64,000 nt of DNA from Tachypleus tridentatus (taxonomy: Eukaryota > Arthropoda > Merostomata > Xiphosura > Limulidae), in contig NC_134830.1 of NCBI RefSeq assembly GCF_004210375.1, positions 8,990,001 through 9,054,000 of the forward strand, given 5' to 3'. Position numbers and translations under genes: made by a program. Positions 1-64,000 of this stretch are shown in pieces. Under the pieces are notes generated by a model. The model was not told the origin of the DNA. It ran no database searches and saw nothing but the letters and a program-made list of their open reading frames with translations. Position 1 is the first letter of the stretch; every line of letters begins with the position of its first letter.

Positions 1-2168
1 GAATCTGACGAGAAACGCCCGATGGTCAGACACGTAAAACGAGACGTCCCCAACCCGACGAACAGCAGCCCCGCCGAAGGCCAGGTGTCACATAGAACCT
101 GTCAAGGCGACAAGAAATGCCCTGACTGGTCCAGGTAGCCACAAAAGCAGACCAATGCAGTGCACGCCAGACATCGGAAAAGTCGAAATCCGACAGCACT
201 ACATGCAGAGACTGCATACACTGATCACCAGAAAGATGATCACCCCAATCTTGTCGAGGGGAGGATCCAAAACGCAGTTGAAGTTGCCACCACAGATGAT
301 ATCGGCCCGTGTAACCATGAACCTGTCCAAGCCCGACAAGAAGGCCTCCCGCTCCCCAGTCTGAACAGACACACAGACATTGACAAGCCGAATTTTACGA
401 CCCCCAGCAACAACATCAACGTACACCACCCACCCCTCAGCATCACAATGTGATGCGAGGATGGTCCCATTAAAATGCGGGTGGAAGAGGATCCCCACCA
501 CATGCAAACATGTAGAGCCAAACGACCAGGAGGCAAAGACAGGGTAATGGGATGAAAAAGAAAAGTGGTCCCTCTGATAGGCAAAATGGGTCTCTTGCAA
601 AAATATGGCATCAACTGCAAAGCAGTTGAATAGAGAGAACGCATAGAATTGCTTAGCAATGCTATGCATCCCCCGGGTGTTTAGAGTAATGCAAGAAAAA
701 CCCATCATCAAACAGAGGTCAAGAACTCAGTGTTGCTGCTGCTTCGACAAGGTAGATGGAGGCAGGGGGTGTGAGGCCTCTTGAGGCTACCTGACCCCAC
801 CCCCTCTTTGCAGCAGTGGCCGCTGACATCCGACCACCACTGCTGCATGCGAGACTTTCAGACCGAGGTCCAGCAACAAAGTGAGGCTACAAGGCCTCCG
901 CACCTCCCCACTGTCCTCACTCAGTCCAGACAGACAGGGAAGACTGGGGAAGCCCAGAAAACTCGGGAAAGCTGGGCGACGGCAGCTCGTCCAACGTCTG
1001 CATCTGTGCCTCAGGAGAGAGGGCTAAAACATCCACCATCCCCAGAGCCAAGGATCCGTCAGAACCTCCAGCCTCAGCAGTGCCAGCAGGGGAAGACTGA
1101 GGCTTCTTGGAGTCCCCAATAACCCCCACTGACCAAACCCAAACAGGGGCAGGATCCTCCTCAGAGGGACCCTCCCCAACACAAACAGGATTGGCAGAAT
1201 CGTGGATGCACACACAGCTCCCAACCCCCACACCACCCGACTGGGAGGCCAGAGCCCCCACAGAGGCAGGGGACGCCACAGGGCCACCCTGGCTGACCAG
1301 AACCCCCACAGGGGTCCCGTACAAACCAGGGCCCGAAGAATGGATCAAAGCCACCACAGAGACCCCCCACCCGAACAGCACCCGAAGCACCATCCACCAC
1401 TTCCCGGGCGGGCGAGACCAGGCCCCCTCAGAAGACCGAGGCTCCCCCTCCCCTGACACTGGAGGAATCAGGACAGGCGTCCCCTCGGGGACCCCACCCA
1501 CGGTCGCCGCGGGAGGACGAATGGCCACCCCAGCCTTCTTAGCCCAGGTCTTCTTAGGCCGTGAAACCGCCAGCAGCCACCGAGGCATACGTCGCCACAC
1601 GCCACGGGCAACGCGAGGGCGTGTGGCCACAACTACAAATAGTACATGCCACACTACAGGAATCTTCAACATGTCTGTAGGCCAGACATATCCCGCACCG
1701 CGGGGTCTGGCACTCAGCAAACACGTAGCCCTCGAGGCCACAGCGACGAATTCTCGGGTAATGGCACATTACCCGGAATCCGCTCACTGATATAAAGTTC
1801 GGAACTGGCGTCTTCATGTTCATACACACACACGTCGGTTCCCAGTGCACACATTCGGGCGCATCTGATGTGCTTCGTGTTCGACCTTTCTCATCTGCCC
1901 ATACGCCGATAATACGTCCTTGACGACGTCATGGGCCAACTCAAAAGGAACCGATCGGAAGGTGATCCACTTCACATTCTGTCCAGCCGGCTCCACAGGC
2001 ACACGCTCTCCCCCAAGGGAAAGTCTCCCTGGGCAAGCAGGCGACGGGCGAAAGCGGCCGACGCCAGCGTCGCCACATAACGCCCCTTGACAAAATGCTG
2101 CAAACACTCCACATGGCTACCCCCGTCAGCAGCATTCAAAGCGTCTAACAGACAACCTACCAGTTTTA
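1..2168 (-). mobile_element. LINE (Tx1/L1-like), 5' portion: ORF1 and APE endonuclease; continues beyond the window start
   Basis: Read on the minus strand, this is the 5' part of a non-LTR retrotransposon. ORF1 comes first (about 2168 to 917): an RRM-like stretch with VKWITFRSVPFELAHDVV, then two zinc-knuckle-like Cys/His groups (RCGICLAYRHVEDSC and CTICSCGHTPSRC), then a Pro/Gly/Ser-rich tail. Next is an apurinic endonuclease domain (711 to 1) with TLNTRGM, the catalytic-Glu motif FLQETH, a GGNFNCVLDP box where GDFN is usual, RLDRFYV, and SDHRAFLV at the very edge. Reverse transcriptase would lie outside the window. ORF1 changes frame near 1975 and near 1850, and the endonuclease changes frame near 220, so this copy is dead. 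The ORF1 layout fits Tx1/L1-type elements; the clade call is tentative without the reverse transcriptase. Confidence 0.75.
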
Positions 2169-3240
2169 TGAAAATAATTACCACCACCAAGCATGTTGCT
2201 GATACAATCCTACATAATGGCTGTTATTACCATATTTTTCATTTTAGTGCCGAACGCCCCCGACGTCGCCCAACTAATCCGAGAGCACCCAAACCACCTG
2301 AACACGTGTCACAACCTATAACTTCATCATATACGCCTGCCGACCGACCTGAATTAAACCACCTGGAGCATCAGAAGACTAGTAACAAATCGTGCCAGAC
2401 CACACCTCTCGTTCCTAGTTCCACCACCTCGACTCAGACACAAACCACGCGTCCGACAACTAAAGCCGCCTCGGTTCAAACCGAACCCAAGTCCACAAGT
2501 ACCAAGTCATCTCAATCTTTAATTAAAAGAAGACTAAATTAAGCCTGTCCAGACCAGTGCAGAACCACCAAGCCCAGAAACGCCATCTGAAATTTCACCT
2601 GTGAGAAGGTCACTAAAACAGAGTCGAGCTAATTTGAGACGAATTTTCTCCGCAGAACTTGCCAACCCGACAGCACCACCAGAACCAATCTTTGTCACTT
2701 GTGATTATCGTGAACGTGCTAACCCAACAGAACCACCAGAAACAACCTTTATCTCTTATGATGATTACGTTTATTAATTATGATTTTTTTTTTTTTCTGT
2801 GATTATTAACCCTGACTTTCTTTCCTTACAGCTACCATCGGGCACGATCTGGGTAATTTATTCGGAGCCCAGGTCGTGAAAGTGGGTTTTATCGGGGTAC
2901 TCCCGTTTCCCCCCACACCTAATCCTTAAGCATTGGATCCATAGATCCCCGCTTGGGCACTTTGATCCATCGATTCATGCCCGGCCCTGAACTGGCCCGT
3001 TTGGTTGTTGTTTGTATTTATCCGACCTGCTTCTCGTCGTATTTCTCCGTCTCTCTTCTTGGGTGGGATTTGCTTTGCCTTCGCCTTGTTGCCCGCCACG
3101 CTCACCAGACAAGCATTTGCATGTGTTAAATCAATCCATTAATCTGTCTATCAGTGTTATCCACAAACGCTATTATTTTATAAATTCCAATCTGCTGCGG
3201 GGTTGAAGGAGGACTAGTTAGTCTTCGAGCACCCCAGGGG
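2169..3240 (+). mobile_element. 5'-truncated LINE remnant: ORF1-like tail followed directly by a structured 3' UTR
   Basis: A plus-strand reading frame runs from about 2169 to 2542 (HVADTILHNGCYYHIF, then a Pro/Thr/Ser-rich tail). It resumes after a one-step frame change and ends at a TAA at 2774-2776. A T-rich spacer follows, then a 3' UTR with a hairpin (2843-2853 pairing with 2868-2878) and a block running from AAAGTGGGTTTT to CCCCCCAC at about 2878-2918. The same hairpin-plus-block module follows ORF2 of the LINE at 55-58 kb, which links the two families. No reverse transcriptase lies between the ORF1-like part and the 3' UTR, so this is either an ORF1-only element or a copy that lost ORF2. 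It abuts the oppositely oriented LINE on its left. Confidence 0.55.
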
Positions 3241-3287
3241 ATTAATGTTTCTTAGGAAATATTAATTTTACACTAAAACACCTACAG

Positions 3288-3323
<36 letters not shown>

Positions 3324-3672
3324 TAGCGAAGCCGCGGGCACCTCAAGATGGAAGGACCGCGGCCGAGGAGAATGCGGACGGATGGTCGTAGACATTCCGA
3401 CCGCAATAGTACACTACCAAACACACTTTAATGCGTAAAAACCGTGAAACACAACAATTAAGAGCAATACTTTAAATACGAGAGACAAGTTTCACTAGAC
3501 AAGAAAATAATGAAAACGACGTCTTACCAACAATGCAGATTTGAAATTTACTTACAACAATAAACTTTACAAAATGGCATGACATTAACGATATACAATG
3601 CAAAAAAACAACAACAAATATACACAACATTAACCATATACAATGCAAGAAAGCATAAATATATACAACATT
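3241..3672. repeat. Microsatellite (TA)n(GA)n and unassigned spacer
   Basis: A TA run (3288-3305) passes directly into a GA run (3306-3323). It is followed by an unusually GC- and CpG-rich patch of about 90 bases (3324-3415), then AT-rich sequence up to the outer edge of the inverted repeat. I recognise no gene here. Confidence 0.7.
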
Positions 3673-4326
3673 GGATCTGTAAAGATTTTGCTGCCCAGAT
3701 TACTTTGAATTTGCATGTGTAAGATTTACTGCTGCACATTTATTTTAATATCTACGTTTTGTTTCCGTTTGATGCATGTGACGTATATTGTTAAATGTGT
3801 ATTACACGTCTCACCTATTCTCTAATTTGTAGATGATTCTTGAGGGTAAGATTCAACAATATTCCTTTTACAAAAACACCAACATGTTTTCGAACATTGT
3901 TGAACATTATGGAATCTCACATTAAAATCAGGTGTATCAACAAAGAATAAATTTCCTGTTTATAAAGGTTCATGGATGATTTAGTTCCAGAACAGATATA
4001 AGACTCAGTATTCTTTGTAAGGTTATAAAAGTGTTGTATATAAATTATTAGGTATGATAATTATTATAAGTTGTATTGTTGTTTGTATATCAAAATATTT
4101 TTATATTAAGAAAGAAAACTGGGTTTCAATTTTGTTGGCAAATATAAATTTGATAAATAATGAAATTCAAATATGTAACATAAGTAATAATAAACTGGAG
4201 ACTTCTCCAAGATAAATTATTACATGTATGGGTATGCAAGTATTCTTATTCAAAACGAAATACATAAACACTTCAATTCTGAAAATCTTTCAGCGTCAAA
4301 ACTTTCTACAGTTTGGGATTGATCGG

Positions 4327-5506
4327 TTTGGTTTGTTTTGAATTTTGTGCAAAGATACACGAGGGCTATCTGCACTAGCCGTTCCTAGTTTAGCAGTGTA
4401 AGACTAACGGAAAGGCAGCTCGTCCTCACCATCCACTGCCAACTCTTGGGCTACACTTTTCCAACAAACAGTGGGATTGATCATCATATTACGAGGTCTG
4501 TTCAAAAAACACGCGGACTGTTTGAATTGCGCGGCTCCAGTTGATTCCAGGGGAATCCGCTTGGTGTCGCTAGGTTCGCACATATCAGCTGATTACGACG
4601 CCATTTCCCGATTGCAGATATCTTCATTTGTGCATTAACTACGCGGTTTTAAGTGAAGTGCGATTTTTTCGTTTGGCGGATTTCAGAATGAATGACCTGA
4701 AGGAGCAACGACTTGCTGTGAAATTTTGTGTTAAACTTGAAAAACCTGCGACTGAAACTTTTGCTATGCTTAACACGGCTTACGGTGATGTTGCTATGAA
4801 GCGTACGGCATGTTTCAAGTGGCATGAACGTTTTATGGATGGTCGACAGTCCATTGAAGATGATGAGCGTCCTGGACGTCCTTCCACGTCAACTGACGAC
4901 CCACACGTCGACAAAATCAACACCCTGGTGCGGGCAAATCGACGTCTGACTGTCAGGGAGCTTGCTGAAGAGTGTGGGATATCAGTTGGATCTTGTTACG
5001 AGATTTTGACCGAAAAATTGAAAATGCACCGCGTTGCTGCGAAATTTGTGCCTCAGAACTCGTGAGTTTTTGGCCAAACACTCGATCACCGTTCTTCCCC
5101 ACCCTCCCTTCTCACCTGACGTTGCTCCTTGCGATTTTTTCTTGTTCCCCAAACTCAAAAGATCCTTGAAAGGAAGAAGATTTGAGATGATTCCCGAGAT
5201 TAAGGCAAATGCGACGAAGAAGCTGGTGGACATTACAAAAAAGCGTACCAGGACTGTTTCAACAAGTGAAAACACCGTTGGGATAAGTGTGTGCGTTGGG
5301 GAGGAGAGTACTTTGAAGGGGTCCCAGACCTGTAACTTCTCAATAAAGTACATTTTTTTTTATGACGTTAGTTCGCGTATTTTTTGAACATCCCTCGTAT
5401 AATTCCCCCACAGATGAAACAGTGAACATGTTTGGTGTGACGAAGATTCAAACCAGTGATCCTTGGATTACAAGTCGAATGCTTTAATCATCTGGCCATG
5501 CCAGGC
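4327..5506 (-). mobile_element. tRNA-derived SINE (family A) split by a mariner
   Basis: The tail half (4327-4489, with ACGAGGGCTATCTGCACTAG) and the tRNA-like head (5400-5506, ending GGCCATGCCAGGC read on plus) are two parts of one minus-strand SINE. They are interrupted by the mariner at 4492-5397. The same SINE family occurs elsewhere in the window at 20939, 30198, 35590 and 36813, and without the mariner at 5754. Confidence 0.85.
4492..5397 (+). mobile_element. Internally deleted mariner transposon, left-arm copy
   Basis: The element has terminal inverted repeats of about 28 bp (left CGAGGTCTGTTCAAAAAACA; right end reads CGAGGGATGTTCAAAAAATA in reverse complement) and is flanked by TA on both sides. 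The reading frame beginning at 4688 (MNDLKEQRLAVKF) encodes the N-terminal helix-turn-helix region of a mariner transposase, including a second HTH around LTVRELAEECGISVGSCYEI. It then jumps to the C-terminal part, FSPDVAPCDFFLFPKLK, which holds the third catalytic Asp. The first two catalytic Asp residues and the intervening region are absent, so the element is about 0.9 kb instead of about 1.3 kb and cannot be autonomous. Confidence 0.9.
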
Positions 5507-5753
5507 TTCTCATATTGACTGCATAGATTTACTAAGCAAGTGACAAAATGGTCTTCCAAAACAAAGTGAACAAGATGTTTAGCTTAGGTATCCACTATAA
5601 ATTGTTATGGATAATCTTATTGTTAAATTGATATTATTTTTGTACATAGAAAATTCATGATAAAGCTGCATTTCAATTTTTTTTAATAATTAGTTGTGAA
5701 TTTTGTACAAGTCTTAATTAGAAGCAAAGCTATTAATTATTATTTTGATACAA

Positions 5754-5973
5754 GTTTGTTTGAAATTCTGTGCAAAGATACACGAGGGCTATCTGTGCTA
5801 GCTGTCCATAATTTAGCAGTGCAAGACTAGAAGGAAAGAAACTAGCCATCACCACCCACTGCCAACTCTTCAACTACTCTTTTAACAATAAATAGTGGGA
5901 TTGACTGTCACATTATAATTCCCCATGGCTGAAAAGGTGAGAATGTTTGTTGTAATGGGGGGATTCAATCCAT
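5754..5973 (-). mobile_element. tRNA-derived SINE (family A), head-truncated
   Basis: The tail and body (ACGAGGGCTATCTGTGCTAG, CACCACCCACTGCCAACTCT, GGGATTGACTGTCACATTAT) match the other family A copies. The tRNA-like head is missing or unrecognisable beyond 5973. The same truncated copy is present in the right arm at 52110-52327. Confidence 0.85.
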
Positions 5974-6460
5974 TTTATACAAGTAAATTATCAATGTATA
6001 TAAAGACTAATTTATTTATTGATTAATTAATATATGACATTGGTGGATTAAAAAATGAAAACCAATTTGTTTGTTTAATGTCAGGAACTTCATCAAAAAT
6101 CATGTGAAACTGGTGACATGTTGTCAAACAGTAATCGCAGGCTTCTTATGTTTACAGTTAACCAGTCAATCTCCTCACCTTGATTATGATGTTTTATTTT
6201 ATAACAAGACATGTAACTCATGATACCTAATTGCCTTTTATGAGACATGTTTTTATATGAATTGAATGATCAAAACACGCACCTGACCGTTTGGAATCGG
6301 ATATAGTCAGAACTGTGTTCTTACTGTGCAAACCTTTCCTAACTTAATATGCATTTTTATTATATAAAAAATATTTATGGGAAAAATAATGATCATTAAT
6401 CTTATTAATAAAACATGGAAAATACTGTTATAAGCTGTATTTTTGAAGTTCTAATTTGTT

Positions 6461-7216
6461 TGTTTGAGGGAGATGTAGGTTGTAATGGTGACCTAAACTT
6501 GAAAGGCTTAGAACACCTAGAAAGTTCGAAAGGAATTTGACGTCAGATTTCCTAATACATTCTACGGGTAGATTATAAATACACGGTTTGATGAAACATT
6601 AAAATGATATTTAAGGAGATCATGAGGTCTTCCTTGTCAATGCAGCAAATAAGTCAGTTTTCATTTCAACTACAGAGTTGAGGTGTTTTTTTTTAAAAAC
6701 ATTTGCATACAATTTATTATACACCCCAAAACAAAAGGTAACAGTGTCATTTGTACACTTGGCCTACAAGTTACCAGTGTTTAAAGTTGTATAGGTTAAG
6801 AAACAAATAAACTAACTCATCCTTTGCACCAGATAATTAAAAAGAACCTACCAACAAAATAATAGTGCTACAAGAGTGGTGCCAGAAGTGGTATTATTTT
6901 GGTGAAAAACAAAGCCTTGACTAAACATTAACTTTCATTCAAGATAACCACAATCACAAAAAGATAGTGCATTTAAATAAGAAAAAGAATGAATAAATTA
7001 GGGGAGAGAAGAAATAGAAACTAAAAAAAAAATCAGAAAAATAGTGTTAGAAATTAGAATATAGATAATTAATACAAAGATTAACACAAGAGAAATTTAA
7101 ATTAACAAAAAGACATCTTAAAATCTTTTAGAACTTTCTAGTTGTTCTAGGTCTATCTTATTAAATATTTTGATCTTAACATGACATCATATAACCCACA
7201 TCTCCTTATAACAGCC
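6461..7216. mobile_element. Fossil LTR-retrotransposon pieces (Gypsy-like LTR), left arm
   Basis: A plus-strand LTR-like segment spans about 6461-6872. It has a TATA-like GATTATAAATACACGG, an AATAAA-type signal, and at 6877 a primer-binding-site-like TGGTGCCAGAAGTGG. A shorter, related LTR-like segment lies in the opposite orientation at about 7124-7216. No internal coding region remains. This is an old, broken relic, present in both arms of the inverted duplication. Confidence 0.5.
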
Positions 7217-7965
7217 AAACAAATTACAGTACCGAAAATATAGCTTATAAGAATATGTGTATGGTAAATAAAATGTATACATCATCATTTAAAACTTTTT
7301 TAATAAAAACATGATTAACGGAGGCTTTTTCACTATGTAAATTTTCGTTAATAGAAGAACGATCTGAAGTTTCCCTAAATTATATTTAAGTTAGTTTATC
7401 ACATCTTACCAGTGTGATATTTTATAGAAGCTAGCACTGCCAATAATTTACTAGTTCCAACATAATCTAGGATGAAGCACATTATGGTGGATAAGGTATT
7501 TTTCCAAAACAAGAAAATATACTTTTGCAATAATTTCAGGTGACAATATATACAGTACACACAATATTTAATGTAAAAGAAAGTTACCTTGAAGTTACTG
7601 GAAGAAAAGAAATGATTAAAGGCAGTTAATCATTACTCAAAGTAACAATAAAAGTATCCACTGGAATTAGAAATATTCTGGACAATTTTAGAAGGAAATC
7701 TGTAAACAAGAAACTAGTTTCCATGATCAATATTGTTATAAAAAATTACAATGAAGAAGAATTTGGCAGTATTCAAAACTTTCTTTTTTAAAGAAATTCA
7801 TTAGGTAAGGTCAAGTTATTTATTTTATTAATACATTTAGTTTAATATCACAGTGACCTCTAACAAGATTTATTGTGATAACAGATTGTTTTATATTTAA
7901 TATTGTAGTATCCCATGATATAACATTTTTAAGACGTTTTTGGTGTAAAATCACAAAAAGCAGGT

Positions 7966-8782
7966 AATTGAAGTAACTAATGGCAAATTGTGCATTACAA
8001 ACTTTATATTTGTGAAACTCTGATCTTTATTGTGTGAAACAGTTTTAACTGAGACAGGTAAACTTGGTGAATTTTGTTTACGGGAGACAGTAAAACAATT
8101 ACAAATATATTCACAAAAGGCTTGAAACTTTTATGCACTGAAAGAGATCCTCCCAATCTATCTTGGTAAGTTTCTCTGCAGTAATGCACAGTTATGTTAC
8201 TGAAATCTAAGTTATATAAAAATCCAATTTAAAATGCATCAGAAGCTTTCAGAAAATTATCTGAATTTGTATTTTCAATGTGTCCTTGGAAGAAAAAAAA
8301 ATTGTCTTATTGCACTTTAATATGCAATTATAATTTTCTTTATGAAGGATAAAAGTCCTTTGAGAAATTTAACTCAAATCAAATAGTTTCTTGATCACTT
8401 AACTTAACATTTGTTGAAATGGCATATTTAAAAGGTAAGCAATGGTACCAGTGCCACAGTTATTTTTAGATACACAATAAAAAGTATGTTTAATATTTCA
8501 TAAGTGAAACTGGTAAACCTTCTTGAGCTTGAGGGCAAATATTCTGTAAATGTGATACGAAATTTCAAACTCACAAGGCATGTGCATGTGTACAAAAGCA
8601 TGAGGGGGGCCCATAGCAAATCTGTACATACAATGTACAATGGCATACTGCCTCAGTCAGAATATAAAATGTTCTTTTGAGGTGGGTAGGATGTGGAAAC
8701 CTGCTCTGTTGAGGATCACATGAGCACTGGTATATGTATCCCCCCTAATCTAGAACAATCCAATATGATAAACAACTGTAAA
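7966..8782. other. Unassigned AT-rich spacer
   Basis: No gene, SINE or transposon end was recognised between the inner edge of the left arm and the minisatellite. Confidence 0.5.
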
Positions 8783-9788
8783 GTAAAGACATTACTCAAA
8801 AAAGGGATGACTTTATGTTCCCTTGTGTAAAGACATTACTCAAAAGGGATGACTTTATGTTCCCTTGTGTAAAGACATTACTCAAAAGGGATGACTTTAT
8901 GTTCCCTTGTGTAAAGACATTACTCAAAAGGGATGACTTTATGTTCCCTTGTGTAAAGACATTACTCAAAAGGGATGACTTTATGTTCCCTTGTGTAAAG
9001 ACATTACTCAAAAGGGATGACTTTATGTTCCCTTGTGTAAAGACATTACTCAAAGGGATGACTTTATGTTCCCTTGTGTAAAGACATTACTCATTAAAAG
9101 GGATGACTTTATGTTCCCTTGTGTAAAGACATTACTCAAAGGGATGACTTTATGTTCCCTTGTGTAAAGACATTACTCAAAGGGATGACTTTATGTTCCC
9201 TTGTGTAAAGACATTACTCAAAGGGATGACTTTATGTTCCCTTGTGTAAAGACATTACTCAAAGGGATGACTTTATGTTCCCTTGTGTAAAGACATTACT
9301 CAAAGGGATGACTTTATGTTCCCTTGTGTAAAGACATTACTCAAAGGGATGACTTTATGTTCCCTTGTGTAAAGACATTACTCAAAAGGGATGACTTTAT
9401 GTTCCCTTGTGTAAAGACATTACTCAAAAGGGATGACTTTATGTTCCCTTGTGTAAAGACATTACTCAAAAGGGATGACTTTATGTTCCCTTGTGTAAAG
9501 ACATTACTCAAAAGGGATGACTTTATGTTCCCTTGTGTAAAGACATTACTCAAAAGGGATGACTTTATGTTCCCTTGTGTAAAGACATTACTCAAAAGGG
9601 ATGACTTTATGTTCCCTTGTGTAAAGACATTACTCAAAAGGGATGACTTTATGTTCCCTTGTGTAAAGACATTACTCAAAAGGGATGACTTTATGTTCCC
9701 TTGTGTAAAGACATTACTCAAAAGGGATGACTTTATGTTCCCTTGTGTAAAGACATTACTCAAAAGGGATGACTTTATGTTCCCTTGT
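8783..9788. repeat. Minisatellite, unit about 42 bp, roughly 24 copies
   Basis: This is a head-to-tail array of a unit that contains GTAAAGACATTACTCAAAAG followed by GGATGACTTTATGTTCCCTTGT. Copies are nearly identical. They fall into blocks that differ by one A: CAAAAGGG units at both ends (42 bp) and CAAAGGG units in the middle (41 bp). One copy near 9090 reads ATTAAAAGGG. Because 42 is a multiple of 3, both strands stay open by chance, giving a 14-residue periodic translation that is not taken as coding. Confidence 0.97.
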
Positions 9789-11034
9789 AGTTAAGGTTTC
9801 TTAATATCTTCATCTTACTACAGTTGGCCTGATGATGAGCTTGGAAAAACATAATCCAGATTCAAAAGTATTATGCAGAAGACAGATGAACTTCAGTTGG
9901 AACATTTGTTTTATTCACTCACTTCTATAACAGTCTGCATTTAACATCCTACACACAATTTTGTGTCTTCAAAATAAATTATACAAATAGTATGAAGATA
10001 TTTTTTTTTTATTTTATAGATGTCTAAAGAAATATTTTGATATATACAATAATTTGTCAAATATATAAGAAAACTGCTACAAGTTCTTAAAGTAGGATAA
10101 GAACTTAAAATCAGTGTTAACATTCTTATGTGAAGAAACTGTTGCAGAGTCAGACATTTTTTTTGTAATATTATTATTATTAAAATTAATACAATTCTGA
10201 AATTTTGTGAAAATTAAACAAAACTTGAAATCAGCTCAATGTAGAAGTTCAACCTATCATAGGTTTTATCATAACACATCAAGCACTTTGTAGGTTTTTA
10301 CCATTAATTGACACCACAGTTTTATTCAGATACATAAACTAAAGTGTAATGCAAGAAACACTAATCAGATGAATCGATTCAACAAGTATGATAATTTTTT
10401 TTTTAAATGATCAAGAGAATCTTTATCTGCAAGAGAAAAAGTTAATTCACTCTAAATGTTGGACTTCATGAAATGGTTACTTTACCACACAAAAGCACCA
10501 GAGGGCAGTACAAATACACCCTCAATACAACTAGTTCAGGAATGAAATTCGATAACTCAAAATTTATTTGACAATACTGAAAATTAAAAAAAAGAAAAAA
10601 GCATATATTTCAAAGCTGTATAATATTTAATATATATTATTATAGCTACTCAGGGAAACAACAAATGTATGTGCATTAGGTAATTCACAAGCTGAACTAA
10701 TATCACCAACACCCATGTTCAATGTCTTAAGAATATTCATTAGTACGAGCCAGATAGATCTGAAAGATTTCACTATTATTGCACATTCTCATCTTCCAGG
10801 ATGAAAAAGTAAAATTTGATCTTTATTAAATTACTGTGTAAAAGTAAAAAATAAGCAATTTATTTACAAGCATCGAAAGATTTGGTCAAAAATAAAAAAA
10901 ACAATTTATGTGGGCACACATTTTCTTCTGGTAATTCTTTGTAGTTATTCCTTACAGAAATGTAATCATACCATTCTGCGTTTACTTACAGAAATGTAAT
11001 CATACCATTCTGCGTTTACTTTAAAACATAAGAT
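9789..11034 (-). other. 3' flank / probable 3' UTR of DDX19
   Basis: This is AT-rich sequence downstream of the DDX19 stop. On the minus strand an AATAAA hexamer at 10827-10822 lies about 210 bases past the stop and is a candidate polyadenylation signal. A 34-bp tandem duplication sits at 10951-11018. Nothing else was recognised. Confidence 0.4.
10951..11018. repeat. 34-bp perfect tandem duplication in the DDX19 3' UTR
   Basis: Two adjacent copies of a 34-base unit that begins CTTACAGAAATGTAATCATA lie 17 bases beyond the DDX19 stop codon. Confidence 0.9.
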
Positions 11035-14000
11035 TCAGTTCTTGTTCAACTTTTCTAACTCATCAACATCTTCCGCATCCAACCTCAGTATCTTAAGTCC
11101 TAAAAACAAATATTAAAACCAAATAGGAAACTTCAGTCAACTGAACTGATGCATGTCAAGTACCACAAGTCTCATTTTATTGGGTATTAAAAGAATAGAA
11201 AATGGCAGGAGTCTTGGTCTTCCATTAAGTATGTAAAATAATATGGAATATATTGGACTACACTAAATATACAGCAAATATTGTAATAAAGACCTTTTTC
11301 TAACGATTTGATTGAGGTTTCAAACAAAATTTGATATTGTGTGCAATATTTAAAATTTATTTCTGTTTTGGGACTTTACAGTAGCATTTTGAATTTCTGT
11401 AATGCAGACATTTAGTCCACTTTGCAGACAAGCACTTTTAAAGAAACATAGCTTATCTAAAGAAACCCACAACTAAAATTCTTTTTTTAAAACACTATAC
11501 TAATTTCATTAAGGTTGGTACAGGAACTTGGATTTTTCTCAAAAACTAAAAGCCATGAAAACAATTCAAAAACTCTCCTTGCAGTAATGAATATATCAAG
11601 CATTCTGCAGTATTTGAATTATACACAAAGGTGTACTTGTCGACGTGCATGTTGGTTTATATTTTTCCAGTAAGCTAAATGAAAGTTATTGTATTTTATT
11701 TTAATGTTTTAGAAGGACACAAGGTGAAATAAACAAAATTCCTTTACAATATGATGGCATGTTCTTTGTTGGTGCATCTACTATTATTTTGTAGTGGAAA
11801 ATATAAAAAACAACTTGGTCTCAGTTTTATGTGGTAGAAAAAAAACGAAAAAACAAAACAGGTGTTTCACTTGTTAATGTTTGTGTTGATTACATAACAC
11901 ACATTTTGTTTGTGTTCTGAAGAGTTTAATAATTTTACAGTTTGTTTTGCAAAATAAAAAGCTACACCATGGACTACTTGTACCATGCCTCAATTTTTAT
12001 ATCATGTAATCTTTGAAGCTTACTACTAGGGACTTCTTTATTTTAAAAGTGTCCATTTGTTTACTGCATATCACTACTTTTTATATGGGGGTCATCTAGA
12101 AGATTCATCATGAACATATTGCTTCAACTGTATATAAACAGGACTCATCTAGCAGGAACATCATTAACAAATTTCTTCAAGTATTTATTCAAATGTCTTG
12201 AAGTCTTCTCACCCGGGATAAACTGAATAAAGATAATTGGACATGAAGTGCAACAGATGCAAGACTGTACTACTTGACCTTATTTTATACTTTAAGTACC
12301 AAGAAGTTAAGGCAAATGACGTAATGCTGATAAACTATATTAACCTTTTTCCATATTGACAGAGTAGAAATATGTAAAAAAAACTACAAGGCAATTAATC
12401 TTGTTTGTTTTGACAGTAAACGTTGCTGGAGTGAAAGTGTAATAGTGTGGAGGCATTAGATCCTCTGATCACTTTAGAAGGTCTTAACCTAATAACACCA
12501 TGGTGCAAAACTGGTTTGAAGAGTATGACAGTGACTTATTGGTGTCCACAAATCAACAGATCCCAGTTTGACTGAGAATCTACTAGACCTCTGTGTGTAG
12601 TAGAATCTACAATAGCCCAAATTGACTTAGCATTGTTACTAATGTTAATCCAATTCTATGTTAACACGATAATTCATCATATTCAGTTGTTCTACTTGTT
12701 CAAATGGATGAATTAACTGTTAATGTAGTAAATGTTAATCTTTCCAAGTCATATCTCATAAATGCAACATACACTTTCCTAATTGTTCTGATGTTTGCAT
12801 CAAGAAAACCGTTGTGGATCAAACATATCAAGTATGTTGAAATTATACCTCATAAATGGAATATGCACTTACCAAAATGATCCTCAATCTGTTTCAGGAA
12901 CATGATTGTACGTGGGCCATCAACTATGTTAATAGCAAGCCCAATTTTTCCAAAACGTCCAGCTCGACCAATTCGATGAAGGTACGTCTCACAGTCAGCC
13001 TTTCCTTTCTGGTCAACAGGAAGATCAAAATTCACCACTACAGACACCTGCTCAACATCAATGCCTGTAACAGCAGTGTAATAAAAACAAATTCAATTAC
13101 AAACAGAAGAGATATTTATGAAACATACCAAAGGGTACTTCAAATCAAGCATTAAGTTTACCCTTTGAGAATAATGTATACAAGAAAAACACTACTTGTT
13201 AAATAAAAACAAAATAATTTGCTCCAATTTTCTGCACAATGGTTATTAAATAATTTTAAGTTCTGATTTGATCTCAAGTTACTGACATCCACAATACACA
13301 TTCATTGTTTGTCTTTACATAAATCTATAAATTCTGGCCATCAGAAATAAGAAATGTTTATAGTCCTATAGCTAGAGACCAATATGATGTAAGAAGCAAA
13401 CATAAATGTTTTTTTTAAATGATATTCTTCTGATGAAACTTTCCAATCTTAGTGTAATCTACACATATAATGAATAATTTTGTGTTGAATGAAAGTTGTT
13501 TATTTCTTCAAATTCAGCGACTTGTTTTTAATTTTGAAAAAACCCAACAAAAATTATATTTACTGCGTCAGTAATTGGTATTTACAATTTTAACATACAC
13601 TTTTAATTTTGCTGAAGTCTTAAGAACTGCCACAAGTAGAAGATAAAAATCTGATGAAGAAGAAACCACACTACTGTATAAATAATGGGAGACAAATGCC
13701 TTCAGTGTAGTCTACTTGTCAAAACTTAGGATTTCCTCCAACAGCCAATGAAGATGAGATGCGAGGGAAAAGATGAAGTATCACATCTGATGAGAAGACA
13801 TCTGGATCAAATTCCAGGAGGAAGAACAAGCCAACAAATTAAAAATTGAATCTAATTGGTGAGAGTAGAAGGGGAAAGATCCCAAATAAAGAAAAACTGT
13901 AAAGGGATAAAGAGCCAGGTGCCATGTAAGGAAGTCATGAGGCAATATAACACAAAGTACAAACCAAACACAGATGTTCATTCACATTAGAATGAAGGTA

Positions 14001-17000
14001 GAGATGAGAAATAGATGGAAGGTAAATACGTGAAAAAGAAAATCTACCCTCCCTAGCCACCAAGGTCTTTCAGAGGAAGGAATGGTCCAAATAAAGGAGA
14101 AGATAAGTAGGGTGGTAGGTGGTAAAGTGTGAATGAAACATCAATTGCAACAAATAAGACCTTTAAATGTCTACATGATAAGAGAAGGAAATGTATTTTA
14201 AGGGAAAGGTGAAATGGAGAACACAAATAAAAGTGGTTCAAATGGAAACAGAGTGAGGTAATGAAAGACCACATTAATATTCTAGTCCAGAAGAATAGGC
14301 TGTCTGGAAGGAGTGCATTAACATAAGGAAATGGGAAGCAAAACCTAGATGATATCAGGAAAAATACAAGTTATGGGACAAGACAGCCTAATAACTCTGG
14401 AGCAAGAAGACAAGAGACCCTCAGTCAAAAGGTCATGTGAGAAACTGACCATAATAGATCACTTTCCATTTGCACTGATACACCTTCATTGAAGAAGGAC
14501 ATATGGAACAAGAAGAAAAGAAAGTTACCTAATGAGAGAAATTTGATCTTCTTCCCAATGACCAGATAAAAGCCAGATGTCAAGTTGAAGGATGTGAATG
14601 ACTGGAGGTAAAACCAGTGACTGAGGTTGATGAAGAAGGAAGGGAGACAAAGGAAGAGGTACTGGAGGGAAAAGTTGCAGTTGTCGTAATTGTAAAAATT
14701 ATGAATGAGCTCACCAACAAGGAGCAATTATCAAGAGTGTTAACAACCAGCCCAAGCCTCAGTAATATCATTATCAGGCCCACCTTTCTTTCCATTTATT
14801 AACTTTTTCTGATTTTTCTTTCTCTGACAATGAAAGAGAGCCTGAGAATGAGGTACTTGGGACTGAAAGAGGGGATAATTTATAATACATATATATGGAA
14901 AAAACTGTACCAATTGCAAAGCCACCAGAAAATGAAGGGATCTAAAGACCACTCCATTGGATATATTTGGTCAGGGCAGGAAGGATGATCAGCTATGAGA
15001 CTTACAGTACCTGGAAAATGACATGCAATGAGATGACTGTTGGATGTGTTGGCTCAATATAGTAGATCCAACGTTCAAAAAACAGAATTCTCGACAGGAT
15101 GCCCCCCTTGATGATTGATATTGTCTACTACTGGAGAATTACCAGAATCAATCATCTCCAGACAATGTCTGAACAGGAAAAATGTGATTCAAAGCCTGAT
15201 GGGTTGCAAGAAATTCAAAGGATGTTGATATGAAAAAACCTTTTGTGTAAACACCAATGACTTGAAACCTCCTGGTGATTTAACCATACACTTCAGTCCT
15301 GCTGGGATTCATCTATAAAAAGATGTGAATCTGAACAAGGAAACAGGCCGCCTGCAAAGATACGAGACTTGCCTAACCACCGATGCATATGGTCCATCAG
15401 GGTAAGAGGAAGTACAATTGTAGCTGACAAAGCATCCTGAGCAAGGTTCCTAGATTGTGAAGAGCCCACTGATTTCACATGCATACAACCTGCTATATCA
15501 ATGAAGACCATATCTCCAAAAGCATTAGAATCCTCCATACAGAAAATTAATAAGCTGAGAAGACATGGCAAATTAATAATTCTACAGAATAAAGTCAAAG
15601 AGGAAAAGTTTTGGCCAAACTAAAATAAGTGGTGAAAACAAAACAGAAAATCTAATGGATAAGATATTTAGTAGATAAGAGAAAGGACTTCCCCAATCTG
15701 ATTAATAAGTTATCCTGAGCAATTACTAGAAGGGGCTTATGAATACGACTGACCAATTTCAGTATGGAATGACCCAGAAGTCAGTTATTCATACAAATGT
15801 TGGAATCGCAACCCAAGAGCATGAAGATGGTGAGCAAAAGCTATAAATCACCCTTCAAAAAACAAATGGTGGAAACAAAAAGTTAGGACACTAAATTAAT
15901 AAATAACCTGACTATGAATGAACCAAACATATGGACAAGACAGAGATGATATAGAGATGTGGAAATAATCACTGGTGACACTCAATTTGATCATTCCTAA
16001 GCCTGTAGAAAAGGCTTACCTTGGGGTAAAAGGGGGTAAAATGTAATATACCTAAGAAGTGAAATCGAGAAAGACCATATTAGAACTAACTGACTCCTCA
16101 GGCAGAGCAGGAAAAGGCACAGAAAAATCAGGAAAAGGAAATAAATGATTCAAGTTCTTATCTGGATGAACGTGGTCAGTTTGTGTGAGAGCAAGTTAGG
16201 CAAGGTACAGAGACAGAGGTTGACTCAAGTAACATTCAATCTCTCAGCGAATAAATGCAGATAAATGACAAGTTTCATATCTAACATTAACTAATAAACC
16301 AAAATAAGACTAAAAATGGAAAAGAAAAGAACTCATTGAGAACTCAGTCAATTCTAATTAAATAATTTGGAAATATTCCAATCATACAATAAGACTAATA
16401 CTCACTAAAGTATGGATACAATTAAAAGTTATTTTTCTTATTCCACTGTGTCTATGTATATTATATAAAGTTTTCCCAAGTGTAGTTCAAGTATGAAATT
16501 ACACTTAGTAACAGATTGACTACAGAGTTTTTAGTAACATCTGATAGTTTATTTCATACAATACCTCTTAAAGCTAGACAGCTATTTCTATTATTCTGAA
16601 TGCAGCCCACCTCTGGCACAAACATTAGTGGTAATGAGGACTTTTTCTTTGCCATCTCTGAACCTGTTCAAAACAGCTATCCTCTGAGAAACAAACATAT
16701 CACCAGAGATTAAAGCTACTGCATGTCCTTCTTTGACAAGTTTCTCTGATAACCAAGATGCAGTTTTTTTAGTCTGTAAAACAAACATTATACCCAGGCT
16801 AAAATAAAACAAAGAAAAACTTTTGTTGTGCTACAGAAAATAAATGATTGTGTTGAAATAGTGTTTTTTTTTAAACTATTAACAGTTTAGTTTTTTTAAG
16901 GGATCTTATTAGTTGTCTTACGTTCCCTTCTTCCAATTGTTACTTTGCAATGTCAAAACTTTAGAATAAGTTGTTACATAAATTGTTACCAATACCTGAT

Positions 17001-20000
17001 CAGCAATTGTTATACAAACATAATACTTAATTGTATACTATGAATGAACTAATGAGAATTATCATCACATTTTCATGAAGCACAAGTTATAGTCACAAAT
17101 AAAATAGTGAAGATCACCAAACCATTTTCATAAACTATAAATGAGTGCAACATTTCATATTTGTATATTGGTAAGAACTTTTAGTTAAAAGTTTTGTAGT
17201 TTCACCCGTGCATGTAACAATATAGTTTATATCTTAACAATAAAGGAATTTTTTACAATAAAATAAAAGGAATTAATACTTTAATAAATGACAAATAACC
17301 TAAATAAGCTGCTTATTACTGGATTTACTCTCATTTACTAATATTTAATGGAAATACCAATGAATTTAAGAAAGCAAAATAGGTTATTATAAATGAGATA
17401 AGCTTTAAAACAAGAAAACAAACTAATGGAAGAAGCACTTGAAATCTGTAATAACTAATTAGCACAGGAAAACTTAGTTTATTATCATAATGATCCAGTG
17501 TATGCCTTGAATCCATATAAAAACACAATTAATTTAATGGTAAATACAAACTGGTGGTTTTTCTACTAGTTATAATGTTACCAGATCATAAGCACATCAC
17601 ACACACACACACACACACACAGTAGGAACATGGGGAAATGAAATTATATATACATTTTTTCCCTTCAATGAAAAATTTAAATCTGACCTTTTAAATGGTA
17701 ACAATATACTTGAATCACAACAAATGATATTTATTAAATAATGTTGTAGGGAATTTCTGGGCAGTATATTGGATTAATGCCACAGAAGAAAAGTACATGT
17801 TCTTAACTAATGCACTAGATTTTCAAAAGGTTAAACATTATGGTAAAAATTCTTTGATTACAACATTTTAAATAAAATATCCACAAATTCTATAGGTGTC
17901 AGTCTAATGGTACTTCAAATGAAACGTTTGTGTAACTAATTACAGAAGTTAATGAAACACTCAGTACCTATTTATGAGAAATGTTAATATTTATATTCTC
18001 AAAACGAACTTGCAACTTGATATAAAACTGTATAGATGGAGAGAAATAGAAATTACATTTAACTTAATCGTTATGATTGAAGTTATTTAAAAAAACAAGC
18101 CTTACATCACTAGTTCTTGTATTTTATTTCTTGTTCTTTAACTAATACTTTGAGAATTTTGTTGGAGTACCAATATTTACAATACTCACTTATTAAAAGC
18201 AATGTTTTACCAAGATACAGTGGCCTACTATGTATCAAATACAGGATAAAATACTATAACACATTAGTTACAAAAATTAATATAAAAACTGGAGAATTTA
18301 TTAACAACAGAGACTGTATCTCAGAGACTTTTTAAGTGATTACAGAAACCTTTTGTTCAAGAAACTGTGTTCATGTTGAGAAGGATACCTTTTACTACTT
18401 GTACATATTTCAAAGTGATTGATATTCATAATGTTTACCTGGCAAAAAATAATGGCTTGTCCAACAGATATCACTCCATAAATATTAGAAATAGCAGAAA
18501 ACTTTTCATCTATATTTTTACAGACAACATAAAACTGTTTTATGTTGTCTAGGCTCTCCTCTTCTTTTCTTAGTCTGATGACGACAGGATTGGGAACAAT
18601 TATCTCGGCAAAATCCATAACTTCTTGGTTATAAGTAGCTGAAAACAGCATCATCTGACACTCTTTGGAAAGTTTTCTGTAACATAATTAACATAATAGT
18701 TACTTTAAAACTACATTACCTAACAGCTATAAAATGGTAAAAATGTTCAAAATTTTTATGTCACTTAAAAACTCAAATTTTACTGAAGGACAAGAAATAA
18801 AGTACTATGTTAAAACATTATTTATACAAACAATTTATTATTATGTTTTCAAACAATTTACAAACACAATGAAAACATTCTATCATGAAACTTTCATAAA
18901 TACAAATAACTAATTCCACATAAACAGGTCTTAATATACTGGTAACAAATATGAACAAATTTATTTCACTAGTGTTACAGCTATTATATTGCCAAAGAAT
19001 ATCAGTAACAAGTTATTTTCCACACCAAGACACTACAGATGATGGTCATAAAGCCAAGAAGTGGGCCTCATAGTTTTTGCTTACTTTTGCAATATCTAGT
19101 CATAGTGATTACCAAAAAACAGGCTTTCAAGGGCCTAATTTGACCTATTAACTGCTTATTAGTAACAGCTGCCATTAAGCACAAGTTAGAATATTTTACT
19201 AGAATGAGCTCTTGTACTATAAAATTAAATTAAATTTTATTATTCAACTAGTTAACTTTTAACAATTGTTTAGTTTGACAAATAAACTACATTATACCAT
19301 TCCATAACTAGACACTGGGTTCATAATTATTGGAATTTAGTCAGCAAAAAATATACGTCCAGCAATTTAACGCTGTCTCAGTCATTATTTGCTTGGGCAT
19401 CATGGTGAACAGGAAACAACTGTCCAGGGATTTAAAAAAACTAATTATTGTAAAATACAAGTCTCGTGTGTCTCTTTCCGGTGTTGCTACACAACTTAAT
19501 GTGCCGAAATCTACTGTTCAAAGCATAATTGCCAAGTTTAAGCTTACAAGATCAACTGTTAACCTCCCTTGTTCTGGATGCCCTCCCAAAATTCCAGAGA
19601 GAACCAAAAGGAAGGTTATCAGAGAAGTTAGTAGGAACCCTCGTTTAACACGCAATGACATACAGAAACTGGGATTGAAGTAAGCACCTCTACAGTTATG
19701 AACATGTTACGCTCTTCTGGGTTAAAAGCATGCCGCCCTCTTAGAACTCCATATTTAAAGCCTGTTCATTTAGAAGCACAATTGAGGTATGCAAGAAAAC
19801 ACATAGATAAACTCTTTACCTGTGGACTTACAATGCTAAAAACTGGTTTTCGATACCCATGGTGGGCAAAGCACAGATAGCCCATTGTGTAGCTTTGTGC
19901 TTAATTCATAACACAAACAAATAACCAAATATAGGAGGAGCAGAATGTGTGAAAAACACTGATATTCCCATAAAAATTTTGTTTAGTTTGGTGAATAAAT

Positions 20001-23000
20001 TACATTATACCATTCCACAACTAGACACTGGGTTCATAATTATTGGAATATAGTCAGCAAAAAATGTACTTCCAGCAATTTAGCACAGTCTCCATCATTA
20101 TCTGCTTAGTCATCATGGCGAACAGGAAACAACTGTCCAGTGATTTAAAAAAAATCGAATTACTGTAAGATACAAGTCTCATGTGTCTTTCTGGTATTGC
20201 TACACAACTTAAATGTGCTGAAATCTACTGTTCAAAGCATAATTGCCAAGTTTAAGCTTACAAGATCAACTGCTAACCTGGAGTAGCCATTGCAGTCACC
20301 CGATCTCAACCCAATTGAAAACGTTTGGCATGAGTTGAAGACCAGGATTCATCAGCGTCATCCGAAAAACTTGCAAGGGTTGGAGGCCTTCCGTAGAAGA
20401 AGAAGAAAATACCAGTCAAGTACTGTCAAAAGATCATGGAGGGCTATGAGGAGAGATTGTGCCAAGTAATTCACCTGAAAGGGTACACAACTGACCATTA
20501 AAGTAGACGCACAAACACTTTCTGCCCCTCCTGTGTTTGGTTATTTGTCTATAAACAGTTTACTTATCGTTCAATTTAGATAAAAATTTATGTAGATGTG
20601 TGTTAGTATAATATTTATAATATACTATACTTTCATTATCCTAATCATGATACTTTTTAAGTTAGGACGAAAAAACTACTCACAACGCAGAGTTACGAAC
20701 ACTTTCCGTCGTAGCTGTACACATCGTGACATTGTTTGTCAGCTCTCTTCTGGTTAATCATCCAATATACAGCAAACCTGTTACTGCCTTAAATACTTTC
20801 AATTACATTTAACATAACTAGAGTACCAAAGCAATAATAATGTACCATTTACATTTTTATGCAGCCACTTGGAAATAAGAACAGCTGTGAACTACCTTTG
20901 TTTACCGATTTATACAGAAGCAGAGGTAAATCTTGGTTTAGTTTGTTTTGAATTTCGCACAAAGCTACACGAGGGCTATCTGTGATAGCCGTCCCTAATT
21001 TAGCAATATAAGACTAGAGGGAAGGCAGCTAGTCATCAACATCCATCGCCAACTTTTGGGCTACTCTTTTACCAACAAGTAGTGGGATTGACTGTCACAT
21101 TATATCACCCCCATGGCTTAAAGGGTGAGCATGTTTGGAGTGACATGGATTTGAACCTGTGACCCTCGAATTACAAATTGAGTGCCTTAACCACCTGGCC
21201 ATGGTGGGCCCATAGGAGACTATTAAATTGGTTGTACAATAAAAAATTAGATGTACCCATGATGAAAAAAAAAAAAAATATGTGGGGAAGAGGTCTAGGA
21301 AGTTAGTATGTTTTGAGGTGTTCTACAACAAAATATGACACTACCTGCAACTTAAAAAAACAAATTTAACTAACATTTTACCTCAACATGCAGAAATAAA
21401 AATTTTTAAATACTCTAATTCTAAAAAAAAAAAAAAAAAACTCATTTTTTTTTACTTTTTATTTCATAAATATGAATTACTGATCAATGCTACAAAATTA
21501 AATGTAATTGTCACAAAATTCAAATGTAGAAGTTTGAAGTCATACACGACAACTTCATGTACTTCACGGGTCAAATGAATTGTCAAAATTACTTTCTCCC
21601 TAGCCTTCAACTTGAACAATCTGTTTAAATAGGCAATATGTTACAAAGAAAATACTTGGAAGTGAAAAGGAGCATCCCATTGGTCAAAGTTGTATACATA
21701 TATAGACTATTACATCAGCCAATGAAAATTATGATAAACACACACGACTTATAGTATAATGCTGACACTGCATTCAAGCAATGAACTGGTTTGGAGAGCA
21801 AACATGAAAGTACTGGAACAGTTTTCTAACAGGTTACTCTTGCTATAGAAGTACCTACAGTTGGTACTTCTACTAAAGACTTGTTATATCAAAGAAATGA
21901 CACTACTTCTGCTGAAGACATGTCACAACGAAGAGATGGCACTACTTACATTAAAGACTTGTTGTACAAACAATTTTTTCAGAAATACCTACTTGTGAAC
22001 CCTTATACACTGATCATGGTGGCCCTGGATAGCAATCATCACATCAGCTTCATCTAACACGTAAACGTTGATATTCTGAACATCAAACAGTTTGTATCTT
22101 AATGACCAGTCCATCACTTTACCTGGTGTTCCTATTATCACTTGTTCTGTAATCTTCCTTCCTCTGGGGACTGTACAGAGATAAGTTTTTGTCAAAATCC
22201 CACTGTCTATACATACCGATAACTTGCGATATTTTTAAATACATTCTTTAGTTTATCGATACAAAATGAAACCTAGTAGCTATTACAAATTTTGTACAAT
22301 ATAATTTATCAAATCCAGTTTTTCTAAATTCCCACAAAGTGACAAGAAAGAACAAAACCAAACAACACCCTAATTATTTTATACATGTCTATATGTCAAA
22401 AATTCAACACAGCTTCCATTTCTTTAAACTAAGAGTTAAAAAAGTTTGGTGTTTTTTTGTTTTGTTTTAATAGAAATTGCTATTAGCTCTAGAAAACATT
22501 TAGGTATGTATAAACAATTTTTGTAACTGTGAATGAAGTAAATTATTTAAATATTGTTGAAAGTCACTACTTACGAATTACTACAATCGACATTTCATCA
22601 GAAATGCAATTTTTCAAAACCATATGACAATATTAACGCTAAAATATCTTAAAAGCTCACTCTTGTATAATACTATTTTTGTTTAAATAGTTAAGTATCA
22701 ACTACATGACACAAGATAGCTTGATGCACCTATAAAACAGTTTGTGTTCAAGTATTTGGTTCAACTATGCTGACAATACCTTTGCAATATGGTCATGCAC
22801 GCTACAGACAAAATTAAAAAAAACTCACCTGAACACAGGAACATGCCTGATAACACAAGCTGATTAGCAGTCAAAACACAGAATAAAAACCAAACATGAA
22901 CAATAAGAAAGTTGTATACCCTCACCCTCCTGCTATTTTGAGATTAAGTGTTTATATTGAATAACATCAATTTTACCTTCAAAAACTAAATCTTTCTCAG

Positions 23001-26000
23001 ATCCTGAACCATCAACAATGCAGATCAATATTTGTACTGTGATTAGAAGTCTTAACATATCCATAATATTTGGTACAAATTTCATCACATGCTCTACATC
23101 CCCATTTTAAAAAATGCTTAAAAGTGATCAAGAATCCAAATATAAAATTGGATCTGGGCCAAATTTTGGGAGAACTGTCCCATACTGGTTATCCATCTTA
23201 CGTAAACATTTTGTGTACATTGGTCTATTAGTTTGAGATGCGTGTAAAAACAGACAAAATACACCTATGGACCTGATGGCAATACCCTCACATCCTTACC
23301 TTCTAGGGACAAGGGTAATTAGTATCTAATTATTAAAAAAGTTATTTATCAGTTTGACTTAAATAATTGTATTCTACTAACCAAGACAAAGATATATAAA
23401 AGGCCTTATGAAGAAACTACAAAAAATAACAGCACTATTGTGCAATTTTTTATTGTTTTTATGCACACAGTAGAAATAGAAATGTGATGCACTGAATTCT
23501 GTGACAGTAATATTGTGCCTTCACTCATATATCCTTTTATGTCTGTTAATATTCTTAAAATGCATTAGACTTAGAAACCTGTCACTAATACTGTCATTTA
23601 TAAGTTCTACCAGAAGATATAATAATTTCCAATAAAAATGACAGCTAATAATGATAACTAGTCTTAATTATGAGTGACAGTCAAACCTACTACCATCTTA
23701 GTTTTAGTTACATGGAGTATGTTCGTCTTAAGTTACATTAAGCATTCCACGACTTAAACAAAGTAGAAAGCCATCTAAACTGAGAGTTCAAGTCACCTTT
23801 TATAATTATCACATACAGTTTTTAAATTAATATACTTAACTTTAAACTGCTGTGTAGCACTTCGTGAACATGAACACTAGCATTATTCTCAGAATACGTC
23901 CAACAAAAAGTTATTTATATTCAAAAACTTCTTACTTCAAAACAACTTAATTTTATTTGTATTGTATTCCACTTGCCAATTTTGAATGTGAATAAAAAAC
24001 ATTATTCTCAAACCTCAAAACAACTGTTACTTTATCTACAAAGAGATACAGGGATGTTACTGGAAGTTCAAGTATGTAACATAACCAGAAGAAGATAAAC
24101 TTACTTCTTTCTCCTTTGACAGCTAAGCAGAATTTAATATCCTGGCAATACTGTCCCATCTGTTTAGCGACACTGGCTGTTTGTGTAGCTAATTCATATG
24201 TTGGCGAGAGAATGAGCACCTTAAAAAAAGAAAAATAATGATTAATGGTCACACCCTAAAAACACTAAACTTGGACATAAGTTTGTTTTTAAATAAAGGA
24301 TTCAAATGACAGCCCAACTTGGTTTTAAAACTCTCAACCAGTGAAATTTTCATTACTAATGTACTACTTCTGTATCCAAGTATGAAGAGTATAATAAGTA
24401 CAATTAGCTCTGAACTTGTTGAAAACTTCTTGGTGTCAAGTTTACAAAAGGAGCAACACACAATCTGTTTTACCTTAACAGGTATTTCAATTTTAACCAC
24501 TTGACCCCAAACTTGAAACAAAACTCAGAGCAAAATGTAACCAAGGTGTTAAGAGACTTGTATTTTTCTTTATCCCACTTAAGGTCTAGTGATAACTCGA
24601 TCAGATAATGGTATTAAGTATATTTAATAAAGCAAATGTTATTACTGACAATATGCTAACTCAAAATATGGCAAACAAAAGGCAAATCAAAACTGTGAGA
24701 CCACAAGGCGAAGCCTTGGGGGCTAAACAGTTTGCAGGAGTGGGAAGCAATTGATCCAAATATTTTCAATAAGAATTACATACTTATCATAGTTACATTT
24801 ATACATGCAAGTATAAACATCTATGGCCTCATCTTTATCAAACCTTTGTTTTGCTTTTAAAACTAAGAATAATTCAAACAGACAAGAAAAGCACTCTTCA
24901 TTAACTAAGTCAAATATTCTCAGTATTCTACTTAGATCTTCTACACAACAGCAAGGTGTTACTTTGATACACACTTCAGGCTTCCTTTGTAACAGCTTTT
25001 AATTGTCTTGTTTCGATTACTAAATTTGAAATAAATTTAATTTATTTTTTTAGCATGAATTTAATATCAATAACAGAGGTGCTTAAAGTAAAGGAGATTC
25101 ATTATGGCCTCAATCACATCCCAGAAGAAAAAAAAGGAAAGAGAGATCCAGAGGTGGTTTATGTTAGAGATATCTCATTCATTCACGTATTTCAGTTTAG
25201 TGGTACTAATGTTACATAAACATCACAGAAGGAAGATAAGACAATGACTTAAGTTTAAAAAATTAATTTTCTTTTTTTTTTTAACTCTGACAATATTAGT
25301 GTGGTTTACGTTTCAAAAATTGGGAAGCAGATATTTTGATAACCCAAAATCTTGAGACATTACAAAGAGCATAAAGTTTTCTACAAAGTGGCAAAAATAA
25401 AAATAAGTTCAATTTAAACATAAGCCTTCTTGTTTATTGGCAATCAGAAATCCTCAGGACCATTGTTCGTGCATAAGAAGTCTAGTCGGTTGCCAAAAAT
25501 TAAACAAAGCACACAGTAAAACCACTAATAAATTTTATAATACAACTGTATGTATTACCATCCATTATCTGAAGTTGTCTTGCTTAATTACCATAACTTG
25601 TGTTATGGAAACTTTAAACTTTTCTGTGGTGTACAAGGGCAATTTTGTTTTAAGATTTTTGTGCTGAAGAAAGGGAATAAAAACAGGATACATTTCCTTT
25701 TTTTAAGTACACTTTGGTCTAGCATCACCCACAATTAGCTGGTTCAATTACCATAATCGTTTTTGCAAGGTAAATGTTCAACAGTGTATGTGGGACATTC
25801 TTTAGAATTTTTATACACCTTTGGCTTGTAGAAACGAGAGTTGATTGGCTCAATTACCATAATTTATTTTATGTAACCTAAGCCAATTATTACTTAACAT
25901 TTCCAGTATGCAGTTACCATCTAATAAAGTTATTAGGGATCTAATAATAATAATAATAATAATAATAACAACAACAAAAAAACATAAGAAGCAGAAAACT

Positions 26001-29000
26001 ATTTTTCTTAGCCTATTCTGATGTCTCTCCATGCAACACCAAGGATAAAAACAAAATTGGTGTCCCAAAAAACTATATATAAAAAAAAAACAACAACAAC
26101 ACAAATATAAAGAACTATAAATCTGAACTGAATTCTAGACTTATTGGTACAGACTACATAAACCTCCAAACCAACACCTTCTGTGCTTCATTCAGGTAGA
26201 AAGAAAAACACCAGGTGTCCTGATAAATTATTCAATTAAACAAGTATGGTAGAAAGCTAAGACAGTTATCACATATACATTACCAAACAATCGAAGAACC
26301 TAATGACTTATGAATAAAAACAACGATAAATAACTAATAAAAAGAAATAACGTATTATAATTTAACCATAAATTAATTTACAATTAAATAAAAAAACTGA
26401 TATATTTGCAGTATTAAGCCTGATAAAACATGACAGGAGTCACAAGCTCTCATGCATTTCAGAGACAAGTTAATTTTAAGAGGTATCGTACAGTTTAACC
26501 TGCAATTAGTGTTGACTAGTACACAATTCCAGCCTGAATTTTTATCAGCCTTAACTTTTATTTTAAAGTTTCAAAATGTCAAAGATATTATCTTACTTCT
26601 TTGTCTAAAGTTTCACTTGCACCTTTGCTAATTTTATAATGTTTTCAGATCTATTATTACTGTTTAATTAAAATTAATATAAAAACAAAGTACCTCCTTA
26701 ACAAACCTGAGGAAAAGGCTTAGATGGGTCAACTCGACTAAGACTAGCTAGAATGAAAGCAGCAGTTTTTCCTGTGCCATTCTGTGATTGAGCAATCATA
26801 TTCTGGGGTCTGTCAAGAGAACAAATACATGAGAAAGATTTTATGAACCCAGCTGTTTTTAAAATGTTTGAAAAGTTAGCATTTCCGTCAAAAAGAAAAT
26901 GAAATTTTCAAATCTATTTACATTTTCGTTTGACAGAGTACTTCAATAAAATATAGGCTTTAGAATGTTTAACCAAGTTACTTACTATAAAATCCAATAA
27001 TAAATAAAATTTATACAAATAAAAAAACCAGTAAATCAGCAAAACATTTGAATGACAAAACACTTTACTGAATGAACACAATTTCTAAGTGCTCTGTCCA
27101 TAATTATAGTTTTGAAATATGGTAAGAACAACTTTTTATAATTCTTATTAGTTTTATTATTCGGTAGATGAGTTCATTACTTACAACCTGGGTATTTCAT
27201 ATACTTTAAGTAATACACAAAAGATTATTGTAGATCTTTTACATTCATATTGTACAATTTTATTATTCAGTTGTGTTTCATAACTAAGCCCTAATATGAA
27301 GTGCATATTTATTTGTGAAAATATTAACCCTAATTAGTCATCAATGACGAGTTTTTGGTGGAATCATTTGCTGTTTGCTTTAACAATTTGCATGGAAAGA
27401 GACAATGGGCTACATGTATATAGCCATCCTGTAGCTGCCAGACAACAAGGGAGAAACTCAACACCACCGACCACAAAAGTAGCTCCAAGAATACGCACAC
27501 AGCTGCACTGTGAATCATGTTGTTGTGGCAACAGACCTCAAACCATGATTCCCCACATTCACAATCTGACTACTAACAACCAGGCCATGCTCAGCCTAGT
27601 AATTACATTACATTACCAATATATCTCAAAACATGCATACTATCCTTTTTAGAAAAATATCACGATATCTTATTTCACTTACATCACAAAGATATTTTGA
27701 ATACTGAAGAATAAAGAAATGTATATTTCCTAACACAAAATAGTTCTTTGCCTCAGAGGATTAGACTAGAGCAAAAAATTACTATCTAAAGATTATATAA
27801 TACTGTGACTTACGGATCTGCCAACAGAGCTGGTAGAGCCGTTCCTTGGATTTTGGAAGGAAAATTAAAGCCCATAGCATAAACACCTTTTAACAGATCA
27901 TTATTTCTGGAAATACAAGTACATAATGCATAATTTACAACTGGCTCATTTGGTCTCTGTACAATATGTTATTCCATAAAACTGGTATAGTTAATTTAAA
28001 TTATGCCTAAAGTACCTTTTTGTTTGTTTTTCTTCACTTGTTAACTTATGCACATAATCCCACACGTTTTCAGGCTTTAGAATTCATACAAAATATTCAA
28101 ATTAGATAAAACAATTTGAATGAAACGTGCAAGAATGAAGGTTGTGGTGGTTGTTAGTTTTACAAATAGGTTATGAGATGTTGGAAAATTATTGCCATAC
28201 TAAATAAAATTCATAAGCATATCAAAACTGAATCCAGAACTAGAAGGGTATTAAATGTGATGCAGAGGTCTTGGGTTGTGCTAAACTTTCTTCTGAGTAC
28301 TAATAATAATTTCAAACAAATACTATTGGGATAATGATAATTCTTTGGATAATAGACAATTATAACTAAAATTAATCTAGAGAAATAAGTTGAAAGCAAT
28401 TTTATCTCGGTGATGCATTGAAATCAATCAGTTCCGTGGGAGGGGAGATAAAATACTTTGAAGCATGTATGAAACATTTTGCATATAGAGGGCAGCACCA
28501 AATGAGAATAGATATAATGTGAGCAGAAGCAGTGTTGGAAGCAGTTTCATCTCAACAAGCTTAGCATATATTTGAATTCTGACACCAAAGAAATACAACA
28601 GTGAACTTTATAAATTAATTACACATTTTCAAACACAAGTTAATAAAATTAAAGTCACATGCGTAATTAATTATATACTGTTATCTATCCAACTTAATAC
28701 TTACATATTTAACTGTTCAAACGACTTTACAGAATACAAAGGGGAATTTGGGTCCTTCTGTTGAACTTCCACATCATGAGAGCTTTGAACCAATCTCTTA
28801 CGAAGAATCTTCTTCATGAGCGATACTTCAGCTGCAGAAATTTCTATCAAGGAATTCAAAAAGTATTTCCAGCTATAAACTAAAGTAACAGAAAGAATTT
28901 TTTTTCAACTGTAATATTTTATTATATTTGCAAAATAATTTATATCCTTAAATATTGTCAAGTAAAATACATTAACCTGCAAACACCAATTAAAGTTATG

Positions 29001-32000
29001 GATACAAATTTAATGAAGTGATTATTCTGAATTAAACAATGTATAAGCGACATTTATTCACCCAAAAAGAAATGCGAAGCATTTATATGGTTCAATAATA
29101 TCTTAAATGAGCAATGCCTTTATTAGCTTTGTATAAAAACTTTTCCCTTAATGGGAATGTTAATATAGAAACTATCTTTAAAACAATCATGAGCAACAAG
29201 ACAAATGTAAAAGCTCTATAACCACACTATTTTAGAGAAGTTAAGATTTATATTCACAACTCTGAATCAGCATTACAGGCTTGGTAATGAACCTTAAGAA
29301 GAATAAACAGGTTCCTCAGCATATAGTTTAGGTTTGTGGAAACTTCTACGTTGTGCTTCAAGTAGCAGAGAGAACAAATATCTTTTAAAAACGGTGCAAG
29401 ATCAACTGTTCGGTTGAGTGTTTTAGTATACACCTACACAATTGACTATCTGCTCTTTGTCCACAACAGTGATTATAGCTAATATTTAAAGTAGATATGC
29501 CATACACTTTTGATACATACTATTTCCCAAAGTTTTAAGTTTCTCTATCTGTCTTCTCAACTCTATTTAGAACAATTACTTCCTCCAATTCATGAATTCT
29601 ACTAATGAACCAAACATCTTCAGTACTAACATCTTTAAATGCAAGTCCAGAGTTCCCAAACAGGACTCATTCAATGCACCCATCACACCATACAAACAAT
29701 GAGCATTCAGAATCTACATTAGTCTTAATTATTGTGGTCTGGAAATAAATAATCAGCCCAAGTAGCCTATTGACAACACTTAACATTAATTAAATGTATT
29801 ACACAACCTCACCTTTAATTTGTATTGAGTATAACAGTATTAGAAAGTTTTACCTTTAATTATATATTTTATGATTTAAATTATTAAGTAAACTTAGTTA
29901 AACATTTCTTTGTTTCAAACTACTAATTAAACCCAACCCCTCAGGTCTCATCTAATTTGAGATACTTCTTGTAATTGAAGTTTTATAGTTTAACTTATGA
30001 GTAATAATTCATGAAAACTAAAAGCCTTACCAGACTAAATCCTGATATTCCAGATGGGTAAAAGGGCAGTGGGTGTTTTGTTACTAACTGTATAGTTAAC
30101 AGGTACACAATGATGCAACTTTTACAAATCTTTCATATCTGCAGTTTAGTTAAGACAATAACGAATCAATGACATGTGATAATAACCATAAGTATATTTG
30201 TTTGTTTGTTTTTGAATTTTGCACAAAGCTACTCGAGTGCTATCTGTGCTAGCCATCCCTAATTTAGTAGTGTAAGACTAAAGGGAAGGCAGCTAGTCAT
30301 CACCACCCACTGCCAACTCTTGGGCTACTCTTTTACCAACAAATAGCGAGATTGACCGTCACATTATAATGCTCCCACGGCTGAAAGGACGAGCACGTTT
30401 GGCACGACAGGGATACAAACCTGCGGCTCTCAGATTACGAGTCACACTCCTTAACACACTTGGCCATGCCGGGCCTCCTTAAGTATAAACTTTCATAATG
30501 ATTAATGCAAGCTATATAGGTTCCCTATGAAACATTAGGTCACGAGTTAAGCGAAATCAACATTGGTTAATTATTTTAACTACTTGTTATAAAATTCTAG
30601 TTACTTTTCCTCCGAGTCTTATTATAATTCTAAAGATTAACATGTATGCTTAAGGACTGCTACTTATGGATTAATTTCATGTATTACTTCTAGTTCCTCA
30701 ATGCATGGTTGTTAAAATATTACAGAACTTTATACATCTCAGTACAGTACTTTATTTAACTTTAGTGTCAACATTTTTACTGTTTATTGTATTAATCACC
30801 TGAATCAACATTAGTTTCCTTTTATTATCTCTAACATTCTACTACTTAGTTCTATAACTAAACATCTATAGTAGTTGTTTGTCTCAGAAGTCAAGATAAT
30901 TCCATTAGTCACAAACAGGTTATGGATGAAAACGACAGATGTCTAATGAAGGTCCTCCACACTGTCGTAACCTCAGGCCTATTTTCAAGATCAGAAATTT
31001 ACTAATTTGTGCAAATGTTGACATATGACAATAACATGTACATTAGCAAAAAAATGTGTGAAAGTTCTATGAACTGTACTGTGTGTCATGGTCCAGCAAG
31101 GTAATAAATTATGTGAAGCTAAGCCATTTGTAATATTAGGTTGAGGAATAATTCGCGAGCGTTTTTAAATAATTTCATTCAAGCATTACATGCAAGACTA
31201 TACAATACTTCAATGCATGAACACATTACACCCAAAACATTTATTATGATACTTTATTTCATGTTATACCTAGGTATATAGTATGCATTGTTGTAAACGA
31301 AATTGCAAGAAATTAAATGCGAAAAGCAGATGGTGTCGAAAATGCTCGATTTTGTCCACTTGACATTCCATTTAATGACCTGAAAATGAAAGCAAAAATT
31401 AAAGACATGAAAATCAAACACACCATCTATTAGAGCAAAAAATTATCTACCAAATGGCATGAAATATTTTGCGAAAGCGTTTCATTTATGAATATTTTTT
31501 TTAACTTGAAAAAACGCTCACGAATTATTCCTCAACCTAATACTTCCGAATTAAAATATTTTTGGAAGAATGACTCCACTCCAATACCCAATGATGTTCT
31601 TAGTACCCAAGCTGCCTCTCCCAAATTAAAACTCCTAGAAACACCCTTGGTACAGTGTAATACAAAACACTTAAACAAACTGGTATTTTGTCTACAGAAA
31701 ACTGATAGCAGAACAACAATAGATTCAGAGATCAAATCCTGAACCAACCTGGTTCTTCAGTATCTCCTGATCCATCAGTTGCACTTGAAGACAGTTTTAT
31801 ATCTTTATCCTAAGTGAGAAACAACATATAAATATTGTATAAATGTACTTGTTCCAAAAAACGTTTGTTATCAAAATCTATATTCATAAAAGAGTAACTG
31901 TTCTTTACCTCTACATTAGAAAAGCTAACTATGTCACAGTTTTTTCCAATCCACTGTTCTGCCACCCAAGATGTAACAGACAGTTTAGCTTATCAAGTAA

Positions 32001-33691
32001 CATTCAAAACAATTCAGAGACTTTTTCACAAACCTAAAACTCACCAAGTATCTGTTGAAGTTTAGGGGACAAATAAGGATGTATGGGGGGGGGGGGAGAG
32101 CAAAGATGGCTGATAATCATAAAAAAACAACTTTTTTGAAAAAGTTGCAATCCAATAAAAGAAATTAGTACAAACAGTAGACAAAATACATAACTGGGAG
32201 AAAGGAAATGCCACACAGAAATACAATAGGAAGTTAAAAACAAATTACTGACATAAGTAATCTCCCAGAGTAATGTACATTGTGTAAAAAAAAATAAACC
32301 AACAATAACAGACAGCTTCTATGCCCAATTGTTATACAATTATAGTTCTTTTACACTACTGTTGTACTTAAGTTTGACCTGCTAGCACTACATGTATTTC
32401 ACTCCATAATACATAATTGTAAAGCAATTGAAATTAAAATGTCATTAATCATATATGTTAACACTATTTTATATCAATCAAATGCAAAACTATGAGTTAA
32501 CATTAACTTACACTTTATCTATGTATGTGGAAAATAACATTAAAAATTTCAAAAATACTATTAGGATATATTTTTAAATTTCTTTACTTTTATGTATTAA
32601 ATTCACTCATAAAGCACAAGGTTAAAGGAATATCAGAAATTTTAATTTGGTTCCAAGATGGTTATAGTAAAATACAAATACGTATCTCCTTGATGGTGAA
32701 GATATATTTTAACAGTTGTGAACAAAATGAGATATCATATTACTGTCATCAGCCATTCTTCCAGAATGGCTAATCTTAAAAAGTTAAGTTGTTGAAATAA
32801 ATAACTAACAATAAAAAACCCAGCATACACATCTAGGCTGCAGGAATTGTTTAAAATATTTAGGTTTAATTACTGACAGAAGATTCCATTACCCTTTTAT
32901 TAACAAAATTTCAAAAGTTAACAAGATTGTAATTTTCTAGTTTATTCCTTCCTTTTTTTTTTTTAAATTTTAAAATAAATTTTCCAGTCACTAAAATTTC
33001 CTCAGAGGCTGAAGGACAAAAAAATATTAATACTGTTTTTGTTGGATACATGTGTATGTATAAATGAATAACTGTTTATTTAAAATAATTATTCCAAAGT
33101 TCTTTTATATTAGAGTACCATTTAACTTAATGTCCATTTGGTTTCAAGCACACATATGGAATATACAACTTTACAAAATTACATGAAGAAAATCTTTATA
33201 AAATAAGCCTCTAATACGTCTTGATATGACAGTTTGTTTGTGAAACAAGTTCAAAAAGTATGCTTTGTCAAAATATTACAAACAAGAAGAACTTTCTCCG
33301 TTACAAACATTCCTTACAAACTACAGCCATTTGAGAGCTATTGGTTCAGTCATACTCTTTCCTTTATCAGTGTAATATTTCATTTACAGTACATAAACAG
33401 AGATTTAACTGTTAAGTTAATAATATGTTATATTACATAATAAAATGGTAGTATTAACAAGATACATTTAAATATCTAGTTGAAAAAAATTCAAACAGCA
33501 TAAAAACAATAAATATTAAAATATATATACACTGATCATAAATATTAACTTACGAACACCTAAAGTTATGTTTTTGCTACCTACTCCCGATATATGCACT
33601 TTCGTTTTTTACTTACCTTCGAGTTCATGAAAAGATTTTTTTCTTGCTCAGCTGCAGATTTGGCCCAATTTTCTTCAGAAACAGATGTCAT
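11035..33691 (-). CDS. DDX19: ATP-dependent RNA helicase DDX19/DBP5 (11 coding exons)
   Basis: DEAD-box ATPase of the nuclear pore's cytoplasmic face; in this family it strips export factors from mRNA with Gle1 and Nup214. Coding exons: 33691-33617, 31809-31749, 28843-28705, 27906-27814, 26809-26707, 24219-24105, 22170-21993, 18676-18439, 16773-16611, 13064-12873, 11099-11035. All introns are GT-AG, phases agree, and the sum is 1422 nt (473 residues plus stop; human DDX19 is about 479). Visible parts: N-terminal helix region [20 protein letters not shown] (46-65), motif [11 protein letters not shown] (129-138), Ia PTYELA (163-168), Ib TPGK (210-213), DEAD (235-238), SAT (267-269), [11 protein letters not shown] (382-391), [12 protein letters not shown] (418-427). 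The start is the first Met of exon 1 ([17 protein letters not shown]), which resembles the vertebrate N-terminus. Exon 2 is the least conserved, so its limits rest mainly on splice sites and phase. All catalytic motifs are intact; the gene should be functional. Confidence 0.95.
11100..12872 (-). other. DDX19 intron 10
   Basis: AT-rich intron between the last two coding exons, with consensus ends. I see no recognisable repeat or RNA gene in it. Confidence 0.6.
13640..16290 (-). mobile_element. Old, heavily degraded retroelement fossil, DIRS-like, in DDX19 intron 9
   Basis: This block is compositionally distinct: purine-rich on plus and pyrimidine-rich on minus. Minus-strand translations between roughly 15450 and 14900 resemble the RNase H region of tyrosine-recombinase (DIRS-type) retroelements, including an ACHFPGT motif where that family has A-x-H-x-PG. 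Sequence towards 13700 may be the downstream part of the same element. It is broken many times over and no ends were found, so limits and family are approximate. It lies wholly inside an intron in the same orientation as DDX19. Confidence 0.4.
16774..18438 (-). other. DDX19 intron 8 with a (CA)n microsatellite
   Basis: AT-rich intron. A dinucleotide CA run of about 26 bases lies at 17595-17621. No transposon was recognised. Confidence 0.6.
19266..19838 (+). mobile_element. Tc1-like transposon, 5' half only (copy A)
   Basis: Lying in DDX19 intron 7, this contains the N-terminal DNA-binding part of a Tc1-type transposase. It starts at [13 protein letters not shown] (19402) and includes a helix-turn-helix around [20 protein letters not shown] and a GCPPK/RxTxRTKRK-like linker. 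A frame change near 19680 leads to [14 protein letters not shown] and [14 protein letters not shown]. The catalytic region is missing, and the element breaks into a SINE fragment at 19838. Its first 70 bases are repeated at the start of copy B (about 19980). Confidence 0.8.
19839..19914 (+). mobile_element. tRNA-derived SINE (family B), 3' fragment
   Basis: The stretch CACAGATAGCCCATTGTGTA followed by GCTTTGTGCTTAATTC matches the body and tail of a second tRNA-derived SINE family related to the copy at 36255. It sits at the junction between the two Tc1 copies. Confidence 0.55.
19915..20548 (+). mobile_element. Internally deleted Tc1-like transposon (copy B)
   Basis: Inverted ends match: ACAAATAACCAAATATAGGA at the left, and the right end, read in reverse complement, is ACAAATAACCAAACACAGGA. 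Inside, the N-terminal transposase region ([11 protein letters not shown]) is present. It is joined after [12 protein letters not shown]-like sequence directly to the C-terminal end with [18 protein letters not shown], which carries a catalytic Asp. The middle of the transposase is deleted and frames are shifted, so it is non-autonomous. It lies in DDX19 intron 7. Confidence 0.8.
20939..21211 (-). mobile_element. tRNA-derived SINE (family A), near full length
   Basis: Read on minus, the tRNA-like head (GGCCCACCATGGCCAGGTGG and a B-box-like GGTTCAAATCC) is followed by the family body and the ACGAGGGCTATCTG block near the tail. It lies in DDX19 intron 7. Confidence 0.9.
22171..24104 (-). other. 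DDX19 intron 6
   Basis: AT-rich intron; no recognisable repeat or RNA gene. Confidence 0.5.
24220..26706 (-). other. DDX19 intron 5 with an (AAT)n run
   Basis: An AAT/ACA trinucleotide run lies at 25941-25976. The rest is AT-rich sequence in which I recognise nothing. Confidence 0.5.
27395..27605 (-). mobile_element. Possible tRNA-derived SINE, diverged, in DDX19 intron 4
   Basis: Read on minus, GAGCATGGCCTGGTTGTTAG resembles an A-box region, and GGTTTGAGGTC some 45 bases on resembles a B-box. The GC content stands out from the flanking intron. The match to the other SINEs of the window is weak. Confidence 0.35.
28844..30197 (-). other. DDX19 intron 2, proximal part
   Basis: AT-rich intron sequence before the SINE at 30198; nothing recognised. 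Confidence 0.5.
30198..30476 (-). mobile_element. tRNA-derived SINE (family A), full length
   Basis: Read on minus it begins GGCCCGGCATGGCCAAGTGT (tRNA-like head). It carries the central GGTCAATCTCGCTATTTGTT and GGGTGGTGATGACTAGCTGC blocks and ends in a (CAAA)n tail. It lies in DDX19 intron 2. Confidence 0.92.
31136..31540. mobile_element. MITE with 32-bp terminal inverted repeats in DDX19 intron 2
   Basis: The left end TTAGGTTGAGGAATAATTCG and the right end (its reverse complement, one mismatch over about 32 bases, continuing into GAGCGTTTTT) bound a 405-bp element. TA dinucleotides flank it at 31134-31135 and 31541-31542. It has no transposase and looks like a mariner-type non-autonomous element. 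It ends 208 bases from DDX19 exon 2. Confidence 0.88.
31810..33616 (-). other. DDX19 intron 1
   Basis: AT-rich intron; a run of about 13 G lies near 32086. No repeat family was recognised. Confidence 0.5.
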
Positions 33692-35149
33692 TTTCTTTCC
33701 TCAAGACACCTACCAAAGTTTTGTACTAGGTCCGATAGAATCTAACATTTTCATAACAAGTCATTTCTATTATAATATATAACACACTTTTCAAAATCTG
33801 TTTGAATTTCAACAGAAAAATCCAACGTAATTTGTTATTGCGAGGACAGACAGTTATACCAAAAATGGAAATACGAATTCCTCTACCATATCAATAACCA
33901 AACACATTTATTTAAATATGAGCTAACTCTGTAACAACTGCAATTTGCTCTAAACACGTCCGGTCATAATCTTTCAAAAAAAAAAATAAATGAATAAGAA
34001 AGAAATAAAATTATGGTGAATATACAAAGCACTGAAATTTTACTACATAACGTCAGCGATGTCGAGAAAACCCACTAGTAGAGAAAAATATATATGTAAA
34101 AACGTCAGGTTCACGATGACCCAAGAAGACCAGAATGTCATTCACTCCTCTAAATCAAACATTTTCTCAACCCAACCGAGCCGCTTATATATATATATTT
34201 CACTGCATAACATCATTCACGTGACTGTTGATAAAAAAAATATGGACCTTCGCCATTTTAACAGTTGTACAGGTAAATCTTAACTAGTGGTGATAACTTT
34301 TGTTTTTGAACTTATATCTTACGTTCATATGTAAAATTAAACACGTTGTTATCTTCGTTTTAAGTACTTTCTTTCAATTGTAAGCTTTCGATCCTCTTAC
34401 AGTAGCCTTGTAATAACATAGCCTTGCGTAATAACATAGGAAGTAATAAAACATTGAAAACAGTTCGTGTATATTTATAACTTACAGTAATAGAACAATG
34501 GCCTTACTGCTGCTTTATGCAACGCATTACACCCGAAATTTATTCTTGTGACGTAAAAAATTGCCATAAATTAATGCCGTAACTAATATCTTCCACTCAG
34601 GAGTATTCTTAGAAATTTCCAGAATACGTGTGCCATCCACGACGTTTGACCATTTTAACACATAAAATACATTTATAATAATTTTCGAGTGTGCACTAGA
34701 AAGGGGTGTCCAAGCTCTTCATGGAGATTATTATGAAAATATATATATAATACTATTTTACTACTAATATTTTACTACGTAAAATATTTTCTCAACCCAA
34801 ACGAGCCGTTTTGGGATATATATTTCTCTACAAGTGGGTTTTCTCGACATCACTGATTATGAAAATATATGTTTTAATTTTATGTATTATGGAACTCTTT
34901 CTATCCTGTCCGTTCATGTTTATTTTTCCTCAGTTTTAATTTCTTTGGACCTCTAACGGGTAGAAAAATTGCTTTTTTTAGTTATTTCATCATAATTACT
35001 CTGTCACATGCTTACCCGCATATATAAATGCGGTGCTTTATTTTAAAATATAAAGAGTGAAACGTAACAAAGGCATCATGAAAACTGTTCAAACTTATTA
35101 AAAACGAATCTTTGAAATCACATAAAAGCTGTGAACTATTTGTTATATT
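33692..35149. other. DDX19 upstream region with an inverted pair of repeat fragments
   Basis: A sequence reading GATGTCGAGAAAACCCACTA (34058) recurs in reverse complement at 34836-34855. Both copies are near AGAGAAATATATAT and CTCAACCCAA blocks. They look like two fragments of one interspersed repeat in opposite orientation. The DDX19 promoter should lie here, but no clear core element was seen. Confidence 0.45.
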
Positions 35150-35218
35150 TGTGAGAGAAGTGAACCCCTGATTTTAGCGTTGTAAGTCCGTAGACATACC
35201 GCTGTACTAGCGGGGGTA
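35150..35218 (-). mobile_element. tRNA-derived SINE (family B) fragment
   Basis: Read on minus: CAGCGGTATGTCTACGGACT, then TACAACGCTAAAATCAGGGG, matching the tRNA-like head of the copy at 36255. Confidence 0.75.
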
Positions 35219-35508
35219 ATATGAAAAGAGAAAGTGTAAATAGTATTAACTATTTTATGTACAAAGTGTTAAAACAGCACGATAGCGCTCATTATTTCTG
35301 AGTTCGTTACTTTGTGAAATGAAAATTATTTAGACTTGACAAGTAACTAAATGCGATTAAAGAGAATAATTCGTGTTTTTCTATTTCCAGAGGTTGCTTA
35401 TTTAGGTTACTAAATCGAATTATACGATGTGAAAGTTAAAGTCAGACCCTCGCAAATGTTCAGGTTGGCCTGGGCTACTTCTATTTTCTTAGCTCCTGAC
35501 TATAATTA

Positions 35509-35580
35509 TTCCATGTGGTCTAGTGATTAGGATACCTAGCTTTCACCTAGGAGGCCCGGGTTTAATTCGCAGGATGGGAA
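35509..35580 (+). pseudogene. tRNA-Glu(TTC)-like relic
   Basis: The 72-base sequence folds as a tRNA. The D-arm GTCTAGTGATTAGGAT resembles the animal tRNA-Glu A-box. The anticodon stem CCTAG/CTAGG is perfect around loop CTTTCAC (anticodon TTC), and the variable region leads to GGCCCGGG. The T-arm is decayed (CCGGG against CGCAG, two mismatches; loop TTTAATT instead of TTCGATT) and the acceptor has one mismatch. A T5 run follows at 35583. It is probably a pseudogene, and it directly precedes a SINE head at 35590. Confidence 0.6.
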
Positions 35581-35589
35581 CATTTTTCA

Positions 35590-35783
35590 GGCCTGGCATG
35601 GCTAGATGTTTAAGACACTCGACTTGTAATCCTAGGGTAGTGAGTTCGAACCCCCGTCGCACCAAAAATACTCGCCCTTTCAGCCGTGGGGCCGTTATAA
35701 TATTACGGTCAATCCTCCTATTCGTTGGTAAAATTGTGGCCCAAGAGTTGGCGGTGGGTGGTGATGACTAGCTGCCCTCTCTA
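35590..35783 (+). mobile_element. tRNA-derived SINE (family A), tail-truncated
   Basis: The head GGCCTGGCATGGCTAGATGT, B-box-like GAGTTCGAACCCC, and the body through GGGTGGTGATGACTAGCTGC are present. The ACGAGGGCTATCTG-type tail is lost. Confidence 0.9.
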
Positions 35784-35819
35784 GAGGTTGGAGAAACTAT
35801 AAGAAAATGTAGAAATACC

Positions 35820-36600
35820 GAATAACACCAAAATTGTATATTTTTACGTTGTAGTCTTTTCATCAGTATACCTTTTAACAAACGTAAACAAACTGTTAGT
35901 GATTTAATGGCTAAAGAAAAAAATAAATCCTGTTCAAGCCCAAGAAGCAAAAACAATAATAGCTATTTGCTTAGATCAGAATTTAAAATTTAACGACCAG
36001 TTATACAAAAAGAATGACGAGTTAGTTATAGGTACCTTCTTTCCCTCCTTTACTTGCAGAAGTTTTCATGTATAATTTACAGGAGAAATTGTTTAATACA
36101 AAAAATGATATAAAACATATTAAATATTGGTACAGATATTCTGATGATGTGATTTGTCTCTAGTCAGAATTCAAACGTCAATTTGAAAAATATTATTATT
36201 TTTTTTAAATTTGCAAAAACAAATTATTACATTTTACTATAGAAATCGGTGATGTCCCCCACTTTTACAGCGGTAAGTCTACGGATTTACAACGCTAAAA
36301 TCAGGGGTTCGATTTCTCTCGGTGGACTCAGCAGATAGCTCAATGTAGCTTTGCTATAAGAAACACACACACACAATTGGTGAAAACGGAAACGTTAACT
36401 TTTGAGGTCACTACCAATTCTTTGTTTAATTGTTTAAACATATATAAACCTGTTACAAAACATTTCAGTCTGTAGTATTTGGCACCTTACCAACGAAAGT
36501 GGGTTTTCTTATGGTCCTCCTATTTTATCCCACAACAAAATCCAACAGGGTATTGGATATATACATTTCTGCCTCCCTGAAAATGGCCGTTAAATTTCTA
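35820..36600 (+). mobile_element. Penelope-like retroelement fossil, split by a SINE
   Basis: Plus-strand translations around 35960-36170 resemble the palm of a Penelope-type reverse transcriptase, including an F-N-x-x-x-Y-K-like stretch and, near 36130, an R-Y-S-D-D-V catalytic-box-like motif. The homology appears to continue past the inserted family B SINE at 36255. The copy is short and broken several times. It lies between the two divergent genes. Confidence 0.5.
36255..36375 (+). mobile_element. tRNA-derived SINE (family B), (CA)n-tailed
   Basis: The tRNA-like head (AGCGGTAAGTCTACGGATTT, TACAACGCTAAAATCAGGGG, GTTCGATTTCTCTCGG) is followed by CAGCAGATAGCTCAATGTAG and a CTATAAGAAACACACAC tail. 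It is inserted in the Penelope-like fossil. Confidence 0.85.
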
Positions 36601-36812
36601 AACGCCAACATACTTAAAAGCTAAAAGTAATTCTAAAAAAATAAATAAATATAAAAACATCAATTTAATGATCTTATCAAAAATATTTTTCCTTATGTCA
36701 GAAACAAGTATATTTCTGTTTAACCTGATCTGGTGTGCTTGGTCTAACTTCTCATAGGCTGGTAAGTTCAACTTCCGGAGTTACAACATATTCAACGAAT
36801 TTCATTGCTAAA

Positions 36813-37090
36813 GCCCGGCATGGTCACGTGTATTAAGGCGTTCGACTCGTAATCTGAGGGTCGCAGGTTCGAATCCCGGTCACACCAAACATGCTCGCCC
36901 TTTCAGCCGTGGGGGCGTTATAATGTGATGGTCAATCCTACTATTCGTTGGTAAAGGAGTAGCCCAAGAGTTGGTGGTGGGTGGTGATGACTAGTTGCCT
37001 TTCCTCTAGTCTTATACTGCTAAATCAGGGACGGCTAGCGCAGATAACCCTCGTGTAGCTTTGCGCGAAATTAAAAAAACAAATAAACAA
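36813..37090 (+). mobile_element. tRNA-derived SINE (family A), full length
   Basis: This is the best-preserved copy. The tRNA-like head begins GCCCGGCATGGTCACG, has an anticodon-loop-like CTCGTAA, and a B-box GGTTCGAATCCC. The body and the tail (CCCTCGTGTAGCTTTGCGCG) are complete. It ends about 230 bases upstream of the outer DJ-1 start codon. Confidence 0.95.
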
Positions 37091-37316
37091 ATATATATAT
37101 ATACATACATAGTTACTTAATGATGAATTATACATAATAGTCATTATAATTAATGTTATTTAAAAAATAGTAAATTTAATGACATATTTCACATTTTAAA
37201 TCTTTTTAAACTAAACTCGGTATTGCAGGGGAAATCAAATCAGAATCTTAGGTAAACTTCAAAAATATTTAAATTAAAAGAATAGATGGCAGTACTATTT
37301 CAAAGTACCGGTACAC

Positions 37317-40300
37317 ATGACTTTGCTTTCATTTGCTGTAGGACGTGTGGCAAACGCAAGAAACTTGTCCTTGTGTGGAAAGTTTACATTTAATTCTGTA
37401 AAACTACTTTATTCTGTTAAATATCTAAATACTAATATAATGTCTAAATCTGCTCTTTTGATTTTAGCTGATGGTGCTGAGGAAATGGAGGCTGTAATAT
37501 CCGCCGATGTCATGAGACGCGGTGGGGTAAGAATCGACAGGGGAAAATAATTAGTTATACGTTTCCATACAATTATATACATTACGCTTACTGTAATAGT
37601 ATTATACTAAAACAAAATATATACACAATACTACTATTATTAATAGCCCACCAACCCCTATTGGAAATGAGTTTGCAGATTTATACGTGTTGTTTCATCA
37701 GTTTGTCTTCAATCACAGACTTGATGGAATTGTAGTTAGTATTATGACTCTGCAACACATGGCAGTGTGTTTCAGCTTAATGGACAGTGTTCATAAATGT
37801 TAAAACATCAGTGTTACTTTTTCTTCCAAAAGCATAATAAATACAGTTAAAAATCTGAATCAGTGGAGTAATGCATTGAGAACTTGATGTAAATTATACA
37901 CTAATATAATTTAATATTTTATAAAGCTTTACTTTTGTTTTGATTTTTTTTGTAAATTATAATTGATGGACATAGTTCTTTTCTTATGCATTTAACTTCA
38001 GTATTGTTGTTTGATTTTGTAACTTTTTTTTAATTTTTAAGTTTTATGAATAGAATTCAAGATAGTTTTTGTTAAGTGGCAAAATTATATATTTGAAGGC
38101 TTGTTTTCTGCACTTTATAGGTTAGTCTGTGGATTCTCTATTTATATTGCACATATATCTTTTTAGGACTTTATTTATGTTAATAATGTAGATTGCTTCC
38201 TTCAAAGTATTATTTTTGAAATTCCTAACTGCACTGAAAGTAAAATACTAGAAACAACTAGGTTCCTGCATGAGATTGAAAAAAATTGATTAGTTCTACT
38301 TTTAAGAATTTTGAAGTTAAAAAAAGGTCATTTATTACAGCCTTGTTTAAGTCTAGTAAGGTCTCCTGTAGGAGTACCATATATAGTTTGTCTAATTACT
38401 GTGGGAAAAAAAATATATTAACATGGTAAGAAGTTTGAAAAGATTAAATATGTGATTTAAGCTGTGAATAATGTATTATACTTATTTTTTTATAGTGTGG
38501 AAAATTAGACACGGTTTGCTTAAAATGTTAAAGCTTGTGAAGATAGTCTTGCTTAGCGAGGGTGGTATGTTTGTTAGAACAAGAAGGCTGAACATTATTT
38601 TAAATACCAGAGCTACTAGACAGAAGCTTTGAAAGTCTATTGGTGAACTTATGTTTTGATAACTATCTCCAGTTAGACTTGAATAGAATGGTTTTCAGTT
38701 GATGTGCATTATTTTAAGTTTTTGTTGAATAGACAGTGCTGTGTAGGGTGGTAATGGTTCCAAGTGTCATGGATCCTTGCAAGGGGGCCATGTTGTCACG
38801 ATTCAGTTATGCTCCATGTTTGAACCAGATTCTCAACAAATCAAAATTAACTGTCTGAGTACTACCAATTGAATTATTTAAGGAGTCTCAGTAGTTTCCA
38901 TTTTTTTTACTGTTTTAGACCATTTCTAGTGTCAGTTGTAAAATGGACTTAAAAATGCAGCTACAACCAGAGCCAAGTGAACAAAAACAACAACAACAAA
39001 TGTAACAACAACAGTAAAAGCAAGAGAAAGCTTTCAAACAATACAAATTTTACCAAAGAAACAAAAGATGGTCTGTAAACCCATGCCTGGTTAGGACTTA
39101 ATGCATAATAAACAATACAACATAAATTTCCATGTTATTAATTTCAATGAATAAAGCTATTAGGAGAAAGGACTAGAAGAAGGAAGAAGCACAATCATCC
39201 AAAATCAAACCACTTCTCTAGATCAATAAGAATATTGAATAATGATTGGCACTAATATGTTCTGTTTCTTATGAACTAACTTATTCTCAAGATCGTAGAA
39301 GAGGTTTTGTTTAGTGGTTAAACAAGGAGACGAAATCTCATGCGTCTAGTTAAAGTACATAATCTTTCACAATGTAAATAGATGTACATTAACACTAGGG
39401 GGAGCTTATGTCTGATTCATAATCTAAATATACTAAACTTCAATATACTGTGGCTAAAAGATGAGTTATTGCTGTGTTCATGGTTGAACTAAATGATAGA
39501 AGGGACAATGGGACACTTCAAAAGTAGAATAAAGGATGCAACTGAATTATTAAGAGACCTAACAGAAAGGTACAAAAATAGTTAAATTCTCTCTTAAAAT
39601 CAAGTTGCTGTTTAAATTATTCAAATGTTACTGTAGTGTAAAACATTTAGTTTATAATTATACTTTCAGATCACGGTTAAAGTTGCTGGCTTGGCAGGAA
39701 AACAGCCAGTTGTGTGTAGTCGAGATATTACTATAGTTCCTGATACAAGCTTGGAAGATGCCATAAAAGAAGGACCATATGATGTGGTAGTACTACCTGG
39801 TGGTTTAAAAGGTGCTGAAGCCATTGCTAAGGTGAGGTTATGCTTGAAGTTGACATGCAGTTAGTTTCATTAGATGTGCAATTTATGCCAATAAGAGTAC
39901 TTGAATTAAGTGTTTCTAGGAAATTTATTTTCATTGGCTGAATGTAATCTGTTGATTGAAATGCAAATTTTCATTTCTTTTATTTCATTCACTTCTATAA
40001 TTAATTCTCCACATTTTTATAGAGAAATTAATGATGATTTATGAAAAGTTGTTATTGTTGTAAAAGAGTCTCTTCTGTTTAGCAGGCATTTAGTTTAAGT
40101 AGAAATAATGTTTCCAAGTGCCATTAGTGATTATTTGTCATCTTTCATTAAAATGTGCTTGTATAAATCTGTTGGTAGAATATCATATTAGAATACAGTT
40201 ACAACTCATATTTAACTTAATCAGGCTATTGATCCATTGTAACGTATATCATTAAATATGAGAATGTTGACCTACTGTGTTTTCTAAAGTAATTTTTGTT

Positions 40301-43300
40301 GTTGTTAAGAAAATTGTTTTCCTTCTGAAAAAGAAATCTTGTAATGAATAATAAATAATAGCAAAAATAATGACAATTATATGTTTTGTGTGAAATTGAA
40401 CTTAAAAATTAATGTAAAAATATATTTCAAATAATTCCAAAAACTCTTGTTACAAGATAATTTGTTGACTTAAATTTGAAGTGTAAGTGTTACAAACATT
40501 AAAAACAGTAACATCCTGTACAAAAACTAAGTTTTGGATACTTAAGGTGAGTGACTGTGAGAGTATTGAAAGTTAACTTATGGCAAAAGAACACTTAAGA
40601 TGGAGACTAAATTACAACTTGAATGGATAATAACAGACGTTTGTACAATGAAAATTCAAGAAATGAACCACTTATTTCATAGGATTATGAAGAAAATTTT
40701 TTTTGTCTGTTTTTGTGCAGATTTTGTTTTGTATGGGGAAGATGCAAAGTATAAGCTTCCCATTGGTATACAGTTTGTTTGCAGACATTATTTCTGACAG
40801 AATACTTTTAAACAGAAAATAAGTCTTCAAAAATTGGAAACACCTTGGTTTAGAGATACTCTAAGCCTAAGTTTTTACAGAGTACTCTTGAAGATCTAAC
40901 ATGCAGTTGCCAACTAAACTAACTTCTCAGTTCTGTAATGGATAGCAATTTTAACAGCATCCTTCAAATAACATTATGCTCTTTATTTTTCTAATGTTGA
41001 GTACACAGCAGAAGTAATTTAATATCTAAATATTTTTAGTGCTCTACAAACAATTCTGCATGTACTGTAATCTTTTGATATGAGACAAAGCCACTAAGTC
41101 ACTTAAGGTTCACTGTACTAGCATTTCATGTGTGCATATTCATGAAATATAATTGATTAATTATTTTTACATACTTTCATATTGGAATTGGTTTGGTTTT
41201 CTTGGAAAACAGGCTGCTAGTTAATGAATTGAGCCATCATAGGTGGCTACTTTTTATGGAAAACATTCATAATTGTTTACTTTTTGTAAAAAAAGTAAAA
41301 TAAAGTGGATGGTTGACCGATGGAATGGGTTTCATTTCAATGTTATGGAGAAAGTAAATTTGTAAATACCTATACATGAATAAATGCTGGCTTTATTTTT
41401 TTTTCATCTTGGAGGATGGGACACCTGTGATGGACCAACAGGTCTCTTGTCCCTAAACATTATATTAATTCTTCAAGTGATCATTTTACCAGCTGAGTGT
41501 TAAAATAGTATTATTTTACCTTGATGTTTTCAACCATTTTTTTGCCCAAGTTAAAATTTCTTTTATGAACTCTGACATATATGTAACAATAAATAACATT
41601 ATAATTTTAATTTAGGTTTCTCTTTTTTCCTCTCTGTTAGAACTCTGTTGTGAAAAGTGTTCTTCAGGAACAGGAAAATAGTGGAAGGCTTATTGCAGCT
41701 ATCTGTGCAGGTAAAATACACAGTGTAAAAAACAAACAAACCTTATTTTAAATATTTACTCATCTTTTTGGTGACTTAAGTGTACCAGAGGAAGATAGTA
41801 TATTTAACTTTAGTGTAAATCACTTTGTACAAATTTTACTTTTGAATTATACCACATTTTAGAGATAGATTTTTGACTTTATTCCTTTTAATAATTAGTG
41901 ATTTGAATTGATTTATGATTGTGAGTGAGTAATATATATATACCAATAATTATACTGCTGGCTGAAACAAAAAATAATTTTCATATAGCGTGGTGCTGAT
42001 AATAAGAACTAGGGTATAGCCCATCAAAAATCAGAGTAACTATTATAATCCCCACCCTGTGATATACCCTAATCTCACATTTCATAGCTAGTTGAAATAC
42101 ATAAATTTTGCAAAACCAGTCTTGATAAATAGAGGTAAAAACGTGTGGTCAAGGTAGTTAAATGTTGGTAAATTATTTTGTGAGCCAATCAAAATTAAGA
42201 TCGTAAAAGGAATTTGTGGTGTCTTCGTATAACATTTATTGGTAAAAGTTAATTATTCTAACAACTTCTAATATACAGAAAAGCCAATGCATTTCTGTAA
42301 TGTCACATTCCAACAATGTCTTTTATGTCATCTCAGTTAGCAACAAAGGTATAACCTGGTATTGTTATTAGTGTGCACTGAAAGTATGAAATATATTAGA
42401 TGACAAAATTTGATTTCTTAACTTAGTCTGTTTATTGAAGAGGTTTGTTTTTTTATTAAACATGTTAGTGATATTACAGAAAATTTAGAAACAATTTAAG
42501 TTTAAAAATTCAATTTATTTTTAATTTCATGATAAATTTAATGAACTTTGCTGTTGACTAGGTTATCCCACAATACATCTTTAGCTTATTGTACCAACAC
42601 TTGCTACACGTGTAAAGTGTCATGGCCCACTTGCACCCCACTAAAATCATAATGGGCAGATAGTTATTAAACTTTTCTCTCTGGATAAACCATTTTGGCT
42701 CTTATAGGTCCTCTTATTTTGAGAAATCAAGCTTAATGTGATGTGACACGCACGCATGCACACACACTTTTATATAGATTAGATAAATATTAGTTTTTCT
42801 CTTATTATAGAATATATATGAAATAAGTATAGTTCAAATTATGACAAAGAAATCAATATTCTTCCTATAAAACATCTGCTTTTATCTTTACAATATCAAC
42901 ATTTGTCTGTTTTTTAAAGGCCCCAATATGAAAAATTGGCCTTTATCTTAGGACTGAGTGAAAAATGAAACTCTTTAAACATTTGGAAATCTTTTGGTTT
43001 ATAAGTATATTTTAAAGTTTATTTTGCATGTGATGTAAGGAAAGTTATTAGTTTACACTGTAGTTTTCTCTGGTCACATAAGTTAACAACTTAATTTTTT
43101 GGAAGGTTTTACTCTTCAGGCCTGGTTTAAGGATTGTTGGTAAAAAACGTTTATTTCTTTGTTCATAGTTTATAACTTGGATTCTAATGTTGGTGACTAC
43201 AGAACAATTATAAATATTTCCTTCCATGTGACCCTGGCATTTGGGAAGTGCCCACGCTAATAGTATCTAGTATTACGACAGATAAAGGCTGTTTTCATAA

Positions 43301-46300
43301 ATAGGTCAAAATAGTTCTAACTAAAGCCAGTTACTCCATTTGTTTGGAGTCAGTATAGTTTGAAGATCACTGACTTATCATCTGTGTAGCCAGAACAGAC
43401 ACTTTTTCATAATTTTAATTATGTGTAGCAGAATATACATCGGGTCAATTCAGCGAACTGACCCCGTATTGGAAAAATAGTGTTAAAAATAATTTTATTT
43501 ATAAAATTTATCTTTACACAACAAGGCATACTTTCAGTCAGTAGTACACAGAAAATTAGATGTGTTAAAGATTTCCTGTAAAAGATGTGTCTGTGAAATG
43601 CCATCAGCCTGACTTTCACAAGTCAGAGTCCAAGATGGGGTTTGTGTGAAAAATAAAAGTAATTTTGTCCATTGTGTAGTTTGAACATTGCTTTTGCATA
43701 GCATCTACAACAAACTAAATGTGTACCTAAAGTTTCTTTTGTATCCTAATATACTGTATTTGGTATTTTCTTTAACATGAACAATTGAGAAATTGGCAAC
43801 GTAGGGGTAACATGAAATGTTGATAACTTTAAGCTAAGGTGCATAATGCCATATTGAATGACACTGTATAATGTTATGGAATGGGCACTTTGCCTCCCAC
43901 CCATATGAATAGTCAGTTGAGTTGGGTTTAGCGTTCAATAGTTTCATATTTGTTCTTTTATACTTCATGTGTTTTATTTTGTCTCCAAGTCACTTTTCAT
44001 CAGTGTTAGAACATATAATCATTATGTCAACAATATCAGACTGAGTGAGTTGTTTAATTTGTGGTTCTTGCTTGAAGTTGTTTTTATTTTACTTCAGTGT
44101 AAGTCATCTGTGAAGGTGTTTTGTCTTATTTCTAATTTGTTAGAAAGTCATACAAACACAGAATTTTGACTGTTTTACTAAATATAATAATAATATAATA
44201 AAATAACTTTGTTTTCATTTTGGGCATCATATTTATTCTAAAGACATTTTCTGCTACCTTTATTTTTTGGTAACAGTATGTATATTCTATGATTAGCACC
44301 AATAGCTTTGAAAAGTCATGGTATTGGAGTAAAGAAGAATCTTACCTCGCACCCAAGTAAGCAGTCCGAGATGGAAAATGGAGGCAAGTGTAATATAACA
44401 ACATAGTTCTAGAAATACTTACTGAAAATTTGTTTTGTATTTTAATATAAAATATATGTTTTAGTTACTTTTATATTTAGATTATGAAGTTTATATTACT
44501 AATGATTTTATTAAGAAATTGTACATATTCTGATATAATTTGATTTTATTGTAACACATTTTCATTGAATTTTTATGATGGTCAAGTGACAATAACTACT
44601 ACTGATTAGATTACTGGCTATCCAAAACCTTTTGTATCACTATAAACTTGCAAAATTGGTGGTTTTTTTTGCACTGTAACTGTTGATATAAACTTTTAAG
44701 AAATACAATAAAAAGGTTTTAAAATTAACAATAATATTAGAATCTAGAATTATACACAGAATATTCTCTGTTAAAATCTTTTTATTTGCTAGCTTTTGAC
44801 CCTTTGCTAGAGCATCCATCTAGTAATCAATAAATTTTTAGCATATTTGTTAAACTCCAAGACTTGCATATGGAATTAGTTTATTTTTATATGAGGGAAA
44901 ATGTTAATTGGAAAGAGACTAAATTGTTGTAAAAGATTAGTTTTAATTATGGCTTCTTGGCAAATTCCTTGTTGGCTTGATTTCTCCAAATTAAAGCAGT
45001 TAGTGAATCGTATGTATCAAATGTGGTATTTCTTAACAAATTTCTCCAAATAAAGGCTCACAAGATAGATGTGTGTTTTTCTGGTAGTTCTTGTTCAGTT
45101 AATGAAAACTATATTAAACTCTTAAATATCCAATTTATCTTAAATATAAGTGTGAGTTGGTCCTTCTTAATATTTAAGATAGATTACCATTTAACTAAAG
45201 TAAATTAATTCATTAATGTTTTGGTGTTTAGGAATTAATTCATTGACTTGATATTGAAAATGTTTGTAAATATAATTTAACATGCATATTAAAAGGTATA
45301 TGAATTAACTTATTGTGTATATTTGAAAAATATAAATTAATATCTGCCACATAAGATATCCCAACATCTTTTAATGCTGAGCCTTGGATGATCATTCTGG
45401 AAACTGGTGATTTAGGGTTATTTCGATAGATCTTAGTGACTAAAGCTTGGCGTAACTTCTAAAATGAAATCAATGAAAATATGACATGATGAAATTAATC
45501 TGTATGGATTATACCATTGTTGTACCATACCTAACATTATAATACCATTTTTATATTTACTCTTCATTGTGGAAATGGAATTTTTAATTTGGAAACTGCT
45601 AGAGACGTCATCTTACAATGCATCATGTATCTGCTTCAACTTTAACACTGCATCTTTAAGCTTTACTGTGGCATTAGTGTCATAGAATATTTGAACAAAT
45701 AATTTCTTGTATATAATTCCAATCCACCTTTATGAAGTTAATGATACTATTGTGCTTGTTGTTTTTTAATGATTTGCTTTCATTGCAGTAATCAATTAAC
45801 AAAGCTTCATTTTGGCTCTTATGTCAAACCCCTTGAGATATCTTTCAATAAGTTCTTCCTCATCTGATCTGGACCCATGATTTAGCTTGATTGCTACAGT
45901 TAAACCATCACATCCACATTTTGTTCATGTTTCATTGCTATATCATTGTACTTTACAAGTTCACTTTTCATAGTGTCTCTTGTGGTCTCAGGACAGGTCA
46001 TGGGTATGGTATAGTGACCTAGACATTGAAAATAGTGCCTTTGTTTTTATTGTTTCTAATCAAAACAACCCAATATTTTCTGGAATGACTCATTTTTTTG
46101 GATCCACTTCAAGATGCCAGTTTGGTTTGTATGACTCGTGTTAGTGGATAATATAAAGGTATTTAGGCTGGTTCATATGACAGGTGTCTGTGGATTCATA
46201 TCAAGATATCCAAGCTGGTTGGAATTTCAAAATAATGGATGATAGCAAATAGTTTTCCCACAATTCATAAAGAAATTTAACGACCCGATGGCTGAAAGGG

Positions 46301-48840
46301 TGAATCTGTTTAGTGGTACTTGGAATTGCACCTATGACTCTTGAATTCCAAGTCAAATGCCCAAATTACTGGACTTTGAACAAACTTTAATTAATCAAAA
46401 ATAATAATATGAAACCACAATGGTAATATTTTCATTACTTGGATAGTGATAATGGGTGGCTCAGTATACTTGGTTATTCTGAAATGACCTACAGATATAT
46501 TTACCTTTCTTATTTTTAGTCATAACAAATGACATACCTTACTTTTCTTTTAACATAACATTGAAGGAGATAAATAATTGAAAATTTTTAAGGTTTATTT
46601 TTTATCATTTTTTAGTTTAAGTTACATCGTGAGTGTAATAGCCTCAACTGTTTAGCACAGTTAGTTATTTTGTCTTAAAAACATTTCATTTTTATGATTT
46701 TCAGTATTAATATAACTTTGAGAAGAAATATGAGTGGATACGAATAATGTTTGTCATTTCTCTGGTATCGCGTGTTAAATCTATGAACTCAAAATTTTCA
46801 GTGAAAGCCTAGGCTGATTTTTTTTCTCCCACAATTTATACGATCTTACAAAAGACCTAAACTTGTTTTTTTTTTTTTAAGATTCAGTTCTTTACACGAT
46901 GATGGCACCAGTACAATCCATTTACCTTGTGTTGTTTAACATCATGCATAACACTCCCTATCATCAGGTGGAACTCTGTAGGACAATGTAATATCTACAC
47001 CTGATGCAATAAATCAAAACTGTTTAGCTTTGAAGTTAGACAGAATATTAAACATTTTAACTGAGAATTTTAGGAGTTTTTTTCCATTTTTCTTGATTTT
47101 AAGACATTTGATGCTTCAATATCAAATTCTTCATCAGTTCTTAAGAACATTTCAACATGGAGCCCAAATTATCCAACTCTGAGTTTGAGAAAAAATGTGA
47201 TTAGGTCTTCAGTAAAATTAACTTGGAATTTTTCTTTTGTATGATACAAAACAATCCTTTCGAAGGTAAATATTAAGAAATAAATATTCTAATGAATGAA
47301 AATGTTATGTTTGTAAACATCTTATCAACCAGGTTTTTTCAGACCCTTCTAAGTGGTTGAACATGATTGGCTAGTCTTTAAAGTGTGTAAAAGGCAATTA
47401 CAAAAAACCATGATGTATGAAACAGTTCAGATTTGTACCATTGTATTTCAGATAAAAAAAAAGCTAACTTTGTGTTTTTATCTGAGAGTCCACATCAATG
47501 TTGAGCATTGACCTACATTGATTATTATTAATTATTTATTATTATATTAATTTAATTATTGAATTTTTTGAGGAACATGCAGAAAGTGCAGGTTTTTTGT
47601 ATGAAATAGCATTGAATGCATTTTTGTACATGCAACTATCTTCCTGCTTCTATAACCCTGTATTTCTGCTCTAGTGGATTGATTTCACAGAATGCCAGAG
47701 TTCATTTCTCCTGTAAAGATAGCTGCAGTTCTTTCACTTTTTTTAATTTGTTAAATCTACTTTCTCTTCTGAGACGCAAGTTTTAATTTGTTAATCTGTC
47801 TTCAGTTTTGAGGCTTGTCTCCACAATTATTTTTGTGAGGGTGGACTTAGTACAATAGTGAACTGATTGTTTATAAATTAACTAAATTTATTTTTATGTA
47901 TGTACTTTGATTTCAAAATGTTCTTACAACAAGATACAAGTGTGTGTGTGAATAGCACATTCTTGATGCTTTATTTAAATCGAAAGGAAAAAAGTTTCTT
48001 AGCTGCAGGATTACTGAATAGCAACCTTTTAAAGTACAAGCTTCTAAATTTCTGGACTTTGCTAATTACTGGGGTCACAAGTTTTACACCTTATTTGGGA
48101 TTAAATGAAGCAAGTTTGATTTTAAATTAATGTTTGGAGTTTAAAAATATGTACTATACAATCCACTCGTGTATTAATGTCAGTTACTTTAAAACAGATC
48201 CTGAGTTTATCATACAGATGTTGGAATTTTCTAAATCAAGTTCCTTGTTTTTAAACAATACATGTTTGAGAATACTGATAGCACTGACAAAGATGTTGTA
48301 TGTGGAACAAAGCAAAATAAAACTTAGAAAACATTCTGATTTACACTGATATATATAGTGTAAATGTTCATCCCAAGCTCTATAAGGTAACATCATCTGG
48401 TGAGGCCTGTTGTTAGAAATCAGAATTATTTCTAAAAATTAACACTTCAGGGGGGAATTCTTGCTATTAGCCAAATTATTTGGTTTGTATCGTGTAACTG
48501 TTTTATGCAGCCTTGCTTTGTATTAGCATGCAAAATTCAGTGAAAATCTTATCTGTGTAATAATTAAAACTTAACATTTGATGTAATGTTCCTTTTTTAA
48601 ACTTTGGCACTAAGTTTTTTTCAATACAAATTGTTTGCTTAGAATTGTTTACAATCACAAATAATTTTTTAACTCCCAGGTATCTATACATATTCTGATG
48701 AAAGAGTTGTTGTAGATGGTCAGTTGATCACAAGTAGGGGTCCAGGAACAGCATTTGAGTTTGCCCTGGCTGTTGTTGAAAAGCTTATGGGAAAGGACAA
48801 GGCCAACTCTCTCATCCCTCCGATGCTTTTGAAAATCTAA
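37317..48840 (+). CDS. PARK7: Protein deglycase / redox sensor DJ-1 (5 coding exons)
   Basis: DJ-1/PfpI-family protein, a cytosolic and mitochondrial oxidative-stress protein with reported glyoxalase/deglycase activity. Coding exons: 37440-37526 (or from 37317), 39670-39831, 41641-41710, 44297-44383, 48680-48840; 567 nt from the inner ATG, 188 residues (human 189). Conserved residues, numbered from the inner Met: Glu17 (GAEEME), nucleophile Cys105 (AAICAAP), His125 (TSHP), plus VVVLPGG and [13 protein letters not shown]. Cys45 is kept; human Cys53 is Val here. The inner start [17 protein letters not shown] matches the family N-terminus. An in-frame ATG at 37317, downstream of an in-frame TAA at 37275, would add 41 residues rich in basic and hydroxyl residues with no Asp/Glu, a possible mitochondrial presequence. 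Intron 4 uses a GC donor (GGAG|GCAAGT), the only choice seen that keeps the frame. Confidence 0.95.
37527..39669 (+). other. DJ-1 intron 1
   Basis: AT-rich, GT-AG ends (GTAAGA ... TTTCAG). No repeat was recognised. Confidence 0.5.
39832..41640 (+). other. DJ-1 intron 2
   Basis: AT-rich, GT-AG ends (GTGAGG ... TGTTAG). No repeat was recognised. Confidence 0.5.
42150..42800 (+). repeat. Diverged relative of the U5 array unit, in DJ-1 intron 3
   Basis: Successive blocks match the 2.75-kb unit of the U5 array in the same order. Examples are GTGAGCCAATCAAAATTAAG (compare 61477), GGTATAACCTGGTATTGTTA (compare 61634), CTGAAAGTATGAAA, and TTGATTTCTTAACTTAGTCT. The later part around 42600-42770 also resembles 59130-59290. 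By eye the match is about two thirds identical, with indels. The U5 gene itself is not included. This indicates that part of the array unit derives from, or gave rise to, an interspersed repeat. Confidence 0.65.
44384..48679 (+). other. DJ-1 intron 4 (GC-AG) with a SINE fragment
   Basis: The donor is GCAAGT at 44384 and the acceptor CTCCCAG ends at 48679. A worn minus-strand family A SINE fragment lies at about 46278-46380. The remainder is AT-rich and unassigned. Confidence 0.75.
46278..46380 (-). mobile_element. tRNA-derived SINE (family A) fragment, diverged
   Basis: CGATGGCTGAAAGGGTGAAT followed by an imperfect tRNA-like head in reverse orientation (GCACCTATGACTCTTGAATT) corresponds to the head half of the family. 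The match is weaker than in the other copies. Confidence 0.6.
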
Positions 48841-50109
48841 GTAACCTTTATTCTGAACCATATGTTTAACATAATCTAAACTTTTGTTATATATATGAGA
48901 AAAATGCTAACTTGTTAACTTTTGGGGAAAAAAATCAATTTATTAGAAGCTGAAATTGAAATAAGTGTGCTTCCCATCTTCTTTAAAACTTGTTTACTCA
49001 TCATGTAGCAACATAAAGAACAGTAAAAAATGATATAAACAGATAGGTTTGTTTTCTTGTATTGATTTACCTTACAGTGTGTCCTCTTGATAAGTATGTG
49101 TTAAGTATTAACGTACGTAACTCAAATATAGATTCACCAATTGAAAAAATGTATTTTAAAAGGTAGCTGACGACAACAAATGGGTAACATATAATTGTTT
49201 ATAGAAATGCCAATCTTTGATGCTTGCAACCTCTTTTAGTCTCCGAGACAAACTGCCATAAATGTGTAAAGTTTTAGTGAATAAAATTAATACATTTTAG
49301 AGTTATAAAAATAATTGATAAATAGAAAGTATAACACTATTCAAGTGAATATAAATGATACATTTAATCTAAATTATTCCATTTATATACAAGAAATTAC
49401 ATCATATTATGAACAAGAGTAAGGATCCTGATCCATTGCATGAGCTGACAATCAAGCAGCATACGTGATGGATTGGAACAGTCAGTACAATTTATAGAAA
49501 TGATATGGCTGGCATACCTTGATTCCATAACTGCATGAAATTATTGCAAATATTGCATATTTAGTCATTTAGTTGCTTCGTATGTTGCAGAAATTAAGTT
49601 ACGTTTTTGTTGAATCTCTTAACATTTCACCAAACATCTCCATAAATTAAATCTTTTATAATTTCACATGATGATGAATTACAAGATACCACATCTAGCT
49701 TTTGTTAATCAATAATTCATTTTCTTCAAATTTGTAATCACTTTTCCCCAAAGAACTACTAAACTCTTTCAATAATTACACTTAATCATAAGTACTCTTA
49801 ATTATGAGCAACAATCAAACTGAGAAAAACAAACCTTTATCATGTAATTATGTAAATTTGATACTACGGCGATTTCTGGTCCTTCACCCAAGAACACCAA
49901 ACAATGTTGGGAGTTTTTAAAACAAAGTTACTAACCCTCAAAGCTGAACTGTTGCATATAAAGCTTCATGTACCATGCTTGTCACTTTTATAACGTTATG
50001 AGAATACCTTTATTATGCCAAAATCGGTCCTCTGTCGAATGTAGACTCTGCAAGAAAATATGAAACAAACTTTTTTTTGTACGTTGCAACTAATACTCAA
50101 TACTCGGAA
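48841..50109 (+). other. DJ-1 3' UTR and spacer to the right arm
   Basis: An AATAAA at 49280-49285, about 440 bases past the stop codon, is a candidate polyadenylation signal. Nothing else was recognised before the right arm of the inverted duplication. Confidence 0.4.
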
Positions 50110-51184
50110 CCTTCAGTACCTATTTTGTGATTCTACATCAGAAATGTCTTCAAATGTTATATCATTGGATACTACAATATTAAATATAAAACAATCTGTT
50201 ATCACAATAAATCTTGTTAGAGGTCACTGTGATATTAAACTAAATGTATTAATAAAATAAATAACTTGACCTTACCTAATGAATTTCTTTAAAAAAGAAA
50301 GTTTTGAATACTGCCAAATTCTTCTTCATTGTAATTTTTTATAACAATATTGATCATGGAAACTAGTTTCTTGTTTACAGATTTCCTTCTAAAATTGTCC
50401 AGAATATTTCTAATTCCAGTGGATACTTTTATTGTTACTTTGAGTAATGATTAACTGCCTTTAATCATTTCTTTTCTTCTACTAACTTCAAGGTAACTTT
50501 CTTTTACATTAAATATTGTGTGTACTGTATATATTGTCACCTGAAATTATTGCAAAAGTATATTTTCTTGTTTTGGAAAAATACCTTATCCACCATAATG
50601 TGCTTCATCCTAGATTATGTTGGAACTAGTAAATTATTGGCAGTGCTAGCTTCTATAAAATATCACACTGGTAAGATGTGATAAACTAACTTGAATATAA
50701 TTCAGGGAAACTTCAGATCGTTCTTCTATTAACGAAAATTTACATAGTGAAAAAGCCTCCGTTAATCATGTTTTTATTAAAAAAGTTTTAAATGATGATG
50801 TATACATTTTATTTACCATACACATATTCTTATAAGCTATATTTTCGGTACTGTAATTTGTTTGGCTGTTATAAGGAGATGTGGGTTATATGATGTCATG
50901 TTAAGATCAAAATATTTAATAAGATAGACCTAGAACAACTAGAAAGTTCTAAAAGATTTTAAGATGTCTTTTTGTTAATTTAAATTTCTGTTGTGTTAAT
51001 CTTTGTATTAATTATCTATATTCTAATTTCTAACACTATTTTCTGATTTTTTTTTTAGTTTCTATTTCTTCTCTCCCCTAATTTATTCATTCTTTTTCTT
51101 ATTTAATTGCACTATCTTTTTGTGATTGTGGTTATCTTGAATGAAAGTTAATGTTTAGTCAAGGCTTTGTTTTTCACCAAAATA

Positions 51185-51612
51185 ATACCACTTCTGGCAC
51201 CACTCTTGTAGCACTATTCTTTTGTTGGTAGGTTCTTTTTTAATTATCTGGTGCAAAGGATGAGTTAGTTTATTTGTTTCTTAACCTATACAAGTTTAAA
51301 CACTGGTAACTTGTAGGCCAAGTGTACAAATGACACTGTTACCTTTTGTTTTGGGGTGTATAATAAATTGTATGCAAATGTTTTTTAAAAAAAACACCTC
51401 AACTCTGTAGTTGAAATGAAAACTGACTTATTTGCTGCATTGACAAGGAAGACCTCATGATCTCCTTAAATATCATTTTAATGTTTCATCAAACCGTGTA
51501 TTTATAATCTACCCGTAGAATGTATTAGGAAATCTGACGTCAAATTCCTTTCGAACTTTCTAGGTGTTCTAAGCCTTTCAAGTTTAGGTCACCATTACAA
51601 CCTACATCTCCC
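51185..51612 (-). mobile_element. Fossil LTR (Gypsy-like), right-arm copy
   Basis: Inverted counterpart of the left-arm LTR piece, including the primer-binding-site-like CCACTTCTGGCACCA at its left side (read on plus). Old and broken; no coding interior. Confidence 0.5.
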
Positions 51613-52109
51613 TCAAACAAACAAATTAGAACTTCAAAAATACAGCTTATAACAGTATTTTCCATGTTTTATTAATAAGATTAATGATCATTATTTTTCC
51701 CATAAATATTTTTTATATAATAAAAATGCATATTAAGTTAGGAAAGGTTTGCACAGTAAGAACACAGTTCTGACTATATCCGATTCCAAACGGTCAGGTG
51801 CGTGTTTTGATCATTCAATTCATATAAAAACATGTCTCATAAAAGGCAATTAGGTATCATGAGTTACATGTCTTGTTATAAAATAAAACATCATAATCAA
51901 GATGAGGAGATTGACTGGTTAACTGTAAACATAAGAAGCCTGCGATTACTGTTTGACAACATGTCACCAGTTTCACATGATTTTTTGATGAAGTTCCTGA
52001 CATTAAACAAACAAATTGGTTTTCATTTTTTAATCCACCAATGTCATATATTAATTAATCAATAAATAAATTAGTCTTTATATACATTGATAATTTACTT
52101 GTATAAAAT

Positions 52110-52327
52110 GGATTGAATCCCCCATCACAACAAACATTCTCACCTTTTCAGCCATGGGGAATTATAATGTGACAGTCAATCCCACTATTTATTGTTAAAA
52201 GAGTAGTTGAAGAGTTGGCAGTGGGTGGTGATGGCTAGTTTCTTTCCTTCTAGTCTTGCACTGCTAAATTATGGACAGCTAGCACAGATAGCCCTCGTGT
52301 ATCTTTGCACAGAATTTCAAACAAACT
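52110..52327 (+). mobile_element. tRNA-derived SINE (family A), head-truncated, right-arm copy
   Basis: Inverted counterpart of 5754-5973, with the same truncation point and an identical block order. Confidence 0.85.
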
Positions 52328-52573
52328 TGTATCAAAATAATAATTAATAGCTTTGCTTCTAATTAAGACTTGTACAAAATTCACAACTAATTATTAAAAA
52401 AAATTGAAATGCAGCTTTATCATGAATTTTCTATGTACAAAAATAATATCAATTTAACAATAAGATTACCCATAACAATTTATAGTGGATACCTGAGCTA
52501 AACATCTTGTTCACTTTGTTTTGGAAGACCATTTTGTCACTTGCTTAGTAAATCTATGCAGTCAATATGAGAA

Positions 52574-53757
52574 GCCTGGCATGGCCAGATGATTAAGGCA
52601 TTCGAATTGTAATCCAAGGATCACTGGTTTGAATCTTCGTCATACCAAACATGTTCACTGTTTCATCTGTAGGGGAATTATACGAGGGATGTTCAAAAAA
52701 TACGCGAACTAACGTCATAAAAAAAAAAGTACTTTATTGAGAAGTTACAGGTCTGGGACCCCTTCAAAGTACTCTCCTCCCCAACGCACACACTTATCCC
52801 AACGGTGTTTTCACTTGTTGAAACAGTCCTGGTACGCTTCTTTTGTAATGTCCACCAGCTTTTTCGTCGCATTTGCCTTAATCTCGGGAATCGTCTCAAA
52901 TCTTCTTCCTTTCAAGAATCTTTTGAGTTTGGGGAACAAGAAAAAATCGCAAGGAGCAACGTCAGGTGAGAAGGGAGGGTGGGGAAGAACGGTGATCGAG
53001 TGTTTGGCCAAAAACTTACGAGTTCTGAGGCACAAATTTCGCAGCAACGCGGTGCATTTTCAATTTTTCGGTCAAAATCTCGTAACAAGATCCAACTGAT
53101 ATCCCACACTCTTCAGCAAGCTCCCTGACAGTCAGACGTCGATTTGCCCGCACCAGGGTGTTGATTTTGTCGACGTGTGGGTCGTCAGTTGACGTGGAAG
53201 GACGTCCAGGACGCTCATCATCTTCAATGGACTGTCGACTATCCTTAAAACGTTCATGCCACTTGAAACATGCCGTACGCTTCACAGCAACATCACCGTA
53301 AGCCGTGTTAAGCATAGCAAAAGTTTCAGTCGCAGGTTTTTCAAGTTTAACACAAAATTTCACAGCAAGTCGTTGCTCCTTCAGGTCATTCATTCTGAAA
53401 TCCGCCAAACGAAAAAATCGCACTTCACTTAAAACCGCGTAGTTAATGCACAAATGAAGATATCTGCAATCGGGAAATGGCGTCGTAATCAGCTGATATG
53501 TGCGAACCTAGCGACACCAAGCGGATTCCCCTGGAATCAACTGGAGCCGCGCAATTCAAACAGTCCGCGTGTTTTTTGAACAGACCTCGTAATATGATGA
53601 TCAATCCCACTGTTTGTTGGAAAAGTGTAGCCCAAGAGTTGGCGGTGGCTGGTCATGACGAGCTGCCTTTCCGTTAGTCTTACACTGCTGAACTAGGAAC
53701 GGCTAGTGCAGATAATTCTCGTGTATCTTTGCACAAAATTCAAAACAAACCAAACCA
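52574..53757 (+). mobile_element. tRNA-derived SINE (family A) split by a mariner, right-arm copy
   Basis: The head (GCCTGGCATGGCCAGATGAT, 52574-52680) and the body plus tail (53592-53757) flank the mariner at 52683-53589. Inverted counterpart of 4327-5506. Confidence 0.85.
52683..53589 (-). mobile_element. Internally deleted mariner transposon, right-arm copy
   Basis: It has the same ends, the same TA flanks and the same internal deletion as the left-arm copy. The frame from 53393 downwards (MNDLKEQRLAVKF) encodes the two HTH regions. The C-terminal DVAPCDFFLFPKLK follows directly, without the first two catalytic Asp residues. It differs from the left copy at a few residues (for example MKRTACF against VKRTACF, and FMDGRQ against FKDSRQ). 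Confidence 0.9.
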
Positions 53758-54412
53758 ATCAATCTCTAACTGTAGAAAGTTTTGACGCTGAAAGATTTTC
53801 AGAATTGAAGTGTTTGTGTATTTCGTTTTGAATAAGAATACTTGCATACCCATACATGTAATAATTTATCTTGGAGGAGTCTCCAGTTTATTATTACTTA
53901 TGTTACATATTTGAATTTCATTATTTATCAAATTTCTATTTGCCAACAAAATTGAAACCCAGTTTTCTTTCTTCATATAAAAGTATTTTGATATACAAAC
54001 AACAATACAATTTATAATAATTATCATACCTAATAATTTATATACAACACTTTTATAACTTAAAAGAATACTGAGTCTTATATCTGTTCTGGAACTAAAT
54101 CATCCATGAACCTTTATGAACAGGAAATTTATTATTTGTTGACACACCTAGTTTTAATGTGAGATTCCATGATGTTCAACAATGTTCGAAAACATGCTAA
54201 TGTTTTTGTAAAAGGAATATTGTTGAATCTTAACCTTCAAGAATCATCTACATATTAGAGAATAGGCAAGACGTGTAATACACATTTAACAATATACGTC
54301 ACATGCATCAAACGGAAACAAAACGTAGATATTAAAATAAATGTGCAGCAGTAAATTTTACAATATACATGCACATTCAAAGTAATCTGGTCAGCAAAAT
54401 CCTTACAGATCC

Positions 54413-54972
54413 GAAGAAGCCCTTGTACTTTCATTTGAAAATTCTGGCATAAAAATTTACAAAATCCAGAGAGCCCTGATGCTCCAAAAATAAATTAATC
54501 ACAGATACATAAAGGTGTGAACTGTAAAATAAAGTTTTATAAACAAAGATTTTCCTTATGATTTTACTCAACTAGACAATGATAATTTAATTTTGTCATT
54601 TTTATGCACATGAAGCCTAATTGCACTTCGTATACTTGGGTACAGTAACAAATCATTCATTACATGGAGAACATCCTAGTAAATATATTAATTATCAACA
54701 CTGGAATGAAATTTTATATATGTGTATATATTTTAATATTTATTTACTTGTAAGGTGAATTTTGAATTCTGCAAATATTTTGTGCTCAATTCGTGATCAA
54801 CAGCATACAAAGAAAATAGCTATTTGTAAGTTGTACTTTCAATATTTTAATTTTGGTGTTAATTGGAAGGGGTATTACTTTTATGTTCTAGAAAGTGGGA
54901 ATAATTACAATAACATTTACACTCAAGGTTATATTTTAAATGCCAAATGTATTTTTTTTTCTGCTGTGAGAA
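54413..54972. other. Spacer between the right arm and the U5 array
   Basis: AT-rich; no gene or repeat recognised. Confidence 0.5.
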
Positions 54973-55334
54973 TCACCTGCAACATCAAATTAAATTTTGC
55001 GTCTAACAAGATAATTAGTCTCACTCTGATATAACGTAACCGGAGTTTTAATGCGCTCTTCCAAAAATATACCGTTCCCTCTCTTTTCGGACGGTAAGAG
55101 CGAACTTGTCCACATTGTTATCGTTTCGAGAAGTTTGGTACGTTTTCCACAATACAATTGACATTCTTATTTAAAAACAAAAACAATGTAATAAAATGGT
55201 AGAACTTAAAAGTTTGATCACATTTTAAGAAGTATGAAGGTGAAATCGATATGACGATGTCTAATTCGTGTAACATCCACGAAACGTTTAGAAATTGTTA
55301 GTATAAGTAGAGGCGTTTGGGAAAAGTAACTTCT

Positions 55335-58300
55335 CGATAGAAAAACTAACAAATCTCGATAGAAGATTTCTTTAAATCTGACATTAATGAAACCATTTTA
55401 TGTAATATACACTTTAACAACCGGCTAACTATTCCGATTCTAGCCATATATTGCTCACCAACCAAAGATATCGACATTAACTTCCTTCAAAAATGTGTTA
55501 ATCGTAAACCCAAACCAATTATTATTGGAGATTTTAATTCACCGCACACAGAATTAAGGGGTAACAGAGACACACGCAGAGGATCGTGCATAAAAATTTT
55601 TATCTCTAGCAATAAAATGCACTTAATTAATGACAATACACCTACACACTTCTCAGCCGCTAACGGCTCATACGATGTACTCGATTTCATCATTGCACCC
55701 AAGGACATGGTTAACAGAATATCTAACTTTAAAGTGCATGATGAAATCACCAGTGACCACTTCCCCATGTCATGTATGATTCACCCGCGCCACCCTGCTG
55801 TGGCGTACGTGACTCCTTCCGCATACACCTACACTGAAACAGACTGGCTCACTTTTAATGCCTCTCTGGACTCATACCTACCCCATCCAATCGAACATGT
55901 AAATAACAAAGCAGAACTAGACAACTATGTTGATCAAATTACAGAAGCCATAAAGAAAGCCATAAAAAACACAATTCCTAAATCAAAAAAAGAAAACAAT
56001 CACTTATTCAATCGACTCTAACACCAGAAATTCACGCACTAATAATCAAACGCAAACAATTAAGACGAACACACTACATCACACGCGATCCACACATTAA
56101 AACAGAAATCAATAGAACAAATACAAAAATTAAACAAGAAATTAAAAAAGTTAGAGAAAACAATTGGCATAACTTCTGTAAAAACTTAGAAAAAACCAAG
56201 AACAATCCAAAAGAATTCTGGAAAAAAATTCAAGAGTATTGCTTCAGACAAAAACACAAATCACATGCTACAACATATCACACACAACAATAAAATCGCA
56301 AGGACGGACGAAGAGAAAGCTGACTATTACAAATCCTCTTTTAGCGATTTAAACTCAGTAAATTTCGACACACAACACCAACACCATGTCAACAACTACA
56401 TAAATACAAACCAAGCTTCATTCTCACCAGGATTTCCCGGCGAGACACTAGAAGCATACTCAAATTCAATCAATAGAAAAATAACCACAACCGAACTAAA
56501 GATTAATATCAAAAACTTGAAGAACACTTCCCCCGGACATGACCAAATACCAAATATTATTCTCAAAAAAAGTTCCACTCTCCTACTACAACACCTCACA
56601 AACATCATGAACATTTCACTAGCGACCGGGTATTACCCTGACACGTGGAAAAAAGCCATCATAACAACGATCCCCAAGAAACAAACTAACAGAACAAATC
56701 CAGATAATTTCCGCCCCATCAGTCTGTTAAGCTGCCTTGACAAACTGATGGAGAGAATAATCTCCAACCATCTCCTCCATTTTTGCGAATCGAATAACAT
56801 CCTTCCAGAATCTCAAAATGCCTCCAGAAAAAATAGACAAACAACAGATCACCTCACACGACTCACCGAATCAATCTACAAAGCTTACAACAACAACCAA
56901 GTAACCATCGGGGTATTCCTAGATGTCAAAAAAGCATTCGACAGCGTTTGGCACAGCGCCATCATATACAAACTAAATCACCTACAAATAAATCCCACGA
57001 TAGTCAAATGGATTTCAAATTTCTTAACCAATAGAACAGCACAAGTAAAAGTCAATAAAACTATATCCAAATTATTTAATATAACGGCAGGAGTGCCCCA
57101 AGGATCAGTCCTCTCTCCACTTCTATACATAATTTTCGTCAGTGACATACCTTTTCCAAATCTAACATACACACACAATTCACAATACGCAGACGACATC
57201 GCAATCTGGAGCACCTCCAGAAACCCAGTAATGGCCATGTCTCGCGTACAAGAATCACTAAACAACGTCTCAACATGGAGCAACAAGTGGAGGGTCGTGT
57301 TAAATCCGACAAAAACACAAGCAATCACCTTCTATAGAAAACTAAAGAAGCAAAGAAAAAATCTAGAAAAAATAAAACTATCACTTGGAAACACAACCAT
57401 TAACATGAGCAAAAACATCACATTCCTTGGCGTCACTTTCGACATAAAAGTAACATGGAAAAAATACATAAACAATATACACTCATCAATCAGAAAAAGG
57501 ATTTCATATCTAAAGACTATAACTGGTAAACAATCGAAATGCGCACCGAACACCATAATACAAATATACAAGGCTTACATCTGTCCACTAATAGAGTACG
57601 GATGTCAAGTAACATACAATATGTCAAACAACACACTCCAAAAAATCCAAGTACAACAAAACAGAATATTAAAATCCGCATTCAGTTTACCATCATTTAC
57701 GCCAACAAATTATCTACACCAAATTAGTAATTTACCAACTATAAGAGATAGAATAACAGAACTTTCTCTCAAATATTATCTAAAAGCAGAAAATAGAAAC
57801 AAACTAACGGCATCACTACACAAATTATCAAGTGCACCAACAAAATACATATCACCTTACAACATATTTCAAGAATCACAATCCACTCAACAAAGAATCT
57901 AAATAAATAAAATCCATGTTATTAACATGAATTCCTTTTTTTCAGGTACAGGGCACACGACAGGCAAAACTTTCGGCGCCTGTCGTGTGAAAGTGGGTTT
58001 TCTCGGGGCACTCCCGTTTCCCCCCACATCAAAATCTTCAGGCATTGGATTTCTAGATCCCAACCCAGGCAACTTTTGTGCCAGACCCTGAATCGGGCCG
58101 TTTGATTTGATCTGCATTTGAATGAATTACATTCATGTTCACATCTGCCTAACTTTTTCCTTTCGGGACAGGTCCCGGCCTTTCTTTCCACTGCTGCCTT
58201 TGCCTCCACCCAAAACAACATTTAGAGAGACATTCTCCACCTAAAAAGTCAAGAATAATAACGATAAGTAATTTATTAAAATAATTACAAAAAAAAACGC

Positions 58301-58437
58301 CACTTAATCTTAATAACAATCCACGAAAGGGGACGAAGAGGAACTACAAAGTTTTTGAAAACCTTAGTTGGAGAGAGAACCCTTCTGATTTCTCTCTCTC
58401 TAAACTGAACCCCTGCCACGTTAGTTTAGTTTAGTTT
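55335..58437 (+). mobile_element. Jockey-like LINE, 5'-truncated, inserted at the U5 gene start
   Basis: It begins inside the endonuclease domain (LAIYCSPTKDI, IIIGDFNSP, then SDHFPM near 55758). It continues into a reverse transcriptase (56265-57902) with DNFRPISLLSCLDKLMERII, FLDVKKAFDSVWH, GVPQGSVLSPLLY and the catalytic QYADDIAIW. The segment about 56015-56270 reads in a different frame, so ORF2 carries two compensating frame changes; otherwise it is well kept, suggesting a young insertion. The 3' UTR has a 12-bp perfect hairpin (57954-57965 with 57978-57989), the GTGGGTTTT...CCCCCCAC block, and a (TTTAG)n tail. A 10-bp target duplication, AGTAACTTCT, flanks it (55325-55334 and 58438-58447). 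Confidence 0.92.
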
Positions 58438-58447
58438 AGTAACTTCT

Positions 58448-58565
58448 ATGCTCAGGTTTCCCTTCAATTCGTATTAATCTTTCGCCTTTTACTAAAGATT
58501 ACCGTGGAGGGGAACATTACAAAGAGCCCATAGGCGAATTTTTCAAGTCTCACTTTTGTGAGACA
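58448..58565 (+). ncRNA. U5: U5 spliceosomal snRNA, copy 1 (canonical loop, separated from its promoter region)
   Basis: U5 holds the 5' and 3' exon ends together in the spliceosome through its invariant loop 1. Here the loop region CGCCTTTTACTAAAGAT equals the conserved U5 sequence. The flanking stem GTTTCCCTTC / GGAGGGGAAC pairs over 10 bp. An Sm site GAATTTTTC and the 3' hairpin TCTCAC-TTTT-GTGAGA follow; length about 118 nt (human about 116). A 3'-box-like GAATAAAAATAGAC lies at 58575-58588. The 5' end is set by alignment to ATACTCTGG of vertebrate U5 (here ATGCTCAGG). The LINE's right target duplication ends at 58447, so the normal 5' flank is now 3.1 kb away and expression from its own promoter is doubtful. 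Confidence 0.9.
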
Positions 58566-61019
58566 ACAATCTATGAATAAAAATAGACTTGAAGAAGCGA
58601 CTCTCCGGTCCACTTTTGTGGTGCATGAATTTTAGTGCGAATTGTCGCTCTTAGTATCATGTTTTGTTTCTCGATGAAATATTGGGAAAAGGAGAAACAT
58701 TTTTAATGTTAAAACATCTATCAGCCATTTCTTGTTTGCTTATTAGCATGAATTATTAGCGTTTTCGTAGAATAATTATAGGGAAAAATCAGTTAGATTA
58801 ACAACTTGTACTATATTGGAAAGCCAGTGCTTTTTCGTAATACTACGTTCCAATAATGACTTCACGAACAAATGTATAACCTGACATTGTTGTTAGTCTA
58901 TCTGCTGAAAGTATGAAACGAACAGACAACAAAACGTTTGTTGATTTCTTAGTTTAGAGTCTGCGTTTGTTAAAGCGGTTGTCTTTAATTGAACACGTTG
59001 CTGATAGAAAATTGCTAATTCGAAAACGATACGTGTTTAAAACTGAATCGATATTCGTTCTATGTTTTTATGCACATGGATCTCACACTGTGTGTCTGAA
59101 GCTTGTTTTAGACTTATTATACTCGCTAGTCACTTGTGAGATGTCACTGCACTTGGATTTCTTGTACCCACCGCGTCACTAAAAAATCGTAATGGAAGAC
59201 CCTAATGGAACTACCATTCTATCTGGATAAATGCATTTAGGCTTTCATGACTCCGTCTGTTTCGAGAACTAGGCCGTAACGTGACACACACACACTGAGT
59301 TTTTAACGTAAGCTACGTTTCAGTAATATATACTTGGCATCAGCGAGGAGAAATATGCGCATATTTCTCTTTCGGTGCATGAAAAGTTTAAACCTGTTGA
59401 ACATAATTGTCGTTGTGTTGTTTCAGTAAAACTGCAATATTCCGCGCAATAAATATCTGGGTTTTACAGATGTAAGAAAGGCACAACACTGTAATTTTAA
59501 ATAAATACATAATTAAAATGAAACAGTGGATTTTTATATGTTTTCCGTTCGTAAAATTTCTGCATCGTCTTTCTTTCTAGAAAGTGTGATTTTAAAAATT
59601 CGTATTTGAAATTGGTCTATTTATTTTGAATAACACGAAAATATTTTGTATTATATTGTGAGAGAATTATACACTGCTCGGAAGAAGGGAGCTCTTCTTT
59701 GAACTGTAATTCCCTGAAAAGTGCTCCACTTTGCAAAACTTCACTTGTCTGCAAAAATGGGATTTTCTTTGCGTTAAATTGCCTTGAGAAATCGACGCAT
59801 AGTTGCGTCTACAATGTATGGAAAAAAAGTGTCTCGGTTTTGCTCTCTGTTATGACTGCATTGGAAGAAAAGAGGGACATTGCGATAAAATACTGCGACT
59901 ACAGAGATAAGAAATGCGAATTCTCCACTGTCCTAAGTTGCTCGTATGCAAATCATGACACATAATAGCTCAACCAACAGTTTAAGAAGAAACTGGTTAC
60001 TTTCCTTATTGGTTAGACAAGAAGATGGCTTTTATTATTCTATTGTAGTTTTCTTTGAGAGGTATTTTAATGCATTTTCTTTTCAGAGTGACATTTTATA
60101 AGTATTTGTTTCGTATCTCTTCTAGTTAATTTAGTTAAAATCGTTTATTACTCAAAATACCGTTGTACTTTAATTTAAGAAACTTCGTCAACACATGTAC
60201 AAGATAATAGACAGTTAACGTGGACTTTGAATCGTTAAAACGTGAGCACACGTTCAAGTACTTTCGTGTCACGTGCACAGCAAAGAATAACGGAACACAA
60301 GCAAGAGTGGTAGCGGCCAAATACTAAAGATAATGACTTATGAAAACAGCATTCGAAGATACTTCTGTTTCTAGATTTCTCTTTGTAAGATTTAGGTTAA
60401 CGGCAGACGTTGTACACACCAAGCGATGTCCAACAAGGATCGCGCATTTTCGGACAAACTCGAACCCCTAAACTGTGATTAGACTTTGAGAAATCTTGGA
60501 CGTTGTTCTAACTAACGCCGTTTTAGGAGCATACGGGAAGAAATAAATACGTTTCATACAGTTGTTTAGTTATTGATGTTCCTGGTTATCATAAGATTAG
60601 AAAGTAAATTCCCAGATATTTGAGAAATTTACGCTTCAGTTATACAACTAGTTTTTCGATCAGAGTTAAATGGATTACTCCCGATTACATATAGCTTTTT
60701 TACTCTTAACTTTAAAGGCTATAATGCAGCAGAAACACCTAGAACATCAGATAAAATTTTGCGTCTAACAAGACAGTTAGTCTCACTCTAATATAACGTA
60801 ACCGGAGTTTTAATGCGCTCTTCTAAAAATACATCGTTCTCTCCCTTTTCGGACGATAAGGGCGAACTTGTCCACATTGTTATCGTTTCGAGAAGTTTGG
60901 TACGTTTTCTACAATACAATTGACATTCTTATTTAAAAAACAAAACAATGTAATAAAATGGTAGAACTTAAAAGTTTGATCACATTTTAAGAAGTATGAA
61001 GGTGAAATCTACATGACGA

Positions 61020-61096
61020 TGTCTAATTCGTGTAACACCCACGAAACGTTTAGAAATTGTTTGTATAAGTAGAGGCGTTTGGGAAAAGTAACTTCA
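61020..61096 (+). promoter_or_regulatory. Candidate snRNA promoter region of U5 copy 2
   Basis: The 75 bases before the U5 start contain TAATTCGTGTAACACCC (about -73 to -57) and GTATAAGTAG with TATAAG at about -33. Position suggests a PSE-like element plus a TATA-like box. Because the units are near-identical tandem copies, conservation between them is not evidence of function. The same flank in unit 1 lies at 55250-55334, on the far side of the LINE. Confidence 0.35.
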
Positions 61097-61212
61097 ATGC
61101 TCAGGTTTCCCTTCAATTCGTATTAATCTTTCGCCTTTACTAAAGATTACCGTGGAGGGAACATTACAATGAGCCTATAGGCGAATTTTTGAAGTCTCAC
61201 TTTTGTGAGACA
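61097..61212 (+). ncRNA. U5: U5 spliceosomal snRNA-like, copy 2 (short loop 1)
   Basis: Same architecture as copy 1: 5' end ATGCTCAGG, Sm site GAATTTTTG, 3' hairpin TCTCAC-TTTT-GTGAGA, and a 3'-box-like GGATAAAAATAGAC at 61222-61235. Loop 1 reads CGCCTTTACTAAAG, one T fewer than the near-invariant U5 loop, and the right stem strand is GGAGGGAAC, one base shorter than in copy 1. The 5' flank is intact, with TATAAG at 61064-61069 (about -33). It may be a variant, a pseudogene, or a homopolymer error in the assembly. Confidence 0.85.
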
Positions 61213-63846
61213 ACAATCTATGGATAAAAATAGACTTGAAGAAGCGACTCTCAGGTCCACTTTTGTGGTGCATTAATTTTAGTGCGAGTTGTCGCTCTTA
61301 GTTTTGTTTCTCGATGAAATATTGGGTATAAGAGAAACGTTTTAATGTTAAAACATCTGTTAGCCATTTCTTGTTTGCTTTCGATAATGATGGGGCATGA
61401 CAGCTATTTTACAGCTGACTGAAATAAATAAATTCTGGGAAATGTCCAACAGAGGCAGTCGGTAAATTCCTCTATGAGCCAATCAAAGTTAAGATCATTT
61501 GTGAAATGAATTATTAGCGTTTTCGTAGAATAATTATAGGGAAAAATCAGTTAGATTAACAACTTGTACTATATTGGAAAGCCAGTGCTTTTTTCGTAAT
61601 ACTACGTTCCAATAATGACTTCACGAACAAATGTATAACCTGACATTGTTGTTAGTCTATCTGCTGAAAGTATGAAACGAACAGACAACAAAACGTTTGT
61701 TGATTTCTTAGTTTAGAGTCTGCGTTTGTTAAAGCGGTTGTCTTTAATTGAACACGTTGCTGATAGAAAATTGCTAATTCGAAAACGATACGTGTTTAAA
61801 ACTGAATCGATATTCGTTCTATGTTTTTATGCACATGGATCTCACACTGTGTGTCTGAAGCTTGTTTTAGACTTATTATACTCGCTAGTCACTTGTGAGA
61901 TGTCACTGCACTTGGATTTCTTGTACCCACCGCGTCACTAAAAATCGTAATGGAAGACCCTAATGGAACTACCATTCTATCTCGATAAATGCATTTAGGC
62001 TTTCAAGACTCCGTCTGTTTAACTAGGCCGTAACGTACACACTGAGTTTTAACGTAAGCTACGTTTCAGTAATATATACTTGGCATCAGCGAGGAGAAAT
62101 ATGCGCATATTTCTCTTTCTGTGCATGAAAAGTTTAAACCTGTTGAACATAATTGTCGTTGTGTTGTTTCAGTAAAACTGCAATATTCCGCGCAATAAAT
62201 ATCTGGGTTTTACAGATGTAAGAAAGGCACAACACTGTAATTTTAAATAAATACATAATTAAAATGAAACAGTGGATTTTTTATATGTTTTCCGTTCGTA
62301 AAATTTCTGCATCGTCTTTCTTTCTAGAAAGTGTGATTTTAAAAATTCGTATTTGAAATTGGTCTATTTATTTTGAATAACACGAAAATATTTTGTATTA
62401 TATTGTGAGAGAATTATACACTGCTCGGAAGAAGGGAGCTCTTCTTTGAACTGTAATTCCCTGAAAAAGTGCTCCACTTTGCAAAAACTTCACTTGTCTG
62501 CAAAAATGGGATTTTCTTTGCGTTAAATTGCCTTGAGAAATCGACGCATAGTTGCGTCTACAATGTATGGAAAAAAAGTGTCTCGGTTTTGCTCTCTGTT
62601 ATGACTGCATTGGAAGAAAAGAGGGACATTGCGATAAAATACTGCGACTACAGAGATAAGAAATGCGAATTCTCCACTGTCCTAAGTTGCTCGTATGCAA
62701 ATCATGACACATAATAGCTCAACCAACAGTTTAAGAAGAAACTGGTTACTTTCCTTATTGGTTAGACAAGAAGATGGCTTGTATTATTCTATTGTAGTTT
62801 TCTTTGAGAGGTATTTTAATGCATTTTCTTTTCAGAGTGACATTTTTATAAGTATTTGTTTCGTATCTCTTCTAGTTAATTTAGTTAAAATCGTTTATTA
62901 CTCAAAATACCGTTGTACTTTAATTTAAGAAACTTCGTCAACACATGTACAAGATAATAGACAGTTAACGTGGACTTTGAATCGTTAAAACGTGAGCACA
63001 CGTTCAAGTACTTTCGTGTCACGTGCACAGCAAAGAATAACGGAACACAAGCAAGAGTGGTAGCGGCCAAATACTAAAGATAATGACTTATGAAAACAGC
63101 ATTCGAAGATACTTCTGTTTCTAGATTTCTCTTTGTAAGATTTAGGTTAACGGCAGACGTTGTACACACCAAGCGATGTCCAACAAGGATCGCGCATTTT
63201 CGGACAAACTCGAACCCCTAAACTGTGATTAGACTTTGAGAAATCTTGGACGTTGTTCTAACTAACGCCGTTTCAGGAGCATACGGGAAGAAATAAATAC
63301 GTTTCATACAGTTGTTTAGTTATTGATGTTCCTGGTTATCATAAGATTAGAAAGTAAATTCCCAGATATTTGAGAAATTTACGCTTCAGTTATACAACTA
63401 GTTTTTCGATCAGAGTTAAATGGATTACTCCCGATTACATATAGCTTTTTACTCTTAACTTTAAAGGCTATAATGCAGCAGAAACACCTAGAACATCAGA
63501 TAAAATTTTGCGTCTAACAAGACAGTTAGTCTCACTCTAATATAACGTAACCGGAGTTTTAATGCGCTCTTCTAAAAATACATCGTTCTCTCCCTTTTCG
63601 GACGATAAGGGCGAACTTGTCCACATTGTTATCGTTTCGAGAAGTTTGGTACGTTTTCTACAATACAATTGACATTCTTATTTAAACACAAAAACAATGT
63701 AATAAAAATGGTAGAACTTAAAAGTTTGATCACATTTTAAGAAGTATGAAGGTGAAATCTACATGACGATGTCTAATTCGTGTAACACCCACGAAACGTT
63801 TAGAAATTGTTTGTATAAGTAGAGGCGTTTGGGAAAAGTAACTTCA

Positions 63847-63963
63847 ATGCTCAGGTTTCCCTTCAATTCGTATTAATCTTTCGCCTTTACTAAAGATTAC
63901 CGTGGAGGGAAACATTACAATGAGCCTATAGGCGAATTTTTGAAGTCTCACTTTTGTGAGACA
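63847..63963 (+). ncRNA. U5: U5 spliceosomal snRNA-like, copy 3 (short loop 1)
   Basis: It has the same short loop, CGCCTTTACTAAAG, as copy 2. The right stem strand is GGAGGGAAAC, which restores full pairing with GTTTCCCTTC. Sm site, 3' hairpin and 3'-box-like sequence (63972-63986) are present. The 5' flank is like that of copy 2. The window ends shortly after. Confidence 0.85.
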
Positions 63964-64000
63964 ACAATCTATGGATAAAAATAGACTTGAAGAAGCGACT

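Follow-up and report, generated by a model that had tools for sequence, protein, structure and literature searches.

In plan, the closest described system to the U5 array analysed here is the human RNU2 locus, where a 6.1-kb unit carrying the U2 snRNA gene is present in 10-20 copies, and up to more than 30 (PMC3795722). As here, one snRNA gene per multi-kilobase unit is repeated in nearly perfect tandem; the human gene is however U2, whereas here it is U5, with two adjacent types of unit. In fish (Plectorhinchus and others), U5 genes are also in tandem and have a PSE and a 3' box, comparable to the candidate elements described below, but there U5 and U2 lie together in one unit of ~1 kb, whereas here U5 stands alone in units of 2.75 or 4.27 kb (PMC3464664). 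The morabine grasshoppers provide an arthropod case, with U5 among the tandem families U1, U2, U5 and U6; these were, as far as described, built up from sequencing reads starting from seed sequences (PMC7754599), whereas a chromosomal anatomy is given here. Other reports describe snRNA genes linked to 5S (with U1, U2 and U5 in fish), U3 linked to U5 in Euglena, and snRNA genes that evolve in concert (PMC8167085, PMC2784804 and PMC4291461).

The locus is a genuine U5 tandem array, of a kind of RNA gene array that is already known. In open-licence literature, surveyed through titles and abstract openings and through part of the longest set of hits, no account of a chelicerate tandem array built of U5 alone was recognised. 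Such an array had been presented as worth documenting in an earlier note on this DNA, and U5 is indeed the sole RNA family above cut-off in the units scanned, but U5 is not exceptional in this genome, because U1, U2, U4 and U6 also form arrays of their own. Searches of the 2.17-Gb assembly (205 contigs) place U2 copies at a period of ~1.66 kb on C2 and C3, U1 copies at ~4.49 kb on C11 and C19, U4 copies at ~5.23 kb (partly 7.36 kb) on C13 and U6 copies at ~0.73 kb on C10, and dispersed copies also exist for each of the four. As the best candidates were scored, the counts for these four genes are lower bounds; no scored copy lies inside the U5 arrays.

Anatomy of the array and of its left edge

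The window, the whole 64-kb stretch of DNA analysed, is C6:8990001-9054000, and a window coordinate is the C6 coordinate minus 8990000. At Rfam gathering cut-offs, the U5 model (RF00020) matches it three times, always on the + strand and over model positions 1-117 of 117, with 83.6-96.8 bits for a cut-off of 40; the sole further RNA match in the window is a weak tRNA at 35509. Copy 1 (58448-58564, 96.8 bits) has a full loop 1 and, in alignment, three substitutions relative to the other type-A copies. Copy 2 (61097-61211, 83.6 bits) has a loop 1 that reads CGCCUUUAC, one U short, and a stem G run that is also one short, and copy 3 (63847-63962, 90.6 bits) has a loop 1 that is one U short. The starts of the three copies are spaced by 2649 and 2750 bases. 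The Sm site, AAUUUUUG (AAUUUUUC in copy 1), and the 3' terminal hairpin, GUCUCACUUUUGUGAGAC, both align to the RF00020 model. The earlier identification of three U5 genes with Sm site, 3' hairpin and 3'-box-like element is upheld; loop 1, on which it also relied, reads one U short in copies 2 and 3.

The array begins at ~54969, close to the 54973 proposed earlier, with a partial type-A unit (54969-55334, + strand, unit positions ~2384-2749; 94% identical to units 2 and 3 by blastn over 365-366 bp) that is the promoter side of copy 1, cut off from its gene. When C6:9044001-9164000 is examined, the array is seen to run to ~C6:9140555, ~86.6 kb beyond the window. The earlier note was right that U5 keeps a constant position within a long repeated unit and that the repeats extend beyond the window. 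The array contains 28 U5 copies, all on the + strand, one per unit. The first block is composed of 19 copies in type-A units of ~2.75 kb, two of them with inserts, as exemplified by the complete unit of 2750 bp at 61097-63846 (+ strand, U5 start to U5 start); its last copy, at C6:9098835, ends at the Sm site. The second block is composed of 9 copies in type-B units of ~4.27 kb. A gap of 500 N (C6:9100566-9101065) separates the two blocks, and we count it against our main reading. The 2.75-kb unit reported earlier is that of the type-A block, and not that of the second block; moreover, a retrotransposon of 3.1 kb splits the first type-A unit.

Types A and B have in common the gene with ~240 bp from its start (mostly 85-86% identity) and ~900 bp upstream (73-74%), and the remaining spacer of either gives no match to the other. 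Under permissive Rfam settings, no second RNA gene reaches its cut-off in window 58400-64000 or in one 10-kb type-B stretch; the four non-U5 matches in the latter are all far below their own cut-offs. Linkage of U5 with another RNA gene, considered as a candidate, is rejected, as only U5 is above cut-off in the units scanned.

Taken together, these results make it very probable that the end of the window is the left edge of one tandem U5 snRNA array, an A block followed by a B block, whose units would be independently transcribed and homogenised, with a first copy that is probably silent, and that the two other arrays of the assembly (see below) are misplaced contigs. The array copies are most likely working U5 genes with common snRNA-type flanking elements, homogenised by recombination.

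The silence of copy 1 would result from the element that splits the first unit. At 55335-58437 (+ strand) lies a 5'-truncated non-LTR retrotransposon with a (TTTAG)n tail, recognised by its Pfam domains and its target duplication; its endonuclease and reverse-transcriptase frames are broken apart (PF14529, E 1.4e-17; PF00078, E 9.2e-42; PF03372 only over profile positions 124-225 of 225). Identical 10-bp copies of AGTAACTTCT flank the 3.1-kb insert at 55325-55334 and 58438-58447, and the second ends at the base just before copy 1. The promoter side of unit 1 therefore stops at 55334 and its gene begins at 58448, whereas in units 2 and 3 the promoter is joined to the gene, a difference that the earlier note missed. 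With its promoter displaced 3.1 kb upstream, copy 1 is probably not expressed. It carries three substitutions in the gene, versus no more than one in any other full-length type-A copy, run-length changes aside, which is what a silent edge copy would be expected to show.

The insertion lies exactly at the start of U5, which had suggested a U5-specific retrotransposon. This idea is rejected: among the best 40 of 1318 candidates for the 3' end of the element, 39 lie elsewhere and one is the insert itself. None of these 39 scored matches reaches more than 3 bases into U5, no U5 is present at the four other element copies whose 3' flanks were examined, and only one of the 28 array-1 units has the full insert. 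As 39 of the 40 scored copies lie elsewhere and no other array-1 unit has the full insert, the element at copy 1 most likely belongs to a dispersed family and landed there by chance. Each type-B unit also contains an inverted 150-bp piece, ~80% similar to the retrotransposon segment over positions 2619-2767 of the latter (e.g., C6:9106207-9106353).

Other repeats are present to the left of the array. An inverted repeat (window 3673-7958 and 50123-54412; 4.3 kb, 98.2% identical, 42-kb spacer) stops ~550 bp before the U5 array; both arms contain the same 163-aa frame, which in the left arm matches the helix-turn-helix domain of the Mos1 transposase. A 42-bp tandem repeat of 24 copies, with 98% matches, occupies window 8783-9788. 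As regards the organism, the attribution to a chelicerate-type genome agrees with two hemocyanin exons: 2 of 9 genomic places compared with solved structures match chelicerate hemocyanins, with 163-190 bits versus at most 95 bits for the others. The matched structures are presumably those of Limulus and Androctonus.

A probable single locus and its assembled pieces

An exact U5-stem pattern is found at 59 sites genome-wide, versus 0 for its reversed control. These sites are distributed between array 1 (28), a second array at C6 10.95-11.0 Mb (13), a third at C14 34.8 Mb (12) and dispersed places (6). The model or BLAST adds three more to array 2 (10984708, 10988981 and 11001772), which brings the three arrays to at least 56 U5 copies, the contigs ending inside the array. 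The continuous reading of arrays 2 and 3 covered them outside C6:10956001-10976000 and C14:34828001-34867000.

Arrays 2 and 3 are bounded by gaps of 500 N. Array 2 lies between gaps 10950024-10950523 and 11005608-11006107, both within a unit. The C14 array begins inside a unit at gap 34823086-34823585, and its contig stops at gap 34877028-34877527, 4.7 kb past a junction shared with array 1: both end at unit position 1402 and continue into a like flank, 97.2% identical over the 4.75 kb up to the gap. In array 2, type A joins type B without any N (~10982389-10982408), in the same order as in array 1. From the gap-bounded contigs, the common right junction and flank on C14 and the gap-free A-to-B junction of array 2, we infer one locus seen in two haplotypes. 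The C6 10.95-Mb and C14 34.8-Mb arrays would thus most likely be misplaced contigs of the other haplotype of the array-1 locus.

Alternatively, the three assembled arrays could be truly separate loci arisen by segmental duplication, with U5 in at least three arrays on two chromosomes. Their placement is in agreement with this, as two of them are ~1.9 Mb apart on C6 and one is on C14, and so is the common right flank, whose 97.2% identity is below the 99% and more found among B units. Against it, arrays 2 and 3 both start in mid-unit exactly where a 500-N gap stops, the end of array 2 is of the same kind, and the array-3 contig reaches a gap 4.7 kb past the junction. Beyond the gaps, the stretches read (~4-6 kb each) give no match to the array-1 flanks. 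A weaker argument in the same direction comes from a search with window 51500-54900, in which the 40 best-scoring of 21397 candidates include no second long copy other than the inverted arm of this segment. We therefore consider separate loci unlikely and retain a single locus represented by misplaced contigs. The refutation foreseen in the earlier note, that the units are an assembly duplication, probably applies to these two arrays and not to the units of the window.

We also considered whether the left flank is duplicated at arrays 2 and 3, and reject this, as nothing in the 4 kb preceding array 2 or in the 5 kb preceding array 3 matches the window. The U1, U2, U4 and U6 arrays are each seen at two or more places (C11/C19, C2/C3, C13 and C10, respectively), and the paired ones may be haplotype contigs like those of U5. 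Outside the arrays, C6:13.244 Mb and C6:14.008 Mb carry diverged U5 copies that are near-identical over the stretch compared and have a different upstream region; they are possibly another haplotype duplicate or a pair of U5 pseudogenes. Two older type-B-like U5 units lie 11.8 kb apart at C6:14.054 and 14.066 Mb; they have kept promoter-like elements and the gene, and are 83.8 and 86.1% identical to type B over ~1.25 kb upstream.

Loop 1, flanking elements and homogeneity

The loop-1 U run was read in 39 array copies, i.e., the 36 fitting the search pattern plus 10959362, 10984708 and 10988981. It contains four U in 28 of them, three in 10 and five in 1. The exact loop 1, GCCUUUUAC, is thus present in 28 of 39 copies, copy 1 included, and the missing U of copies 2 and 3 is possibly an assembly error.

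Even where two adjacent B units have no substitution between them, 13 and 15 homopolymer indels set them apart, and in both blocks deviation rises with run length (0.2-1.1% at 3, ~6% at 4, 15-18.5% at 5, longer runs being few and irregular). Both features are the mark of consensus error, and the shortened loops are probably homopolymer errors of this kind. In type A, the short-loop units also have more homopolymer deviations elsewhere (mean 9.0, n = 4, versus 3.8, n = 13). A functional loop-1 subfamily, proposed as a candidate, was for this reason judged to be probably homopolymer error; it stays a rival, since part of the evidence points in the opposite direction. The short-loop copies (CGCCUUUAC) could indeed be real gene variants, spread across both blocks by conversion. 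Three U are read in 10 of 39 array copies and five in 1 of 39. Moreover, the short loop accompanies a short stem G run (7/9 versus 4/27 among 36 copies; Fisher p 0.001), 8 of 25 aligned copies have a deviating loop run, compared to ~6% for all runs of four, and the type-B copies with a short loop carry no more homopolymer deviations elsewhere than the others. On balance, real variants appear rather improbable. If they were real, a quarter of the copies would be doubtful genes, and this is counted against the main reading. A broader reading, in which all five major snRNAs lie mainly in separate single-gene arrays, U5 has two spacer types as adjacent homogeneous blocks and the short-loop copies are real and expressed, would mean that a U5 whose loop 1 lacks one base exists in nature; as a whole it is very unlikely. 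Consensus error thus remains our preferred explanation of the short loops.

Candidate promoter elements are present upstream of copies 2 and 3, on the + strand. ACACC, a candidate upstream half of a proximal sequence element, lies at 61035-61039 (-62 of copy 2) and, judged from sequence, at the same offset before copy 3 (63785-63789); U1, U5 and one U4 have it similarly placed, and U2 has ACGCC there. ATAAG, a candidate TATA-like half, lies at 61065-61069 (-32 of copy 2), with a like offset, within 5, in U1 and U2, and ATATA or ACATA in U4. Most U1, U2, U4 and U5 upstream regions examined have ACACC or a near relative at ~-60 and ATAAG, ATATA or ACATA at ~-30. Neither ACACC nor ATAAG is found directly upstream of copy 1, and the diverged copy at C6:14.008 Mb is without both the ~-60 and the ~-30 elements. 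Two sets of four representatives choose like offsets, -64/-33 and -63/-33, and an equal score is reached by 31/500 and 26/500 dinucleotide shuffles, which is borderline; single-block tests give 11/300 and 50/300 for the array set, 47/300 and 41/300 for the other. When types A and B and the two C6:14-Mb copies are compared, conservation close upstream of the gene does not clearly exceed that of more distant regions. Because of the shuffles that match their score, common snRNA promoter elements near -60 and -30 are suggestive only.

Downstream, the 3'-box-like AAAAATAGA begins 15 nt past copy 2 (61226-61234) and follows copy 3 (63977-63985), both on the + strand and both fitting AAARNNAGA, which we take to be the 3'-box consensus. 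This pattern is present after types A and B and copy 1 and, overall, in 10 of the 18 snRNA downstream flanks examined, versus 1.54 expected from shuffles; an earlier count on 14 of the same flanks also gave 10. Its absence from the 8 other flanks, including both U4 array representatives, is counted against the main reading.

The units are head-to-tail on the same strand. Those that align as a single piece share 98.5-98.8% identity with unit 2; identity drops to as little as 92% in the array-edge pieces and in pieces of the two insert-bearing units. Neighbouring complete type-A units (n = 17) differ by 1-23 substitutions per ~2750 bases and neighbouring type-B units (n = 8) by 0-8 per ~4265 bases, with homopolymer-length indels making up 96 of 240 and 92 of 131 of the differences, respectively. 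This low divergence fits a recently homogenised array. Among 17 type-A copies, one substitution falls in the U5 part versus 110 elsewhere, five times fewer per site per copy (0.05% versus 0.25%). Among 8 type-B units, one falls in U5 versus 30 in the spacer, at about equal rates (0.11% versus 0.09%); the U5 part of these 8 units thus shows no excess constraint, which is also counted against the main reading.

The promoterless copy 1, the C6:9098835 copy cut at its Sm site and the altered runs of some copies might suggest that these repeats are a satellite or an expansion of pseudogenes, with the functional U5 genes elsewhere. This is very unlikely, given that conservation is highest in the gene (from +28 to +107, one A, one B and the C6:14.05/14.07-Mb copies agree in 78 of 80 columns) and that 4 of the 6 dispersed copies found are diverged or fragmentary.

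As a mechanism for the array of working genes, unequal exchange and gene conversion would keep the units alike inside each block. Each unit would be transcribed separately by the snRNA promoter system, with an upstream element at ~-60, a TATA-like element at ~-30 and a 3' box 10-15 nt past the gene, and the many copies would supply U5 to the spliceosome.

These results carry a warning: chromosome-scale assemblies split long arrays, and the pieces can land on other scaffolds, so that copy and locus numbers counted from assemblies are not to be trusted as given. The locus is nevertheless a readable edge of an snRNA macro-array, with two unit types alike only at the gene and its neighbourhood, a decaying promoterless edge copy and a gap-free A-B junction, features that make it useful for understanding how RNA-gene arrays stay uniform.
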